Below, one piece after another: positions 1-64,000 of a stretch of DNA of 64,000 nucleotides. Origin of the DNA: Candidatus Collinsella stercoripullorum (lineage in GTDB: Bacteria > Actinomycetota > Coriobacteriia > Coriobacteriales > Coriobacteriaceae); NCBI GenBank assembly GCA_019117005.1, contig DXAO01000025.1, positions 62,001 to 126,000 of the forward strand, in the 5' to 3' direction. Both the position numbers and the translations under genes were made by a program. The notes under the pieces were generated by a model. It ran no database searches, was not told where the DNA came from, and saw only the letters and a list, made by a program, of their open reading frames with translations. Numbering within the stretch: the first letter of the stretch is position 1; each line of letters begins with the position of its first letter.

Positions 1-20
1 GTCGAGGAAAGGAGGCGCAT

Positions 21-752
21 ATGGCCATCGCGGCTCGCAAGCAGCCCCTCTACGATCAGCTCGTCGATATCCTGACCGAGAAGATCGAGCACGAATACCG
101 CCCCGGTGACCTGATGCCCTCCGAGCGCGAGCTGTCCAAGCACTACGGGATCTCGCGCACCACCGTACGCCTCGCCTTGCAGGAGCTGGAACGCCTCGGC
201 CTGGTCGTGCGCCAGCACGGACGCGGCACCTTCGTCGCGGACCGGTCCGTCCAGGCGACGAACCTCTCCCAGACCTATAGCTTCACCGTCCAGATGCGCG
301 AGATGGGACGCGTGCCGTCCACGACGATCCTCGAGTTCTGCGAGATCGAGGCGGACAAGAACCTGGCGGAGAGCCTGCGCGTCCATATCGGGGACAAGCT
401 CTACAAGCTCAAGCGCCTGCGCAGCGCCGACGACATGCCCATGATGGTCGAGCGGACCTACCTGCCTATGCGCAAGTTCATGTCGCTCAAGCGGCCCATG
501 CTGGAGCACAGCGCGCTGTACGACGTGATCGAGCGGGACTTCCACGAGACGATCCGCGTGGCGGAGGAGGAGTTCTTCGCGAGCATCGCCCGACCCGCCG
601 ACGCGCACCTGCTCGACATCGGCGAGGGCGCGCCGGTCTTGGAGCTCGTGCGCACCACCTACGACATGCGCAACGAGATCATCGAGTACACCCTGTCCGT
701 CGCCCGCGCCGACCAGTTCAAGTACAAGATCTTCCACTATCGGAACGAATGA
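21..752 (+). CDS. GntR family (HutC/UTRA) transcriptional regulator
   Basis: DNA-binding regulator of the GntR family with a UTRA effector domain. Residues about 8-75 form the winged helix-turn-helix, including PSERELSKHYGISRTTVR, and about 95-238 form the UTRA fold, which in this subfamily binds small metabolites such as sugar phosphates. The ATG follows AAAGGAGG (8-15). The length of 243 residues is normal. It sits directly upstream of agaS-nagA on the same strand, so an amino-sugar phosphate effector is likely; that is inference from position. The closest named relatives would be NagR/AgaR-type GntR repressors, but the exact ligand cannot be read from the sequence. Confidence 0.9.
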   Translation: MAIAARKQPLYDQLVDILTEKIEHEYRPGDLMPSERELSKHYGISRTTVRLALQELERLGLVVRQHGRGTFVADRSVQATNLSQTYSFTVQMREMGRVPSTTILEFCEIEADKNLAESLRVHIGDKLYKLKRLRSADDMPMMVERTYLPMRKFMSLKRPMLEHSALYDVIERDFHETIRVAEEEFFASIARPADAHLLDIGEGAPVLELVRTTYDMRNEIIEYTLSVARADQFKYKIFHYRNE

Positions 753-862
753 CCCGTCGCGAGCGCCTGTGCGGGAACGGGACCGGGGCATGGGGCCGCC
801 CGGCCCGCGACCCCGCTCCCGCCCAGGCACTTCAAGGCCGCCCGTCAGGGCGCGCCCCTGTG

Positions 863-894
863 GGTATCAGGTACCGGGAAGGATGGATCCCGGT
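863..894. promoter_or_regulatory. candidate GntR operator upstream of agaS
   Basis: Two overlapping inverted repeats lie 23-54 bases before agaS: GGTA-N5-TACC (863-875) and ACCGGGA-N8-TCCCGGT (873-894). They fit a dimeric repressor site for the neighbouring GntR protein. No -35/-10 pair can be assigned with confidence, and a role as a small RNA hairpin is an alternative. Confidence 0.35.
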
Positions 895-916
895 CTGTAT
901 GCAAAGGAGTTTTTGA

Positions 917-2077
917 ATGTTCGAGAAGGATATCGAGGAGCTCAAGGCCCTCGGCGCCGACATCACGACGGCTGAGATCAAGCAGCAGCCCGAGCTGTGG
1001 CGCGACGCCTACAACATCTACCGCGAGAACAAGGACGCGGTCGAGGCCTTCCTGGCCGACCTCACGGATGCCGGCCGCGTGACCGTCGTCTTCGCGGGCG
1101 CCGGCACCTCCGATTACGTCGGCGACACCGTCGCCCCGTACCTCCGCCGCGTCGCCGATACCGACGCGTTCAACTTCATGCCGGTCGCCACCACCGACAT
1201 CGTCTCGGCCCCGCTGGACTTCCTGCGCCCGGACGACCCGACCCTGCTCGTCTCCTTCGCCCGCTCCGGCAACAGCCCCGAGAGCCTCGCCGCCGTCGAC
1301 GTCGCCCGCAAGGTCGTGAAGAACATCAAGTTCCTGAACATCACCTGCGCGCCCGAGGGCAAGCTCGCCGTCGAGAGCGCCGACGACCCGCGCGCCTACA
1401 CCATCCTGATCCCGCGCGCCAACGACAAGGGCTTCGCGATGACGGGCAGCTACTCCTGCATGTCGCTGATCACGATGCTGCTGTTCGACCGCTCCTCCGA
1501 GGAGGACAAGGCGGCGTGGGTCGAGACCGCTGCCAAGATGGGCGAGGAGGTCGTGGCCCGCGAGGCGGAGATCGCCGATTTCCTCGACTGCGGCTTCAAC
1601 CGCCTGACCTATCTGGGTTCCGGCGCCTTCGGCGGCCTGGCCCAGGAGTCCCAGCTCAAGATCCTCGAGCTCGCGCGCGGCCTCGTGGCGACCTCGTGGG
1701 ACACCAGCATGGGCTACCGCCACGGGCCCAAGTCCTTTGTGGACGACAAGACCCTCGTCTTCGTCTTCGTCAACAACGACGCGTACACCCGTCAGTACGA
1801 CCTCGACATCCTCGAGGAGATCGACGGCGACGGCATCGCCATGAAGACCATCGCCGTGCAGCAGGCCGGCGAGACCGGGTTCGATCACGCCTCTTTCACC
1901 TTCGAGGGGTATGACGCGCTGCCCGAGGGCTACCTCGCCCTGCCGTTCGTCATGGTCGGCCAGACCGTGTCGCTGCTGAACTCCGTGCGCGTGGGCAACA
2001 AGCCCGATACGCCGAGCCCCACCGGCACGGTGAACCGCGTCGTCAAGGGCGTGACCATCCACCCCTACGGCGAGTAG
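917..2077 (+). CDS. agaS: SIS-domain galactosamine-6-phosphate deaminase/isomerase (AgaS type)
   Basis: A 386-residue sugar isomerase (SIS) protein with two SIS domains, the usual length for AgaS. AgaS converts galactosamine-6-phosphate to tagatose-6-phosphate with release of ammonia. The phosphosugar-binding loops are visible: FAGAGTSDYVGD near residue 60, SFARSGNSPES near 115, and a second domain with YLGSGAFGGLAQES and the GYRHGPKSF segment typical of glucosamine/galactosamine-6-P enzymes. The SD is AAAGGAG at 901-907. Context with a GntR regulator, nagA, lacC and a class II aldolase supports GalNAc/GalN catabolism. A related deaminase acting on GlcN-6-P is the main alternative. Confidence 0.85.
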   Translation: MFEKDIEELKALGADITTAEIKQQPELWRDAYNIYRENKDAVEAFLADLTDAGRVTVVFAGAGTSDYVGDTVAPYLRRVADTDAFNFMPVATTDIVSAPLDFLRPDDPTLLVSFARSGNSPESLAAVDVARKVVKNIKFLNITCAPEGKLAVESADDPRAYTILIPRANDKGFAMTGSYSCMSLITMLLFDRSSEEDKAAWVETAAKMGEEVVAREAEIADFLDCGFNRLTYLGSGAFGGLAQESQLKILELARGLVATSWDTSMGYRHGPKSFVDDKTLVFVFVNNDAYTRQYDLDILEEIDGDGIAMKTIAVQQAGETGFDHASFTFEGYDALPEGYLALPFVMVGQTVSLLNSVRVGNKPDTPSPTGTVNRVVKGVTIHPYGE

Positions 2078-2101
2078 GTCGGCTCGACGAGCTGATGTAC
2101 G

Positions 2102-2141
2102 GCGCCCGCCTCGTCGACCTTGCGGCGGGCGGGCGCTTTTT
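2102..2141 (+). terminator. terminator-like hairpin between agaS and nagA
   Basis: GCGCCCGCC (2102-2110) pairs with GGCGGGCGC (2128-2136) and is followed by five T (2137-2141). It stands between two same-strand genes, so it probably sets the agaS:nagA transcript ratio by partial termination, unless nagA has its own promoter. Confidence 0.6.
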
Positions 2142-2162
2142 CATGAGAGAAAGGAGAGCTCG

Positions 2163-3323
2163 ATGAGCACCTACGCGATCAAGGCCGATACCTTCTTCCT
2201 TCCCACCCGCGTGGCGCACGGCGGGTACCTCATGGTCGAGGACGGCGTCTTCGGCGCCTATGTGACCGACGAGCCGGACTGCAAGATCCTCGACCTCGCC
2301 GGCAAGCAGGTCGCCCCCGGTTTCGTGGACACCCATATCCACGGCTTCGACAACTGCGACGTCATGGACTGCAAGGCGGACAGCGTCCGCACCATCTCGC
2401 GCGGCATCCTGCGCAACGGCGTGACCTCGTGGCTCCCCACGACGCTCACCGCCACCACTCAGCAGCTCTCGGACGCCTGCGCGAGCGTGGCCGAGGCCGC
2501 GGCCGAGCCGGGCGAGGAGCCGATGGCGCGCATCCAGGGTATCTTCCTGGAGGGCCCCTTCTTCACCGAGAAGCACAAGGGCGCCCAGAACCCCGCGTAC
2601 CTCTCCGCGCCGGATATCGACACCCTGCGCGCGTGGCAGGAGGCCGCGGGCGGCCTCATCAAGAAGATCGCCATCGCCGCGGAGTACCCCGAGAGCCCTG
2701 CGTTCATCACCGGTGCGCGCGAGATGGGCGTCGTTGTGGCGCTCGGCCACTCCGACGCCGGCGTGCACGACGCGCTCGCCTGCCTCGATGCAGGCGCGAC
2801 GGTCTTCGTCCACACCTACAACGGCATGAGCCCCCTGCACCATCGCGAGCCGGGCATGGTGGGCGCCGCGCTGTACTCCGGCGACAAGTCCTACTCCGAG
2901 CTGATCTGCGACGGGCACCATGTGAACCCCATCGCCGCGGCCATCGTCATGAACGCCAAGGGCCATGACCACACCTGCCTCATCACCGACTGCATGTGCG
3001 CCGGCGGCATGCCCGACGGCGACTACTTCCTGGGCGAGCTGCCGGTCGTCGTCGCCAACGGCACCGCGCGCCTGAAGGACGGCGGCTCGCTGGCGGGCTC
3101 CATCCTCAACATGAAGGACGCCGTCAAGAACGTCGTGGACTGGGGCATCGCCACGCCGGCGCAGGCCGTCTACATGGCCACGCAGGCGCCTGCCGAGGCC
3201 AACGAGATCGCGGACGTCTGCGGCTCGATCCGCGCCGGCCGCGCCGCCGACTTTGTCGTGCTCGAGCCCGACATGTCGCTCGCCGCCACCTATCTGGGCG
3301 GTTCGTGCGTGTACGAGGCGTAG
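2163..3323 (+). CDS. nagA: N-acetylglucosamine/N-acetylgalactosamine-6-phosphate deacetylase
   Basis: Amidohydrolase of 386 residues that removes the acetyl group from GlcNAc-6-P or GalNAc-6-P, giving acetate and the amino sugar phosphate used by AgaS/NagB. The metal and active-site motifs are in order: VDTHIHGFDN near residue 58, LEGPFF near 131, LGHSDAGV near 196, VHTYNGMSPLHHREPG near 217, and LITDCMCAGGMPDG near 274 with the catalytic Asp. The start has a strong AAAGGAGAG. It is the last gene of the GntR-agaS-nagA cluster. With AgaS next to it, AgaA-type specificity for GalNAc-6-P is plausible; the motifs do not separate the two substrates. Confidence 0.92.
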   Translation: MSTYAIKADTFFLPTRVAHGGYLMVEDGVFGAYVTDEPDCKILDLAGKQVAPGFVDTHIHGFDNCDVMDCKADSVRTISRGILRNGVTSWLPTTLTATTQQLSDACASVAEAAAEPGEEPMARIQGIFLEGPFFTEKHKGAQNPAYLSAPDIDTLRAWQEAAGGLIKKIAIAAEYPESPAFITGAREMGVVVALGHSDAGVHDALACLDAGATVFVHTYNGMSPLHHREPGMVGAALYSGDKSYSELICDGHHVNPIAAAIVMNAKGHDHTCLITDCMCAGGMPDGDYFLGELPVVVANGTARLKDGGSLAGSILNMKDAVKNVVDWGIATPAQAVYMATQAPAEANEIADVCGSIRAGRAADFVVLEPDMSLAATYLGGSCVYEA

Positions 3324-3393
3324 CGCTCGCTTCGCCGCCTGTGGTCGGGGGGCGGCCCAGGGGCCGGCCCGAACGGCGATAGGTGCATATGAC

Positions 3394-3421
3394 AGGAGGC
3401 CGGGGACATTCCCGGCCTCCT
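3394..3421. terminator. terminator between convergent nagA and galM
   Basis: AGGAGGCCGGG (3394-3404) pairs perfectly with CCCGGCCTCCT (3411-3421) around a six-base loop, followed by a T-rich stretch on the plus strand. It is placed to end nagA and may also stop galM transcripts from the other side. Confidence 0.7.
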
Positions 3422-3494
3422 GCTGTTTCCTTCTGGTGTTTCGACCCGCCCCGATAGGGGGTCGGTGCTCGAGCGCGTTCGCCCGTCCGTGCTC

Positions 3495-4550
3495 CTAGAT
3501 CGTGCCGAAGCGGTACTCGATCACGCTCTCGAACGGATGGTCCGGGCCGCAGAAGCACTGCGGGAAGCTCGGGATGTTCGGCGTGTTGGGGATGTACTCG
3601 GGCTCGAAGGCGAAGCCGCTGTTGGCGGTGTAGGTCGCATCGTCCTTGGCGTGGACGTCGTCGCAGAAGTTGCCGGTGTAGAGGTGCGCGCCGGGGGCGG
3701 TGATGCGGATGTCCATGGTGCGCCCGCTCGCGGGGTCCTCCGCGTGCAGCGCGGGGCGAAGGTGCCCGCAGGGCCAGAAGCCGTCGACGACCATGCAGTG
3801 GTCGAAGCCGTTCGCGATGCGGATCTGGGCGTAGTCGGACTCGATGTCGCGTCCCAGGGGCTTGGGGGTGCGGAAATCGAGCGGGGTGCCCGCGACATCG
3901 CGCAGCTCGCCGGTGGAGACGGAGTGGTCGTCGAGCACCGCGAAGCGCGACGCCGCGACGGACACGACCTGGTCGCGTACGCTGCCCGCACCGTGCCCCG
4001 CCAGGTTGAAGTAGGTGTGGTTGGTCATGTTGGCGAAGGTGCGGCGATCGGAGTCGCAGGTGTAGCGCAGGGTGAAGACGCCCTGGGGGCTGACGGAGAA
4101 CTCGGCGGAGAAGGTGCGCTCGCCGGGCAGGCCGAGCTCGCCGTGGGCGAGCGCGCAGGTCATGCGGACGGCGTTGGCCTCCTCGTCGACCTCGGCGGTC
4201 CACATGCGCTTATGCAGGCCGTGGTCGAGGTCGGTGTGCAGGTTGTTCTCGCCCTCGTTGGCCGCGAGGCGCCACTCGGTGCCGTCGATGGTGAGGCGCG
4301 CCCCTCCGATGCGGTTGGCGGACGGGCCGATGGTGGCGCCGTAGCACGAGGGGTTGGCGCCGGCGTAGCCGTCGACCGTCGGGTACCCGAGGACGATGTC
4401 GGCGCTCGCCCCGTGCGCATCGGGGACGTCGATCCCCACGATGGTGGCGCCGAAATCCATGATGCGGACGGCGATGCCGCCGCCGGAGATCTGGAAACGG
4501 GTGACGGCGGAGCCGTCGGGGGCGGTGCCGAAGGGAGCGGTGCTGATCAT
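3495..4550 (-). CDS. galM: aldose 1-epimerase (galactose mutarotase)
   Basis: A 351-residue aldose epimerase that interconverts alpha and beta anomers of galactose or glucose. The N-terminal FGATIVGIDVPD, the NRIGGARLTIDG segment, NNLHTDLDHGLHKR, the catalytic-His segment MTNHTYFNLAGH, and the C-terminal GFAFEPEYIPNTPN with its catalytic Glu all match the family. The ATG at 4550 is used because it follows AAAGGA and begins MISTAPFG; the open frame upstream has no family match. It is divergent from lacC, sharing a control region that carries a candidate DeoR operator, and so fits the galactose/tagatose set. Confidence 0.93.
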   Translation of the reverse strand: MISTAPFGTAPDGSAVTRFQISGGGIAVRIMDFGATIVGIDVPDAHGASADIVLGYPTVDGYAGANPSCYGATIGPSANRIGGARLTIDGTEWRLAANEGENNLHTDLDHGLHKRMWTAEVDEEANAVRMTCALAHGELGLPGERTFSAEFSVSPQGVFTLRYTCDSDRRTFANMTNHTYFNLAGHGAGSVRDQVVSVAASRFAVLDDHSVSTGELRDVAGTPLDFRTPKPLGRDIESDYAQIRIANGFDHCMVVDGFWPCGHLRPALHAEDPASGRTMDIRITAPGAHLYTGNFCDDVHAKDDATYTANSGFAFEPEYIPNTPNIPSFPQCFCGPDHPFESVIEYRFGTI

Positions 4551-4968
4551 GGTTGTTCCTTTACCGTGAGCTGGGAAAATCCTTCGGACATTATACCGCG
4601 TGCGAGGCGATGCGGCGGCCTCGGGGCGGGGGTTCGCGCATCGGGGCCGCAGGGCTCGCGGCCGGCGCCTGGCGCGGTCGCTGCAGGCGCCGGCTCGGGG
4701 GGGGCGGGGCCCGCGGCCCGCGGCTGGCGGTCGCCCGCGGCCGGCGACCGGTCTGCCGGGGCACCCGCGTCGGTGTCGAGCTGGGCGGTGCGCCCGCCTC
4801 GGCGGCCGGCCGGGGCGCTTTCGTTTGCTTGCGGGCGCGGCCGGACCGCCTGCGGCCGAGCCGGCGCGTGCGAACCCGTCAACGGTACAATTGCAGCAGC
4901 GCCGGACGACGCGCGCGGGGATCCCCGGCCCGTCCGCGGCCGTCACCTGCCCAAAGAAAGGGATGCAC
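4551..4968. other. galM-lacC divergent control region
   Basis: Very GC-rich 418-base intergenic region. It contains a run of eight G (4697-4704), the candidate DeoR operator at 4818-4832, a TACAAT -10-like hexamer at 4886-4891 suited to lacC, and the lacC SD AAAGGG. No coding potential beyond shadow frames was recognised. Confidence 0.6.
4818..4832 (+). promoter_or_regulatory. candidate DeoR/AgaR-type operator (site 1)
   Basis: CTTTCGTTTGCTTGC. The reverse complement of the sequence upstream of the DeoR-family gene (6922-6936) matches it at 14 of 15 positions, and its core GTTTGCTT recurs upstream of the aldolase gene. It resembles the TTTCRTTTY half-sites described for AgaR. It lies 54 bases upstream of the TACAAT hexamer of lacC. 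Confidence 0.5.
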
Positions 4969-5904
4969 ATGATTCTCACCGTCACCATGAACCCCTCGAT
5001 CGATACCCGCTACACGGTCGACCATCTCGTGATCGACGACGTCAACCGCGTGACGGCGGCGAAGACCGCCGGTGGCAAGGGGCTGAACGTGAGCCGCGTC
5101 CTCGTCCAGCTGGGCGATGACGTCGTGGCGACCGGCCTGCTCGGCGGGCATTCGGGTGCCTACCTGGGCGACCTGATGGACGCCGACGGCATCCCGCACC
5201 GCTTCACGCCCATCGCGGGGGAGAGCCGCACCTGCATCGCGCTGCTGCACGACGGCAATCAGACCGAGCTGCTGGAGAGCGGCCCCACGGTGAGCGCCGA
5301 GGAGCTCGGGGCCTTCATGGACAACTACCGCGATCTGGTGGCGGGCGCCTCGTGCGTGACCCTGTCGGGGTCCCTGCCCAAGGGCGTGCCGGCGGGATGC
5401 TACGCCGACCTGGTCCGCATCGCGCGCGAGGCCGGCGTGCCGGTCCTGCTCGACACCTCGGGCGCCGCGCTCGACGCCGCGCTCGCCTCCGATGTCAAGC
5501 CGACCCTCGTGAAGCCCAACCTGACCGAGGTCAACGGGCTTCTGGGCACCTCGTTTTGCCCCGATGACCTCGATGAGCTCCGCGCGACCCTCGCTGCGGA
5601 CGAGCGCTTCGCGGGCATCGACTGGGTCGTGGTGAGCATGGGCGCCGCCGGTTCGGTCGCCTTCCACGACGGCCGCACGCTGCGCGCCCGTGCGCCGCGC
5701 ATCGACGCGGTGAACGCCACCGGCTCGGGCGACTCCACGATCGCGGGCTTCGCCCACGCCATCGCCGCCGGTTCGGATGCGGAGGAGGTCCTGCGCTGCG
5801 GCAACACCTGCGGCACGCTGAACGCCATGGACCCGCAGACCGGGCACCTGGTCATGGAGAGCTGGGACGAGATCCACGGCGCCGTGGAGATCTCCGAGCT
5901 GTAG
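4969..5904 (+). CDS. lacC: tagatose-6-phosphate kinase, PfkB family
   Basis: Sugar kinase of 311 residues in the PfkB (ribokinase) family that phosphorylates tagatose-6-P to tagatose-1,6-bisphosphate. The N-terminus MILTVTMNPSID, the KTAGGKGLNVSRVL substrate segment, LSGSLPKGVP, and the C-terminal ATGSGDSTIAGFAHA with the catalytic Asp are all present; GSGDST in place of GAGD is typical of LacC. Two in-frame ATGs exist (4963, 4969); 4969 has better spacing from AAAGGG. The gene completes the chain AgaS, LacC, aldolase. 1-phosphofructokinase (FruK) is a close homologue and remains an alternative. Confidence 0.85.
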   Translation: MILTVTMNPSIDTRYTVDHLVIDDVNRVTAAKTAGGKGLNVSRVLVQLGDDVVATGLLGGHSGAYLGDLMDADGIPHRFTPIAGESRTCIALLHDGNQTELLESGPTVSAEELGAFMDNYRDLVAGASCVTLSGSLPKGVPAGCYADLVRIAREAGVPVLLDTSGAALDAALASDVKPTLVKPNLTEVNGLLGTSFCPDDLDELRATLAADERFAGIDWVVVSMGAAGSVAFHDGRTLRARAPRIDAVNATGSGDSTIAGFAHAIAAGSDAEEVLRCGNTCGTLNAMDPQTGHLVMESWDEIHGAVEISEL

Positions 5905-5931
5905 GGGCGCCGGGGCGCAAACGGTCATGAG

Positions 5932-5974
5932 GCGGGGCGCCTCCGACGGGACGTCCCGGTCGGAGGCGCCCCGC
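5932..5974. terminator. bidirectional terminator between lacC and deoR-type gene
   Basis: A perfect 16-bp stem (5932-5947 with 5959-5974, arms GCGGGGCGCCTCCGAC and its complement) with an 11-base loop sits between convergent genes. There is no long T-run, so a strong GC hairpin rather than a classic U-tract terminator. Confidence 0.65.
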
Positions 5975-6021
5975 GCGTTCGGTCGCGCCGCCCGCGCGGG
6001 CGCATGCGGGCGGCGCGGCTG

Positions 6022-6822
6022 CTATGCGACGATGAGGGCCGGGTGCGGCGAGGCCTCGGGCAGCGAGGCGATCTCGTTCGAGAGGACGCCGTCGGGGTCC
6101 GCGTCCACCACGACGGTGTCCACGTCGGCGATCGAGGCGAACCGGAACAGCCCCTGGCCGTCGAGCTTGCTTGCGTCCGCCAGCACGATGCGTTCCCGCG
6201 AGGCGTTCATCATGCCGCTTTTGACCTCGGCCATCTGGGCGTAGTTCGTCATGAGGCCGCAGCCGCTCACGATGGCGGTCGGGCAGATGATCGCTTTGTC
6301 GGCGTGGATGATCTCCAGCGAGCGCATGGTGAGGGGCCCGTACGTGTACCGATGGCCCTTGCGCAGCGCGCCGCCGAGCAGGATCGCGTCGACCGCGGGC
6401 AGGCTCTCGTCGATGAAGTCGGCGATGGTCACGTCGGCGGTGATGACGGTGATCCCGGAGCGCTGGCTGAGCATGCGGACGAACTCGAGCGCCGTCGTGC
6501 CCGAATCGACGAGCAGGGCGTCCCCGTCCTCGACCAGCTCGATGGCGGCGCGCGCGATCGCCTGCTTGGCCGCGACGTTGACGTTCACGCGCTTGTCCTG
6601 GATGGAGACGGTCAGGGTCTTGTGCAACGAGACCGCGCCGCCGTGCGTGCGGCGCAGCTTGCCGTCCGCCTCGAGGGCGTCGAGGTCGGCGCGGATGGTG
6701 ACCGCCGACACCTTGAACGTCCGTGCGAGCTCCGCAACCTGCACGGAGGCCGTGCGGTCGAGCATCGACATGATGGCGGTGCGGCGTTCTTCGGCGAACG
6801 AATGCGGGATGGTCTCGGCCAT
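6022..6822 (-). CDS. DeoR family transcriptional regulator of sugar metabolism
   Basis: A 266-residue DeoR/GlpR-type repressor. Residues about 8-60 are the helix-turn-helix (RRTAIMSMLDRTASVQVAEL...VSAVTIRADLDAL, LRRTHGGAV), and the rest is the sugar-phosphate-binding domain with VDSGTTALEFVRML and the DKAIICPTAIVSGCGLMT segment. The start at 6822 follows GAAAGGGG and begins MAETIPHSF; the longer open frame is upstream noise. Relatives include LacR, FruR and AgaR, which sense phosphorylated tagatose or fructose. The shared operator-like sequence before itself, lacC and the aldolase gene suggests it governs the tagatose route and its own expression. Confidence 0.88.
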   Translation of the reverse strand: MAETIPHSFAEERRTAIMSMLDRTASVQVAELARTFKVSAVTIRADLDALEADGKLRRTHGGAVSLHKTLTVSIQDKRVNVNVAAKQAIARAAIELVEDGDALLVDSGTTALEFVRMLSQRSGITVITADVTIADFIDESLPAVDAILLGGALRKGHRYTYGPLTMRSLEIIHADKAIICPTAIVSGCGLMTNYAQMAEVKSGMMNASRERIVLADASKLDGQGLFRFASIADVDTVVVDADPDGVLSNEIASLPEASPHPALIVA

Positions 6823-6921
6823 GGCGGGCCCCTTTCGGTTTCGCATGGGGACGCAGGGTGCTCGAGGCGGTGGTCGTCCCGCCCTTTGTGCAGATTCTAT
6901 TGTGCGCCAAACTTCCTTACG

Positions 6922-6936
6922 GCAAGCAAACGACAG
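6922..6936 (-). promoter_or_regulatory. candidate DeoR/AgaR-type operator (site 2, autoregulatory)
   Basis: GCAAGCAAACGACAG on the plus strand; its reverse complement matches site 1 at 14 of 15 positions. It lies about 100 bases upstream of the DeoR-family start. A small palindrome CTTTTGCAAAAG (6949-6960) follows it. Confidence 0.45.
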
Positions 6937-7121
6937 TCGAATCCTTTGCTTTTGCAAAAGGAATCGAAGGCGGTGCGCCGCATGCGGACATGACCTGCCC
7001 GACGGGGCGCCCTCGGTTCGGAATCCGCCCGCGCTCTGGGCGGCTTTTCCGACCACCGTTGCCTCTCTCGTCCGCATCATCCTTCCGATAAGCTGCCGAG
7101 GGGCGCGCGAGCGCCGCTTAT

Positions 7122-7213
7122 GCTGTAACACCATCAGTATCACCCGGCCTGAATGCACGAAATGGGCGGCGATTCCGTGCATTCAGGCCGGGTGATACCA
7201 AAAAAGTTACAGC
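7122..7213. repeat. 92-bp palindromic element, copy 1
   Basis: Layout: GCTGTAAC (7122-7129), eight bases, a 21-base arm (7138-7158), an 18-base loop (7159-7176), the exact complementary arm (7177-7197), eight bases, GTTACAGC (7206-7213). Copy 2 at 8889-8980 has the same length, arms and loop in the same orientation. The form is that of a small non-coding mobile element (MITE or REP-like), or a strong double hairpin. The rest of 6823-7461 holds the DeoR promoter region and no recognised gene. Confidence 0.85.
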
Positions 7214-7461
7214 ACGAACCGCTGGAGCGGCTGAGATAGAGGCGGGGTACCTGTGCCGGTTGTTGGCGCGGGATGCGGCGCAGGGTCGGCCTGAGCCGGT
7301 AATGAGCGCAGGCAACCATAAGACATCTCGGCCGGATGGATCAGGGGGATGGCGGCAACCACGGCGGGGCCGCATGCCGCTTCCATCAGCATGCAACGGG
7401 GCGTCTCAAACCGGGTATGTACTGTGTCACCTGCAGGTGCGACTCGGGGGAGGGGTGCGAC

Positions 7462-8550
7462 ATGAGCAGCGCGGTGGAAAACAAGGTAGCCGTTCTACTT
7501 GACGAGGCCGAACGCCGGCGGGCCTGCGCGGAGCCTGCGTCGCGTTCTATGCGCGCCGCCCTTGAGCGACGCAGGAAACGGGGGACTGTGGTCCGGCCGC
7601 ACCGCGGCGTGTATGCACGAGCCGAGTACTGGCATGCGCTCACCCCGGATGCCCGCGACCTGCATGTGATGCGAGCGCTGCAGAGGCGGAGGCCCGAGCT
7701 CGTGTTCTGCCATGAATCCGCGGCGCTCGTTTGGGGCCTTCCCGTTTCGTATGGCAGGCTCGGCACGATTCACACCGTTTCGCACGATGACGGACATCCC
7801 TCGCGCAATCAGGGCATCATGCGGCATCGGTTGCCGGGCGATGGGGAGGTCACGGTGCGGGAGGGGTTGCGTGTAACCGGACTCGTGCGTACGGCGTTCG
7901 ACTGCATGCGAGCGATGTCGTTCGCTGACGCGCTCGCGGTCGGCGATGAATTGTTGCGGAAAAGTACGTTGAGCAGACGTGAGATCCGCTCGCGATTCAT
8001 CGAGATGGGAAAACACGCGCGCGGTTGCCGCAGGGCCCGCGGGGTTCTGTCGTACGCGGATGCGCGCAGCGAGAGCTGGGCTGAGAGTGCGGCGCGGGCG
8101 CTGGCGGTCACACAGGGGTTCGCCATGCCCGAATTGCAGGTCGAGCTCGCTCAGCCATCGTGTCCCGGCAGCGTCTACCGTGTCGATCACGTGTGGGTCC
8201 GCACGGACGGAACGAAGGTGCTCGGCGAGGTCGACGGTGCACAGAAGTATTACGACGAGCGAATGCTCAAGGGCAAGACATCCGGTCAGGCGATTCTGAT
8301 GGAGCGGCAGCGTGAGGCAGAACTCACCATGTACGGGATGCCGGTGATGCGGCTCTCGCATGCCGACGTCACCGATGCCGAACGGTTCACAGAGAAGCTC
8401 ACGACATATGGGATCTCGCGGAGGCCTGAAATCGTACCTGTCGTGCGGGCTCTGGCGAAGTCGAATCCCGATGCCGCGATAAGCTTCACCGTGGTCACGG
8501 TGTCCGATGTTCTCGAGGTGCTCGCAGGGTCGGATCTCGGTCACGAGTAG
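7462..8550 (+). CDS. AbiEi antitoxin-like N-terminus with nuclease-fold-like C-terminus
   Basis: A 362-residue protein whose N-terminal half (residues about 25-180) resembles AbiEi-type antitoxin proteins: GTVVRPHRGVYARAEYW, a CHESAALVWGLPV segment and VRTAFDCMR. The C-terminal half has VDHVWVRTDGTKVLGEVDGAQKY, spaced like the D...ExD core of DUF559/PD-(D/E)XK proteins. The ATG follows GGGGGAGGGG. No AbiEii toxin is adjacent, so it is an orphan. It is bracketed by two 92-bp palindromic elements and its codon use is less GC-extreme than its neighbours, both hints of recent acquisition. Such orphans are common in actinobacteria and their role is unknown. Confidence 0.65.
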   Translation: MSSAVENKVAVLLDEAERRRACAEPASRSMRAALERRRKRGTVVRPHRGVYARAEYWHALTPDARDLHVMRALQRRRPELVFCHESAALVWGLPVSYGRLGTIHTVSHDDGHPSRNQGIMRHRLPGDGEVTVREGLRVTGLVRTAFDCMRAMSFADALAVGDELLRKSTLSRREIRSRFIEMGKHARGCRRARGVLSYADARSESWAESAARALAVTQGFAMPELQVELAQPSCPGSVYRVDHVWVRTDGTKVLGEVDGAQKYYDERMLKGKTSGQAILMERQREAELTMYGMPVMRLSHADVTDAERFTEKLTTYGISRRPEIVPVVRALAKSNPDAAISFTVVTVSDVLEVLAGSDLGHE

Positions 8551-8888
8551 TCGAGTACCTGAGCTTCGGTGTGCCGGAGAGGGTCAGGGTGGGGGCGCGA
8601 CGAGGGGCTCGGGCCGAGAGGGGCAGCGTGCGCACCGTGGACGGAAGCGGGCGAAAGGGGACAAAGGGGTGTGAGCTGAGCGGGGGCTGAGGGGACGGCG
8701 GCATAAGAACGCAGGGCGAGAGGAATCGGAACGGATGGGCGAGGGGTGGCTGGGCTGCTTGCCGGAGCCTTGCGCGCATACCGCTGAAGCGGGAAGCGAG
8801 TAAGGGGGACGTCCTTTTGAAGGCAACGTAACCGTATGCGGTCATCCATCGGACTAAGTTGTATTGTAGCTCCCATCCCACGGACTTT
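8551..8888. other. non-coding stretch after the AbiEi-like gene
   Basis: About 340 bases with purine-rich, repetitive composition at 8575-8800 and AT-richer sequence at 8805-8888. No open frame with family resemblance, RNA gene or terminator with a T-run was recognised. Confidence 0.4.
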
Positions 8889-8980
8889 GCTGTAACTCTA
8901 AAAGTATCACCCGGCTTGAATGCACGAAATAGGCGGCGATTCCGTGCATTCAGGCCGGGTGATACCAACGATGTTACAGC
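8889..8980. repeat. 92-bp palindromic element, copy 2
   Basis: GCTGTAAC (8889-8896), 21-base arms at 8905-8925 and 8944-8964 with one mismatch, the same 18-base loop as copy 1 with a single change, and GTTACAGC (8973-8980). It lies in the same direction as copy 1, 1,767 bases downstream, with the AbiEi-like gene between them. Confidence 0.85.
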
Positions 8981-9031
8981 GGAAGGGTTGCATGTCGGGA
9001 TGATTGCGGAAGGATTGCGCGTCGGGATGAT
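8979..9031. repeat. two tandem 26-base repeats
   Basis: Units starting GCGGAAGG at 8979-9004 and 9006-9031 differ at three positions, period 27. The first overlaps the last two bases of the palindromic element. Degenerate partial units follow to about 9090. Function unknown. Confidence 0.5.
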
Positions 9032-9114
9032 GCCGGCGGGGCGGGTAGCAGCGAAACTGCATGCGGAACTGCACGCAGGGATGATGCGACCGGCTGGGAG
9101 AGCGGAATTGTGTA

Positions 9115-9185
9115 GATTCTGCTTTTCGCTCGTTTCCTTTCAGGTAAGCAAACCGCTTTCGCATGCTTTCCATTCGAAAGCATGG
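9115..9185. promoter_or_regulatory. aldolase upstream control region with candidate DeoR operator (site 3)
   Basis: GTAAGCAAACCGCTT (9144-9158) shares the AAGCAAAC core with sites 1 and 2, and is preceded by TTTTCGCTCGTTTCCTTTC, which resembles a string of AgaR half-sites. CATGCTTTC-N5-GAAAGCATG (9163-9185 region) forms an inverted repeat. A TACAAT hexamer at 9385-9390 is a possible -10, which would put these sites well upstream of it. Confidence 0.4.
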
Positions 9186-9472
9186 CGAGGGGCCGTACCG
9201 TGTGGTGCGCGCATTCATCGAGGGGCCGCACCGTATGACCCATGCGTTCGCCAGGGGGTCGTCCTGTGTCGCGACGGGGGCCTCGCCACGGGGCGCGCGG
9301 ACGCGGCCGAAGGGGGTTTCCTTTCCTTTCCCATGCCGGGAGGAGCCGCTTATGGCGCACGGAACGCCGCCGCACTCCATCTCGTACAATACGGGTAACG
9401 AATGCGCCGGTCAGAGGGACGCGGCGCCGCATGGCCGCCCCCGAGGGGGTTCGGCAGGAGGGAGCGAAACCG

Positions 9473-10321
9473 ATGCTCGTTACCACCAAGGAGATGCTGC
9501 TCGACGCGCAGAGGAACCACTACGCCGTCGGCGCCTTCAACGTCGAGAACCTCGAGTTCGTCATGGCGGTCCTCGCCGCCGCGGAGGAGACCAAGTCCCC
9601 CGTGATCATGCAGACGACCTCCGGCACCATCAAGATGACCGGCCTCGATTACTTCTACGGCATGGTCAAGGCCGCCGCCGAGCGCACGAGCGTCCCCGTG
9701 GCCCTGCACCTCGACCACGGCGACGGCTACGATCGCTGCATGAAGGCCCTGCGCACCGGTTACACCTCCGTCATGATCGACGGCTCGCACGAGACCTTCG
9801 AGGACAACATCGCCCTCACCAAGCTCGTCGCCGACGCCGGCGCCGCCATGGGCGTGCCCGTGGAGGCCGAGCTCGGCAAGGTCGGCGGCAAGGAGGACGA
9901 CGTCGAGGTCGAGGGCGAGAGCCCCTACACCGACCCGGACGAGGCTCGCGAGTTCGTCGAGCGCACCGGGTGCACCTCGCTCGCCATCGGCGTGGGCACC
10001 TCGCACGGCGTCTACACCGCCGAGCCCCACATCGAGCAGGACGTCGTGAAGGCGATCCGCGCCGCCGTGGACGTGCCGCTCGTGCTGCACGGCACCTCCG
10101 GCGTGCCCGACGAGCAGGTCGCCGAGGCCGTGAAGAACGGCATCTGCAAGGTCAACTACGCCACCGAGCTGCGTCAGGCCTTCACGAAGGGCTTCATGGC
10201 CTACATGGCCGAGAACCCCGCCTGCTTCGATCCCAAGAAGCCGGGCCAGGCCGGCATGGCCGAGATCACCAAGATCGTCAAGGTTCGCATGGAGAACCTC
10301 GGCTCCGTGGGCCGCGCCTAG
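9473..10321 (+). CDS. class II fructose/tagatose-bisphosphate aldolase
   Basis: Zinc-dependent class II aldolase of 282 residues, the size of GatY/KbaY and of short Fba proteins. It cleaves fructose- or tagatose-1,6-bisphosphate to two triose phosphates. Motifs: FNVENLEFVMAVLAAAEET at the N-terminus, the zinc and base site HLDHGDGYDRC near residue 80, the VEAELGKVGG loop, LAIGVGTSHGVY with the second zinc His, and LHGTSGVPDEQV with the third. The ATG at 9473 follows AGGAGGGAG. Given agaS, lacC and a candidate shared DeoR operator upstream, it probably serves the tagatose pathway. It could also be the main glycolytic aldolase, since pyk follows. Confidence 0.88.
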   Translation: MLVTTKEMLLDAQRNHYAVGAFNVENLEFVMAVLAAAEETKSPVIMQTTSGTIKMTGLDYFYGMVKAAAERTSVPVALHLDHGDGYDRCMKALRTGYTSVMIDGSHETFEDNIALTKLVADAGAAMGVPVEAELGKVGGKEDDVEVEGESPYTDPDEAREFVERTGCTSLAIGVGTSHGVYTAEPHIEQDVVKAIRAAVDVPLVLHGTSGVPDEQVAEAVKNGICKVNYATELRQAFTKGFMAYMAENPACFDPKKPGQAGMAEITKIVKVRMENLGSVGRA

Positions 10322-10910
10322 CGGTTCCTGCAGGCGCGCCCGTCCGGAGGGCGCGCCCGACCATATCCGAACGGCTCGCGGCCGACGGCCATGCGCGGGA
10401 GCGCGGCCGTCGGCCGCGGCGTTTCCCCGGCGGGGAGGGGCGTCCTTCCGGGGGGGGAGTCCCGCCGGTGGCGTCGGCGGGATAGGCCGCCCCGCCGGCA
10501 GCCGCCTACGCGGAGGCCCCGCGGCGCGTGGGGCCGTCCCGCCGCCGCGGGCGAGAATGTCCCCTCGGTCATGCATCGCGTGGCGGTAGGTACTATTTCG
10601 TCATGCTTGATAGCTTTGAGCTGCTGTTACGCTTACCAGACATTCCAATCCGCCCGCGCGCGCGACGGGATGGGCCCCTCGTGCGTGCGATAATCTAGAT
10701 ACGGTGCGCCGCACCCCCGGGTGTCCCGCGACCCGGTCCGGCGCCCGCCCGGTACCCGCCCGCCCGTCACGGCCATGGCGGCACCGGGGCCGGCACCCGA
10801 CTCCTCGTGCGCCGAGTGGAGCCGGGGCCGACGGCCGTATCCGCCTCATCGGCGCTGTCCTGTCAGATGCGCGCGGGCGCATCGAGCGCCGAGAGACGGA
10901 GGTACCCCGT
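10322..10910. other. aldolase-pyk intergenic region
   Basis: A 589-base gap. GGCGCGCCC/GGGCGCGCC (10333-10341 and 10349-10357) forms a GC hairpin just after the aldolase gene, without a T-run. Structured GC-rich sequence with an eight-G run (10450-10457) follows. A -10-like GATAAT at 10689-10694 would give pyk a leader of about 210 bases. No small gene or known riboswitch was recognised. Confidence 0.5.
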
Positions 10911-12368
10911 ATGAACAAACGCACCAAGATCGTATGCACCATGGGTCCTGCCTGCGACGATGACGACATCCTGCGCGAGATGATCCGCGCCGGCATGAAC
11001 GTCGCCCGGTTCAACTTCTCCCACGGCAGCCATGCGGAGCAGCACGAGCGCATGGAGCGCGTGAAGCGCATCTCGCGCGAGCTCGGCGTACCCGTGGGCA
11101 TCCTGCTCGACACCAAGGGCCCCGAGATCCGCACCGGCCTGCTCGAGGGCCATGCGAAGGTGACGCTCGCGGCCGGCTCCACGGTGACCGTCACCGCCGC
11201 GCCCACCTCCGAGGACCTGCTGGGCACAGCCGAGCATTTCTACCTCGACCACCTGGAGCTCCCGCGCGAGGTCCATACGGGCGGCACCATCCTGATCGAC
11301 GACGGCCTCATCGGCCTCACGGTGAAAAGCATCGACGGGCAGGACATGGTCTGCCGGGTCGACAACGGCGGCGAGCTGGGCGAGCGCAAGGGCGTGAACG
11401 TCCCGAACGCCAAGCTGTCCCTGCCCACCATCACCGAGCAGGACCGCAAGGACATCTTGTTCGGCCTGGAGGAGGGCATCGATTTCATCGCCGCGTCGTT
11501 CATCCGCGACGCCGAGGGCGTGCGGGAGATCAGGCGCCTGTGCGCGGAGCACGGCGGCGCCAACGTGGACATCTTCCCCAAGATCGAGTGCGCGCTGGCG
11601 GTCTACCACTTCGACGACATCCTGAAGGAGGCCGACGGCATCATGGTCGCCCGCGGCGACCTGGGCGTCGAGGTCGCCCCCGAGGTCTGCCCCACCATCC
11701 AGAAGGAGATCATCCAGAAGTGCAACAAGGCGTACAAGCCGGTCATCACGGCCACGCAGATGCTCGACTCCATGATCCGCAACCCGCGCCCGACGCGCGC
11801 CGAGGTCACCGACGTCGCCAACGCGATCAACGACGGGACCGACGCCACGATGCTGTCGGGTGAGACGGCGGCGGGCGGGTACCCGCTCGAGGCGGTGAAG
11901 ATGATGGCGAACATCGCCATGATCGCCGAGGCGACCATGCCCGACCACAACCGCCTCGACATCCATACGAGCGAGAAGGGCATCCGCGCGATCAACAGCG
12001 CTATCGGCCTCGCGGCCGTGAGCACGGCGTTCAACGTGAAGGCCCGCGCCATCATCATCCCCACCGAGTCCGGCCGCTCGGCGCGCCTGGTGTCGAACTT
12101 CCGCCCGATGCTGCCGATCCTCGCCGTCACGCCGCATGACGCGGCGACGCGTAAGATGACGATCTACTGGGGCGTCGACCCGGTGACCGAGGGGGAGATC
12201 GGCGACAAGCGCTACGTCGTCCGGACGGCGCTCGAGGTCGCCAAGCGGCGCGGCGTGGTGCGCGTGGGCGACGTAGCGGTGCTCACCGTGGGCGACCCGG
12301 ACACCTCGATCACGTTCTCCGACGGCGTGACGTCGACGAACGTGGTGCACGTGGCGCAGGTGAGGTAG
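10911..12368 (+). CDS. pyk: pyruvate kinase
   Basis: Glycolytic enzyme making pyruvate and ATP from phosphoenolpyruvate and ADP. The 485 residues cover the TIM barrel with inserted B domain and the C-terminal regulatory domain, without the extra PEP-utiliser domain seen in some Gram-positive enzymes. Motifs: KIVCTMGPAC, RFNFSHGSHAEH-like segment, LDTKGPEIRTG, the signature IFPKIECALAV with the catalytic Lys, MVARGDLGVE, and NPRPTRAEVTDVANAI...DATMLSGETAAG. The start has CGGAGG. It stands alone with its own leader, downstream of the aldolase gene. With ppc at 19.3 kb it forms part of the PEP-to-pyruvate/oxaloacetate node. Confidence 0.97.
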   Translation: MNKRTKIVCTMGPACDDDDILREMIRAGMNVARFNFSHGSHAEQHERMERVKRISRELGVPVGILLDTKGPEIRTGLLEGHAKVTLAAGSTVTVTAAPTSEDLLGTAEHFYLDHLELPREVHTGGTILIDDGLIGLTVKSIDGQDMVCRVDNGGELGERKGVNVPNAKLSLPTITEQDRKDILFGLEEGIDFIAASFIRDAEGVREIRRLCAEHGGANVDIFPKIECALAVYHFDDILKEADGIMVARGDLGVEVAPEVCPTIQKEIIQKCNKAYKPVITATQMLDSMIRNPRPTRAEVTDVANAINDGTDATMLSGETAAGGYPLEAVKMMANIAMIAEATMPDHNRLDIHTSEKGIRAINSAIGLAAVSTAFNVKARAIIIPTESGRSARLVSNFRPMLPILAVTPHDAATRKMTIYWGVDPVTEGEIGDKRYVVRTALEVAKRRGVVRVGDVAVLTVGDPDTSITFSDGVTSTNVVHVAQVR

Positions 12369-12464
12369 ACGGGGGACCGCGGGGCCCGGGCCGCGTAACC
12401 GCGGCGAAACGTGGCCTCGCGACCGATGGACGGATGCCGGCGGCGCGTGCTACATTCTTGTGCT

Positions 12465-13565
12465 ATGGAGACCGCTGCACGACATGACATCGATTTCAAG
12501 GGTGCGGGCCCTTCCTGCGGGGAGGGCCCGCTCGCTGCCGCCGGACGCCGGTCCGGGCAGGGGAGGCGCCGGGCGCCGGAGGAGGAGCCCGCCGCCCCGG
12601 GGGCGCCCGAGCAGGGCTGGGGGTCCGACGCCCCGGTTCCGCCCGAGGACCGCGGTCCGGGCGAGCTGCGCGGCGCCGGGGCCCGCTCGCCGCTGTTCTG
12701 GAAGGCCGTCCTCGCCTCGATGGCGCTCATGTGGGGCTTCTCGTTCTTCGTGGTGAAGGACGCGCTCGACTCGATACCGCCGTCGTTCCTTCTCATGTGC
12801 CGGTTCGGCTCGTCCACCCTCATCATGCTCGCCCTGTTCCGGCGGCGCGTGCTCGCGCACCTGAACGCGCGCTACCTCTTCGCGGGGCTCACGATGGGCG
12901 TGCTCATGTGGGGCGCCTACACCCTGCAGACCGTCGGGCTGGGCTACACCACCGCCGGCAAGAACGCCTTCCTCACCGGCACCTACTGCGTGCTCGTCCC
13001 CTTCATCAGCTATCTCGCGAGCGGGGAGCGCCTCACGCGCTACAACGTGGGGGCGGCGTTCATGTGCCTGGCGGGTATCGGGCTGGTTGCGCTCGACAGC
13101 TTCAGCATGAGCTTCGGCGACCTGCTCACCCTCGGCGGCGCGGTGTTCTTCGCCCTCCAGATCGCCGCGGCGGCCAAGTTCGGGCGCGACATGGACGTCA
13201 ACGTGCTCACGTTCTGGATGTTCCTCGGGGTGGGGGCGCTGTCCGCGGCGCTGTCGCTCGCCACCGAGCCCCTGCCCGCCCCGGGCGACTTCACGCCGCA
13301 GATCGTCGGCGTGCTGGCCTTCCTCACGCTGGGGTGCACCTGCGTGGGCCTGTTCATGCAGAACATCGGGCTCGCGCACGTCCCCTCGTCGACCGGGTCG
13401 CTGCTGCTGTCGCTCGAGTCCCCCTTCGGGGTGCTGTTCTCGGTGCTGCTCGGCGGCGAGCAGCTGACCCTGCGCCTCGTGGCGGGGTTCGTGCTTATCT
13501 TCTGCTCGATCGTGCTCTCGGAGACGCACTTCGGCTTCCTGCGCACGGCGCTGCGCCGCCGATAA
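12465..13565 (+). CDS. DMT superfamily (EamA) transporter
   Basis: Inner-membrane carrier of the drug/metabolite transporter superfamily, with two EamA repeats and about ten transmembrane helices starting at residue 76 (FWKAVLASMALMWGFSFF). EamA proteins export amino acids, nucleosides or drugs; the substrate is not readable. The first 72 residues are hydrophilic, rich in Gly, Pro, Glu and Arg, and look disordered. The ATG at 12465 has no SD, and a TACATT hexamer (12451-12456) lies so close that the transcript may be leaderless. No other in-frame ATG exists before the first helix. The N-terminal extension is unusual for the family. Confidence 0.8.
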   Translation: METAARHDIDFKGAGPSCGEGPLAAAGRRSGQGRRRAPEEEPAAPGAPEQGWGSDAPVPPEDRGPGELRGAGARSPLFWKAVLASMALMWGFSFFVVKDALDSIPPSFLLMCRFGSSTLIMLALFRRRVLAHLNARYLFAGLTMGVLMWGAYTLQTVGLGYTTAGKNAFLTGTYCVLVPFISYLASGERLTRYNVGAAFMCLAGIGLVALDSFSMSFGDLLTLGGAVFFALQIAAAAKFGRDMDVNVLTFWMFLGVGALSAALSLATEPLPAPGDFTPQIVGVLAFLTLGCTCVGLFMQNIGLAHVPSSTGSLLLSLESPFGVLFSVLLGGEQLTLRLVAGFVLIFCSIVLSETHFGFLRTALRRR

Positions 13566-13678
13566 GGCCGGCGGCCCGCGGGTCCCGGCGGGCCGGGCGC
13601 ACCGGATCGCGACAGGCGGGACGGCTCCCGCGGTCAGCACGACAGCTCGGACGGCCCCGTGTCGTGGGGCCCCGCAAA

Positions 13679-13714
13679 GGCGCCGGGCGGACGGGCGGGA
13701 CGGTCCCCGGCGCC
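13679..13714 (-). terminator. hairpin after the threonine aldolase gene
   Basis: GGCGCCGGG (13679-13687) pairs with CCCGGCGCC (13706-13714); on the minus strand the stem is followed by TTTGC. It lies between convergent genes and probably ends ltaE transcripts. Confidence 0.5.
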
Positions 13715-13716
13715 GG

Positions 13717-14799
13717 TTACGAGGCGAGCGTGCGCGCGAAGGAGATCGCCTCGTCGACGTCGGCGTCCGTCGCGGCCCAGCTGGTGACGAGGCGCGCGAG
13801 CACGCGCCCTGCGCCCGCGGGGTCGCGGGCTTCCATCAGCTCCGCGCCCAGATGCTCGGCGAGGCGCGCGCCCTGCTCGGCATCGACCCAGAAGAACTGC
13901 TGGTTGCCGGCGGTCTGCAGCAACGGCTCGAAGCCGGCGGCCGCGAAACCGCGCGCGAGCCGGACGGAGGCCGCGTTCGCGCGGGCGGCGTAGCGCCAGT
14001 AGGGCAGGGTGCCGCACCCGTCGGCGTTGGCGGGGTCGAAGGCGGCCTCGTACATGACGCCCATGAGACGTCCCTTGGCCATGAGCGCCCCGGCGCGCTT
14101 GGTGAGGTAGGGCAGGCGGTCGATGGCGCGCCGCCCCCGCTCGGTGCGGGGGCTCACCACGAGGGCCTCGCCGAACAGCATGCCGTTCTTGGTCCCGCCC
14201 AAGGTGAAGGCGTCCGCCCGCTCGGCGAGGTGGCGGATGTCGAGGTCGGCGCCGTCCGCCGTCATGGCGCTCGCGATGCGCGCCCCGTCCACGTACACGG
14301 CGAGGCCGTGCCCGTGCGCCCAGTCGCAGATTGCGTCGAACTCCCCGCGCGTCCAGACGTGCCCGAGCTCGGTGGTATCGGAGATGTAGACCATGCCGGG
14401 GCGCGTGCTGTGGCTGCCGTTCGCCGTGACGGTCGCCCACGCGCGCTCGGCGGCATCCGGGGTGAGCAGCCCGAGCGGGTCGTCGGTCGCGAGCAGGCGG
14501 CGCCCGCAGCCCTCGATGGCACCCGTCTCGTGGATGGTGGGGTGCGCGTCGGCGGCGAGGATGGGGCCCTCGAACTCCTCGGTCAGCGCGGAGACGGCGA
14601 GGATGTTGGCGGCCGTGCCGCCGGGGACGAACCGCACGTCGGCATCGCCCTGGCCGATCTCGGCGCGGATGAGGCCGGCCGCGCGGGCGCAGTGGGGGTC
14701 GCCGCCGTAGCCGACGGTCTGCTCCCCGTTGGTGCGGACGAGGGCGTCGAGGATCTCGGGCGCGGCGCCCTCGGAGTAGTCGTTGCGGAACTGGTGCAT
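13717..14799 (-). CDS. ltaE: low-specificity threonine aldolase family (PLP enzyme)
   Basis: PLP-dependent fold-type I enzyme of 360 residues that cleaves L-threonine or allo-threonine to glycine and acetaldehyde. The N-terminus FRNDYSEGAAPEILDAL and YGGDPHCARA are typical. PLP contacts are GGTAANILAVSAL near residue 55, HETGAIEGCG near 86, YVDGARIASAMTADG near 175, and the Schiff-base lysine in FTLGGTKNGMLFGEA near 205. The start at 14799 begins MHQFRNDYSE; its SD (GGGAC) is weak. It is monocistronic and divergent from hisS. The related beta-eliminating lyase family is an alternative with low probability. Confidence 0.88.
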   Translation of the reverse strand: MHQFRNDYSEGAAPEILDALVRTNGEQTVGYGGDPHCARAAGLIRAEIGQGDADVRFVPGGTAANILAVSALTEEFEGPILAADAHPTIHETGAIEGCGRRLLATDDPLGLLTPDAAERAWATVTANGSHSTRPGMVYISDTTELGHVWTRGEFDAICDWAHGHGLAVYVDGARIASAMTADGADLDIRHLAERADAFTLGGTKNGMLFGEALVVSPRTERGRRAIDRLPYLTKRAGALMAKGRLMGVMYEAAFDPANADGCGTLPYWRYAARANAASVRLARGFAAAGFEPLLQTAGNQQFFWVDAEQGARLAEHLGAELMEARDPAGAGRVLARLVTSWAATDADVDEAISFARTLAS

Positions 14800-14901
14800 G
14801 GTCGTCCCAATCGGTTCGGTTCGTGCGGTGCGGCCCCATGATAGCGCGCGGTCCGCGCGGCGTCCGCCGTCGCGTCCGGGGATGGGGATGAAACAAGTGG
14901 G

Positions 14902-14965
14902 GGGTTGAAACGAACCCGTCCCCAACGAACCCATGGGTTGAAACGAACCCGTCACCAACGAACCC
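14902..14965. repeat. tandem 33-base repeat containing GAACGAACCCGTCCCCAACG-like core
   Basis: Two copies (14902-14932, 14935-14965) starting GGGTTGAAACGAACCCGTC differ at one base. The core recurs in both arms of the long palindrome at 43412-43489, so it is a dispersed repeat family. It lies upstream of the hisS -10. Confidence 0.75.
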
Positions 14966-15010
14966 CCAGCGAACCCTTCCTTGTCGGACGCGCCGCCGCG
15001 GCTTCGCGTC

Positions 15011-15016
15011 TATAAT
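15011..15016 (+). promoter_or_regulatory. hisS -10 hexamer
   Basis: A perfect TATAAT 70 bases upstream of the hisS ATG. No good -35 at 16-18 bases was found. Confidence 0.55.
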
Positions 15017-15085
15017 GGGTGCCCGACAAACGACCGGCCTGCGCCGTCGCGCGCCGCGCGCGGGCGCCGCCTGACAGGAGACGAT

Positions 15086-16402
15086 ATGCAAGCACAGAAA
15101 GCCGAGGGAACCCGCGACCTCATCGGGCGCGACATGCGCGCGTGGCAGCGCATGCAGCGCGTGGCCGCCGAGGTGTTCGAGCCGTACGGCTTCGACGCGA
15201 TCGAGACGCCGGCCATCGAGCAGCTCGACGTCTTCGTCCACGGCATCGGCACCTCGACCGACGTGGTGCGCAAGGAGATGTTCCGCGTGTTCTCGGGTGC
15301 GAACTTCGCCCGCGTGCTCGAGGACGGGACCGACGCCAAGCTCAAGGCCAAGCAGCGGCTCGCCCTGCGCCCCGAGGGCACGGCCGGCGTGGTGCGCGCG
15401 GTGGTGGAGAACAACCTGGTCCCGCAGGGAGCCACCCCGTTCAAGGCGTACTACGCCGAGGCGATGTTCCGCGGCGAGCGCCCGCAGAAGGGCCGTCTGC
15501 GCCAGTTCCACCAGGTGGGCATCGAGTGGCTCGGCGCGCCCGACCCGGCCGCCGACGCCGAGTGCATCATCATGCTCATGGAGTTCTACCGCCGCCTGGG
15601 CTTCGACCTGTCCCGCCTGCGCCTGCTCGTCAACTCGATGGGCGACCCGGCGTGCCGGCCCGTCTACCGCGACGCCGTGCGCTCGTTCATCCTCGACCAT
15701 GCCGACGAGATGTGCGACGAGTGCCGCGAGCGCGCCGAGATCAACCCGCTGCGCGCCTTCGACTGCAAGAACGAGCGCTGCCACGAGGTCATGCAGGGCG
15801 CCCCGCTCATGCGGGACAACCTGTGCGACGAGTGCCGCGACCACTACGAGCAGGTCAAGCGCTACCTCGACGCGGCGGGGATCGCGTACGTCGAGGACCC
15901 CACCCTCGTGCGCGGCCTGGACTACTACACCCGCACGGTGTTCGAGGTCGAGGCCCCGGGCGCCGGCGTGGGCTCGATCGGCGGCGGCGGGCGCTACGAC
16001 GGGCTGGTCGAGCTCGAGGGCGGCAAGCCCACCCCCGGCGTCGGCTTCGCGGTGGGCTTCGAGCGCGCCATGCTCGCGCTCGAGGCGTTCGGCGTCGACC
16101 CGGCGTCGGACGCGCCGTCGTGCATCTACGTCGCCAACGCGGGGGCGGAGCTGCGCGGGGAGGTCTTCGCGCTGTGCGCGGAGCTGCGCGCGGCCGGCCT
16201 GCGCACCGAGGCCGATTACCAGGGGCGCTCGCTGAAGAGCCAGTTCAAGCAGGCCGACAAGCTGGGCGCCCGCCTGATCCTGATCGTCGGCGGGGACGAG
16301 CTCGCGGCGGGCAAGGTCAAAGTCCGCGACATGGTGAGCCACGACGAGGAGCTTGTCGACCGCAGCGCGATCGTCGAGGCGGTGCGCCGCCTGCTCTCGT
16401 AA
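15086..16402 (+). CDS. hisS: histidyl-tRNA synthetase
   Basis: Class II aminoacyl-tRNA synthetase of 438 residues charging tRNA-His. The N-terminal KAEGTRDLIGRDM, motif 2 (RLALRPEGTAGVVRAVVEN), the histidine-specific RGLDYYTRTVFEV, motif 3 (GVGFAVGFERAML), and the C-terminal anticodon-binding domain (IYVANAGAELRGEVFALC to the end) are complete. The two His-binding motifs argue against the HisZ paralogue. The insertion around residues 210-255 carries three Cys pairs (CDEC, CKNERC, CDEC) that could bind zinc. The ATG follows ACAGGAGA. It has a TATAAT promoter element and a clear terminator, so it is a single-gene unit. Confidence 0.96.
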   Translation: MQAQKAEGTRDLIGRDMRAWQRMQRVAAEVFEPYGFDAIETPAIEQLDVFVHGIGTSTDVVRKEMFRVFSGANFARVLEDGTDAKLKAKQRLALRPEGTAGVVRAVVENNLVPQGATPFKAYYAEAMFRGERPQKGRLRQFHQVGIEWLGAPDPAADAECIIMLMEFYRRLGFDLSRLRLLVNSMGDPACRPVYRDAVRSFILDHADEMCDECRERAEINPLRAFDCKNERCHEVMQGAPLMRDNLCDECRDHYEQVKRYLDAAGIAYVEDPTLVRGLDYYTRTVFEVEAPGAGVGSIGGGGRYDGLVELEGGKPTPGVGFAVGFERAMLALEAFGVDPASDAPSCIYVANAGAELRGEVFALCAELRAAGLRTEADYQGRSLKSQFKQADKLGARLILIVGGDELAAGKVKVRDMVSHDEELVDRSAIVEAVRRLLS

Positions 16403-16446
16403 GCCCGATGCCCAAGGGTGGCTTCGTTGTGCATAGATCGTTCGAC

Positions 16447-16480
16447 GGCCCGTATCTGGTGATGCGGGCCGCTGCTTTTT
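16447..16480 (+). terminator. hisS terminator
   Basis: GGCCCGTATC (16447-16456) pairs with GATGCGGGCC (16461-16470) with one G-U pair, followed by GCTGC and TTTTT (16476-16480). Confidence 0.8.
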
Positions 16481-16834
16481 GCGATGCGCGGTGGGTGCGT
16501 TCGCGGGCTTTATCCGAGCCGAATGGCTTGGATAAAATGAATGAGCTGCTCTTCAAAATGAAAGTAAATAGGCGCTGAACTGAATGGGCGATATTGCATA
16601 CAATCCGCCAGTCGCTTTCGCGAGTCATCAGACTAAAGCGTTGACCTGCTTTTTATTCGCATTTTACCGTCTCGTGGCATCGCAACCTTCAGGGCGCCAT
16701 TTATATACCGCACCCCGACCGTCTGCATAAACACCTGCGAACGAGTTCTAGAATCGCATATTGAGCGCTGCATGGTTGGCTGATGCACGGCGCCTGCTTG
16801 CACCGCTGGCAAGAACGGGTGCCCCGCGGGGCGC
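16481..16834. other. AT-richer intergenic region before the C69 peptidase gene
   Basis: Noticeably lower GC than the surroundings. It contains CTAAAGCGTTGAC (16633-16645), an exact 13-mer also found upstream of ppc (19186-19198); its TTGAC could be a -35. No RNA gene or open frame of note was recognised. Confidence 0.45.
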
Positions 16835-19018
16835 GTGGAAAGGAGCGCATGTGAGAGTACGGCGATTGTTGCAAAAGGTAGCAGGGGGGGGGTGCTCGCT
16901 GCAGCACTGCTGACGGCGATGCCTCTTGACGCACTCGCCTGCACCCAGATCTACATGGGCAGCGACCTGACGGCGACAGGTGACACCCACGTCGGCCGTT
17001 CCGAGGATTTCGGCACGCGCTATGCGAAGTGCTTCGGTGTTCAGGAGCCCATGACGAATCCGACGTATATCTCCGAGGAGTCGGCTTTCAACTACACCTT
17101 CGAGGGCACGACCTACCGCTACACCTATGTGCGCGACGCTACGGCTGAGTGGGACGGTACCGGAACCCCCGCTCCGTATTCCGAGGCGGGCACAAACGAA
17201 AACGGCGTGTCCCTCTCCTCAACGGAAACAACCTATACCAACGACGCTGTTCTTGCGGTCGATCCGTACAGCGGCGAGGGCATCGGCGAGTTCAACATCG
17301 CCGACGTGGTGCTCGGTCAGGCCGAGTCCGCACGCGACGGCGTCGAGCTGCTGGGTTCGATTGTCGACAAGTACGGCTCGGACCATGCGAACCAGATCAT
17401 CATCGCCGACAGCACCGAGACCTGGGTGTTCATGCAGCTCTCCGGTACGCAGTGGTGCGCCATCGTCATGCCGGACGACGTGCTTTCCAGCAATCCCAAC
17501 ATGGGTAGCCTGCAGTTCAAGGTCGACCTTGACGACGAGTCCGTGTGCCTGCACTCGGAGCGCCTGGTCGAGGTCGCCGAGGAGGCCGGAACCTACACGA
17601 CCTACGACGACGGCACGATGAACGTCGCCAAGAGCTACGGCGAGTCCCGCACGGCGAATCCGCGCTACGTGCAGGGCCGCCTGTACTTCGGTGTCGATAT
17701 GGTCGAGGGCACCGACTATACGGTTGCAGACGACAGGGTCACGAGCATTGTCGACCCGCAGCTCATGTTCAAGCCCGGCGATTCCACCGAGCCGATCACC
17801 CTGATGACGGCGCTGCGCTCGTATGCCGCGCGCGGCGAGCAGTCGGACAGCCCCGCGGTGAACGCTAATCTGGGCGCTTCAGCCGCCGTCGGCAGCCAGC
17901 GCACTACCGAGACGCATATGTTCCAGATTCGCGAGGGCCTCTCCTCCGATATCGCCACAATCGAGTGGATCGCCACCTCCCCGGCGGAGTTCAACGTGTT
18001 CCTGCCGGTGTACGGCGCCCTGCTCACCGAGGTCGATAGCGCCTACTATCCGGATTCCAAGACGCTCGACGTGTCCCACACCGAAACCGACGGTATGACC
18101 GACTACGACGGCACCGTGCTCAATTTCGTCTTCATGGACATCAACACGCTGTCCGACGCCAACCGCGGCACCGTTGCGGAGGGCGTGCGCGCCTACCTGG
18201 ACGTCCTGCAGGAGTCCATCATCGATCAGCAGGAGCAGATCGATGCCGCGATGCAGCAGCTGCCCGCAGGTGACCAGCGTACCGCGCTGGCCAACGAGGC
18301 GTTCCAGGCTGTGACCGAGCAGCTGTATGCGAAGGCCGATACACTGCTCGACGAGATCCGCGACTACGTGGCTGCCGGTGACACGACCGAGCCCTTCGTT
18401 CCGAGCGACTACGACGCCGATGCCGACGCCATGGTCGAGCCGTTCGTGTATGCCGACGCGCTGTCCGCGCCGACGATCACCGCCCAGCCCGCTTCCGCGA
18501 CGTATGAGCAGGGGGCGGCTGCCGACGACCTCACCGTCGCCGCTGAGGCCGCCTATGACTCCGACGCCCTGACGTATCAGTGGTACGTCGCCGACGGCGC
18601 GATCGAGTCCGTTGACGATCTGGCCGCCTTTACCGCGGTCGATGGCGCGACGAGCGCTCAGCTTGCCGTCAACACCGATACGGTCGGCGCCAAGACGTAT
18701 GTTGTCGAGGTCACCAATGCGGCGGGCCTGACGACTCTTTCGGATCCTGCGGTCATCACGATCGAAGAGCCGGCGACCGATCCGGGTACCGACCCCTCCG
18801 ATCCGAGCACCGATCCTTCCAAGGATCCGACGGACGATCCTTCCGACAAGCCCACGCAGCGTCCCGACGACACCAAGAAGCCGACTGGCACCAAGAAGCC
18901 GACCGGCGATCTGCCGAAGACCGGCGACAGCTCGTTTGCTGCCGTGGCGGCCGTTGCGACGGCAAGCGCCGCTTGCTTGGGCGCCGGCGTCTGGATCATG
19001 CGCCGTCGTATGAACTAA
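16835..19018 (+). CDS. surface-anchored C69 family dipeptidase (LPKTG), possibly out of frame with its real start
   Basis: Secreted cysteine peptidase of family C69 (PepD-type dipeptidases). The N-terminal ACTQIYMGSDLTATGDTHVGRSEDF contains the Cys that becomes the nucleophile after removal of the leader. Domains: catalytic region to about residue 490, an Ig-like domain about 550-650 (APTITAQPASATYEQG), an Asp/Pro/Thr-rich wall spacer, and the sortase signal LPKTG at residue 693 with a hydrophobic helix and RRR tail. The open frame only reaches a GTG at 16835 that has no SD. The well-placed SD AAAGGAG (16839-16845) instead serves GTG 16851, which would encode a proper signal peptide (MRVRRLLQKVAGG) but is out of frame across nine G (16884-16892). 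Phase variation or a sequencing error are both possible. Confidence 0.8.
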   Translation: MERSACESTAIVAKGSRGGVLAAALLTAMPLDALACTQIYMGSDLTATGDTHVGRSEDFGTRYAKCFGVQEPMTNPTYISEESAFNYTFEGTTYRYTYVRDATAEWDGTGTPAPYSEAGTNENGVSLSSTETTYTNDAVLAVDPYSGEGIGEFNIADVVLGQAESARDGVELLGSIVDKYGSDHANQIIIADSTETWVFMQLSGTQWCAIVMPDDVLSSNPNMGSLQFKVDLDDESVCLHSERLVEVAEEAGTYTTYDDGTMNVAKSYGESRTANPRYVQGRLYFGVDMVEGTDYTVADDRVTSIVDPQLMFKPGDSTEPITLMTALRSYAARGEQSDSPAVNANLGASAAVGSQRTTETHMFQIREGLSSDIATIEWIATSPAEFNVFLPVYGALLTEVDSAYYPDSKTLDVSHTETDGMTDYDGTVLNFVFMDINTLSDANRGTVAEGVRAYLDVLQESIIDQQEQIDAAMQQLPAGDQRTALANEAFQAVTEQLYAKADTLLDEIRDYVAAGDTTEPFVPSDYDADADAMVEPFVYADALSAPTITAQPASATYEQGAAADDLTVAAEAAYDSDALTYQWYVADGAIESVDDLAAFTAVDGATSAQLAVNTDTVGAKTYVVEVTNAAGLTTLSDPAVITIEEPATDPGTDPSDPSTDPSKDPTDDPSDKPTQRPDDTKKPTGTKKPTGDLPKTGDSSFAAVAAVATASAACLGAGVWIMRRRMN
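16884..16892 (+). repeat. poly-G tract (nine G) inside the C69 peptidase leader
   Basis: Homopolymer G tract in the signal-peptide region. From GTG 16851 the nine-G form stops at TGA 16911; ten or seven G would join the signal peptide to the full peptidase frame. Confidence 0.9.
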
Positions 19019-19067
19019 CCGGCTATAAGGATCGCGCCTGAACGGTGCCGTTCTTCCGTGTGATGTG

Positions 19068-19098
19068 CGACCGCATCCGATTGTTTCGGGTGCGGTCG
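19068..19098 (+). terminator. terminator of the C69 peptidase gene
   Basis: CGACCGCATCCGA (19068-19080) pairs with TCGGGTGCGGTCG (19086-19098), one G-U pair, followed by TTCTTGG. Confidence 0.75.
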
Positions 19099-19211
19099 TT
19101 CTTGGCGGGAGTTGGTGTCGCATCCCTAAGTGGAGCCAGGGTTGCAGATAAGAGGGATACGGTCGCTCCAATTCAATTTAGTCTGCTAAAGCGTTGACTC
19201 TGTGAAACTCG

Positions 19212-19239
19212 TTGTCGGCGCGTCCGACTTCCGTATACT
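19212..19239 (+). promoter_or_regulatory. ppc promoter
   Basis: TTGTCG (19212-19217), 16-base spacer, TATACT (19234-19239), followed by a leader of about 80 bases and a long AGGAGGAGG SD. The 13-mer CTAAAGCGTTGAC (19186-19198), shared with the C69 upstream region, lies just before it. Confidence 0.6.
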
Positions 19240-19325
19240 GACCAAGTGTTCTTATCGTGTTCTTTCTTTCAGAAGGCAGGAATCATCGGTGGGTGGTTTC
19301 TTCTTTTGCAGGAGGAGGGGGAGGT

Positions 19326-22124
19326 ATGCGGATGTCGGAAGAAAGCGAGCAGTCATCGACCGATCGTGCATCCCTGAAGGCAGAGCTTGAGGCGACGGCA
19401 ACGGCGATGACCGCAGGCCCGCTCGCCGAGATCGAGATCCCGGAAAGCCTGCGGGCGAACCTCGCGCTGATCTTGCGCCTCGAGCGCCGTGTGCTGAAGG
19501 AGTACGATCCCGCGGTCTGCGATCTGTTTGACGTGCTGCTGCGCCATGCTATCCACGCCAACGAGGGCAATCCGGGCACCGCTGCGGCAAACGAGCGGGT
19601 TGACGAGCAGGGCGTGCCCTACGCCACCGACAGCAGCAACAGCGCCTTTCGCGCCGCCGTGGAGCTGGTCGACGAGCTCCCCATCCAGACACTCGAGACG
19701 CTCGTGCGCGCCTTCACGTCCTTTTTCCACCTTGCCAACCTGTGCGAGGAGAACTATCGCGTCGAGACCCTGCACGATCGCGAGCGCCTGGTGTCCATCG
19801 AATCGGATGTCGACCCATCCAACGAGCTGACGGTCGCCTTCAAGCAGCTGATCGACGAGGTTGGCGTCGACCGCGCCACGCAGCTGCTGGGCAAGCTCGA
19901 GTTCCATCCGGTGTTTACCGCGCATCCCACCGAGGCGCGCCGCCGTGCCGTGGAGGGCAAGATTCGCCGTATCGGCAAGCTGCTTGCCGAGCGCCCGCGA
20001 CTCGGCGGGTCGGACCTCGTGGAAAACGAGCGGCATACGCTGCAGGAGATCGATGCCCTCGTGCGCACCTCGCCGGTGGCCATCAAGAAGCCGACGCCCG
20101 TCGAGGAAGCCGACACGATCATCGACATCTTCGACCATACGCTGTTCGACACCGTGCCGCGCATCTACCGTCGCTTTGACGACTGGGTGCTCGGCGAGGG
20201 CGCGGGCGTCGTGCCGCCGGTATGCCCGGCGTTTTTCCATCCGGGAAGCTGGATTGGGTCGGATCGCGACGGCAACCCCAACGTTACCGCCAAGGTGAGC
20301 CGTCAGGTTGCCGCGAAGTTCTACAAGCACATGGTCGCCAAGCTCGCGGACAAGTGCCGGCGCGTCGGGCGCAACCTCACGCTCGAGGCAGGGTACGCCA
20401 AACCGTCCGACGAGCTGCTCAATCTCTGGAACCATCAGGTCGAGATGAGCGAGATCATCACGAGCCGCGCGAAGGACATATCGGAGTCCGAGCCGCACCG
20501 CGCCGTCATGCTTGTCATGGCGGACCGCTTGGACGGAACGGTCGCGCGCGACGCGGACGTGCTGTACGCCTCGGCTGACGAGTTGCTGGACGACCTACGC
20601 GTCGTGCAGCGCTCGCTTGCGGCGGCGGGTGCCGAGCGCGCGGCGTACGGGCCGGTCCAGACGCTGATCTGGCAGGTCGAGTCCTTCGGCTTCCATATGG
20701 TCGAGATGGAGTTTCGCCAGCATTCGCTCGTGCACACCCGCGCGCTTGCGGACATCCGCGAGCACGGTATCCACGGCGACCTGGCGCCCATGACGCGCGA
20801 GGTGCTCGACACCTTCCGCGCGATCAGCTCAATCCAGAAGCGCTATGCGCCCAAGATGGCGCACCGCTACATCATCTCGTTTACCAAGTCCGCGCAGAAC
20901 GTGGCCGACGTCTACGAGCTCGCGAACCTGGCGTTCGCGCACGCGTCGGACGTGCCGGCACTCGATGTCATCCCGCTGTTTGAGCAGCTGGAGGACCTCG
21001 AGCACTGTGTCGATGTGCTCGATGACATGCTCGAGCTGCCGGCGGTCCAGGCCCGCCTGGCGCAGACGGGGCGCAGGATGGAGGTCATGCTCGGCTACTC
21101 GGATTCGGCCAAGGACGCCGGCCCCACGACCGCCACGCTCGCCCTGCACTTTGCGCAGAAGCGCATTGCCGCATGGGCGGAGAAGCACGATATCGACCTC
21201 GTGCTCATGCACGGCCGCGGCGGTGCGGTAGGTCGCGGCGGCGGACCGGCCAACCGTGCGGTGCTCGCCCAGCCGGCGGGCTCGGTGCGTTGCTTCTTCA
21301 AGGTGACCGAGCAAGGCGAGGTCATCTTCGCGCGCTACGGCAATCCGGTGCTCGCCCAGCGCCACGTGGAGAACGTTGCGGCGGCGACGCTGCTCAATTC
21401 CGCGCCGTCGGTGGAGCGGGCCAACACCGAGATGACCGAGCGCTACCTTGACATGGCGCGCGAGCTCGACCGCGTGTCGCACGAGCGCTACCTTGCGCTG
21501 CTGGGCACGCCCGACTTTGCCCCGTGGTTCTCGGTGGTGACGCCTCTGGCCGAAGTGGGCCTTCTGCCCATCGGCTCGCGTCCGGCAAAGCGCGGCCTCG
21601 GCGCGCAGTCACTTGACGATCTGCGTACCATTCCCTGGGTGTTCAGCTGGAGCCAGGCGCGCATCAACCTGGCTGCATGGTACGGCCTGGGCAGCGCCTG
21701 TGAGGCGTTTGGCGACGTGGAAACGCTGCGAAGCGCCTATCGCGAGTGGCCGCTGTTCTCGACGTTCATCGACAACGTGGAGATGTCCATCGCCAAGACC
21801 GATACGCGTATCGCCAAGATGTACCTGGCTCTGGGCGACCGTTCCGACCTGGCGCACGCGGTGTATGACGAGATGCAGCTCACGCGCCGCTGGGTGCTTG
21901 CCATCGTGGGTGACGAATGGCCGCTCGAGCACCGGCGCGTGCTCGGCCGCGCCGTGCGCGTGCGCGATCCGTACGTGGACGTGCTGTCGCTCGCGCAGGT
22001 GCGCGCCCTGCGCATCGTGCGCGACGAGGGCGATGGGCTGTCCGAGGAGGCGCGCGCCAAGTACCTGAGCCTGATCCTTGCGACCGTCACGGGTGTTTCC
22101 GCCGGCCTTCAGAACACCGGCTGA
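19326..22124 (+). CDS. ppc: phosphoenolpyruvate carboxylase
   Basis: A 932-residue anaplerotic enzyme that carboxylates PEP to oxaloacetate with bicarbonate. Catalytic segments: PVFTAHPTEARRRAV near residue 195 with the essential His, SWIGSDRDGNPNVTAKV near 310, VMLGYSDSAKDAGPTTA near 590, the glycine-rich LMHGRGGAVGRGGGPANRA loop near 630, and the C-terminal QNTG that carries the carboxylate needed for activity. The start is ambiguous between ATG 19326 and ATG 19332, both served by AGGAGGAGGGGGAGG. It is monocistronic. With no competing carboxykinase in the window, it probably feeds the reductive branch to malate, fumarate and succinate. Confidence 0.96.
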   Translation: MRMSEESEQSSTDRASLKAELEATATAMTAGPLAEIEIPESLRANLALILRLERRVLKEYDPAVCDLFDVLLRHAIHANEGNPGTAAANERVDEQGVPYATDSSNSAFRAAVELVDELPIQTLETLVRAFTSFFHLANLCEENYRVETLHDRERLVSIESDVDPSNELTVAFKQLIDEVGVDRATQLLGKLEFHPVFTAHPTEARRRAVEGKIRRIGKLLAERPRLGGSDLVENERHTLQEIDALVRTSPVAIKKPTPVEEADTIIDIFDHTLFDTVPRIYRRFDDWVLGEGAGVVPPVCPAFFHPGSWIGSDRDGNPNVTAKVSRQVAAKFYKHMVAKLADKCRRVGRNLTLEAGYAKPSDELLNLWNHQVEMSEIITSRAKDISESEPHRAVMLVMADRLDGTVARDADVLYASADELLDDLRVVQRSLAAAGAERAAYGPVQTLIWQVESFGFHMVEMEFRQHSLVHTRALADIREHGIHGDLAPMTREVLDTFRAISSIQKRYAPKMAHRYIISFTKSAQNVADVYELANLAFAHASDVPALDVIPLFEQLEDLEHCVDVLDDMLELPAVQARLAQTGRRMEVMLGYSDSAKDAGPTTATLALHFAQKRIAAWAEKHDIDLVLMHGRGGAVGRGGGPANRAVLAQPAGSVRCFFKVTEQGEVIFARYGNPVLAQRHVENVAAATLLNSAPSVERANTEMTERYLDMARELDRVSHERYLALLGTPDFAPWFSVVTPLAEVGLLPIGSRPAKRGLGAQSLDDLRTIPWVFSWSQARINLAAWYGLGSACEAFGDVETLRSAYREWPLFSTFIDNVEMSIAKTDTRIAKMYLALGDRSDLAHAVYDEMQLTRRWVLAIVGDEWPLEHRRVLGRAVRVRDPYVDVLSLAQVRALRIVRDEGDGLSEEARAKYLSLILATVTGVSAGLQNTG

Positions 22125-22223
22125 TGAGTTGCTTGAAGCGGACGTGCATATTGTCGTCGGTCGTTTGGGGTGCCCATGAATCATAATTCGCTCGAGAAAA
22201 TGCTGCCAGGCGAATAGTATTTT

Positions 22224-22354
22224 CTGGGGCGCAGTTTTTCGGTGCCATCTTGTAGCTAGGGAAATACCCGCTGATAAAGCCGCAGGACTCAACTGGGGCT
22301 TTATCGGTGGGTATTTCCTCATGTACAAAGGGGCACCTAAAAATCGCGCCCTAG
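22224..22354. repeat. 131-bp nested inverted-repeat element
   Basis: Outer arms CTGGGGCGC...GGTGCC (22224-22246) and GGGCACC...GCGCCCTAG (22331-22354) are imperfectly complementary. An inner 21-base arm starting GAAATACCCGC (22261-22281) pairs with 22297-22317 with two G-U pairs. The whole can fold into one long cruciform-like structure. It looks like a small non-autonomous mobile element or a structured RNA rather than the ppc terminator. The rest of 22125-22599 shows no gene. Confidence 0.65.
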
Positions 22355-22536
22355 GGCTATGCATGTAGTTTTGAGTCCAGAAGTCCAAGATGCCGCGCAG
22401 GGTGTATTTCATGCATGAGCGGCGCATCGAATGGGGGCGCGCACGCGCCCGGGGGCCGCGAGGCGTACCTCTTGCGCGAGCGGAGCACATCTTGCCGCGT
22501 CTTTCCCGCCGCCTGCCCTTGCGTCCCGACATAACA

Positions 22537-22572
22537 CGAGGGCCGGACGGCCTATCCGCCGCCCGGCCCTCG
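22537..22572 (-). terminator. terminator of the amino-acid ABC operon
   Basis: CGAGGGCCGG (22537-22546) pairs with CCGGCCCTCG (22563-22572), with further pairing inside; on the minus strand it is followed by TGTTATG. It lies 28 bases beyond the ATPase stop. Confidence 0.7.
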
Positions 22573-22599
22573 GTGCATTCGGAGTCGCGGGAATCGTGG

Positions 22600-23391
22600 C
22601 TACTTGAGCGAAACCTCGCCCAAAAAGGCGCGGGTGCGCTCGCTCTTGGGGTGGTTGAACACCTCGTCGGGCGTGCCCTGTTCCACGATGACGCCGCCGT
22701 CCATGAAGATGACGCGGTCCGCCACGTCGCGCGCGAAACCCATCTCGTGCGTGACCACGACCATGGTCATGCCGCCGCGCGCGAGCTCGCGCATGACGTC
22801 GAGGACGCCGCGCACCAGCTCGGGGTCGAGCGCGCTCGTCGCCTCGTCGAACAGCATGACATGCGGGTCCATGGCCAGGGCGCGCGCGATGGCGACGCGC
22901 TGCTGCTGGCCACCGGACAGCTCATCGGGATAGTAATCGGCGCGTTCGGCAAGGCCCACGCGCGCGAGCTGCTCGGCCGCGATGCGCTTTGCCTCGTCGT
23001 CGGAGCGGTTGAGCACCTTGGTCTGGGCGAGCATGACGTTGTGCAGGGCGTCGAGGTGCGGGAACAGGTTGAACTGCTGGAACACCATGCCCATGCGCTC
23101 GCGCACCTTGTTGACATTCACCTTGGGCGCGGTGATGTCCTCGCCCTCGAAGATGATCTGGCCGCTCGTGGGCTCCTCGAGGCGGTTCAGGCAGCGCAGC
23201 ATGGTCGACTTGCCCGATCCGGACGGGCCGAGCACGACAACCACCTCGCCGCAGCGAATGTCGAGCGAGATGCCGCGTAGGACATCGACGTCGCCAAAGC
23301 TCTTATGCAGGTCGACGATGCGAATGATGGGATCGTTATCGGACGGCTTGGCGCCAGCGATCGCCGCGACCGCGTTTTCCATATCAGGCAT
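22600..23391 (-). CDS. polar amino acid ABC transporter ATP-binding protein
   Basis: ATPase of 263 residues of the GlnQ/ArtM group. After a 20-residue hydrophilic lead come Walker A ([10 protein letters not shown]) near residue 57, the Q-loop ([19 protein letters not shown]), the signature [17 protein letters not shown] near 155, Walker B ([14 protein letters not shown]) and the switch His ([10 protein letters not shown]). QQFNLFPHL is typical of amino-acid importers. Its start overlaps the permease stop by eight bases, so the two are translationally coupled. Operon order is binding protein, permease, ATPase. Specificity (Gln, Cys, Arg or other) cannot be decided. Confidence 0.93.
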
Positions 23392-24700
23392 GCTGCGCCT
23401 CCTTGGTCGGTTCGGATTCCGAGGCGCTCTTGCGCTTGTGCGCGTGGCCGCGGCGCGTGCGCTCCTCCAGATAGCGGGTGACGCGGGAGAGCGGCAGGGT
23501 GATCACGAGGTAGAACACGGCAGCCACGATGTAGGGGGTGATGGAGCCGGTGGACGCCACGATGGTGCGCGCGTACATGACGAGCTCCATGATGCCCACC
23601 GCGGCGAGCAGCGACGTGTCCTTGTACAGTGTGATGAACTCGTTGGTGAGGTTGGGGATCACGATGCGGAACATCTGCGGGAGCACAACATAGAGCATCG
23701 TCTGCAGGCGGTTCATGCCCAGCGAGCGCGCCGCCTCGGACTGGCCCTTATTGATGGACAGGATGCCCGCGCGGAAGATCTCGCACATGTAGGCGCTCGA
23801 GTTGAGCATCATGACGATGACGCCGAGCGGGAAGTTGGGAATGTTGATGCCCGCCATAGGCAGACCGAAAAACGCGACATAGATCTGCAGGAACAGCGGC
23901 GTTCCGCGCACGAGGTTCACGTAGACCGTGGCGATGCCGCGCCACACCGGGAACTTGGAGAGGCGCATGAACGCCAAGACGAGCGCGAAGGGGATGGCGA
24001 GCGGGAACGACACGGCGACGATCGCGATGGACATGAAGAAGCCCGACAGAACCACCGGGAAGCTCGTCACGAGCAGCGTGGGGTCAAAGAACAGGCGCAG
24101 GAAGCGGTTGGAGTTCCACGCCTGGACCCATGCCTGCCCCTCAAGCCATTGCGAGATCGCCTCGGTGGTCGAGATGCCCTGGACCGGGATGACGGGGATG
24201 TCGGCGATGGCGGCGTCCTTCGTGTCGTCCGCGGTGGAGTAGGTGGCCTCGACCTGCATGTCGCCGCCGGCAGTGGGGAAGTATACGTCGTAGACGATGA
24301 CGTTTAAGTGGCCCGCCTGCACGATCGGCCCGTCGAAGGTGAGCGTGAGGTTCTGGCCGTCGACCGTCTCGGTGTAGGCGACCTCGTTGCGCGTCATGAG
24401 GTCGTCCCCGGTGAGCAGCGTGACCGCCAAATCCTCGGTGTTGAACTCGGTCCCGTCGGGGATGTGCAGGGTGAGCTGCGTCACGCCCTCGCCCTCGGCG
24501 ATGGACGCCTCGAAGGTGATGCGCGACTGCGTGGCGCCCATGATGACGGTGGGATCGTCCTCGGAGTTGGGACGGCCGGTGCAGCGCACCGCCTCCATAG
24601 CGGATGCCGGCGTGGCGATGGCCAGCGCGCAGATGCAGACGAGCAGGCACGCCGTAAGCGCGCTCAACAGGCGATGGAGGGATAGTCGCGGAGTGTCCAC
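23384..24700 (-). CDS. amino acid ABC transporter permease with an extracytoplasmic N-terminal domain
   Basis: A 438-residue HisM/GlnP-type permease, about twice the usual 220. Residues 1-34 are a signal peptide ([24 protein letters not shown]), and about 35-190 form a soluble, beta-rich region of unknown family. The permease domain starts near 205, with [11 protein letters not shown] and the EAA loop [21 protein letters not shown] that contacts the ATPase. The start is a GTG at 24700 preceded by GAGG; the signal peptide supports it. The extra domain may help capture substrate or dock the binding protein. It is not a second periplasmic binding-protein domain by any motif I can see. Confidence 0.85.
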
Positions 24701-24733
24701 GGTTTTGCCTCGCTTTTCAAACGGGAATCGCGG

Positions 24734-24754
24734 CCCCTCCAGCGAGCGGAGGGG
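24734..24754 (-). other. short hairpin between binding protein and permease genes
   Basis: CCCCTCC-N6-GGAGGGG in the 99-base gap between the binding-protein stop and the permease start. There is no T-run. It is a likely RNA processing or partial termination point that would favour binding-protein expression; inference only. Confidence 0.35.
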
Positions 24755-24799
24755 TCGCGAATGCGTACAGTCGGTTATGAGACGGGTTCGGCGAGATGC

Positions 24800-25645
24800 T
24801 TAGCCCATGTTGGCAGCGATAAGCTCATCGATGGTGCCGTCCTCCTGGAGCGCCGCGATCGCTTCGTTGATGGCGGCGAGCAGGTCGGGGTTGTCCTTGG
24901 AGACCGCGATGGCGTACTCCTCGCCGGTGGCGGAGGAGTAGACGACGTGCTCGTCCGAGTAGGCGCCGGCGAGCATCTGCTCGACGACGGCGCTGTTGCC
25001 GCACACCGCGTCGGCCTGGCCGGCCTGGACGGCGGCGAAGGCGTCGGTGAAGTTAGGGAACGGCAGCTGCTCGGCGTTGGGGAAGAACTCGGCGGCGTGG
25101 TCGGCGCCGGTGGAGCCGCTCTGGACGGCGATGGTCACGTTCTCGGAGTTCAAGGCCTCGGTGGCGTTGTCCTCGGTGATGGCGGTGTTGTCGCTCATGA
25201 CGGCGACGGCCTGGTTGTCGATATAGTAGGGCTCGGAGAAATCGACCTGGTCCTCGCGCTCCGGGGTGATGGAGATGCCCGACAGGCCGGCGTCGGCCTG
25301 GCCGCCCGCGACGATCGCCGGGACGATGCCGTCGAAGTCGATGTTGGTGTACTCGCACTCGAGGCCGAGATAGTCGGCGATCGCGCGGCCAAGATCCATG
25401 TCGAGGCCGACGTACTCACCGTCGACGAGGTTCTCGAACGGCGGGTAGTCGGGCGAGGTGGCAAACGTGAGCGTGCCGGCGGTCAGCAGGGTGAGCTCGC
25501 CGTCGGACGTGGCCTCGGCGGAGCCGGCGTTATCGGCGGGGGCGCTGCCCGTGGTCGCGGGCTCGCTGCCGCAACCAGCAAGGCCGAACATGGCAGCGGC
25601 GGCACCGGCCGCCAGGGGGACGAACTGCCTACGGGTGATATTCAT
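24800..25645 (-). CDS. amino acid ABC transporter substrate-binding lipoprotein
   Basis: A 281-residue SBP_bac_3 family protein. RRQFVPLAAGAAAAMFGLAGC is a lipoprotein signal with lipobox LAGC, Cys near residue 25, and a twin-Arg-like start. The mature part has LTFATSPDYPPFENL, GLDMDLGRAIADYLGLE, the FDGIVPAIVAGGQADAGLSGISITPER segment with the ligand Arg, and DFSEPYYIDNQAVAV. The ATG at 25645 follows GGAAGGAG. It is the first gene of the operon, anchored outside the cell to feed the permease. The family suggests polar or charged amino acids; the exact ligand is open. Confidence 0.93.
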   Translation of the reverse strand: MNITRRQFVPLAAGAAAAMFGLAGCGSEPATTGSAPADNAGSAEATSDGELTLLTAGTLTFATSPDYPPFENLVDGEYVGLDMDLGRAIADYLGLECEYTNIDFDGIVPAIVAGGQADAGLSGISITPEREDQVDFSEPYYIDNQAVAVMSDNTAITEDNATEALNSENVTIAVQSGSTGADHAAEFFPNAEQLPFPNFTDAFAAVQAGQADAVCGNSAVVEQMLAGAYSDEHVVYSSATGEEYAIAVSKDNPDLLAAINEAIAALQEDGTIDELIAANMG

Positions 25646-26248
25646 AAAAGAGCTCCTTCCACAGGGTGCTTCGTTGCGAATGTGGCACATCCTAATACTT
25701 GCTGATGTGCATGTGCAAGCGTAAATATGCATGCAACAGGATAGAAATATACATTCCAATACGATAATGGGCGGATATGATTCAGTTTTTGATAGATGTT
25801 CGTTTTGCCGGGAGCGTCGTCCGGGGTGTTCTTTTGACGGGATGCACGGCGAAACTTGCAGGTCAGAGCTTACGTATGTACACGGTTTGGCACACCCGCG
25901 CCCGCGTCCGCACGCGGGGTGATTCATTCTTGATTATCTATGGTTTTGTTAATTGAAATAATGCGGGTCTTCGTCTGCGCATACCTGTATGCAGGTTCGG
26001 GGGAAGGAGAGACCCGCCTGCGCCGCGTGTCGCTGCCGGCGCGGGCCAATGCTTCCCCTTTGTTAAGAGTCGCAAGAACCCGTGCTTTTTCGTGGCGCCG
26101 CACGGCATTTCCGGTATGCTAATGCAGCCGCGCTCCCCATAGGGGTATTGCGGCAAAACCCGAGATGCGCTGTCTACGCACGCTCGGGAATCTGTACGAC
26201 GTCGCCCGTACCGGCACGGGGCGACACAGATCAAAAAGGAGGATTTCC
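25646..26248. other. divergent control region of the ABC importer and aspS
   Basis: A 603-base gap. The part nearest the binding-protein gene (25680-25790) is AT-rich with TGCATG...CATGCA (25708-25735) and, on the minus strand, TTGCAC-N15-TATTAG as a possible promoter. Towards aspS there is TATGCT (26116-26121) as a -10 candidate. No T-box, lysine riboswitch or tRNA was recognised. Confidence 0.45.
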
Positions 26249-28045
26249 GTGGCATACGACCACACGCAAAACCCCGCCGACATCCATTCCATGCATACCC
26301 GCACCTGCGGTGAGCTGCGCGCCGAGCACATCGGCGAGGAGGTCACGCTCACCGGTTGGGTCAGCCGCCGCCGCGACCACGGCGGGCTGATCTTCTGCGA
26401 CCTGCGCGACCGCGAGGGCATCACGCAGTGCACCTTCGACCCTGAGCACGCGGCCGGCGAGGCGTTCCACACCGCCGAGACCATGCGCCCGGAGTGGCCG
26501 ATCCTCGTGCACGGCACCGTCATCGCCCGCGACGCCGACACCGTGAACCCCAAGCTGCCGACCGGCGAGATCGAGGTCCTGACCGACCGGGTCGAGGTGC
26601 TCGGGCGCTCCAAGACCCCGCCGTTCCAGATCGAGGACGGTATCGAGACCTCCGAGGACACGCGCCTGCGCTACCGCTACCTCGACCTGCGCCGTCCCGA
26701 GATGATGGCCAACATGAAGCTGCGCTCCGACTTCACCTTCGCCATCCGCACCGCGCTGCACGACCGCGCCTTCATGGAGGTCGAGACCCCGGCGCTGTTC
26801 AAGTCCACGCCCGAGGGCGCGCGCGACTTCATCGTCCCCTCCCGCCTGCAGCCGGGCAGCTTCTACGCCCTGCCGCAGTCCCCGCAGCTGCTGAAGCAGC
26901 TGCTCATGGTGGGCGGCGTCGAGCGTTACTACCAGGTCGCCAAGTGCTTCCGCGACGAGGACCTGCGCGCCGACCGCCAGCCCGAGTTCACGCAGGTGGA
27001 CATCGAGATGAGCTTCGTCGAGCAGGACGACGTGATGGGCGCGCTCGAGGACGTGCTGTCCGCCGCGTTCGCCCAGGTGGGGGTCGAGATGCCCACGCCG
27101 CTGCGCCGCCTGTCCTTCTGGGACGCCATGGACACCTACGGCACTGACAAGCCCGATACCCGCTACGGCATGACGCTCGTCGACCTCACCGACGTGTTCG
27201 CGGGGTCCAAGTTCAAGGTCTTCTCAAGCACCGCCAACACCGAGGGCGAGGTCGTCAAGGCGATCAACGCCAAGGGCGCCGGCGCCTGGCCGCGCGCCCA
27301 GATCGACAAGCTCGCCAAGGTGGCCGAGACCTTCGGCGCCAAGGGCCTGGCGTGGATCGCGTTCCGCGAGGACGGCTCCATCAACAGCCCCATCGTCAAG
27401 TTCTTCTCCGACGAGGAGATGGCCGAGCTGCGCCGCCGCTGCGACGTCGAGCCGGGCGACCTGGTGATGTTCGCCGCCGGCCCGCGCCTAGCCTCCGACG
27501 AGATCCTGGGCGGCATGCGCTGCCACATGGCCGACGCCCTCGACGTGCCGCGCGAGGGCCACGACTTCCTGTGGGTCGTGGACTTCCCGCTGTTCCACTG
27601 GGATGACGAGGCCAAGCGCTACGAGGCCGAGCACCAGCCGTTCACCCTGCCGCACGTCGACGAGCTCGACCTGCTGGAGACCGACCCGCTCGCTATGGGC
27701 AGCTGCACCTACGACTTCGTCATGGACGGCTTCGAGGCGGGCGGCGGCGGCATGCGCATCCACGATTCCGCGCTGCAGCTCAAGATGCTCGAGTTCATGG
27801 GCTTCACCGAGGAGCGCGCCCGCGCGCAGTTCGGCTTCCTCATGGACGCGCTCGAGTTCGGCGCGCCCCCGATGGGCGGCTTCGCGCTCGGTCTCGACCG
27901 CGTGTGCATGCTGCTCGCCGGCGCGGACTCCATCCGCGACGTCATGGCGTTCCCCAAGACGAGCTCCGGCTCCGACCTCATGTCCGCGGCGCCGAGCGAG
28001 GTCTCCATGGCCCAGCTCAAGGAGGTCGGCCTGCGTCTGATGTAG
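26249..28045 (+). CDS. aspS: aspartyl-tRNA synthetase
   Basis: Class II synthetase of 598 residues, the bacterial type with N-terminal OB-fold (GEEVTLTGWVSRRRDHGGLIFCDLRDREG), catalytic core and inserted GAD domain (about 290-420). Motif 2 is FRDEDLRADRQPEFTQVDIEM, the aspartate-binding FKSTPEGARDFIVPSR and LPQSPQLLKQLLMVGG precede it, and motif 3 is GGFALGLDRVCMLLAG. The start is GTG at 26249, supported by AAAAAGGAGG. Whether it is discriminating or also charges tRNA-Asn cannot be told safely from sequence alone. It is monocistronic. Confidence 0.97.
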   Translation: MAYDHTQNPADIHSMHTRTCGELRAEHIGEEVTLTGWVSRRRDHGGLIFCDLRDREGITQCTFDPEHAAGEAFHTAETMRPEWPILVHGTVIARDADTVNPKLPTGEIEVLTDRVEVLGRSKTPPFQIEDGIETSEDTRLRYRYLDLRRPEMMANMKLRSDFTFAIRTALHDRAFMEVETPALFKSTPEGARDFIVPSRLQPGSFYALPQSPQLLKQLLMVGGVERYYQVAKCFRDEDLRADRQPEFTQVDIEMSFVEQDDVMGALEDVLSAAFAQVGVEMPTPLRRLSFWDAMDTYGTDKPDTRYGMTLVDLTDVFAGSKFKVFSSTANTEGEVVKAINAKGAGAWPRAQIDKLAKVAETFGAKGLAWIAFREDGSINSPIVKFFSDEEMAELRRRCDVEPGDLVMFAAGPRLASDEILGGMRCHMADALDVPREGHDFLWVVDFPLFHWDDEAKRYEAEHQPFTLPHVDELDLLETDPLAMGSCTYDFVMDGFEAGGGGMRIHDSALQLKMLEFMGFTEERARAQFGFLMDALEFGAPPMGGFALGLDRVCMLLAGADSIRDVMAFPKTSSGSDLMSAAPSEVSMAQLKEVGLRLM

Positions 28046-28291
28046 GCTCTCGGCGTCTTCGGAACGTTTGGGCATCTTCGAACATTTGGGGACGGGGTCG
28101 AGACGGACCGCGTCACCATGCTGAAGCGGTCCTTGCGCCTGGCGCGCAGGGGCCGCTTCCGTATCCGGATGCCTGCCGGCGAGGGGGCGGGCCCGCCCCT
28201 GTATCCGGGCGCCCGCCGGCTGGAGCGTGAGCCCCGTCCCGTTCCGCCTCCGTACGGTTGCCCGGTCGGCGGGGTCCTTCCGGCGACGCCG

Positions 28292-28993
28292 TCAGGCGAG
28301 GGCGCGCAGCGCGGCGATGTCCGCGTCGGTGAGCTCGAGGTCCATCGTGAGGCCGACCGGGGGCACGCTGAGCTCGACCACGTTCGAATTGCGGTAGCAG
28401 GTGATGGCGAGCGCCTCGTAGACCTGCAGGTCCTCTGCGCTCTGGCTGGCTTTCCGGGTCTCGCGCTGCCAGAGGCGCAGCGTGAACTCGGGGTCCCCGG
28501 GGTTGGTGGGCACGATCTTCCAGCTGTCGTACGAGAACGCCGCGAACGTCTCCGCGACCTGCGCGACCTGCTCGGATCCGGAGTACTCGGCCAGCGTCCC
28601 ACCCCCGTGCGCGTCCTCGATCACGATGCGTTCGGCCGCGGAGAGCGCCGTGCCGCTGCCGAACGCCTCGTCCAGGATCTCCGGCGCCTGGGAGAGGGAG
28701 TCCAGCGACCCCTCGAGCTTCTCGAACATGGACGTGAGGTCGTCCCCCACCTCGCCGAACGAGCCGCCGACCTCCTCCTGTGCCCGGTCGAACGCGTCGG
28801 CGACATCCTGGCGCGCATCGTCCACGGCGTTCGCCGCGTCGTCGAGCGCCTGCTGGGCGGACCCGTCGCGCAGGTCGCCGACATCGGTGCCGTTGTCGGT
28901 CACGAGGCATCCGGAAAGCGGTGCCGCCAGGGTGAGCGCCGCCGCGCAGACGGCGACGATGCGGAGACGGATGCGGGTGCGAGGACGGGTCAT
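28292..28993 (-). CDS. putative lipoprotein of unknown function
   Basis: A 233-residue predicted lipoprotein: Arg-rich n-region, hydrophobic core IVAVCAAALTLAAPL and lipobox LSGC with Cys near residue 29. The mature part has an acidic, Ala/Asp/Glu-rich helical region about 40-105 that could form a coiled coil, then a compact domain with the segments TLAEYSGSEQVAQVAETFAAF, PGDPEFTLRLWQ and TCYRNSNVVELSVPP. No family was recognised. ATG 28993 follows GGAGG. Its promoter contains a nine-base homopolymer in the spacer, so expression may vary between cells. Confidence 0.7.
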   Translation of the reverse strand: MTRPRTRIRLRIVAVCAAALTLAAPLSGCLVTDNGTDVGDLRDGSAQQALDDAANAVDDARQDVADAFDRAQEEVGGSFGEVGDDLTSMFEKLEGSLDSLSQAPEILDEAFGSGTALSAAERIVIEDAHGGGTLAEYSGSEQVAQVAETFAAFSYDSWKIVPTNPGDPEFTLRLWQRETRKASQSAEDLQVYEALAITCYRNSNVVELSVPPVGLTMDLELTDADIAALRALA

Positions 28994-29022
28994 AGGGGCC
29001 TCCTTCATGTGGTGACGTCCCC

Positions 29023-29049
29023 ATTCTAGGTGGGGGGGGGTTCCGTGAA
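29023..29049 (-). promoter_or_regulatory. lipoprotein promoter with a nine-C spacer tract
   Basis: On the minus strand TTCACG, a 15-base spacer that includes nine C (plus-strand G at 29032-29040), then TAGAAT (29028-29023). The predicted start point is about 23 bases before the gene. Length change of the tract would move the spacer toward or away from 17. Confidence 0.5.
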
Positions 29050-29108
29050 GGAGCCTTAACCGAAGCTTAAGGGAGCTTTCGGCGGACGGTCCCCCCGGTA
29101 GCCCGCGG

Positions 29109-29489
29109 CTACGCGGTGATCTCGACCAACGCGCCCTCGACGGCGGCGACGCAGCTCTCGTAATAGCCGTCGCCGGTGGTCCGCGGTCCGCTCACGACCT
29201 CGTACCCGTCGGCGCGCAGCCGCTCGGTGAGCTCGTCGACAGCCTGCTTGCCGCCCACCGAGAACGCGACGTGGGCGTACCCGCGGCAGGGCTGCCCGCC
29301 TCCCTCGGCGAGCTCGGGGCGCGTCATGATCTCGAGGCGCGCGCCGTCGTCGAACGAGAGGAAGTAGGATCGGAAGCCGGTCGTCTCATTGCGGTACGGC
29401 GCGCCCGCGGTTCCCCCGAGGTAGGTCTCGAAGAAGCGGCATGCCGCCTCGAGGTCGCGGACGTACAGGGCGACGTGTTCGATGCGCAT
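29109..29489 (-). CDS. VOC (glyoxalase/bleomycin resistance) family protein
   Basis: A 126-residue vicinal oxygen chelate protein with the paired beta-alpha-beta-beta-beta modules. Metal-ligand positions are His5 (MRIEHVALYV), Glu near 53 (GARLEIMTR), His near 72 (GYAHVAFSVG) and Glu at the C-terminal ALVEITA, the pattern of glyoxalase I and of related isomerases. YESCVAAVEGALVEI is close to lactoylglutathione-lyase-like proteins. ATG 29489 follows GGAGGG. A TATACT -10 (29522-29527 on the minus strand) and twin inverted repeats upstream suggest regulated expression. The substrate is unknown. Confidence 0.8.
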   Translation of the reverse strand: MRIEHVALYVRDLEAACRFFETYLGGTAGAPYRNETTGFRSYFLSFDDGARLEIMTRPELAEGGGQPCRGYAHVAFSVGGKQAVDELTERLRADGYEVVSGPRTTGDGYYESCVAAVEGALVEITA

Positions 29490-29521
29490 GGGCCCTCCAA
29501 GGACGGAAACATGTTCGTACA

Positions 29522-29527
29522 AGTATA
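29522..29527 (-). promoter_or_regulatory. -10 hexamer of the VOC gene
   Basis: Minus-strand TATACT, 33 bases upstream of the ATG, with TTATCG 18 bases further up as a possible -35. Confidence 0.5.
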
Positions 29528-29571
29528 GCCCATCAGGACGGGACGCGATAAGCGCCTCGGCGGGCCGGGGC

Positions 29572-29656
29572 GAGACAATGGCGTTCATGCACGCGATTGT
29601 TTCGCGTGCGCGGTGTCTAGCTGAAACAATGGCGTCCATGCACGCGTTTATCTCGC
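29572..29656. repeat. direct repeat of a 34-bp imperfect palindrome upstream of the VOC gene
   Basis: Copies at 29572-29605 and 29623-29656 share GACAATGGCGT and CATGCACGCG and differ at seven or fewer positions. In copy 1, GAGACAAT and ATTGTTTC form inverted ends. The spacing of 51 bases puts both on nearly the same DNA face. They look like two operator sites, 45-130 bases upstream of the TATACT hexamer. Confidence 0.5.
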
Positions 29657-29841
29657 TGCGACGTATGGCGGGCGGCCGGTGGATGCGGCGTGCTGCGGGT
29701 GGCTCGCAGAGGGCGGTGTCGATAGGTGCGGGAAGCGGGCGGCCGGCAGACGACAGTGTATGGCGCTCGGCGGGCGGGCTGGCGGCGACCGGCGACGGGC
29801 GATCGGAGGTGTGCGGCGTCCCGCGCGCCGCAGCGCCGGCC

Positions 29842-31068
29842 CTAGCGGGCGAGGCGCTGGCCGGAATAGATCGAGCGGTCGAGGTTGACGAGGTACGCGA
29901 CGGTGCAGACCACGAAGAACGCCGGCAGGTTGGCGAAGCCGAAGACCTCGCCGCCGATGAGGATCGGGGCGAGCAGGGTGTTGGTCGCGCTGCCGAAGAC
30001 GGCGGCGTACCCGAGGGCCGCCATGAGCTCGGCGGGAAGCCCCAAGACACCGCAGAGCGCCACGCCGAGCGTCGCGCCGATCGAGAACAGCGGCGTGACC
30101 TCGCCCCCTTGGAACCCGGCTGAAAGGGTGGCCACGGTGAGCAGGAGCTTGAGCGCCCAGTCCCAGCAAGCGACCGCGCTGGGGTCCCCGAAGGCCAGGG
30201 AGATGAGATTCGTCCCCAGGCCCGCATAGCGTCCGGCGCCGAGCGCGAGCAGCGCGACCGACAGCGCGACGCCGATGACGCCGATGCGTGCGAGCGGGTT
30301 GACGATGCGCCCCGCCTGCCGCTTGCCCCAGGCGAGCAGCCAGGCGAAGCCGCCGCCGACGACGCCGAAGACGAGCCCGGCGGCGGCGAGGCGGACGAGC
30401 GCGGGGGCGTCGAGCGCGAGCGCGGCGTCGACGGGCACCTCGAACTTCTCCAAGCCGAGCGTGCCGGAGGTCATGGCCGCGGAAAGCGACGCCGTAAGGG
30501 CTGCGGCGAGGGCGCGGTACTCCAGCCTGCCCGCGACGAGCACCTCGAGGGCGAAGGCGCAGGCCGCCAGCGGCGTCCGGAACAGCCCGGCGAACCCGGC
30601 GGCCATGCCCGCCACCACGAATACGCGCCCCGCGTGCTCGATCGGGACGAGCCTTCCCGCGCGGTGCGCGATGGCGGCGCCGATCTGCACGGCGACCCCT
30701 TCGCGGCCGGCGCTCCCGCCGAACAGGTGCGTCAGCCAGGTCCCGACCATGATGAGGGGGACCAGGCGCAGCGGGATCTCGTCCTCTCCGCCGTCCTCAT
30801 GGGCGACCGCGAACACGAGGCCCATGCCGCGCTCGGTCCCGCGGCCGAAGCGCCGGTACGCCGCGGCGACGGCGATGCCCGCGACGGCGAGGAAGGGGAT
30901 GAGCTGCCAGGGGTGCGCCTCACGGAACGCGGTGATGGCGAGCAGCACCCGTCCGAAGAGCGCGCAGACGGCGCCCACCGCGATGCCGATGGGGATGCCG
31001 AGCAGGGCGAGCAGCAGCATCTGCCCGTAGGCCGTCCGAATGCGCGCCGCGGCGCCCGTGCGTTCCAT
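29842..31068 (-). CDS. CLC family anion/proton antiporter, fluoride-type residues
   Basis: A 408-residue membrane protein of the CLC family with about 10-11 transmembrane segments. The selectivity motifs are GSAGREGVAVQIG, where Glu123 would be the proton-gating glutamate, and GFQGGEVTPLF near residue 300. In place of the chloride-type GSGIP it has GMGLV at 81-85. A Met at this point (Met79 in the Eca protein) is, as I recall, typical of the fluoride/proton antiporter branch CLC-F. The short length, without cytoplasmic CBS domains, fits too. ATG 31068 follows GGAGGG. No fluoride riboswitch was recognised upstream. A chloride exchanger is the alternative. Confidence 0.75.
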   Translation of the reverse strand: MERTGAAARIRTAYGQMLLLALLGIPIGIAVGAVCALFGRVLLAITAFREAHPWQLIPFLAVAGIAVAAAYRRFGRGTERGMGLVFAVAHEDGGEDEIPLRLVPLIMVGTWLTHLFGGSAGREGVAVQIGAAIAHRAGRLVPIEHAGRVFVVAGMAAGFAGLFRTPLAACAFALEVLVAGRLEYRALAAALTASLSAAMTSGTLGLEKFEVPVDAALALDAPALVRLAAAGLVFGVVGGGFAWLLAWGKRQAGRIVNPLARIGVIGVALSVALLALGAGRYAGLGTNLISLAFGDPSAVACWDWALKLLLTVATLSAGFQGGEVTPLFSIGATLGVALCGVLGLPAELMAALGYAAVFGSATNTLLAPILIGGEVFGFANLPAFFVVCTVAYLVNLDRSIYSGQRLAR

Positions 31069-31204
31069 AGGTTCCCTCCGTCTCTCGGTGCCGACCGAAG
31101 GATACCCCGAATCGCGCCGCGCGGTGTCCCGGATGCGGCCCGCTGTGGCGACAAGTGGCGACGTAGAGGGTGGTCCGCGCCACGCCGTGGGCAGCGTGCC
31201 GTAC

Positions 31205-31495
31205 CCCGGGGCAGTCCGTCGTGCCCGGAAACACCCGGCTGCACCCCGGGAACGCCCGGCCATGCCCCGCGAACAGTCCGTCGCATCCCGGGAAACGTTC
31301 GATTCTCTCCCAGACGGTCCGTTTCCGGCTTCCCGGGGCAGACGGCGGCGTTCCCGGGGCACGATGTCGTGCCTCCAGGGCAGATGACAGGGTTTCCGCA
31401 GGCGCCCTGGGAACGCCCGGCCTCGCCCCGGGGACGGCCAGCCGCGACCCGGGGACAGTCGGCAGCGCCCTGGGAACACTCGGCTGCACCCCGGC
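31205..31495. repeat. 21-bp minisatellite, about 14 degenerate units
   Basis: CCC anchors recur at 31205, 31224, 31245, 31266, 31287, 31309, 31332, 31353, 31374, 31405, 31427, 31448, 31468 and 31489, i.e. mostly every 21 bases. Typical unit: CCCGGGAACGCCCGGCCATG plus one base. The period equals seven codons but no gene was found for it. Confidence 0.8.
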
Positions 31496-31544
31496 CCCCC
31501 CTCTCGCCCTTCCCGCACGCGCGGCCCGCTTCTGGCAAAAAAAG

Positions 31545-31558
31545 TTAGGTCATCCTAA
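31545..31558. promoter_or_regulatory. candidate DtxR/MntR-type metal-repressor box before the ABC exporter operon
   Basis: TTAGGTCATCCTAA, with inverted TTAGG/CCTAA ends. It resembles DtxR/IdeR boxes (TTAGGTTAGCCTAA core) and the sequence upstream of feoB (47927-47940), which matches it at 10 of 14 positions. It sits in the AT-rich promoter island; ACTATATC (31578-31585) may include the -10. Confidence 0.5.
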
Positions 31559-31608
31559 TTCTCAACCGAATAGTTTACTATATCTAACTGTATGAGGTGA
31601 CGAGGCCG

Positions 31609-31712
31609 GGTATCCGGCCAGAGGGCCCCGGCCGGATGGAGTCCGGACCGGGGCATCCGGCCGGAGGGCATCCGGACCGGGGCATCCGGCCGGAGGGCAT
31701 CCGGCCGGCGGA
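31609..31712. repeat. 15-bp tandem repeat upstream of the ABC exporter
   Basis: Units alternating GCATCCGGCCGGAGG and GCATCCGGACCGGGG, seven or so copies, with the more distal ones degenerate. They fill the leader between the promoter island and the SD of the first ABC gene, so they would be transcribed. Confidence 0.75.
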
Positions 31713-31729
31713 CGGGGAGGCGGGAAGGC

Positions 31730-33490
31730 ATGATGATCGACAGGCGGCTCGTGGGGCTGGTGCCCGAGAGCAGGCGCTACACCGCCCTGGGCGTCGGGTT
31801 CCAGTGGATCGCCCTCATGGCGAACATCTGCCTGGTCACAGCCGTCTGCCGCCTGCTCGGCCGCATCTTCGGGCAGACGGCGGCGGCCGGCGACCTCGTC
31901 GCCACCGCGGCCGTCGCCCTCGTCGTCGTCGCCGTGCGCGCGCTCTGCACGGCCGGCGCGTCGTGGGCGGGGTTCCTCTCATCCTGCGCGGTGAAGCGGC
32001 GGCTGCGCCCCGTCATCTACGAGAAGCTCCTGCGGCTCGGCCCCTCGTACCGCGAGCACGCGCTCACCTCGGAGGTCGTGCAGGTCTCCGTCGAGGGCGT
32101 CGACCAGCTCGAGACCTACTTCGGCTCCTACCTCCCGCAGCTCTTCTACGCCCTGCTCGCGCCCCTCACGCTCTTCGCCGTGCTCGCGCCGGTGAGCCCC
32201 CTCGCCGCAGCGGTGCTGCTCGTCTGCGTGCCGCTCATCCCCGCCGCCATCGCCGCCGTCCAGACCTGGGCGAAGCGCCTGCTCTCCAGGTACTGGGGGA
32301 GCTACACGGCGCTCGGCGACACCTTCCTCGAGAACCTGCAGGGGCTCACGACCCTCAAGGTCTACGGGGCCGACGGGATGAGGCAGCGCGAGATGAACGA
32401 GCGGGCCGAGGAGTTCCGCCGCATCACCATGCGCGTGCTCGTCATGCAGCTCAACTCCATCGCCGTCATGGATGTCGTCGCCTACGGCGGCGCGACGGCG
32501 GGCATCGCCGTGGGTCTCTTCCAGTTCCGGGCGGGGGCGGTCGACCTCGTCGGATGCCTCATGATCATGCTGCTCGCGGCCGACTACTTCCTACCCATGC
32601 GTCAGCTCGGGTCGTTCTTCCACATCGCCATGAACGGCATGGCGGCGAGCGAGAAGATCTTCCGCCTGCTCGATGCCGAGGAGCCCGCCGCGGGCACGCT
32701 GCCCTTCCCGGAGCGCTCGGGCATCCGCGTCGAGGGGCTCGGCTACGCCTACCGCGGCGAGGACGGCGCCTCCCGGACCGCCCTGTCCGACGTGAGCCTC
32801 GAGATCCCCGAGGGCTCGTTCACGGCGGTCGTGGGCGAGAGCGGATGCGGCAAGTCGACGCTCGTCTCCGTGCTCATGGGCAGGAACCGGGGGTACGCGG
32901 GCTCCGTCTCCGTGGGCGGCGCGGAGCTTGCGGACATCGACCCGGCCGACCTCATGCGGCACGTGACCTACGTGGGCCATCAAAGCTACCTGTTCCGCGG
33001 CACGGTGCGCGAGAACCTCCTCGCCGCCAAGCCGGACGCCACGGACGGCGAACTGTGGGAGGCGCTCGAGGCGACGCGCCTCGCCGGCTTCCTGCGCACC
33101 GAGCAGGGGCTCGAGACCCGGCTCACCGAGCAGGCGGCGAACCTGTCCGGCGGCCAGCGTCAGCGCCTCGCGCTCGCCCGGGCGCTTCTGCACGACACGC
33201 GCGTCTACATCTTCGACGAGGCGGCGTCGAACGTGGACGTGGAGAGCGAGGACGCCATCATGGCGGCCATCGAGGACCTGGCGCGCCGGCGCACCGACCG
33301 GACCGTGGTCGTCATCTCGCACCGCCTGGCGAGCGTGGCGGGCGCCGACCGGATCGCGGTGCTCGCCGACGGCGCGGTCGCGGAGACGGGGACCCATGCC
33401 GAGCTCGTCGGGCGCGCAGGGGTCTACGCCGGGCTGCGGCGGGCGCAGCGGGAAGTCGAGGAGCTCGATGCCGAGGAGGCGATCGGATGA
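31730..33490 (+). CDS. ABC transporter permease/ATPase, half of a heterodimeric exporter
   Basis: A 586-residue type IV ABC half-transporter: six TM helices (about 15-310) fused to an ATPase domain. Walker A GESGCGKSTLVSVLM near residue 375, Q-loop THVGHQSYLF-like segment, signature LSGGQRQRLALARALLHD near 480, Walker B VYIFDEAASNVDVES and switch ISHRLAS are intact. The arrangement with the next gene is that of CydDC-type or siderophore-type heterodimers. The ATG follows GGGGAGGCGGGAAGG. It is the first gene of a four-gene overlapping operon (ABC, ABC, ygbA-like, ybaN-like) behind a candidate metal-repressor box, so iron-linked export or import is my guess; the substrate is unknown. Confidence 0.88.
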   Translation: MMIDRRLVGLVPESRRYTALGVGFQWIALMANICLVTAVCRLLGRIFGQTAAAGDLVATAAVALVVVAVRALCTAGASWAGFLSSCAVKRRLRPVIYEKLLRLGPSYREHALTSEVVQVSVEGVDQLETYFGSYLPQLFYALLAPLTLFAVLAPVSPLAAAVLLVCVPLIPAAIAAVQTWAKRLLSRYWGSYTALGDTFLENLQGLTTLKVYGADGMRQREMNERAEEFRRITMRVLVMQLNSIAVMDVVAYGGATAGIAVGLFQFRAGAVDLVGCLMIMLLAADYFLPMRQLGSFFHIAMNGMAASEKIFRLLDAEEPAAGTLPFPERSGIRVEGLGYAYRGEDGASRTALSDVSLEIPEGSFTAVVGESGCGKSTLVSVLMGRNRGYAGSVSVGGAELADIDPADLMRHVTYVGHQSYLFRGTVRENLLAAKPDATDGELWEALEATRLAGFLRTEQGLETRLTEQAANLSGGQRQRLALARALLHDTRVYIFDEAASNVDVESEDAIMAAIEDLARRRTDRTVVVISHRLASVAGADRIAVLADGAVAETGTHAELVGRAGVYAGLRRAQREVEELDAEEAIG

Positions 33491-35151
33491 GGAGAAGCGG
33501 ATTCGCCGTGATGGCGCGGCTCGTGGGGCTCGTGCGCCCGCTCGCGGGCTACATGGCCCTGGCCGTCGCGATGGGGCTCGCGGGGCACCTGTGCGCCACC
33601 GCGCTCACCGTGCTCGGGGCGTACGGGGCACTCTCGGTGGTGGGCGAGGCCTCGCTGCCGCTCGCCGGCGTCGCCGCCGCGATGGCCGCCTGCGCGGTGG
33701 CGCGCGGCGCGCTGCGCTACGGCGAGCAGGCGTGCAACCACTTCATCGCCTTCAAGCTCCTCGCGCTCATCCGCGACCGCGTCTTCCGCGCGCTGCGGCG
33801 CTTGGCTCCGGCCAAGCTCGAGGGGCGCGGCAAGGGCGAGCTGATCTCCGTCATCACCTCCGACATCGAGCTGCTCGAGGTGTTCTACGCGCACACCATC
33901 TCTCCGGTGCTCATCGCGCTGGCGTTCTGCGCCGTCCTCATCGCGTTCATCGGCTCGTTCGGCGCGTCGCTCGGAGCCTACGCGGCGCTCGCGTACGCGA
34001 CGGTGGGGATCGCGCTGCCCTGGCTGGCCTCGCGCGCGAGCGGGGACGGCGGCCTGCGCTTCCGCACGCGGTCGGGCGAACTCGCGGGGTTCGTCCTCGA
34101 CAGCCTGCGCGGCCTCGACGAGATCCAGCAGTACGGCTGCGGCGAGGGGCGCCTCGCGGAGCTGCGCGCGCGGACGGACGCCCTCGCCGCGGACGAGGGG
34201 CGCCTGAAGCGCGTCGCGGCGCTCGACGCCGCCGTCTCGGGCGCGGTCGTCCTCGTCCTCGACGTGGGCATGCTCCTGCTGTCCGCGTGGGTCGCCTGGG
34301 GGCAGGCGGCGAGCGGACAGGCGGCGCTCGCGGGCGTGCTCGTGCCCACCGTGGCGCTCATGGGCTCGTTCGGCCCGGTCATCGCGCTGGCGAATCTGGG
34401 CAGCACGCTGCAGTCGACCTTTGCGGCGGGGAACCGCGTCCTCGACATCCTGGATGAGAGCCCCAAGGTGGAGGACGTCTCCGGCCGCGAGCCGGTGGGC
34501 TTCGAGGGGGCCGCGGCGCGGGACGTGGTCTTCTCCTACGATGGCAAGCCGGTCCTGCTCGGCATCTCCCTCGACGCGCCCGAGGGGTCGATCGTCGGCA
34601 TCACGGGCCGCAGCGGAAGCGGCAAGTCCACGCTGCTCAAGCTCTTCATGCGGTTCTGGGAGCCCGACGCGGGCGCGGTGGAGGTCTCGGGCCGGGACGT
34701 GTCCGATATCGACACCGCCGACCTGCGCTCCCTCGAGGCCTACGTCACCCAGGACACCCACCTGTTCCGGGACAGCATCAGGGAGAACCTGCGGATCGCC
34801 AAGCCCGACGCGACGGATGCCGAGATCGAGGAGGCGTGCCGCAAGGCCTCGGTGCACGAGTTCATCCGCACGCTGCCCCAGGGCTACGACACGCCGGTGG
34901 GCGAGCTCGGGGACGCGCTGTCGGGAGGCGAGCGCCAGCGCATCGGGCTCGCGCGGGCCTTCCTGCACGATGCGCCCTTCCTGCTGCTCGACGAGCCGAC
35001 GAGCAACCTCGACAGCATGAACGAGGCGGTCGTCCTGCGCGCGCTCGCGCGCGAGCGCGCCGGCAGGACCGTGCTTTTGGTGTCGCACCGGGCGTCGACG
35101 ATGCGCATCGCCGACACGGTGGTCTCGGTCGAGGACGGGAGGGCGAGCTGA
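33487..35151 (+). CDS. ABC transporter permease/ATPase, second half of a heterodimeric exporter
   Basis: A 554-residue partner of the previous protein, with six TM helices then an ATPase domain: Walker A GRSGSGKSTLLKLFM near residue 375, Q-loop YVTQDTHLFRDSIREN, signature LSGGERQRIGLARAFLHD near 480, Walker B FLLLDEPTSNLDSMNE and SHRAST. Both ATP sites look canonical, unlike many heterodimers in which one site is degenerate. Its ATG overlaps the first gene's TGA (ATGA), so the two are translationally coupled. The N-terminus MRRSGFAVMARLVGLVRPLAGYM resembles CydC-type subunits. A thiol, heme-related or siderophore substrate are the usual options. Confidence 0.88.
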   Translation: MRRSGFAVMARLVGLVRPLAGYMALAVAMGLAGHLCATALTVLGAYGALSVVGEASLPLAGVAAAMAACAVARGALRYGEQACNHFIAFKLLALIRDRVFRALRRLAPAKLEGRGKGELISVITSDIELLEVFYAHTISPVLIALAFCAVLIAFIGSFGASLGAYAALAYATVGIALPWLASRASGDGGLRFRTRSGELAGFVLDSLRGLDEIQQYGCGEGRLAELRARTDALAADEGRLKRVAALDAAVSGAVVLVLDVGMLLLSAWVAWGQAASGQAALAGVLVPTVALMGSFGPVIALANLGSTLQSTFAAGNRVLDILDESPKVEDVSGREPVGFEGAAARDVVFSYDGKPVLLGISLDAPEGSIVGITGRSGSGKSTLLKLFMRFWEPDAGAVEVSGRDVSDIDTADLRSLEAYVTQDTHLFRDSIRENLRIAKPDATDAEIEEACRKASVHEFIRTLPQGYDTPVGELGDALSGGERQRIGLARAFLHDAPFLLLDEPTSNLDSMNEAVVLRALARERAGRTVLLVSHRASTMRIADTVVSVEDGRAS

Positions 35152-35543
35152 TGGGACGCGCGGGAAAAAGGTGCCTGTCACTTTTTTCCCACCGGCGGTG
35201 CGTGCGCGCCAAGCGGGAGCGCGAGAAGCGCATGGTCGGCGAGATGATCGCGCTGTGGTGCCACGCCGAGCACGGGACGCGCGGCGACGAGTTGTGCCCG
35301 GAGTGCGCCGAGCTCGCCGCGTACGCGCGGGAGCGCAGCGAGCGGTGCCCGTTCATGGAGGAGAAGACCTTCTGCTCAAACTGCCGGGTGCACTGCTACG
35401 CGCCCGCGATGCGCGAGAGGATCCGCGCGGTCATGCGCTTCGCCGGTCCGCGGATGATCTTCCGCCATCCCGTGGCGGCGCTGCGCCACGTATACGAGAC
35501 CCGGGCCGAGAGGCGCCGGCTGGAACGCGAGGAGGCACGATGA
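35151..35543 (+). CDS. YgbA-like protein (nitrous oxide-stimulated promoter family)
   Basis: A 130-residue protein of the family called nitrous oxide-stimulated promoter (PF11756). Signatures: RAKREREKRMVGEMIALWCHAEH, a CPECAELAAYARERSERCPF segment, EEKTFCSNCRVHCYAP and IRAVMRFAGPRMIFRHPVAALRHV. The seven conserved Cys/His positions suggest metal or Fe-S binding. In enterobacteria ygbA responds to nitric oxide through NsrR. The start shares TGATG with the preceding stop and has GGGAGG. Residues 4-14 are encoded by a dispersed palindromic repeat (35162-35190), so GTG 35202 may be the ancestral start. Confidence 0.75.
   Translation: MGRAGKRCLSLFSHRRCVRAKREREKRMVGEMIALWCHAEHGTRGDELCPECAELAAYARERSERCPFMEEKTFCSNCRVHCYAPAMRERIRAVMRFAGPRMIFRHPVAALRHVYETRAERRRLEREEAR
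35162..35190. repeat. 29-bp GGGAAAAA...TTTTTTCCC palindromic repeat, copy 1
   Basis: GGGAAAAA, centre GGTGCCTGTCAC, TTTTTTCCC. The second copy (46016-46044) is in the opposite orientation and differs at two positions. Here it lies inside the 5' coding region of the ygbA-like gene and keeps the frame open. Confidence 0.8.
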
Positions 35544-35920
35544 ACGTCAAGAAGGCCCTGCTGATGACACTGGGGTGCATGGGGCTCGCGCTGGGCGCCG
35601 TGGGGGCGGTGGTGCCGCTGCTGCCCGCGTTCCCCTTCCTCATGCTCGCGGCGCTCTGCTTCGCCAAGAGCTCGGAGCGCCTGCACGCCTGGTTCACGGG
35701 CACCTCGCTCTACAAGAGGAACCTCGAGAGCTACGTGGCCGGGAAGGGCATGGACTGGGCGACGAAGAACCGCATCATGGTGACCGTCACCGTCCTCATG
35801 TCCATCGGCTTCGTCATGATGCACGAGGTGCGCGCGGGGCAGGCCGTCCTGCTGTGCGTGTGGGTCTTCCACATCCTCTACTTCTGCTTCTGCGTGAAGA
35901 CCCGCAGGACCGCCGCCTAG
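35540..35920 (+). CDS. YbaN family (DUF454) membrane protein
   Basis: A 126-residue inner-membrane protein with about four hydrophobic helices. Family marks: LGAVGAVVPLLPAFPFLMLAALCFAKSSERLHAWF and the NRIMVTVTVLMSIGFVMM region. Function is unknown; ybaN-type genes occur next to iron- and heme-related loci in several bacteria. Its ATG overlaps the ygbA-like stop (ATGA), after CGAGGAGG. It is the last gene of the operon that starts behind the candidate metal-repressor box. Confidence 0.85.
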   Translation: MNVKKALLMTLGCMGLALGAVGAVVPLLPAFPFLMLAALCFAKSSERLHAWFTGTSLYKRNLESYVAGKGMDWATKNRIMVTVTVLMSIGFVMMHEVRAGQAVLLCVWVFHILYFCFCVKTRRTAA

Positions 35921-36305
35921 GTCGCCGTCGCATCAGGAGAATGCATACGCGTATCTCATCTACCTGCAGACTTCGACGCGTCGATGTATAGGAATCGCCT
36001 CCTCCGCGCAAGCGGCGAGAGGGGGTGGTCATTTTCGGGCGGAAATGCGAATCAGCTCAAGGCCGGTTACCTATATAACGGGAACAGGTACTGATAGGAA
36101 GGCGCAACATCGCAGGATGGGCGGGCGAGCCCTCCTGTCTGCAGACGCCTCGCAGGACGTTCGCTCTATGCATCCTTACATTTCGTTCGTTTTTGACCAC
36201 CCCCCTCCGCCGGCCATTCCTCATCGATCAGGAGCCGACATGCGCCTTCTACCATTGACCATTGTTCAATAATACGGTATTCTCCAGTGCAAGGAGGTGG
36301 CGCGC
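35921..36305. other. intergenic region with a 190-bp inverted-repeat-bounded segment
   Basis: GGGGGTGGTCA (36021-36031) and TGACCACCCCC (36194-36204), each with imperfectly matching flanks, bound about 160 bases that hold no convincing gene. ATACGCGTAT (35946-35955) is a small palindrome. The last 50 bases are the tetR control region. Confidence 0.45.
36255..36269. promoter_or_regulatory. candidate TetR operator (site 1)
   Basis: TTGACCATTGTTCAA, a near-palindrome 37 bases before the tetR ATG. The reverse complement of site 2 (36938-36952) matches it at 13 of 15 positions. Confidence 0.6.
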
Positions 36306-36890
36306 ATGGCCAGGACGGTGAAAGACCCCGAGGAGCGTCGCAGCGAGCTGCTCGCCTGCGCGATGCGGCTCTTTGACGAGGAAGGCTATGACAACGTCTC
36401 CGTCCGCGCCGTCGCGCGTGCGGCGGGCGTGGCGCCGGCGCTGGCCTACCACTACTTCGACTCCAAGGAGAAGCTGTTCGACGAGGCGGTGCGCGCCTAC
36501 GCCCGCCGCTGCGCCGACGGATTCATAGCCCTTCTCGAGGACCGCTCGCTCACGCTCGACGAGGCCGTCGACCGTGCCGTCGAGCTGGCCGGAACGCACG
36601 ACTTCCCCCATGCCGGGGCCTTCCACGGCGGGGGAGCCGGCGCGCTGCACGACCGCCTCTCGCTCGCCCTGTGCGAGGAGGTTCGGCCCCATCTGGCCGC
36701 CGCGCTCGAGCGCGATGCCGCGGCGAGGGGCATGGCCGCCGCAGATGCCGGCGCGCTCGCGGGCATGATGGTCTACGGCTGCATCGGCCTCGCCTCGGGT
36801 CCGGGCATGCCGGATGCGGCGGCGATGTCCGCCGCCCGGCGCTACCTCGGCGCGCTCATCGCTGCATTCCGCTCCCCGCATCAAGATTAG
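36306..36890 (+). CDS. TetR family transcriptional regulator
   Basis: A 194-residue TetR repressor. The helix-turn-helix is residues about 10-55 (RRSELLACAMRLFDEEGYDNVSVRAVARAAGVAPALAYHYFDSKEKLFDE); the variable ligand domain follows. ATG 36306 is preferred over GTG 36297 because AAGGAGG (36291-36297) has the right spacing. It precedes a class I methyltransferase and the same 15-bp palindrome stands before both genes, so it probably represses itself and the methyltransferase. The ligand is unknown. Confidence 0.92.
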   Translation: MARTVKDPEERRSELLACAMRLFDEEGYDNVSVRAVARAAGVAPALAYHYFDSKEKLFDEAVRAYARRCADGFIALLEDRSLTLDEAVDRAVELAGTHDFPHAGAFHGGGAGALHDRLSLALCEEVRPHLAAALERDAAARGMAAADAGALAGMMVYGCIGLASGPGMPDAAAMSAARRYLGALIAAFRSPHQD

Positions 36891-36898
36891 GGATCCAG

Positions 36899-36919
36899 CC
36901 CCGGCGCCCCCGCCGGGGC
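36899..36919 (+). terminator. GC hairpin between tetR and the methyltransferase gene
   Basis: CCCCGGCG-N3-CGCCGGGG directly after the tetR stop; no T-run but a short GTATTC follows. Confidence 0.45.
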
Positions 36920-36937
36920 CGTATTCGGCCGAAAGTA

Positions 36938-36952
36938 TTGAACAATGTTTAA
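36938..36952. promoter_or_regulatory. candidate TetR operator (site 2)
   Basis: TTGAACAATGTTTAA, ending 16 bases before the methyltransferase ATG, in the position of a repressor site over the transcription start. Confidence 0.6.
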
Positions 36953-36968
36953 CAGAAAGGAACCGGAC

Positions 36969-37610
36969 ATGAACCAGACGGAAGCCGATCGGTACCGCGC
37001 CCGCTCGCGGCAGGCGTTCGACGCGCAGGCGGCGACGTTCGACGTCGGGACGGAAGGGTCCCATGCGCGCATGCTGTACCCCCACGTCGTCGAGGCGGTG
37101 ACCGCATCCGTCGCAGGCATCGAGGGACCGCGTCTGCTCGACCTCGGCTGCGGTACGGGCGCGCTGGCGGAGCGCGTGATCGAGAGCGTGCCCGACGCCC
37201 GCCTGTCCTGCGTGGACCTCTCGCCCAACATGGTGGAGGCCGCCCGCGCGCGGCTCGCCGGGCGCGCCCGGGTCGCCGTGTGCGATGCCGAGCGCCTGAT
37301 CTTTCCGGACTCGTCCTTCGATGCCGCGTGGTGCAACGACTCCTTCCACCACTACCCGGATCCCGAACGCGCGGCGTTCCAGGCGTGGCGCGTCCTCGCC
37401 CCGGGCGGCAGCTTCGTCATCGGCGATGCCTGGCAGCCCGGTCCCGCACGGGCCATCATGAACGCATGGCTGCCGCATTCCCACGAGGGCGATGTGCGCA
37501 TCTACTCCGAGGTGGAGCTGCGCGCGATTCTGGGGCGCTGGTTCGATTCCGTCACATGGCGTCGCATCGGCTCGACGGCATGTCTCGTCGTCGCCCGTAA
37601 GAGCGCCTGA
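36969..37610 (+). CDS. class I SAM-dependent methyltransferase (UbiE/Methyltransf_11 type)
   Basis: A 213-residue methyltransferase. Motif I is RLLDLGCGTGALAERV near residue 60, motif II SCVDLSPNMVEAARARL, then VCDAERLIFPDSSFDAAWCNDSFHHYPDPERA and VLAPGGSFVIGDAW. The architecture is that of small-molecule methyltransferases; the substrate cannot be read. ATG 36969 has AAAGGA at good spacing. It sits downstream of a TetR gene with a shared operator, so it may be induced by the compound it modifies. Confidence 0.88.
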   Translation: MNQTEADRYRARSRQAFDAQAATFDVGTEGSHARMLYPHVVEAVTASVAGIEGPRLLDLGCGTGALAERVIESVPDARLSCVDLSPNMVEAARARLAGRARVAVCDAERLIFPDSSFDAAWCNDSFHHYPDPERAAFQAWRVLAPGGSFVIGDAWQPGPARAIMNAWLPHSHEGDVRIYSEVELRAILGRWFDSVTWRRIGSTACLVVARKSA

Positions 37611-37706
37611 GGCCGTCCCTCGCCCGGGCGCGCTCCATGTCGGGGCCCCGGGCGGAGCGCGGGCGCGTCGGGGCCTTGTGCCCGGAGCGTGGCGCGCCCT
37701 GCGCGC

Positions 37707-38156
37707 CTACAGCTCGCGTCGCAGGTAGACCATGTCTTTGAGCAGGACACCCGCCTCCACGATGGGGTGGTCGTAGTTGTCGGGGAAGAAGTTCTCGACG
37801 CGGTGGTGCCGGACGAATCCGCACGCCTCGTAGAAGGGCACCGTGAGCGGGCTGTCCCCGGTGCCGACCTGCAGCGCGTCGTAGCGGCCCCTCGCTCGGT
37901 CCGCGACGAACTCGATGAGCGCCCGGCCGAGGCCCCGGCGCTGGTACGCGGGGTCGACGGCGAGGTTCTTGATCTCGAGCACGCGGTCCCCCTCGTCGGT
38001 CACCACGCAGACGCCGGCCGTCGCGCCGTCCATATCGAGGGCGAACATGGTGCCGCGCGTGAGATAGCGCTCGACCATGTCCTCCTGCTCGTCGGCGAGC
38101 AGGAGGAGGGGGAGATGGTCCCGTTTGCGGTGTTCGGCTACGCGTCTGATGTCCAT
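37707..38156 (-). CDS. GNAT family N-acetyltransferase
   Basis: A 149-residue acetyl-CoA-dependent transferase. The acetyl-CoA loop is LAVDPAYQRRGLGRALIEFV near residue 66, preceded by AGVCVVTDEGDRVLEIKN and followed by VPFYEACGFVRHHR. NFFPDNYDHPIVEAG near the end recalls YjaB/YhdJ-like GNATs of unknown target. ATG 38156 lacks a good SD. It is transcribed toward the methyltransferase gene; no operon partner is evident. Confidence 0.85.
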   Translation of the reverse strand: MDIRRVAEHRKRDHLPLLLLADEQEDMVERYLTRGTMFALDMDGATAGVCVVTDEGDRVLEIKNLAVDPAYQRRGLGRALIEFVADRARGRYDALQVGTGDSPLTVPFYEACGFVRHHRVENFFPDNYDHPIVEAGVLLKDMVYLRREL

Positions 38157-38216
38157 GGCGCCATGGTAGCGCCTCCGGGATCCGGCGCCAAGCGCGACGG
38201 CCCCGATGCGCCCCGC

Positions 38217-38939
38217 TCAGACCTTCTGCCGGACGGCGGTGTCGCGGAAGCAGAAGTGGTCGAGGCGGTGGCGCGACTGGGTGCACTCGATGAGGATGCC
38301 CTGCGCATCGAAGGTGAGGTTGTCCACCACGGCGAGGTAGTCGATCCCGTCGAGGTCGAGCAGGGCGCGGTCCCGCTCGTCGGCGCGCTCGCCGGTGATG
38401 GTGCGCTTGCTCATGGCGATGGTCACGCCCAGCTCGCGCTCCATGTACTCATAGATGGACGCGCGGGCGACGTCCTCGGTGATGCCGGGGACCGATGAGG
38501 TGAGGAACAGGCTTCGGTCGCGGATGAGCGCCTCGCCGTTGATCCGGCGCACGCGCTCGATGTAGGTGAGCGGGGTCCCCTCGGCGAAGCCGTGCCGCAG
38601 CTCCGTCTCCGCGGAGGCGACGGTCTGCCTGACGGCGACGACCTCGGTCTCGGCGCGGAAATGCGCGCGGGCGCCCGCCTCGCGGAACGATTCGATCTGC
38701 CCGATGGAGAAGGTCTCCCGGTCGTGCCGGCGGTACACCACGCGGACCCCCTTGCCGTGGACCGGCTGGACGTACCCCTGCTCGCGCAGGAGCCCGAGCG
38801 CGCGGCGCAGCGTGTTGTGCGAGCAGGCGTAATACCGCGTGAGCTCGGCCTCCGAGGGCAGGAAGGCCTGGAACGGGTAGGTCCCGTCCTCGATGGTGTC
38901 GCGGAGATCGCGGTAGATGGCGTCGTATCGTGCCTTCAC
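38217..38939 (-). CDS. treR: GntR family (UTRA) trehalose operon repressor
   Basis: A 240-residue GntR/UTRA regulator. The winged helix covers residues 5-70 (IYRDLRDTIEDGTYPFQAFLPSEAELTRYYACSHNTLRRAL) and the UTRA domain about 85-235. It is divergent from the trehalose PTS and treC genes with three copies of a palindrome in the shared region, which identifies it as TreR-type, sensing trehalose-6-phosphate. The start is GTG 38939 with GAAGGGG upstream. Identification rests mainly on context. Confidence 0.85.
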   Translation of the reverse strand: MKARYDAIYRDLRDTIEDGTYPFQAFLPSEAELTRYYACSHNTLRRALGLLREQGYVQPVHGKGVRVVYRRHDRETFSIGQIESFREAGARAHFRAETEVVAVRQTVASAETELRHGFAEGTPLTYIERVRRINGEALIRDRSLFLTSSVPGITEDVARASIYEYMERELGVTIAMSKRTITGERADERDRALLDLDGIDYLAVVDNLTFDAQGILIECTQSRHRLDHFCFRDTAVRQKV

Positions 38940-38984
38940 GGGGTCCCCTTCCGTCGTGCCGCGCAGCGTCGGCTCTATCGAACA

Positions 38985-39000
38985 GCTTATTCAGATGAGT
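38985..39000. promoter_or_regulatory. TreR-like operator, site 1
   Basis: GCTTATTCAGATGAGT, a 13 of 16 match to the consensus palindrome ACTTATTCAAATAAGT, about 45 bases upstream of treR. Confidence 0.55.
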
Positions 39001-39295
39001 GCCGGCCCGCAAGGGGGGATCCGCCGTGGCGCGGACGGGAACCGCCGGGGCGAACGCCGAAAGGCCACCGGCCCGCACGTGGGGAGGGGCAGCCGGGACG
39101 CGGGCGGGGGACCGTCTGGGCGTGCAGAGGGCCGCCGGGACGCTGACGGGAACCGACGGCCGCGTGCTCCCGGTCCGCCGGCCCGCACGTGGGGGGCCGC
39201 CGGGGCGCGCCCATCCCCTGGTGCCGTCTGGCCCTCGTAGGCGATATCCCCTGATGCCGCTCGCCCCGCCGAACCGACCGTTCGCGGCATCGTCA

Positions 39296-39311
39296 ACTTA
39301 TTCAAATAAGT
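39296..39311. promoter_or_regulatory. TreR-like operator, site 2
   Basis: Near-perfect palindrome ACTTATTCAAATAAGT upstream of the trehalose PTS gene. Confidence 0.75.
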
Positions 39312-39341
39312 AACCCACGGTGAGGCGTACACTGTGCCTGG

Positions 39342-39357
39342 ACTTATTCAAATAAGT
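39342..39357. promoter_or_regulatory. TreR-like operator, site 3
   Basis: Exact second copy of ACTTATTCAAATAAGT, 46 bases after site 2, just before the PTS SD. The pair flanks the probable promoter. Confidence 0.75.
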
Positions 39358-39406
39358 TACGTCAGCCGTCAGGGCATTCGCTCGTGTGGAAGAAAGGGGT
39401 TAACAC

Positions 39407-41431
39407 ATGGCGAAGTACACGGAGGACGCCGGGAGGCTCCTCGAACTCGTGGGTGGGAAGGGGAACATCTCCGCGATCACCCATTGCATGACGCGCATGC
39501 GCTTCGTACTGGTGGACGAGGCCCGCGCCGACGTCGCGGCGATCGAGGACCTGCCCTCCGTCAAGGGCACGTTCACGCAGGCCGGGCAGTTCCAGGTCAT
39601 CATCGGAAACGACGTCGCGGACTTCTATCAGGAGTTCACGGCGGTCTCGGGCATCGAGGGCGTCTCCAAGGAGGCGGCGAAGGCCGCCGCGGGCGCCAAC
39701 CAGAACCCGCTCCAGCGCGCCATGGGGGTCCTGGGCGAGATCTTCGCCCCGCTCATCCCGGCCCTGATCTGCGGCGGTCTGATCCTCGGCTTCCGCAACA
39801 TCATCGGCGAGGTCAACTTCTTCAACGACGCGGGCGCCTTCGACCTGGAGCGCGGCACCCTCTCCATCGCCGACATCTCGACGTTCTGGATGGGCATGTA
39901 CAACTTCCTTTGGGTCATCGGCGAGGCCGTGTTCCACATGCTGCCCGTCGGCATCTGCTGGTCGGTCACGCGCAAGATGGGCACCACGCCCATCCTCGGC
40001 ATCATCCTGGGCCTCACGCTCGTGAGCCCGCAGCTGCTCAACGGCTTCTCGGTCGCCGGCGCCAGCGCCGAGGACATCGCCGCGCACACCTACGACTTCG
40101 GCTTCTACTCCTTCGTGGGCACCGGGTACCAGGGCCAGGTCATCGCCGCGCTCATGGCCGCCTTCGTGCTGGTGGGGCTCGAGAAGTTCTTCACCAAGGT
40201 CACGCCCGACGTGGTGCGCATGATCGTGGTCCCCTTCATGTCGCTCGTGCCCGCCGTGTTCATCGCCCATCTGGTGGTGGGCCCCATCGGCTGGGCCATC
40301 GGCGACGCCATCGCCAACGCCGTGAGCTGGGGTCTGGCCTCCGACGTGCGCGTGCTCTTCGCGGCGGTGTTCGGCCTGCTCTACGCCCCGCTCGTCATGA
40401 CGGGCCTGCACCACATGACCAACGCCATCGACTCCCAGATGGTGAGCATCTACGAGTACACCACGCTGTGGCCCATGATTGCGCTGTCCAACATCGCGCA
40501 GGGCTCCGCCGTGCTCGCCATGACGGTGCTGCAGAAGAGGAACGAGCGCGCCCAGCAGGTGAACATCCCCGCGTGCATCTCCTGCTACCTGGGCGTCACC
40601 GAGCCCGCGCTGTTCGGCGTGAACCTCAAGTACAAGTTCCCGCTCATCTGCGGCATGATCGGCTCGGCCTGCGCCGCCATGGTCTGCACGGGCTTCGGCG
40701 TGAAGGCGCTCTCCATCGGCGTGGGCGGTCTTCCGGGCATCCTGTCCATCATGTTCGACTACTGGGGCATCTTCGCGCTGTGCATGCTCATTGCCGTCGC
40801 GGTCCCCTTCGCGCTCACCCTGTTCGTCGGCATGAGGATGCTCGCCCCCGAGGAGCGCGGCATCGTCGCCGCGGCCCCCGCGGCCGCCAAGCCGGCGCCC
40901 GCCCCGGCGGCTCCCGCCGAGTCCGAGCCCGCGGCTGACTCCGAGCCCGCGGCCGCGGCCGCCGAGCCCGTCGAGTGGGTCCTGACCGCGCCGCTCGCCG
41001 GCCGCGTCATGCCCATCGACCAGATGCCCGACCCGATGTTCGCGAGCAAGGTCATGGGCGACGGCGTGTGCATCGAGCCCTCCGGCGACACCGTCGTGGC
41101 CCCCGCCGACTGCACGGTGACGGTGACCATGCCCGCCTCCAACCACGCCGTGGGCCTCACCCTGGACAACGGCGTCGAGCTGCTGATCCACGTGGGCATC
41201 GACACCGTGGACATGGGCGGCGACGGCTTCGCCTGCTACGTGAACCAGGGCGACAAGGTCAAGGCCGGCACCAAGCTGCTCACCTTCGACACCGCCAAGA
41301 TCGCCGCGGCGGGCCACCCGGCGACCACGGCCTTCATCGTGGCCTCCACGGCCGACGCTGCGGACTTCGAGTTCCTCGCCGGCATGGATGCGGCCGAGGG
41401 CGAGACGCCGGTCATCACCTTCCGCGGATAG
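39407..41431 (+). CDS. treP: PTS trehalose/beta-glucoside transporter, EIIBCA fusion
   Basis: A 674-residue phosphotransferase permease that imports and phosphorylates trehalose to trehalose-6-P. Domain order: EIIB residues 1-80 with the phosphorylated Cys in THCMTRMRF, EIIC about 105-480 with ten or so TM helices (FAPLIPALICGGLILGF, LVVGPIGWAIG), an Ala/Pro-rich linker about 485-525, and EIIA-Glc about 527-674 with the phosphorylated His in LLIHVGIDTV. Having EIIA fused makes it independent of a separate EIIA-Glc. SD GAAAGGGG. Next to treC and behind TreR-like sites; a sucrose or beta-glucoside specificity is less likely. Confidence 0.88.
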   Translation: MAKYTEDAGRLLELVGGKGNISAITHCMTRMRFVLVDEARADVAAIEDLPSVKGTFTQAGQFQVIIGNDVADFYQEFTAVSGIEGVSKEAAKAAAGANQNPLQRAMGVLGEIFAPLIPALICGGLILGFRNIIGEVNFFNDAGAFDLERGTLSIADISTFWMGMYNFLWVIGEAVFHMLPVGICWSVTRKMGTTPILGIILGLTLVSPQLLNGFSVAGASAEDIAAHTYDFGFYSFVGTGYQGQVIAALMAAFVLVGLEKFFTKVTPDVVRMIVVPFMSLVPAVFIAHLVVGPIGWAIGDAIANAVSWGLASDVRVLFAAVFGLLYAPLVMTGLHHMTNAIDSQMVSIYEYTTLWPMIALSNIAQGSAVLAMTVLQKRNERAQQVNIPACISCYLGVTEPALFGVNLKYKFPLICGMIGSACAAMVCTGFGVKALSIGVGGLPGILSIMFDYWGIFALCMLIAVAVPFALTLFVGMRMLAPEERGIVAAAPAAAKPAPAPAAPAESEPAADSEPAAAAAEPVEWVLTAPLAGRVMPIDQMPDPMFASKVMGDGVCIEPSGDTVVAPADCTVTVTMPASNHAVGLTLDNGVELLIHVGIDTVDMGGDGFACYVNQGDKVKAGTKLLTFDTAKIAAAGHPATTAFIVASTADAADFEFLAGMDAAEGETPVITFRG

Positions 41432-41616
41432 CCGCGCCGCCGGGTGCCCGGGCCGCGCGCCGCGGGCACCCGGCGGACGGGCCGCGCCCGCTGCAGGGGG
41501 CGGGCGCGGCGCCGGGCGGGGCCGCGGGAAGGCGGGGTCCGTCCGGCCCCGCATGGGGCGCCGGGTGCGCGCAGGGGCGCCTTCGGCATCGGATCTTAGG
41601 GAAAGGGGTGCGCAGC

Positions 41617-43326
41617 ATGGCTGCCATCGAGAGGGATTTCAAGCGAAGCGTCATCTACCAGGTCTACGTCAAGAGCTTCTGCGACAGCGACGGGGACGGC
41701 GTGGGCGACCTTCCGGGCGTCACGTCCAAGCTCGATTACCTCGCCGCGCTCGGCGTGGACTACGTGTGGCTCACGCCGTTCTACCCGTCGCCCCAGCGCG
41801 ACGGCGGCTACGACGTGTCCGACTACCGCGCCGTGGACCCGCTGTTCGGCACCATGGGGGATTTCGACGAGCTCGTCGCCGAGGCGCATCGGCGCGGCAT
41901 CGGCGTCATGCTCGACATGGTGCTGTGCCACACCTCCGACCGGCACGAGTGGTTCCAGCGGGCGCTGGCGGGCGAGGAGCGCTTCCGCCGCTTCTACATC
42001 CTGCGCGACGGCCGCGGGTCGAGCGGCCCGGGCGACCCCGGCGAGCCGCCCACCAACTGGCAGTGCGCCTTCGGCGGGCCGGCGTGGGAGTGGGAGCCGC
42101 GTCTGGGGAAGTGGTACCTGCACATGCACGACGTGAGCCAGCCCGACCTCGACTGGACGAACCCCGAGGTGCGCCGCGCCTGCGCCGACGTGGTGCGCTT
42201 CTGGAAGGAGCGCGGGGTGGACGGCTTCCGCTTCGATGTGGTGAGCCTCATCTCCAAGCCCGAGGTGTTCGAGGACACGCCGGACGGCTCGTGCCGCCGC
42301 CTCGTGGCCGACGGCCCGCACGTCCACGAGTACCTGCGGGAGCTGGTGGCGCAGGCCGGCATCGACGGCATGCTCACCGTGGGCGAGATGGCCGCGACCA
42401 CGCTGGGGAACTGCATCCGCTACACGCGCCCGGAGGACCATGAGCTGAGCATGGCGTTCAGCTTCCACCACCTCAAGGTCGATTACGCGGACGGCGACAA
42501 GTGGGCGCTGAAGGAGCCGGATATCGCGGAGCTGCGGAGGCTCTTCAGGGACTGGCAGGAGGGCATGCAGGCCGGCGGCGGCTGGAACGCGCTGTTCTGG
42601 GACAACCACGACCAGCCCCGCGCCGTGACGCGCTTCGGCGGGCGCGAGGGCGCGGGCGAGCGCGGCTCCTCCTGGGACCGTGTGGGCAAGATGCTCGCCG
42701 TGCTGAGCTTCACCATGCAGGGCACGCCCTATATCTACCAGGGCGACGAGCTGGGCATGGCCAACGCCGGCTACGCGTCCATCGACGCGTACGCCGACGT
42801 CGAGAGCGTGAACGCCTACCGCTTGCTCGTCGAGGGAGGAGCGTCAGCTGACGAGGCGCTGCGCATCGTGGGGGAGCGCTCGCGCGACAACGGCCGCACG
42901 CCCATGCAGTGGACCGGCGGCTATGCGGCGGGCTTCACCGACGGCGAGCCCTGGCTGGCGGTGCCCGCGACCGCCGGGAAGGTGAACGCCGAGGCCGAGG
43001 AGGGCGTCGAGGGCTCCATGCTCGAGTTCTACCGCGACCTCGTGCGCCTGCGCCACGAGCTGCCCGTGCTCGCCGAGGGGCGCGTGCGCTTCCTGGACGC
43101 CGGCGCGGGCGCGCCGAAGGTCATCACGTTCGAGCGGACCTTGGGGGATGTGCGCCTCGTGAGCGTCTGCTCCTTCGATGCGAGGGCCTGCACGGTCGAC
43201 GGCGGCGATCTGGCGCTCGGCGACGGGTACCGCCGCCTGGCGGGCAACTACGACGACGAGCCCCTGCGCGCGGACGACGGCTCGCTTGCCCTGCGCCCGC
43301 AGGAGGCGGTCGTCTACCTGCAATAG
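41617..43326 (+). CDS. treC: trehalose-6-phosphate hydrolase (GH13 alpha-glucosidase)
   Basis: A 569-residue glycoside hydrolase family 13 enzyme that splits trehalose-6-P to glucose and glucose-6-P. Conserved regions: VYVKSFCDSDGDGVGDLPG, DMVLCHTSDRHEWF, GFRFDVVSLIS (nucleophile Asp near 198), LTVGEMAATT (acid/base Glu near 254) and FWDNHDQPRAVTRFG (transition-state Asp near 330). The C-terminal domain from about 480 is complete. ATG 41617 follows GAAAGGGG. It lies 185 bases after the PTS gene in the same direction. Oligo-1,6-glucosidase is the closest alternative, but the neighbours favour TreC. Confidence 0.9.
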   Translation: MAAIERDFKRSVIYQVYVKSFCDSDGDGVGDLPGVTSKLDYLAALGVDYVWLTPFYPSPQRDGGYDVSDYRAVDPLFGTMGDFDELVAEAHRRGIGVMLDMVLCHTSDRHEWFQRALAGEERFRRFYILRDGRGSSGPGDPGEPPTNWQCAFGGPAWEWEPRLGKWYLHMHDVSQPDLDWTNPEVRRACADVVRFWKERGVDGFRFDVVSLISKPEVFEDTPDGSCRRLVADGPHVHEYLRELVAQAGIDGMLTVGEMAATTLGNCIRYTRPEDHELSMAFSFHHLKVDYADGDKWALKEPDIAELRRLFRDWQEGMQAGGGWNALFWDNHDQPRAVTRFGGREGAGERGSSWDRVGKMLAVLSFTMQGTPYIYQGDELGMANAGYASIDAYADVESVNAYRLLVEGGASADEALRIVGERSRDNGRTPMQWTGGYAAGFTDGEPWLAVPATAGKVNAEAEEGVEGSMLEFYRDLVRLRHELPVLAEGRVRFLDAGAGAPKVITFERTLGDVRLVSVCSFDARACTVDGGDLALGDGYRRLAGNYDDEPLRADDGSLALRPQEAVVYLQ

Positions 43327-43411
43327 CACCAGTTGGGTGGACGGGGCGAGGCGACGCCGAAACGGGACGGCCGCCTCACCCCGCCGGATTCTCTTCCGAA
43401 CGATATGGGTT

Positions 43412-43489
43412 CGTTGGGGACGGGTTCGTTCCAACCCATCGCGATGGCCTGCGCGGTCGCGATGGGCTGGAACGAACCCGTCCCCAACG
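43412..43489. repeat. long palindrome, 33-bp arms, GAACGAACCCGTCCCCAACG family
   Basis: Arms 43412-43444 and 43457-43489 are complementary with one mismatch around a 12-base loop. The arm sequence is that of the tandem repeat upstream of hisS (14902-14965). It lies between treC and the TPP riboswitch and could also stop treC transcripts. Confidence 0.85.
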
Positions 43490-43512
43490 CACGTGCTATA
43501 CTTCGACCGACA

Positions 43513-43613
43513 TACGGGGAGCTGGAGGACTCCGGCTGAGAGGAAGCCCGCGCGGACGCCCCGCGCACCGCTTCGACCCGAAACCTGATCCGGGTAATGC
43601 CGGCGTAGGGACA
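43513..43613 (+). ncRNA. TPP riboswitch (THI element)
   Basis: The conserved TPP aptamer blocks are in order: ACGGGGAGCTGG (P1/P2 start), CGGCTGAGAGGAAG (pyrimidine-sensing J3-2), GACCCGAAACCTGATCCGGG and TAATGCCGGCGTAGGGA (pyrophosphate-sensing helix). Between them is a GC-rich P3 extension. It precedes a thiamine-precursor transport operon, so thiamine pyrophosphate should switch the operon off through the terminator that follows. Confidence 0.95.
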
Positions 43614-43628
43614 TGCGACCATGTGTGA

Positions 43629-43655
43629 AGCCCCTACGATGAGAGGGGCTTTTCT
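43629..43655 (+). terminator. riboswitch-controlled terminator
   Basis: AGCCCCT (43629-43635) pairs with AGGGGCT (43644-43650), followed by TTTCT. The aptamer 3' end CGTAGGG (43604-43610) can instead pair with CCCTACG (43632-43638), giving a competing antiterminator. Confidence 0.8.
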
Positions 43656-43677
43656 CATGCCCCGGGAGGGAGGAGCC

Positions 43678-43986
43678 ATGGAGGCCAGCGTCGCCATCCA
43701 GGTGCTGCCGCAAAACGTCGGGACCGACGAGGAGGTCTGCCGCATCGTCGACGAGGCGATCGCCTACATCCGCTCGAAGTTCCCCGATGCCTACGTGGGT
43801 CCGTTCGAGACCGCCATCGAGGGCGACTACGACCTGTGCATGGAGGTGCTCGCCGAGGTGAACCGCATCGTCATCAAGGCGGGGGCCGACAAGGTCGCGA
43901 CCTACGCGAAGATCTTCTTCGCCCCCGAGCGCGGCCTGCTCACCACCGAGCAGAAGGTCGGCAAGTACCATGGACGCGAGGCCTAA
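43678..43986 (+). CDS. thiamine-binding protein (YkoF/MTH1187-like, PF01910)
   Basis: A 102-residue cytoplasmic protein of the small thiamine-binding family: VAIQVLPQNVGTDEEVCRIVDEAIAYIRS, YVGPFETAIEGDYDLCMEVLAEVN. In relatives (YkoF, YqgV-type) it binds thiamine or HMP; it has no signal peptide. ATG 43678 with GGAGGGAGGAG is chosen over the upstream frame, which runs through the riboswitch terminator. It is the first gene of the riboswitch operon and overlaps the permease gene by 17 bases. Likely role: capture or hand-over of the imported precursor. Confidence 0.85.
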   Translation: MEASVAIQVLPQNVGTDEEVCRIVDEAIAYIRSKFPDAYVGPFETAIEGDYDLCMEVLAEVNRIVIKAGADKVATYAKIFFAPERGLLTTEQKVGKYHGREA

Positions 43987-44785
43987 GGAGGTCGACGGCG
44001 CCCGCGGGCGGGCCTCCGCGCGCTCGGCGCTCGCCGGGCTCGCCGCCCCGCTCACCGTGGCGGCGCTTGTGGCGCTGTGGCAGCTCGTGTGCTCCGTCGG
44101 GCTCGTCCCGTCCTTCCTGCTCCCGAGTCCCGTGGCCGTGGTCCAGGCGCTCGTGGCCGATTGGCCGCTGCTCGCGGGGCACGCCGCGACCTCCCTGGCG
44201 GAGGCCGCCTTGGGGCTCGGCGCGGGCATCGCGCTCGGCTTCGGGGCCGCGGTGCTCATGGACCGCTTCGAGCTCGTGTACCGCGCGTTCTACCCGCTCG
44301 TCGTCCTCACGCAGACCGTCCCCACCGTGGCCATCGCGCCGCTTCTGGTGCTGTGGTTCGGCTACGGGATCCTGCCCAAGGTGGTGCTCATCGTGGTGAC
44401 GACGTTCTTCCCCATCACGGTGGGGCTGCTCGACGGGTTCCGCTCGGTGGACCCCGACGCCATCGACCTCATGCGTTCCATGGGCGCCGGGCGCGCGCAG
44501 ATCATGCGCCACGCCAAGCTCCCGGCCTCGCTGCCGCACTTCTTCTCGGGGCTCAAGATCTCGGCGACCTACGCCATCGTCGGTGCGGTCATCGCCGAGT
44601 GGCTCGGCGGTTTCTCGGGGCTCGGCGTGTACATGACGCGCGTGCGCAGCGCCTACGCGTTCGACAAGATGTTCGCGGTCATCCTGCTCATCTCCGCCAT
44701 GTCGCTCGCGCTGATGTGGGCGGTGGGGATGATCCGCCGCGCCGTCATGCCCTGGGAGCGCGCCGCCGGCCGCGACGAGCGCTGA
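43970..44785 (+). CDS. thiX: ABC transporter permease for thiamine precursor (ThiX-like)
   Basis: A 271-residue SsuC/TauC-type permease with six TM helices. The EAA-type loop MRSMGAGRAQIMRHAKLPASLPHFFSGLKI sits near residues 165-195, preceded by LTQTVPTVAIAPLLVLWFGYG. It starts inside the end of the thiamine-binding gene, so translation is coupled. With ThiY and ThiZ it would form the FAMP/HMP importer. ThiX is named from context: the fold alone would also fit sulfonate or nitrate transport. Confidence 0.82.
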   Translation: MDARPKEVDGARGRASARSALAGLAAPLTVAALVALWQLVCSVGLVPSFLLPSPVAVVQALVADWPLLAGHAATSLAEAALGLGAGIALGFGAAVLMDRFELVYRAFYPLVVLTQTVPTVAIAPLLVLWFGYGILPKVVLIVVTTFFPITVGLLDGFRSVDPDAIDLMRSMGAGRAQIMRHAKLPASLPHFFSGLKISATYAIVGAVIAEWLGGFSGLGVYMTRVRSAYAFDKMFAVILLISAMSLALMWAVGMIRRAVMPWERAAGRDER

Positions 44786-44938
44786 GGCGCGCCCGGGCGG
44801 CGCCGCATGCGCCTGCGGGCCGTGTCGGTCCGCGTCCGTCGCGCCGTACCGGGCGCGCTGTGCGCGACGCTTGGCACCGCATGCGCCGCGCGCCCCCCTC
44901 TTCCACCCATCCCTTCCTCGATCCGTAAGGAGAACGCC

Positions 44939-46012
44939 ATGAACCGTATCGAAAGCATCCTCGCCGCGCGCGCGGCGTCCCGTCCCCTGACGCGCCGCTC
45001 GCTGCTGCGCGCCGGCCTGGCGGGCGCCGGCATGGTCGGCGCCGCCGCGCTCGCCGGCTGCGCGGGCGGGGGCACGCAGGCCGCCGGCTCGGGGGCCGCG
45101 TCCGGCTCCGGCCTGACCAAGGTGACCTTCGCCCTTGACTGGACGCCGAACACCAACCACACCGGCGTGTACGTGGCCGCGGCGCGCGGCTACTACGAGG
45201 ACGCCGGCCTCGAGGTGGAGATCGTCCAGGCGCCCGAGAACGGCGCCGACGCCCTCGTCGCCACGGGCGACGCGCAGTTCGGCGTGTCGTTCCAGGACAC
45301 GATGGCCACCTACGTATCGAGCGACAGCCCGCTGCCGGTGAGCGCGGTGGCCGCCATCATCCAGCACAACACCTCCGGCATCATCAGCCGCGCGGAGAAG
45401 GGCATCACGAGCCCGGCGGGCATGATGGACCATACCTACGCCACCTGGGAGATGCCCATCGAGCAGGGCGTCATCCAGCGCTGCGTGGAGGCCGACGGGG
45501 GCGACTTCTCGCGCGTGCAGATGGTCCCCTCCACGGTGACCGACGAGGTCACGGCGCTCCAGACCGACCAGGTCGACAGCATCTGGATCTACTGGGCGTG
45601 GGCGGGCGTGAAGTGCGAGCTCGCGGGGCTCGACACCAACTACTTCGCCTTCGCCGACATCGACCCGGTGTTCGACTTCTACACCCCGGTGATCATCGCC
45701 AACGACGACCTCATCTCCTCGGATCCCGATACCGTGCAGGCCTTCATGGACGCCACGCGCCGCGGGTACGAGGACTGCATCTCCGACCCCGACGGCGCCG
45801 CCGACGCCCTGCTCGAGGCCGCGCCCGAGCTGGACGGCGAGCTCGTGCGCGCGAGCCAGGAGTACCTGGCCGACCAGTACCAGGCCGATGCCTCGCAGTG
45901 GGGCGAGATCGACCAGGACCGCTGGGACGCGTTCTTCGGCTGGGTGGGGGAGCAGGGCTTCGCGCCCGCCATCGAGCCGGGTGCGGGCCTGGACACGCAG
46001 TTCATCCAGTAA
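44939..46012 (+). CDS. thiY: thiamine pyrimidine-precursor binding lipoprotein (ThiY/NMT1 family)
   Basis: A 357-residue NMT1/THI5-like binding protein. A twin-Arg-like RRSLLRAGLAGAGMVGAAALAGC leader ends in lipobox LAGC (Cys near 41). The mature part begins VTFALDWTPNTNHTGVYVAAARGYYEDAGLEVEI, the hallmark of this family, followed by EQGVIQRCVEADGGD and DQVDSIWIYWAWAG. ThiY binds N-formyl-4-amino-5-aminomethyl-2-methylpyrimidine; the upstream TPP riboswitch supports this. ATG 44939 follows GTAAGGAGAA. Confidence 0.88.
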   Translation: MNRIESILAARAASRPLTRRSLLRAGLAGAGMVGAAALAGCAGGGTQAAGSGAASGSGLTKVTFALDWTPNTNHTGVYVAAARGYYEDAGLEVEIVQAPENGADALVATGDAQFGVSFQDTMATYVSSDSPLPVSAVAAIIQHNTSGIISRAEKGITSPAGMMDHTYATWEMPIEQGVIQRCVEADGGDFSRVQMVPSTVTDEVTALQTDQVDSIWIYWAWAGVKCELAGLDTNYFAFADIDPVFDFYTPVIIANDDLISSDPDTVQAFMDATRRGYEDCISDPDGAADALLEAAPELDGELVRASQEYLADQYQADASQWGEIDQDRWDAFFGWVGEQGFAPAIEPGAGLDTQFIQ

Positions 46013-46015
46013 CGT

Positions 46016-46044
46016 GGGAAAAAGGTGACAGGCACTTTTTTCCC
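46016..46044. repeat. 29-bp GGGAAAAA...TTTTTTCCC palindromic repeat, copy 2
   Basis: GGGAAAAA, centre GGTGACAGGCAC, TTTTTTCCC, in the 45-base gap between thiY and thiZ, opposite in orientation to copy 1 (35162-35190). It could act as a weak terminator within the operon. Confidence 0.8.
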
Positions 46045-46057
46045 AGAGGGAGGCATT

Positions 46058-46810
46058 GTGGCGCAGCTAGAGGTTCGGGGGGTCACCGTCGCCTTCGGCG
46101 GCATGACGGTGCTCGACGATGTCAGCGTGACGGTCGAAGCGGGGCGCATCGCCTGCCTGCTCGGTCCTTCGGGCTGCGGGAAGACGACGCTGTTCCACGT
46201 GGTGGCGGGGCTCTCGGTCCCCGATGCGGGGCAGGTGCTGCTCGACGGGCGCGATATCACGGGGGAGCCCGGGCAGCTCGCCTACATGCTGCAGAAGGAC
46301 CTCCTGCTGCCGGAGAAGACCATCGTCGACAACGTGAGCCTCCCGCTCGTCCTGCGCGGCGTCCCCCGCGCGCAGGCCCGCGAGCGGGCGCTCGAGCTCT
46401 TCGGCACCTTCGGGCTGGAGGGCACGGCGGAGCGCTGGCCCGCCGAGCTCTCGGGCGGCATGCGGCAGCGCGCCGCCCTGCTGCGCAGTTACCTGTTCTC
46501 GCAGGAGTTCATGCTGCTGGACGAGCCGTTCTCCGCGCTCGACGCGTTCACCAAGGCGGATATGCACACCTGGTTCCTCGACGTCGCCGAGCGCTTCGGG
46601 ACCACGGCGCTCGTGGTGACCCATGACATCGACGAGGCCCTCGAGCTCGCCGACGAGATCCACGTGATGCGCGGGGCGCCGCAGGCGGGCCGCCTCACGC
46701 GCATCGTGGGCACCGAGCGCATCGACTGCCCCCGCGCCGAGCGCGCGGGGTTCCCGCTCACACCTGAGTTCCTCGTCCACAAACGCCGCGTCCTGGAGCT
46801 TCTGGGCTGA
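46058..46810 (+). CDS. thiZ: ABC transporter ATP-binding protein for thiamine precursor (ThiZ-like)
   Basis: A 250-residue ATPase of the SsuB/TauB group. Walker A GPSGCGKTTLFHVVAGL near residue 35, Q-loop YMLQKDLLLPEKTIVDNV, signature LSGGMRQRAALLRSYLFSQ near 130, Walker B FMLLDEPFSALDA, and switch VTHDIDEALELAD. GTG 46058 with GAGGGAGG is preferred over GTG 46025, which lies inside the palindromic repeat. It completes the ThiX-ThiY-ThiZ importer and is the last gene of the riboswitch operon. Confidence 0.88.
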   Translation: MAQLEVRGVTVAFGGMTVLDDVSVTVEAGRIACLLGPSGCGKTTLFHVVAGLSVPDAGQVLLDGRDITGEPGQLAYMLQKDLLLPEKTIVDNVSLPLVLRGVPRAQARERALELFGTFGLEGTAERWPAELSGGMRQRAALLRSYLFSQEFMLLDEPFSALDAFTKADMHTWFLDVAERFGTTALVVTHDIDEALELADEIHVMRGAPQAGRLTRIVGTERIDCPRAERAGFPLTPEFLVHKRRVLELLG

Positions 46811-47279
46811 CGGCCGCGGCGGGCGGGATGCCCCCATGACGCGGGGCGACGCGGGGGACCGTCAGGTTGGCCGCAGCCTCGGCCACCTTGTCGTAAGGCG
46901 CCTCTATAACACGGGGAACCGTCCTATCTGTCATACGCGGCGGGCGGGGCGTCTTCGCGATGCAGGGCGACGCGGGGCCGCCCTGCCTGCTGTACAACCT
47001 GCCAACACGGCGGCTTCGCCCCGCCCGTGCTGAAAACAGGGCGCGCGGGCCGCGGGGGGACCGTTCTGCCCGCCGCGATCCGCGGTTCGGTAAGTGATAC
47101 CCAGTTGGTAGCATATGTAAGCCGTAGGTAACTTTTTTGCTTCGATCGCCCGCATTCCCTTCACAAAGAGTTAGCCGTGTGTTAGTTTACCAACGGAAAC
47201 ATAGACGGGGTTAACTTCGACCGGTCATACCGCCTGTGCTTCCGGTATCGATTCGGATGACGAAAGGGGACGACGCGAT
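46811..47279. other. thiZ-feoA intergenic region
   Basis: A 469-base gap. The first 270 bases hold a phrase like GCGGGGGACCGTC three times in degenerate form (near 46850, 46912 and 47053). The last 200 bases are AT-richer and contain TAGGTAACTTT (47125-47135), shared in inverted form with the region before the Feo Cys-rich gene, and GAGTTAGCC (47168-47176), shared with the site before feoB. No gene recognised. Confidence 0.5.
47125..47185 (+). promoter_or_regulatory. feoA promoter region with candidate iron-repressor sequences
   Basis: TAGGTAACTTT (47125-47135) and GTTAGCCGTGTGTTAG (47170-47185). Both share words with sequences upstream of feoB and of the Cys-rich gene. A DtxR/IdeR-like repressor is the natural candidate for the Feo system. 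Confidence 0.4.
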
Positions 47280-47519
47280 ATGGCTTGTGGACCGCAGGCT
47301 CCGGCTATGCCGCTTTCCATGCGCAAGGCGGGGGAGACGGTGACGGTCAAGCGCGTGCGGGGCGACGAGAGCCTGAAGCACCATCTGTCGAACATCGGGT
47401 TCGTCGACGGCTCCGAGGTGCATGTCGTATCCGCGAGCGGCTCCAACATCATCGTGACGGTAAAGGGCGCGCGCTTCGGCCTCGACGCCAAGGTGGCCCA
47501 GCGCGTCATGACGGTCTGA
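47280..47519 (+). CDS. feoA: FeoA-type ferrous iron transport accessory protein, first copy
   Basis: A 79-residue FeoA (SH3-like) domain: PLSMRKAGETVTVKRVRGDESLKHHLSNIGFVDGSEVHVV and KGARFGLDAKVAQRVMTV. FeoA proteins bind the cytoplasmic G domain of FeoB or help assemble the transporter. ATG 47280 follows AAAGGGG. It is the first gene of feoA-feoA-feoB-Cys-rich, all on the same strand. Paired FeoA copies are frequent in actinobacteria and Firmicutes. Confidence 0.92.
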   Translation: MACGPQAPAMPLSMRKAGETVTVKRVRGDESLKHHLSNIGFVDGSEVHVVSASGSNIIVTVKGARFGLDAKVAQRVMTV

Positions 47520-47671
47520 CCCGTTCAGGGCGGCCCGCGCGCTCGGCGCCCGCACGCCGCCCGACGGTCGGCGGGGCCGTCCGCGCGCGGGGGACCGCGG
47601 TCTGCCCGCGGTGTCCGCCGGAACCGTCGGAACCGCCCGGCCCGTCATCGAGCGCAAGAAAGGGGGAACGC

Positions 47672-47893
47672 ATGAAGACTCTGGGAGACGTCAAGGTGGG
47701 CGACACCGCGACCATCGTCAAGCTGCATGGCGAGGGCGCTCTGCGCCGCCACCTCATGGACCTCGGCCTCATCAAGGGCACGCAGTTCAAGGTCGTGAAG
47801 GTCGCGCCGCTGGGCGATCCGGTCCAGATCACCGTCCGCGGTTACGAGCTGTCCATCCGCAAGGAGGAGGCGGCCATCGTCGAGGTGCGATGA
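47672..47893 (+). CDS. feoA: FeoA-type ferrous iron transport accessory protein, second copy
   Basis: A 73-residue FeoA domain: VKVGDTATIVKLHGEGALRRHLMDLGLIKGTQFKVVKVAPLGDPVQITVRGYELSIRKEEAAIVEV, closer to the classic E. coli FeoA than the first copy, including GDPVQITVRGYELSIR. ATG 47672 follows AAAGGGGG. It lies 152 bases after the first feoA and 156 before feoB; a candidate iron box stands before feoB. Confidence 0.95.
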   Translation: MKTLGDVKVGDTATIVKLHGEGALRRHLMDLGLIKGTQFKVVKVAPLGDPVQITVRGYELSIRKEEAAIVEVR

Positions 47894-47925
47894 CGACGCC
47901 TTCGGCGCCCGACTGCACAGGTAGA

Positions 47926-47963
47926 GTTAGCCATTCCTAACAGTAGAGGGCCGCGGGGGGGGG
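47926..47963. promoter_or_regulatory. candidate iron box upstream of feoB, followed by nine G
   Basis: GTTAGCCATTCCTAAC (47926-47941) has inverted GTTAG/CTAAC ends and matches the box before the ABC exporter at 10 of 14 central positions. A run of nine G (47955-47963) follows. It suggests feoB can be transcribed separately from the feoA genes. Confidence 0.5.
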
Positions 47964-48049
47964 CGGGCGTCGAGGCGCCCCGAACGCCCTGCGCGGCGGC
48001 TGGCTCAGCAGCTTGACATGAGTTTCAAAGCCTAGGGAAGAAGGATCAC

Positions 48050-50284
48050 ATGGCAGCTTCACAGCTCCATGTCGCGTTGGCGGGCAACCCCAACTGCGGC
48101 AAGACCACGCTGTTCAACCTCATCACGGGGCAGAACGGCTACGTGGGCAACTGGCCCGGCGTGACGGTCGAGAAGAAGGAGGCCAAGCTCACCTCCGACA
48201 AATCCGTCACGGTCACGGACCTGCCCGGCATCTACTCGCTGTCCCCCTACAGCCCCGAGGAGCGCGTCTCCCGCGACTACCTCATGGGCGGCGAGCCCGA
48301 CGTCGTCATCCAGGTGATCGACGCCACCAACCTCGAGCGCAACCTGTACCTGGCGCTCCAGGTGGTGGAGACCGGCCTGCCCGTGGTGGCGGCCCTGAAC
48401 ATGGCCGACCTCGTGGAGAAGAGCGGGGACAAGATCGACGTCCGCGCGCTCTCCCGAAGCCTCGGCTGCCCGGTCGTGATGATCTCGGCGCTGCGCAACA
48501 CCGGCATCGACGAGCTGATCGCCGAGGCGAAGCGCGCGGCGACGACCGAGGGCGGCGCGACGGAGCACCGCTTCGACTCCGCCATCGAGGGCGTGCTCGA
48601 CCAGATCGAGGGGTGCCTGCCGGGCTCGGTCCCGGCGAGCAGGCGCCGCTACTGGTCCGTCAAGCTCTTCGAGCGCGACGCGGACGCCGCGCGCGCCCTC
48701 AAGCTCACCGACGCGAACGCGCGGAAGGTCGAGCAGCTCGTCGCGCAGTGCGAGAAGGACTGCGACGACGACGCGGAGTCCATCATCACCGGCGAGCGCT
48801 ACGCGGTCATCGCGCACATCATCGACGGCTGCCTCAAGAAGGCGCCCGCCCGCATGAGCACCTCCGAGAAGATCGACCGCATCGTCACCAACCGCATCCT
48901 GGGCCTCCCGCTGTTCATCCTCATCATGTGGGCGGTCTACAGCATCGCGACCGGGGCGGACGCGTTCGGCACCGCCGGCACCGACTGGGTGAACGACAAC
49001 CTCTTCGGCGAGGGCTTCGAGCTGTTCGGCCAGGCCTTCCCGTCCATCCCCGGCGCCATCGAGGGGCTGCTGGTCTCCGCCGGCGCCAGCCCGCTCGTCC
49101 AGAGCCTGGTGCTCGACGGCATCGTGGCCGGCGTGGGCGCGGTCCTCGGCTTCATCCCGCAGATGTTCGTGCTGTTCGTGCTGCTCTCCTTCCTCGAGGA
49201 CTGCGGCTACATGGCGCGCGTCGCCTTCGTGATGGACCGCGTGTTCCGCCGCTTCGGCCTGTCCGGCAAGAGCTTCATCCCCATGCTCGTCTCCACGGGC
49301 TGCGGCGTGCCCGGCGTGCTCGCCACCAAGACCATCGAGAACGAGAAGGACCGCCGCATGACGGTCATGACCACGACGTTCATCCCCTGCGGCGCGAAGC
49401 TCCCTATCATCGCGCTGCTCATGGGCGCCATGGTGGGCGATGCCGAGGCAAGCTGGATCAGCCCGCTGTTCTACTTCCTGGGCGTCATCGCGGTCATCGC
49501 CTCGGGCATCATGCTCAAGAAGACGAAGCTGTTCGCCGGCCGGCCGACCCCGTTCGTGATGGAGCTGCCGAGCTACCACTTCCCGTCGATCCGCTCCTGG
49601 TGGCTGCATATCTGGGAGCGCGTGTCCGCCTACATCAAGAAGGCCTTCACGATCATCTTCGCCTCCACGGTCGTCGTGTGGTTCCTCTCGAACTTCGGCG
49701 TGTACGAGGGCGCGTTCGGCTTCCTGCCCGCCATGGAGGGCATCCCCGAGGAGTTCACCGACTACTCCGTGCTCGCCATGCTGGGCGGCGCCATCGCCTT
49801 CATCTTCGCCCCGCTGGGCTTCGACACCTGGCAGGCGACGGCCATGTCCATCACGGGCCTCGTGGCCAAGGAGAACGTCGTGGCCACCGCGAGCTCGCTT
49901 CTGCACATCGCCGACGGCACCGAGACCGACCCCAACCTGTGGACCGCGTTTGCCGGCATGTTCCCCACGATGGGCGCCATCGCCGCCTTCGGTGCGTTCA
50001 ACCTGCTGTGCGCCCCGTGCTTCGCGGCCATGGGCACCATCCGCGCCCAGATGAACTCGGGCAAGTGGACCGCGATCGCCATCGGGTACGAGTGCGCGTT
50101 CGCGTGGGTCGTGGGCCTGATCATCAACCAGATGTACAACCTGATCGCGCTCGGTCAGTTCGGCATCTGGACGGCGGTGGCGTTCGCGTTCATCGCGTTG
50201 ATCGCCTTCCAGCTGTTCCGTCCCATGCCCAAGTGGGCCTGGGATGACGACCGGCAGGTCGCTCCCGCCGGAACCGCCGCGTAG
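48050..50284 (+). CDS. feoB: ferrous iron transporter FeoB
   Basis: A 744-residue Fe(II) transporter with an N-terminal GTPase domain and a membrane domain. G1 is GNPNCGKTTLFNLITG (residue 9 on), the switch I segment WPGVTVEKKEA, G3 DLPGIYSLSPYSPEE, and G4 is NMAD (residues 118-121). The membrane part has the Cys-containing gates LVSTGCGVPGVLATKTI and TFIPCGAKLPII, and ends with a GITGLVAKENVV-like segment. Length is in the usual range of 700-780. ATG 48050 follows GAAGAAGGA. It works with the two FeoA proteins and the Cys-rich protein that follows. Confidence 0.97.
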   Translation: MAASQLHVALAGNPNCGKTTLFNLITGQNGYVGNWPGVTVEKKEAKLTSDKSVTVTDLPGIYSLSPYSPEERVSRDYLMGGEPDVVIQVIDATNLERNLYLALQVVETGLPVVAALNMADLVEKSGDKIDVRALSRSLGCPVVMISALRNTGIDELIAEAKRAATTEGGATEHRFDSAIEGVLDQIEGCLPGSVPASRRRYWSVKLFERDADAARALKLTDANARKVEQLVAQCEKDCDDDAESIITGERYAVIAHIIDGCLKKAPARMSTSEKIDRIVTNRILGLPLFILIMWAVYSIATGADAFGTAGTDWVNDNLFGEGFELFGQAFPSIPGAIEGLLVSAGASPLVQSLVLDGIVAGVGAVLGFIPQMFVLFVLLSFLEDCGYMARVAFVMDRVFRRFGLSGKSFIPMLVSTGCGVPGVLATKTIENEKDRRMTVMTTTFIPCGAKLPIIALLMGAMVGDAEASWISPLFYFLGVIAVIASGIMLKKTKLFAGRPTPFVMELPSYHFPSIRSWWLHIWERVSAYIKKAFTIIFASTVVVWFLSNFGVYEGAFGFLPAMEGIPEEFTDYSVLAMLGGAIAFIFAPLGFDTWQATAMSITGLVAKENVVATASSLLHIADGTETDPNLWTAFAGMFPTMGAIAAFGAFNLLCAPCFAAMGTIRAQMNSGKWTAIAIGYECAFAWVVGLIINQMYNLIALGQFGIWTAVAFAFIALIAFQLFRPMPKWAWDDDRQVAPAGTAA

Positions 50285-50298
50285 GCAGGGTTCGATGG

Positions 50299-50334
50299 CC
50301 GCAGGGGGTGTCGGGTTTCCGGCGCCCCCTGCGG
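50299..50334 (+). terminator. terminator after feoB
   Basis: CCGCAGGGGG (50299-50308) pairs with CCCCCTGCGG (50325-50334), followed by CGTTTCC. Confidence 0.65.
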
Positions 50335-50504
50335 CGTTTCCATGCGCGCGCGACGCGGGCCGCGACGGGGCGGTGCGGGCGCTGCAAGCGGCGGTCGCCG
50401 TACGGTGGACTGCGGTGACGAGGACCGGACGCCTGTGCCCCATCGTCGTCATGACGTGGACAAACGGTGACGCGGCGACGACGGGGGACAGCGCGCTCGG
50501 ATTG

Positions 50505-50518
50505 AGGTAAAGTTACCT
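50505..50518. promoter_or_regulatory. candidate operator before the Feo Cys-rich gene
   Basis: Perfect 14-bp palindrome AGGTAAAGTTACCT, 23-36 bases before the ATG. AAAGTTACCTA within it is the exact complement of TAGGTAACTTT upstream of the first feoA. Confidence 0.5.
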
Positions 50519-50540
50519 AAAGCAAACTAAGGAGGACCCC

Positions 50541-50747
50541 ATGGCTCCCATCGATATCGCGATCCTGCTGATCGTCGCCGTCGCCTTCATCGCCGTCTGC
50601 GTGCGCATCAAGCGCCGCGGCACCTGCGCGGATTGCTCCGAGGGCGCTGCATGCTCGGGCCACTGCTCGGCATCGTGCGGGGACTCCTGCCCGGCCTGCA
50701 AAGGCGTGGACGAGGTCGCCGAGCGCCTCGGCCGCGGCGTGAGGTAA
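50541..50747 (+). CDS. FeoB-associated Cys-rich membrane protein
   Basis: A 68-residue protein: one TM helix (residues 4-23, IDIAILLIVAVAFIAVCVRI), then a basic KRR and a Cys cluster CADC...CSGHCSASCGDSCPACKG. This matches the small Cys-rich partners (FeoB-associated/Attacin-like naming aside, a virus-attachment-type P12 family) found after feoB in actinobacteria and Firmicutes. The cysteines may bind iron or act in FeoB assembly. ATG follows GGAGG. The separate palindrome upstream suggests its own promoter. Confidence 0.85.
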   Translation: MAPIDIAILLIVAVAFIAVCVRIKRRGTCADCSEGAACSGHCSASCGDSCPACKGVDEVAERLGRGVR

Positions 50748-51058
50748 CGCCGCACCGGGTTCGCCTTACGGCCCGTAGCCCTCTGCCGTCGGAGCGGGTG
50801 CCCTCGGCGGCTGCGCGGGCCGCTTCCCGGTCCGCCCGCCGTCTTCACTCCGGTATCGCCGCGTGCGCCGCGGCCGCTGCTGCCGTAAGCCGCGCAGGCC
50901 CAGCTGCGCATGGCGGGCGCCGCACCGCACCGGCCCCGCCGCCCCGCGGCGCCCGCGCGCCCCATGGCGGGAAATCGCGCGGAAACAATCCTGTGGGAGA
51001 ATGGCCCATCGATGGTTCACGCGTCCGCGCAGGTCGCACCGATCGGGAAGGGGCCCAC
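50748..51058. other. GC-rich leader region upstream of glnA
   Basis: A 311-base region with no recognised gene. GAGAAT (50997-51002) is a weak -10 candidate. No clear GlnR box or hairpin terminator was seen. Confidence 0.35.
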
Positions 51059-52405
51059 ATGGATCAGCAGCAGAACATCGACTTCGTGCTCCGCACCGTC
51101 GAGGAGCGCGACATCCGCTTCGTCCGCCTGTGGTTCGTCGATGTGCTCGGACGCCTGAAGAGCCTCGCCATCAGCCCCGAGGACCTCGAGGTCGCCTTCG
51201 AGGAGGGCATCGGCTTCGACGGCTCCTCGATCGAGGGCTTCACCACCCCCGAGGAGGCCGACATGCTGGCCTTCCCCGATCCCTCCACCTTCCAGGTGCT
51301 GCCCTGGCGCCCCGCGAACGACGGCGTCGCCCGCATCTTCTGCGACGTCTGCACCCCGGACCGCAAGCCCTTCGAGGGCGACCCGCGCGCCTGCCTGCGC
51401 CGCATGTTCCGACGCGCCGAGGAGCGCGGCTACATCATGAACGTCGGCACGGAGCTGGAGTTCTACTACTTCCCGGACGAGCGCACGCCCGAGCCCCTCG
51501 ACGACGTGGGCTACTTCGACCTGCTGCCCTCGGACTCCGCGCGCGACATCCGCCGCAACACCGTGCTCACCCTCGAGAAGATGAGCGTGCCGGTGGAGTA
51601 CACCTTCCACTCGTCGGGCCCCTCGCAGCACGGCATCTCCCTGCGCCACGCCGAGGCGCTCAGCATGTCCGACGCCATCATGACCGCCAAGCACATCATC
51701 CGCCTGGAGGCCTACGAGGCGGGCATCCATGCGAGCTTCATGCCCAAGCCCATCGCGGGGAAGCCCTCGTCGGCCATGTTCCTCCACGAGTCGCTGTTCG
51801 ACCGGGAGGGCAACAACGTGTTCTACGATGCCGACGACCCGGTCTACCACCTGTCGCCGACCGCCAAGAGCTTCATGGCGGGCATCCTCATGCACGCGGG
51901 CGAGATCTCGGCCATCACGAACCCCACGGTGAACTCGTACAAGCGCCTGAACACGGGCAAGAGCAGCTCGCCGACGCCCACGCACGCGACCTGGGGCCTG
52001 CGCAACCGCGCCGCCATGATCCGCATCCCCATCTACAAGCCGGGAAAGCAGCTCTCCACGCGCATCGAGCTGCGCAGTCCCGACCCCATGGCCAACCCCT
52101 ACCTGGTCTGCGCCGTCACCCTGGCGGCCGGCCTTGACGGCATCGAGCGCGGCCTGCGCCTGCCTGCCGAGACCGAGCTCACCGACGCCGGGCTGTCCGA
52201 TCGCGAGCTCCGCGAGCTCGGATGCGCCCCGCTGCCGCGCAACCTGCAGGAGGCCCTCGACCTTTTCGAGAACTCGCCGCTGATGCGCGACGCCCTGGGC
52301 GAGCACATCCACGGCTTCTTCCTGCGCAAGAAGCGCGCCGAATGGGAGAAGTACACCTCGATCGTCACCGAGTGGGAGGTCCAGCAGTACCTCGCGAGCT
52401 CCTGA
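51059..52405 (+). CDS. glnA: glutamine synthetase, type I (GSI-alpha)
   Basis: A 448-residue ammonium-assimilating enzyme. The beta-grasp N-domain carries FDGSSIEGFTTPEEADM, and the catalytic barrel has GTELEFYYF, the PKPIAGKPSSAMFLHESL ATP motif and RIELRSPDPMANPYL. It lacks the adenylylation loop with the conserved Tyr found in the 470-residue GSI-beta type, so it should be controlled by feedback and by transcription. ATG 51059 follows GGGAAGGGG. A GlnR-like regulator gene follows directly, which strengthens the nitrogen-control context. Confidence 0.96.
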   Translation: MDQQQNIDFVLRTVEERDIRFVRLWFVDVLGRLKSLAISPEDLEVAFEEGIGFDGSSIEGFTTPEEADMLAFPDPSTFQVLPWRPANDGVARIFCDVCTPDRKPFEGDPRACLRRMFRRAEERGYIMNVGTELEFYYFPDERTPEPLDDVGYFDLLPSDSARDIRRNTVLTLEKMSVPVEYTFHSSGPSQHGISLRHAEALSMSDAIMTAKHIIRLEAYEAGIHASFMPKPIAGKPSSAMFLHESLFDREGNNVFYDADDPVYHLSPTAKSFMAGILMHAGEISAITNPTVNSYKRLNTGKSSSPTPTHATWGLRNRAAMIRIPIYKPGKQLSTRIELRSPDPMANPYLVCAVTLAAGLDGIERGLRLPAETELTDAGLSDRELRELGCAPLPRNLQEALDLFENSPLMRDALGEHIHGFFLRKKRAEWEKYTSIVTEWEVQQYLASS

Positions 52406-52535
52406 TCGCGCCCGTCAGCCCGCTTTGCGCGCGTCACGGTCCGTCCGACCTGTGCCACTTTAGTAGGGCGACGTACTCCCTGCTCAGATATCGGTGATTC
52501 GCCTGCTATCATTACCACAGCGAGAGGGTGGTGGT

Positions 52536-53198
52536 ATGTCCGAGAAGAACGTCCTGTATATGGCCAGAACGACTCGATACTACGAGTTCGCCCAATCGCT
52601 GTGTGCATCGATGGGCCTCGAGGTGAGCGCCGCCACCCCCGATTCGCCGACGGCCACGCGCGATTTCGACCTGCTGATCCTCGATGCCGACGGGATCCGC
52701 AACGACCGCATCGAGCAGATCGCCAAGTGGCTCGACGAGCGGGGCAACATCCCCATGCTCGTGATCGTGGACGACGACAGCCTGCAGAGCCTCCACATGC
52801 CGTCGCGTTCGCGCTCGGACTTCATCTGCTCGGGTGCGAGCGAGACCGAGCTCGAGGTCCGCACCCGCCGCCTGCTCGGCGAGGAGGAGAGCTTCTCGGT
52901 CGACGACGTGCTGCGCGTGGACAACATGACCATCAACCTCGCCACCTACCAGGTGTATCTGGACGACAAGCCCGTCGATCTCACCCTCATGGAGTACTCC
53001 CTGCTCTCGTTTTTGGCGATGCATCCCAACCGCGCCTACAGCCGCGAGGTGCTGCTGCATCGCGTGTGGGGCTTCGAGTACTGCGGTGGCACGCGTACGG
53101 TCGACGTGCACATCCGCCGCATCCGCTCAAAGGTCGGCCCGCAGATCGCGGCGCACATCACCACCGTCCGCGGCGTCGGCTACCTGTTCAAGGGCTGA
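52536..53198 (+). CDS. glnR: GlnR-like orphan OmpR-type response regulator
   Basis: A 220-residue regulator with a degenerate receiver domain (1-115) and an OmpR/PhoB winged helix (125-220). The receiver lacks the N-terminal acidic pair (it reads NVLYMARTTR) though an Asp remains in LLILDADGI. The DNA-binding part LTLMEYSLLSFLAMHPNRAYSREVLLHRVWGFEYCGGTRTVDVHIRRIR is very like actinobacterial GlnR (GGTRTVDVHVRRLR). No histidine kinase is next to it. Position after glnA supports a nitrogen regulator. ATG 52536 is used (GAGGGTGGTGGT SD-like); the family match begins there. Confidence 0.72.
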   Translation: MSEKNVLYMARTTRYYEFAQSLCASMGLEVSAATPDSPTATRDFDLLILDADGIRNDRIEQIAKWLDERGNIPMLVIVDDDSLQSLHMPSRSRSDFICSGASETELEVRTRRLLGEEESFSVDDVLRVDNMTINLATYQVYLDDKPVDLTLMEYSLLSFLAMHPNRAYSREVLLHRVWGFEYCGGTRTVDVHIRRIRSKVGPQIAAHITTVRGVGYLFKG

Positions 53199-53498
53199 CG
53201 CCCGCGATCCAAGGGCGCCGGGTGCCCGGTGTCGGCGCGCTCCCGGAGCGCCGGCCCGCGTCCTCCCGACGGCCCCGATTCGGCCCCGCATCATGCCGGT
53301 ACCGGTCGGCATGCGCACCCCAGGCGGTCCCTGCGCGTCTCCCGTCCGTCATCCGGTCGGGGGTCGGTCACGCGCCCGCCGACCAAGTCTTACATTTCGC
53401 TTAACGTGGCGGGAACGCTTTGCGCCGGCGGCTCCTGTTGGGGTACAACGTGTTCGACAACGATGACACGAGTCTTTCCAGACGAAAGGAACGAGACG

Positions 53499-55001
53499 AT
53501 GAGTGAGAACACGCCTCAGCGCCCTGACGGGCTGAACGACGCCGCGGGCGCCCAGCAGCCGCGCGTGCAGGTCGAGCCGACCCCCGCGCAGCCCGCCCCC
53601 GCGCAGAACCCGGGCTACACCGCGCCCGGACGGACCTATGTCAACCAGGCGCCCGCCGGGCAGGCCTACGCAGGTCAGACATCCGCGGGCCCGGTCCCGC
53701 CGACCGGCGCCGCCGTGCCGGGCGCGGCCGCCGTAACCGAGACCCGCACCGTGGTGAAGACCCGCACCAAGAAGTTCCCGGTCTTCCTGAGCTCGCTGGC
53801 CGGCCTCGCCGTCGGCGCGGTGCTCGTGATCGCGCTCGTGATGACGGGCGCGCTCGACATCGACCGGGGCGGCAGCGTGACGGCGACCAACCCCGACTCC
53901 ACCTCCCAGACCATCGACATCAACCCCGAGGACACCACGCTGTCCGAGGTCGTGGCGCAGAAGGCGCTGCCCTCGGTGGTGTCCATCTCGACCGAGATCG
54001 ACACGACCTCGAGCCTCGCCGGCGATTCCGGTGCGAGCTCGGGCAACATCGGCTCGGGCGTGATCTTGGATACCGACGGCAACATCCTCACCAACTACCA
54101 TGTGATCCAGAACGCCTCCGCCATCGCGGTCACCCTGGATGACGGGACGAGCTACGAGGCCGAGCTCGTGGGCACCGACGAGTCGAGCGACCTGGCGGTC
54201 ATCCGCCTCGTGAACGCCGATTCCAGCGCCCTCACCCCGATCGAGGTCGGCGACTCGGACAACCTGAGCGTGGGCGAGTGGGTCATGGCCATCGGCAGCC
54301 CCTTCGGCAACGAGCAGTCCGTGTCCACCGGCATCGTGAGCGCGCTGTACCGCTCCACGGCGCTGCAGAGCACGAGCGGCACCTCCATCTACGCCAACAT
54401 GATCCAGACCGACGCGGCCATCAACCCGGGTAACTCCGGCGGCGCGCTCGTGAACGACCAGGGCCAGCTCATCGGCATCAACTCGGTGATCGAGTCCTAC
54501 TCCGGCTCGAGCTCGGGCGTGGGCTTCGCCATCCCGGTGAACTACGCCAAGAACATCGCCGACCAGATCATCGCCGGCAAGACCCCCGTCCATCCCTACC
54601 TGGGCCTCACCCTCACGAGCGTGAACGCCCTGAACGCCCGCCAGAACAACCTGGCGGTCGACTCGGGCGCCTACGTGAACGAGGTCACCGCCGGCGGCCC
54701 CTCCGAGCAGGCCGGCATCCAGCAGGGCGACATCATCACCGCCCTCGACGGCGAGCAGATCACCTCCGCCGACGGCCTGATCATCGCCGTGCGCGAGCAC
54801 GAGGTGGGCGACGAGGTCACGCTGACCGTGGTGCGCGACGGCTCGGAGCAGGAGATCAAGGTCACCCTCGGCTCCGATGAGGCGCTCCAGGCCGAGCAGC
54901 AGGACGCCACCCAGGGCGACAGCTCGGGCAGCGGCCTCAGCGAGGAGGACTTCATGCGCTACCTCCAGGAGCTCATGGGCCAGGGCGGCAGCGGCGCGTA
55001 A
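53499..55001 (+). CDS. htrA: HtrA/DegP-like membrane-anchored serine protease
   Basis: A 500-residue trypsin-like protease with a PDZ domain. A 90-residue cytoplasmic Pro/Ala/Gln-rich region precedes one TM helix (94-117), then the protease with catalytic His201 (ILTNYHVIQ), Asp231 (ESSDLAVI) and Ser313 (INPGNSGGALV), and a PDZ domain about 390-470 (VNEVTAGGPSEQAGIQQGDIITALDG). It faces outward and should degrade misfolded exported proteins. ATG 53499 follows GAAAGGA. It is monocistronic with a strong terminator, and its long disordered cytoplasmic head is typical of actinobacterial HtrA. Confidence 0.95.
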   Translation: MSENTPQRPDGLNDAAGAQQPRVQVEPTPAQPAPAQNPGYTAPGRTYVNQAPAGQAYAGQTSAGPVPPTGAAVPGAAAVTETRTVVKTRTKKFPVFLSSLAGLAVGAVLVIALVMTGALDIDRGGSVTATNPDSTSQTIDINPEDTTLSEVVAQKALPSVVSISTEIDTTSSLAGDSGASSGNIGSGVILDTDGNILTNYHVIQNASAIAVTLDDGTSYEAELVGTDESSDLAVIRLVNADSSALTPIEVGDSDNLSVGEWVMAIGSPFGNEQSVSTGIVSALYRSTALQSTSGTSIYANMIQTDAAINPGNSGGALVNDQGQLIGINSVIESYSGSSSGVGFAIPVNYAKNIADQIIAGKTPVHPYLGLTLTSVNALNARQNNLAVDSGAYVNEVTAGGPSEQAGIQQGDIITALDGEQITSADGLIIAVREHEVGDEVTLTVVRDGSEQEIKVTLGSDEALQAEQQDATQGDSSGSGLSEEDFMRYLQELMGQGGSGA

Positions 55002-55067
55002 CCGCGCGGCCCCCGACGGCGGCGCGCGGCCGCCTGCTTCCCCGGTGCCGACGCGTGCGGCACCTCG

Positions 55068-55106
55068 GACCCCGATTCGCATGCACATGCGGGTCGGGGT
55101 CTTTTT
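55068..55106 (+). terminator. htrA terminator
   Basis: GACCCCGA...CGCATG (55068-55082) pairs with CATGCG...TCGGGGTC (to 55101), followed by TTTTT (55102-55106). Confidence 0.9.
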
Positions 55107-55206
55107 CATGCGGGCATCCCGCGCTCCGGATGGGTCGCGGCGGTGGAATATCCGGTACCGGCGTGTACGGACAGGTCGAAACGGGCTAAACTTGTGACGC
55201 TATCGT

Positions 55207-55234
55207 GTAATCAGGATATCTTTATTCTGATTAC
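55207..55234. promoter_or_regulatory. inverted repeat upstream of the rnf operon
   Basis: GTAATCAG (55207-55214), 12-base AT-rich spacer, CTGATTAC (55227-55234), 36 bases before rnfC, close to the probable promoter (TTGTGA 55191-55196 with GATATC 17 bases on). It is a good operator candidate; the regulator is not in the window. Confidence 0.5.
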
Positions 55235-55269
55235 AGAATAAAGGGGAGAGATGTGAGAAGGGGGAGACC

Positions 55270-56607
55270 ATGTTCTCTCTGCATCGGACACGGGGCGGCG
55301 TCCACCCGCCCCAGTGCAAGGACCTGCGGGATTACGCCTGCACGTCCGTAGCGCCGCCCGAGCGGGTCCGCATCCCGCTCAACATGCACATCGGCGGTCC
55401 GTGCGCACCCGTGGTGAAGCCGGGGGACCACGTGTACGTGGGCACGCTGATCGGCGACGGGTCGGGCCTGTACGCGCCCGTCCACGCCAGCATCTCGGGC
55501 ACCGTCGTATCGACCGATACCGAGCAGCTGCCCACCGGCGCCACCGCGCCCGTCGTCGAGATCGAGTCGGACGGCAAGATGGAGAGCGACCCGTCGCTCT
55601 CGGTGCCGAGCTACGGCACCAAGGAGGAGTTCCTCGACTGCGTGCGCGCCTCGGGCGCCGTCGGCCTGGGCGGCGCCGCCTTCCCGACATGGTTCAAGAT
55701 GCGCGCCCCCGAGGGGAAGAGCTTCGAGTGCCTGGTCGTCAACGGCATGGAGTGCGAGCCGTTCATCACGAGCGACTACCGCCAGATGATGGAGCACCCC
55801 GGCCGCGTGGTGGACGGCGTCCACCGCATCGCGACCGCGCTGGGGATCCCGGCGGCGGTCATCGGCATCGAGGACAACAAGCCCGAGGCGGTGGCCAAGC
55901 TCACCGAGACGGTGGCGGAGAGGGGCTGGGGCGACCTCATCGAGGTCATGTCCATCCCCACGAAGTACCCCGCGGGCGGCGAGAAGGTCCTCATCAGCGC
56001 CACCACCGGGCGCGACGTGCCCGCCGGCGGCCTGCCCGTGGACGTCGGCTGCCTGGTGGTCAACGTCACCACCGCCTCGCGCATCGAGCAGTACTTCCGC
56101 TACGGGATGCCGCTCGTGGCCAAGACGCTCACGCTGGCGGGCGACTGCGTGGCGAACCCCGGCAACTACCGCGTGCCCATCGGCATGAACGTGCGCGACG
56201 TCATCGAGGCCACGGGCGGGCTCACCAAGGAGCCCCGCAAGGTCATCATGGGCGGCCCCATGATGGGCCGCACGCTCACGAGCATCGACTGCCCCATCAT
56301 CAAGGCCAACAACGCCATCCTGTGCCTCGACGACACGGCGGTCCTGCCCGAGGAGACGCCCTGCATCCGCTGCGGGCGCTGCGTGCGCGTGTGCCCGCTC
56401 GGCCTCATGCCCTATGCGCTGGACGGCGCGTCGCGCAGCCGCGACGTGGTCGCGCTCGACGAGCTCGCCGTCATGAACTGCATGGAGTGCGGCTCGTGCG
56501 CCTACACCTGCCCGGCCCATCGCCGCATCACCGCATCGATCCGCGAGGGCAAGGCCTTCTACCGCAGCGAGGTCAAGCGCCTCACCGAACCCGTGAAGGG
56601 GGCGTAG
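55270..56607 (+). CDS. rnfC: electron transport complex subunit RnfC
   Basis: A 445-residue peripheral subunit of an Rnf-type complex. It keeps the flavin/NADH module with GAVGLGGAAFPTWFKM near residue 128 and VVNGMECEPFITSDYR near 158, an SLBB region about 265-330 (TLTLAGDCVANPGNYRVPIG), and two 4Fe-4S motifs, CIRCGRCVRVCP near 365 and CMECGSCAYTCP near 405. It therefore looks able to exchange electrons with NAD(H). ATG 55270 follows GGGGGAG. First gene of an operon rnfC-D-G-E-A-orf60 that has no rnfB. Confidence 0.93.
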   Translation: MFSLHRTRGGVHPPQCKDLRDYACTSVAPPERVRIPLNMHIGGPCAPVVKPGDHVYVGTLIGDGSGLYAPVHASISGTVVSTDTEQLPTGATAPVVEIESDGKMESDPSLSVPSYGTKEEFLDCVRASGAVGLGGAAFPTWFKMRAPEGKSFECLVVNGMECEPFITSDYRQMMEHPGRVVDGVHRIATALGIPAAVIGIEDNKPEAVAKLTETVAERGWGDLIEVMSIPTKYPAGGEKVLISATTGRDVPAGGLPVDVGCLVVNVTTASRIEQYFRYGMPLVAKTLTLAGDCVANPGNYRVPIGMNVRDVIEATGGLTKEPRKVIMGGPMMGRTLTSIDCPIIKANNAILCLDDTAVLPEETPCIRCGRCVRVCPLGLMPYALDGASRSRDVVALDELAVMNCMECGSCAYTCPAHRRITASIREGKAFYRSEVKRLTEPVKGA

Positions 56608-56611
56608 AACC

Positions 56612-57544
56612 GTGAATCTCATCAACGAGGCGTCGCCGCACTTCCACGACAAGGCCTCGACCACCAAGATCATGGGGCTCGTGTGCCTGGCGCTCGTGCC
56701 CACCCTGCTCGCCGCGACCTGGCTGTACGGCCTGGGCGCGCCGCTACTCGTGCTCGTGTGCATCTCCACCGCGCTCGTCTGCGAGCACCTGTGCTGCATC
56801 GCCATGCACCGCCAGTCCACCGCCGGCGACCTGTCGTGCGTGGTCACCGCGATGCTGTTCGCCTTCACCCTGCCGGCCGACTGCCCGTTCTGGGTGGCGG
56901 TGCTGGGCACGGCGTTCGCGATCGTCATCGTGAAGATGCTGTTCGGCGGCATCGGCTGCAACGTCTTCAACCCGGCCGTCGCGGCCCGCGTGTTCGTGAT
57001 GGTCGCGCTGCCGAGCGCCCTGTCCGCCTACCCCGACGTGCTGGGCAAGCCGCTCGACGCCGTCACGGGCGCGACGCCGCTCGCCATGGCGTCGGCGGGC
57101 GACATGCCGTACAGCTACCTGGACCTGCTGCTGGGCAACCACGCCGGCGCGCTCGGCGAGACCTGCGTGCTCACGCTGCTGATCGGCTACATCTTCCTGC
57201 TCGCCGTGCGGGTGGTCGACGCATGGGCCACGCTGCCGTTCATCGGCATGGTGGCGGTCGTGTCCGCCTTCGCGGGGCAGGACGTGGTCTACCAGCTGCT
57301 CTCCGGCGGCCTGGCCATGGGAGCCTTCTTCATGGCCACCGACTACACCACCACGCCCATGAACCCGCTCGGCAAGGTGGTGTTCGGCCTGTGCTGCGGG
57401 CTCATCACCGGGCTCGTCCGCTTCTTCGCCTCGTCCCCCGAGGGCGTGGCCTTCTCCATCCTGTTCATGAACATGTTCGTGCCGCTGATCGACCGCGTCA
57501 CGCGTCCCGTCCCGGCTGGAGGTGTCAAGAATGCCCTCGTCTAA
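56612..57544 (+). CDS. rnfD: electron transport complex subunit RnfD
   Basis: A 310-residue integral membrane subunit with about ten TM helices. The flavinylation motif TGAT (residues 152-155, in DAVTGATPLA) is kept, so FMN should be attached covalently to Thr155 by ApbE. Other family marks are GGIGCNVFNPAVAARVF near 112 and FFMATDYTTTPMNPLGKVVFG near 240. The start is a GTG four bases after the rnfC stop. It overlaps rnfG by 14 bases. Confidence 0.93.
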   Translation: MNLINEASPHFHDKASTTKIMGLVCLALVPTLLAATWLYGLGAPLLVLVCISTALVCEHLCCIAMHRQSTAGDLSCVVTAMLFAFTLPADCPFWVAVLGTAFAIVIVKMLFGGIGCNVFNPAVAARVFVMVALPSALSAYPDVLGKPLDAVTGATPLAMASAGDMPYSYLDLLLGNHAGALGETCVLTLLIGYIFLLAVRVVDAWATLPFIGMVAVVSAFAGQDVVYQLLSGGLAMGAFFMATDYTTTPMNPLGKVVFGLCCGLITGLVRFFASSPEGVAFSILFMNMFVPLIDRVTRPVPAGGVKNALV

Positions 57545-58115
57545 GTCTTGGATCGCGCGCCATCGGGAGGGCGGCATCTACTCGTTCGTCATCCTGCTCG
57601 TCGCCGCCCTCGTGTGCGGCGGGGTCGTCGCCGGCGCGAACTTCGCCGGGCGCGACGCCTTCGCTGCGGCCGACGCCCGCCTGGACGAGGCGAAGGGCGG
57701 CGCCCAGCGCGCGCTGCTGTTCCCCGACGCCACGTTCGAGCAGGTGAGCGCGCCGGCGATCGAGGGCCTCAACTCCGTCTACCGCACCGACGGGGGCGCC
57801 TGGGTCTTCGATGTGAGCGCCACCGGCTATCACGGCGACGTCGAGCTCATGGTCGGCATCGCCGCCGACGGCACGGTCGCCGGCATCCAGATCGTCGCCG
57901 AGGACGAGACCGACGGCATCGGCACGAACGCGCTGACCGAGGAGTACTTCGGCACCTTCGCCGGCATGCCCGCCGCCGGCGCGCTCACGCTCGAGGACGC
58001 CGGGAGCGACCAGACGCACGTCGACGGCGTCTCGGGCGCGACGTTCACGAGCAACGCCGTGGTCGGGTGCCTGAACATCGCCTTCGAGGCCTATGCGCAG
58101 TTGGGAGGCAACTAG
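57531..58115 (+). CDS. rnfG: electron transport complex subunit RnfG
   Basis: A 194-residue flavoprotein with one N-terminal TM helix (about 16-38) and an extracytoplasmic FMN-binding domain. The motif SGAT (168-171, in VDGVSGATFTSNAVV) predicts covalent FMN at Thr171. LMVGIAADGTVAGIQIVAEDETDGIG is the usual core. ATG 57531 follows GGAGG and lies inside the end of rnfD. In ordinary Rnf this flavin takes electrons from the RnfA/RnfE cluster, which this operon cannot form in the normal way. Confidence 0.93.
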   Translation: MPSSKSWIARHREGGIYSFVILLVAALVCGGVVAGANFAGRDAFAAADARLDEAKGGAQRALLFPDATFEQVSAPAIEGLNSVYRTDGGAWVFDVSATGYHGDVELMVGIAADGTVAGIQIVAEDETDGIGTNALTEEYFGTFAGMPAAGALTLEDAGSDQTHVDGVSGATFTSNAVVGCLNIAFEAYAQLGGN

Positions 58116-58116
58116 C

Positions 58117-58791
58117 ATGGCGGCAAACGAACTCATCCGCCGCGCGCAGGCGGAGCGCATGCGCGCGCTCGTCCACACGCCCACCTTCCTGGTGGTCGCG
58201 GGATCGCTTCCGGGCCTGCACGCCGCCACCTCGGCGGTCGACGGGCTGGCCATCGGCATCGTCTCGGCCGTGAGCATCCTCGCCATGGCCGCCCTGGCGC
58301 GCCCGCTGCGCGCCGTGACCGGGCGGTTCACCTACATCCCCGTGACGCTCATGGTGAGCGCGACGGTCGCGGTGCTCATGGGCTTCGCCGTGCGCGTCGT
58401 CGACCCGGTGGTCCATGAGGACCTCGGCATCTACATCCCCCTCGCCGCGGCGAACGCCATGGCGATGACCTTCGTCGCCGTCGACGGGTTCTCCGCCGCC
58501 CCGGCGAAGGGCTCCCGGGCGGGCACCGCGTGCTTCGCCGCCGCGTGCTCCTGCGCCGCGCTGGCCCTCATCGGCTTTCTGAACGGCATGCTCGCCACCG
58601 GTCAGGTCTTCGGCCTCACCATGGGCGAGCTCGCTGCGACGCCCATCGCCATCTTCGGCACCCCCGCGGGGTCGCTGCTGATCCTGGCGCTCGTGGCGAC
58701 CTTCGTCCAGTCCGTCGAGCACGCTGCCGCCGTGTCCCGCGCCGAGCGCGACGGGTCCGCGCAGGCGGCCACCGAAGGGGGTGAGCGGTGA
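58117..58791 (+). CDS. rnfE: RnfE-like membrane subunit without the cluster cysteines
   Basis: A 224-residue membrane protein with six or so TM helices, aligning end to end with RnfE/NqrD. Where normal RnfE has GLCPLLAVTS it reads GSLPGLHAATS (Leu31 for Cys), and where normal RnfE has LGIFIPLIVTNCIVVGR it reads LGIYIPLAAANAMAMTF (Ala114 for Cys). Both residues normally ligate the intramembrane [2Fe-2S] cluster. Three cysteines exist elsewhere (139, 144, 146 in ACFAAACSC), not at aligned positions. ATG 58117 follows GGGAGG; its stop overlaps the rnfA start. Confidence 0.85.
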   Translation: MAANELIRRAQAERMRALVHTPTFLVVAGSLPGLHAATSAVDGLAIGIVSAVSILAMAALARPLRAVTGRFTYIPVTLMVSATVAVLMGFAVRVVDPVVHEDLGIYIPLAAANAMAMTFVAVDGFSAAPAKGSRAGTACFAAACSCAALALIGFLNGMLATGQVFGLTMGELAATPIAIFGTPAGSLLILALVATFVQSVEHAAAVSRAERDGSAQAATEGGER

Positions 58792-59387
58792 TGGAGTTCC
58801 TGAGCGCCCTGTTCACCGCCGCATTCGACAGCAATATCGTCTTCGCCCAGCTCGTGGGTATGGTCGCCGTCCTTCTGGCGGCGTACCGCCCGCAGGACGC
58901 CGTTCGCTTCGGCGCGCTGCTGTGGGCCGCCGTGTCCGTGGCCGGGCTCATCGGCTGGCCGGTATACGCCGGCTTCTTCGCCCCCTGGGGCGTGGGCTAC
59001 CTCGCCCCGGTCGCATACGCCGCCGTGAGCTCGATCGTCATCTTCGTCGCCGGCGCCGTCGCCTGCTCGGGCAAGGATGCGGCCGAGCGCGAGCGCATCC
59101 TCGTGCTGTGCACGCTGCTCGCGGTGAACGCCGCGGTGCTGGGCGTGCCGCTCGGCAACGCCGCCGCTGCCGAGACCGCCACGCTCGCCTCGGCGGTCGG
59201 CACCTCGGTCGGTGCGGGCCTGGGCGCCTTCATCGCCGTGGTCCTGTTCGCCACCGTCCGCCAGCGCATCGACGAGCGGCTCGTCCCGCCCGCGCTGCGC
59301 GGCCTGCCCATCTCGCTGGTGACCGCCTCGCTCATGTGCATGGCGTTCACCTGCGTGGCCGGCATCGCCGGCGGCCTGTTCGCGTAA
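58791..59387 (+). CDS. rnfA: RnfA-like membrane subunit without the cluster cysteines
   Basis: A 198-residue homologue of RnfA/NqrE with six TM helices. Normal RnfA FLGLCPFMGVSK corresponds to LVGMVAVLLAAY here (Val25 for Cys), and TTNCAVLGVALLN corresponds to AVNAAVLGVPLGN (Ala114 for Cys). The rest aligns well, e.g. VLFATVRQRI and RGLPISLVTASLMCMAF. Both ligands of the intramembrane [2Fe-2S] cluster are thus missing, as in the partner RnfE. Cysteines at 92, 107, 183 and 188 are not at the aligned positions. ATG 58791 overlaps the rnfE stop (TGATG); GTG 58788 is an alternative. Confidence 0.85.
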   Translation: MEFLSALFTAAFDSNIVFAQLVGMVAVLLAAYRPQDAVRFGALLWAAVSVAGLIGWPVYAGFFAPWGVGYLAPVAYAAVSSIVIFVAGAVACSGKDAAERERILVLCTLLAVNAAVLGVPLGNAAAAETATLASAVGTSVGAGLGAFIAVVLFATVRQRIDERLVPPALRGLPISLVTASLMCMAFTCVAGIAGGLFA

Positions 59388-59400
59388 GGGGGGATGGATC

Positions 59401-59583
59401 GTGGATCCCATCATCTTCATCGGCGTCCCGCCGTTCATGCTCGCGTTCACCGTGCTCCTGTTCGCCTTCGCGCTCGCCGTCGCCGTGGGGCTGCTGAACT
59501 ACCACGACCGCTGCGACGCCGAGGACGCGGCCGCCGCGGAGGCTGAGGCCGCCGCCGGGCCGTCCGACGGCGCCGACGCATAG
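59401..59583 (+). CDS. 60-residue single-TM protein in the rnfB position
   Basis: Small membrane protein: an uncleaved N-terminal TM helix (residues about 4-34, IIFIGVPPFMLAFTVLLFAFALAVAVGLLN) and an acidic, Ala/Glu/Asp-rich tail with one Cys (CDAEDAAAAEAEAAAG). The start is GTG 59401 after AAGGGGGG, 13 bases past the rnfA stop. Position, orientation and size match only the N-terminal anchor of RnfB; the whole Fe-S part is absent. It is the last gene before the operon terminator. It may be a remnant of RnfB or a new small subunit. Confidence 0.7.
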   Translation: MDPIIFIGVPPFMLAFTVLLFAFALAVAVGLLNYHDRCDAEDAAAAEAEAAAGPSDGADA

Positions 59584-59615
59584 GCTGCGCGCTGAAACCG
59601 CGGCATCGCTCACGA

Positions 59616-59653
59616 GGCGGTGCGTCCCGAGGCTGCGGGGCGCACCGCCTTTT
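59616..59653 (+). terminator. rnf operon terminator
   Basis: GGCGGTGCG...CCC (59616-59628) pairs with GGG...CGCACCGCC (to 59649), then TTTT. It shows the operon ends after the 60-residue protein. Confidence 0.88.
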
Positions 59654-59699
59654 CCTATGCGCGACGCATCCCGGCGCCGTCGATGCGCCGCCCCTCGGG

Positions 59700-60017
59700 T
59701 CATACCTCGGTAGCTCCGGCGAGCAGGCGCGCCCGCCAGTCGGAAGACATGTGGAAGAGGCGCAGGAGCGTCACCTCGCGTACCGTCTCGTCAACGTCGT
59801 AGACGGCGATGTATCGCTCGAGTGCCCTCCAGCGGTAGGGGGTGCCCTCCATGCTTCCTGTCATGAGCGGGAACTCGCCGACGACGGAGACGGGCGCGTC
59901 GTAGGCGTCGAGAAGCCGGGCGGCGCTCGACGGCCCCGCGTTGGCGAGCCTCCACGAGACTGCGGCGTCAAGGTCGTCGTTGAACCGCCCCGTGGACCCG
60001 ACGGAGAACCTAGGCAA
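59700..60017 (-). CDS. RelE/ParE family toxin
   Basis: A 105-residue ParE/RelE-fold toxin candidate: FSVGSTGRFNDDLDAAVSWRLANAG, LLDAYDAPVSVVGEFPLMTG, and the core YRWRALERYIAVYDVDETVREVTLLRLFHMSSDWRARL, which has the ERYIAVY / REVTLLRLFH strand pair of the family. The start is TTG 60017 with GAGG upstream, overlapping the antitoxin stop by eight bases. ParE types inhibit gyrase and RelE types cut mRNA; which applies cannot be told. Confidence 0.75.
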   Translation of the reverse strand: MPRFSVGSTGRFNDDLDAAVSWRLANAGPSSAARLLDAYDAPVSVVGEFPLMTGSMEGTPYRWRALERYIAVYDVDETVREVTLLRLFHMSSDWRARLLAGATEV

Positions 60018-60291
60018 GGTTGTACCTCGCCCTCAGCTCAGCGGACACCGCCCGGGCGTCCCTTACGCGGCCTGCGGCGGCGTCGTCCTTCGCCTCGGCG
60101 AGACGGATGCGGAAGTCCTCTTCGCCCGTGACCTCGAGCGGGTCTGTCGGTGTGGCGGACACCCAGGCGCGCCGGCCGTCGAACGACCAGTACACGCGCG
60201 TGCCGTCCGCGATGCCGAGCGCCGTCCGCACCTCCTTGGGAACGGTCGTCTGCCCGCCCTTCGTGAGCTTCGTGCTCATCATCGTGACCAT
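60010..60291 (-). CDS. AbrB/SpoVT (MazE-like) antitoxin
   Basis: A 93-residue protein with an N-terminal swapped-hairpin AbrB DNA-binding domain (STKLTKGGQTTVPKEVRTALGIADGTRVYWSFDGRRAWVS) and a charged C-terminal tail about 50-93 that should neutralise the toxin. ATG 60291 follows GGAGG. It is the first gene of the pair and probably represses the pair through an upstream palindrome. An AbrB antitoxin with a ParE-type toxin is a mixed combination. Confidence 0.85.
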   Translation of the reverse strand: MVTMMSTKLTKGGQTTVPKEVRTALGIADGTRVYWSFDGRRAWVSATPTDPLEVTGEEDFRIRLAEAKDDAAAGRVRDARAVSAELRARYNLA

Positions 60292-60307
60292 GTGGCGCCT
60301 CCATAAT

Positions 60308-60321
60308 CATTGATTCCAATG
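60308..60321. promoter_or_regulatory. toxin-antitoxin operator
   Basis: CATTG-ATTC-CAATG, inside a minus-strand promoter with TTGAAA upstream and TTATGG downstream as -35 and -10 candidates. Overlap of operator and promoter fits autoregulation. Confidence 0.5.
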
Positions 60322-60482
60322 CTTTCAATGAATTTAGCGCACCGCGGGCTCGGGCGGGCAGACCCGGCGGAAAAAGCGGAGGTGAGTCCGCGCAGGGGCT
60401 CCCTCCGCTCGGCCTGTATGTCTTGGCAGGTCGCTACGCGTCCTTCCGGACCACGACGTAGACGGCCTCGATGCAGGTGGAG

Positions 60483-60508
60483 GGCATGTCAAAGATATTG
60501 GACATGCC
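60483..60508. promoter_or_regulatory. candidate Xre operator
   Basis: GGCATGTC (60483-60490), ten bases, GACATGCC (60501-60508): a perfect inverted repeat 110 bases before the regulator gene. GATACT (60547-60552) downstream may be the -10. Confidence 0.5.
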
Positions 60509-60617
60509 GTTGGCGGCAGCGTGCGCATGGACGGGGGCCCGCGCGGCGATACTGTGCTTGAGTGGGCGGCACGCGATGGCGGGGCGGCGGATGCGCGATG
60601 CGGAAGGGCGGTGCGCC

Positions 60618-63558
<2,941 letters not shown>

Positions 63559-63828
63559 CGGCCCGCCGCCCGGTGCACGAGGCGCCCGCGCCGCCGCCCG
63601 CCGGACCGCGCGGCGCCCGAGATGCCGCCGGGCGGCCGCCGCGCGGCGCCCCGCACCCGACGCTCCGCTTACCGTGCGCTTACGCAAGCTTTGCACGGCG
63701 CTTGCCCGATAAGGAAACCCCCTCGGATAGCCTGAGATGCACATGCGGGAGATCCACGGGGAAACGCGCGCGCCCGACCCCGGAACGCGGGGAGGTGCGC
63801 GCGCATCCTATAGCCGAGGGGGAGAGCC
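63559..63828. other. ligA-sigma factor intergenic region
   Basis: A 270-base gap with the sigma factor promoter region; TTGCCC-N18-GATAGC (63702-63731) is a possible promoter. A GC inverted repeat lies near 63762-63800. No terminator with a T-run was seen after ligA. Confidence 0.4.
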
Positions 63829-64000
63829 ATGGGTGGACGCGACGACATAGCGCTGCGCGTGCGCGATGCGCGCGGCGATGCGCGCCGCGCGGACGAGCTG
63901 GTCAGGGACTACCTGCCGTTCATCAAGGCGGAGACGGCGCGGTTCCTCGCCCGCCCGCCGATCGAGGGCGCCGACGACGAGCTGGGGATCGCCATGTTCG
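63829..64000 (+). CDS. sigma factor, partial (SigI-like region 2 start)
   Basis: The first 57 residues of a gene cut by the window end: MGGRDDIALRVRDARGDA then ELVRDYLPFIKAETARFL and GADDELGIAMF. This pattern matches the start of sigma-70 region 2 as seen in sigma-I and related alternative sigma factors (PFI, then DDE..IA). ATG 63829 follows GGGGGAGAG. Only the N-terminus is visible, so subclass and any anti-sigma partner cannot be given. Confidence 0.55.
   Translation, partial: MGGRDDIALRVRDARGDARRADELVRDYLPFIKAETARFLARPPIEGADDELGIAMF

Follow-up and report, generated by a model that had tools for sequence, protein, structure and literature searches.

A nine-G tract in the signal-peptide codons of a Collinsella C69 peptidase gene as a probable phase-variation switch

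Introduction

Can a run of nine G near the 5' end of a surface peptidase gene switch the enzyme on and off in a gut actinobacterium? The question is raised by a stretch of 64,000 nucleotides from Candidatus Collinsella stercoripullorum (genome G000; 2.22 Mb in 59 contigs), referred to here as the window, in which a single C69 peptidase gene lies between hisS (ending at 16402) and ppc (about 19331-22124). An initial annotation of the window had proposed that the nine G separate the peptidase from its best-served start, and that the enzyme may be phase variable. Phase variation has been studied extensively in Proteobacteria and Bacteroides, and translational phase variation at poly-G or poly-C tracts is known from Neisseria, Campylobacter, Helicobacter and Bordetella; to our knowledge, it has hardly been studied in Coriobacteria.

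Results

The gene encodes a C69 peptidase with predicted export and wall-anchoring signals. PF03577 matches residues 35-405 of the long frame (E=1.4e-54; 186 bits against a cut-off of 23), which runs from GTG 16835 to 19018 and encodes 727 aa including LPKTG. The PDB dipeptidase 5iau and its relatives also match (E=1e-30), and NCBIfam NF033678 (C69_fam_dipept) gives a score of 217.5, short of its cut-off of 250. Joining the frame of GTG 16851 to that of the peptidase yields the signal peptide MRVRRLLQKVAGGG-(V/M)LAAALLTAMPLDALA followed by CTQ, in which a basic n-region precedes a hydrophobic core, and cleavage at A-L-A would leave the C69 cysteine as residue 1; the signal peptide is complete only if the frames are joined. 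Cleavage is predicted between ALA and CTQ, and almost all the homologs read retain the cleavage region and the ACT. Processing would thus be expected to expose the catalytic Cys at the N terminus. The protein ends in LPKTG, a hydrophobic stretch and the basic RRRMN. These signal-peptide and sortase-anchor features, read by eye from the translations, are those of a sortase-anchored surface protein, and they agree with the earlier description of a secreted, wall-anchored enzyme. Scans for sigma-70-type promoters and terminators around the peptidase gene gave nothing clearly above shuffles. The features of the locus are collected in Table 1.

Table 1. Features of the peptidase locus (window coordinates) and further Collinsella genes with G tracts near their starts
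Feature	Position	Strand	Basis
GTG without a Shine-Dalgarno sequence, most distant start of the long open frame and possibly a weak alternative start	16835..16837	+	translation
Shine-Dalgarno AAAGGAG serving GTG 16851	16839..16845	+	read in the sequence; identical in L067 and L068
Frame of the SD-served start, VRVRRLLQKVAGGGCSLQHC followed by a stop; signal-peptide n-region ended by the frameshift	16851..16913	+	translation; homologous start in relatives
G9 tract, proposed switch; its length modulo three sets the joining of GTG 16851 to the peptidase	16884..16892	+	sequence; tract comparison with L067 and L068
Remainder of the C69 peptidase ORF: signal h-region, cleavage site between ALA and C, catalytic domain, LPKTG wall anchor	16895..19018	+	translation, PF03577, 5iau
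Cys codon, residue 1 after signal cleavage, expected C69 N-terminal nucleophile	16940..16942	+	Pfam model begins here; Ala-Cys-Thr in homologs
LPKTG sortase signal, hydrophobic stretch, RRR tail	18911..19018	+	translation; LPQTG or LPKTG in near relatives
Mod, sugar transferases and SpaA-domain protein with start-proximal G tracts (loci L161, L162, L149, L164, L170)			

Frame reading agrees with the initial annotation that the nine G put the peptidase out of frame with its SD-served start. AAAGGAG precedes GTG 16851 by five bases, and translation from this codon, which as described opens a signal peptide, gives MRVRRLLQKVAGGG, then continues out of frame across the tract to TGA 16911-16913. 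ATG 16849 runs directly into TGA 16852, also as described. C. tanakaei ET30 (L067) has the homologous GTG in frame, and GTG 16851 aligns with the SD-served ATG starts of the more distant relatives L042, L043 and L044, which read MKLRSVLGKVAGGGMLAAS, MKVRNFVRRVAGGGMLAAS and MKLRSVIAKIAGGGMLAAS. In neither near relative (L067, L068) is the frame of GTG 16835 joined to the peptidase, and this codon overlies the SD of GTG 16851. On the strength of these alignments, we take GTG 16851 to be the conserved, ancestral start and the window allele to be out of frame.

Initiation at GTG 16835, or at GTG 16892, would instead leave the window allele expressed, perhaps weakly, with tract length selecting a strong start, a weak start or none. 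In the window, the frame of GTG 16835 leads into the peptidase and would add a basic n-region ahead of the same hydrophobic stretch, and the ATGCATG of Collinsella pilin-like genes (see below) likewise places two starts in different frames before one G tract. Against this, GTG 16835 aligns with no relative's start and, as had been pointed out, lacks an SD and overlaps that of the other start, so that we regard this reading as very improbable; a rarely used, weaker second start is possible. The further claim that GTG 16835 is the only start in the long frame does not hold, since the frame also contains GTG 16892, where the tract ends, and ATG 16919.

A G9 run is in itself unremarkable for this G-rich window, where three are observed against 1.6 expected and 28 of 100 shuffles reach three. 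The case therefore rests on position, conservation and frame. What exceeds chance is the place of the tract and its persistence: it occupies codons 12-14 counted from GTG 16851, inside the signal-peptide codons of the 5' coding region, and 9-10 G are retained in three genomes. A pattern search of the whole genome of G043, the nearest isolate, gives just two runs of at least nine G, one of which is the peptidase tract. Furthermore, the mature proteins of the three near genomes contain 142 glycines, of which GGG encodes one; the tract presents three consecutive GGG codons. The third G9 run of the window, at 47955-47963, is apparently intergenic.

The three near genomes show three frame states, each genome representing a different species, so that these are differences between species and not between strains. 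C. tanakaei ET30 (L067; protein 94% identical) has nine G followed by ATG and is in frame, an assembled genome of an uncultured relative (L068; 95% identical) has ten G followed by ATG and is out of frame, and the window allele has nine G followed by TG and is out of frame. Because the A after the tract is absent from the window, an ordinary point mutation may account for one of its changes. In all three genomes the rest of the gene is conserved and the flanks are near-identical, with tract and frame differing. When genome contigs were scanned with the signal-peptide DNA, these two near relatives alone matched, and the same scan of viral contigs gave no match.

For the mature region, dN/dS is 0.14, 0.165 and 0.19 in the three near pairs (691-692 codons), values that indicate purifying selection on the downstream coding sequence, both out-of-frame genomes included. 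In alignments of hisS, the C69 gene and ppc (window against G043 and G038; about 7 kb, 92-93% identical), single-base gaps within conserved coding sequence come in compensating pairs, the gap at 16893 being the uncompensated exception. To judge from these results, the window sequence is not generally poor in quality and the gene is not decayed. A fixed frameshift, in a lineage on its way to a pseudogene without return, would fit the single tract length known for the window genome and the loss of the A after the tract; yet all three near genomes keep about 690 downstream codons intact and under purifying selection, as well as the tract itself, which makes such decay improbable.

Among the wider C69 homologs, runs of 7 G (L040, L041), 8 G (L043) and 9 G (L044) stand at the same place, all in frame, and in L042 the tract is interrupted (GGAGGTGGC). 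L045 (G029) has 9 G at another place in the signal peptide, in frame, possibly of independent origin, and G062 has a 6-G run. Outside the clade, none of the class-wide C69 homologs read has such a tract or is out of frame, which marks the tract as a derived, clade-specific feature. The out-of-frame cases are confined to the genes with the longest runs.

The main rival to a switch is an error in tract length introduced by sequencing or assembly, the true chromosome being in frame and expression constitutive. G homopolymers are hard to sequence, and Illumina failures on G-tract templates have been described (PMC9187656). If the near genomes are short-read assemblies or MAGs, a length of 9-10 G may have been misjudged, and the homologs with a short tract or none are all in frame. 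However, two of the three near genomes are out of frame, and in different ways; the neighbouring conserved coding sequences are free of any other uncompensated indel; and an error-prone tract would leave unexplained why a gene that avoids GGG retains three such codons. We consider this error unlikely, if less so than the other alternatives.

Similar tracts occur elsewhere in the genus. A pattern of SD, ATG and at least nine G has 42 matches in Collinsella, compared with 7 for the reversed control (overlapping matches counted in both). In brxA, a BREX gene (PF08849, 114 bits; PADLOC BrxA; L196-L202), the GTG start is followed by a G tract that is G9 and in frame, giving 227 aa, in four species (G002, G005, G008, G037), and G10 and out of frame, with a stop after 21 aa, in three (G001, G007, G033). 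The surrounding 945 bases differ by about 0.5-5%, and the G9 and G10 states do not group clearly by similarity. A multi-copy pilin-like family (L179-L195; GQSIIEYVLII), with weak matches to Flp/Fap and to class III signals, starts ATGCATGCAGCGG. Here ATGCATG provides two overlapping starts in different frames, followed by a tract of G8-G10; most copies read into the ORF from the first ATG with G9 and from the second with G10, so that two of the three length classes join it, and several copies do so from neither. In G018, a type III Mod gene (PADLOC MTase_III, 510 bits) carries a G9 tract that leaves the SD-served start out of frame. Tracts of G8 and G10 also stand at the start of sugar transferase genes (PF02397), and a gene for a SpaA-domain surface protein carries G10.

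Together, these interspecies comparisons of assemblies show length plasticity with an effect on frame at Collinsella loci. We lean towards the view that Collinsella, and probably other Coriobacteriales, carry poly-G contingency loci genome-wide just after starts, in genes for wall peptidase, pilin-like proteins, BrxA, type III methyltransferase and sugar transferases, with the window gene as one member. These comparisons also bear on a further alternative, in which transcriptional slippage or ribosomal frameshifting across the tract would supply some full-length enzyme without any change in the DNA. Polymerases and ribosomes can slip at long homopolymers; the in-frame DNA alleles of the relatives and the DNA length differences at brxA speak against this explanation, to which we give very little weight, the least among the alternatives.

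Several other runs were seen in passing. Two genomes of a Coriobacteriales genus from another family (G319, G337; L203-L232) have 27 and 34 loci in which a shared leader, for example ATGTCACAAATTTCGCC or ATGAAGTCACAAATTACGCC, is followed by G9-G14, where the control pattern gives 0. Many of the loci read have, 3' of the G tract, an ORF whose N terminus is that of a type IV pilin (PF07963); they look like a very large poly-G-switched family of pilin-like genes. In the window's own genome, a G10 tract (L081; G000:C58:20615-20624, minus strand) lies in a short SD-served leader ORF and begins 84 bases before a candidate defence gene, a 980-aa HKD and Snf2-type helicase (PADLOC C3a139, 372 bits).

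Two runs are candidates for switches of promoter-spacer length. At window 29032-29040, a minus-strand C9 run immediately precedes a TAGAAT -10-like box; the start of a small lipoprotein gene (28292-29008, minus strand) follows at a distance of about 24 bases. Between TTGACT and TACGCT, L086 (G038) has 9 G and L094 (G043) 8 G, for a spacing of 18 or 17; the gene downstream encodes a secreted protein of some 1000 aa with METVRR at its N terminus. The Rfam matches to an aspS leader RNA (window 26159-26240) and a TPP riboswitch (43505-43628) are both ordinary.

Discussion

The sequence comparisons make it likely, in our judgement, that the peptidase is phase variable by slipped-strand mispairing at the G tract. 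The tract is a homopolymer of slippage-prone length in the 5' coding region, its length sets whether the frames join, and this length varies between close genomes, albeit of different species, while the rest of the gene is conserved, as at contingency loci. Slipped-strand mispairing at replication would add or remove one G. One length class in three would let ribosomes that initiate at GTG 16851 cross the tract and translate the signal peptide together with the entire peptidase; the full-length product would be exported, cut between ALA and C so as to expose the catalytic cysteine, and attached through LPKTG to the wall. With either of the other classes, translation from GTG 16851 would end prematurely (in the window allele, after 20 codons), and little or no enzyme would reach the surface; the window sequence would accordingly represent an OFF allele. 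Of these steps, we infer slippage inside one population, its reversibility and the loss of the surface enzyme. The suggestion that the peptidase may be phase variable thus gains support from the conserved start, the frame states of the near relatives, purifying selection and the 9/10 G differences at unrelated loci of the genus.

If G tracts do act as switches for phage defence, pili and surface enzymes in Collinsella, a reference assembly would hold one random state per locus, and calls of presence or absence of switched genes would mislead. Gut populations would mix cells in different surface and phage-defence states, and what looks like a difference between strains in phage sensitivity or host interaction could reflect switch states.

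The product resembles the C69 family (PF03577; 5iau) in its domain and in the Cys directly 3' of the cleavage site, and it departs from the family in its long wall-anchored C-terminal part and in scoring below the cut-off of NF033678 (C69_fam_dipept). As in Neisseria, Campylobacter, Helicobacter and Bordetella, a homopolymer near the 5' end of surface-protein genes sets the frame by its length, although the phylum and the targets are different and the Collinsella case is known from genome assemblies. For Collinsella or Coriobacteria, no report of phase variation or poly-G switching was found in the open-licence literature, subscription papers being outside this scope.

The closest counterparts are the sortase-dependent pilus loci bbr_0113 and bbr_1889 of Bifidobacterium breve, in which a Sec signal and an LPXTG protein lie in two ORFs with a G tract between them (PMC9187656). 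There, tract lengths vary within the population, and joining of the frames was shown experimentally to give surface pili (PMC9187656), which provides the precedent for poly-G slippage as a surface-protein switch that the initial annotation had invoked. Both cases concern a gut actinobacterium in which a G tract stands between a short SD-served Sec-signal ORF and a long LPXTG ORF without a good start of its own, and in both, joining depends on tract length. In B. breve the switched gene encodes an operon's first pilin, bbr_0113 has mainly 11-12 G in its tract and population variation was measured, whereas the Collinsella case involves a single peptidase gene with 9-10 G and is known from a species-level comparison of genomes. 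The mechanism is thus already known, for example from Bifidobacterium pili, while the target and the genus look new.
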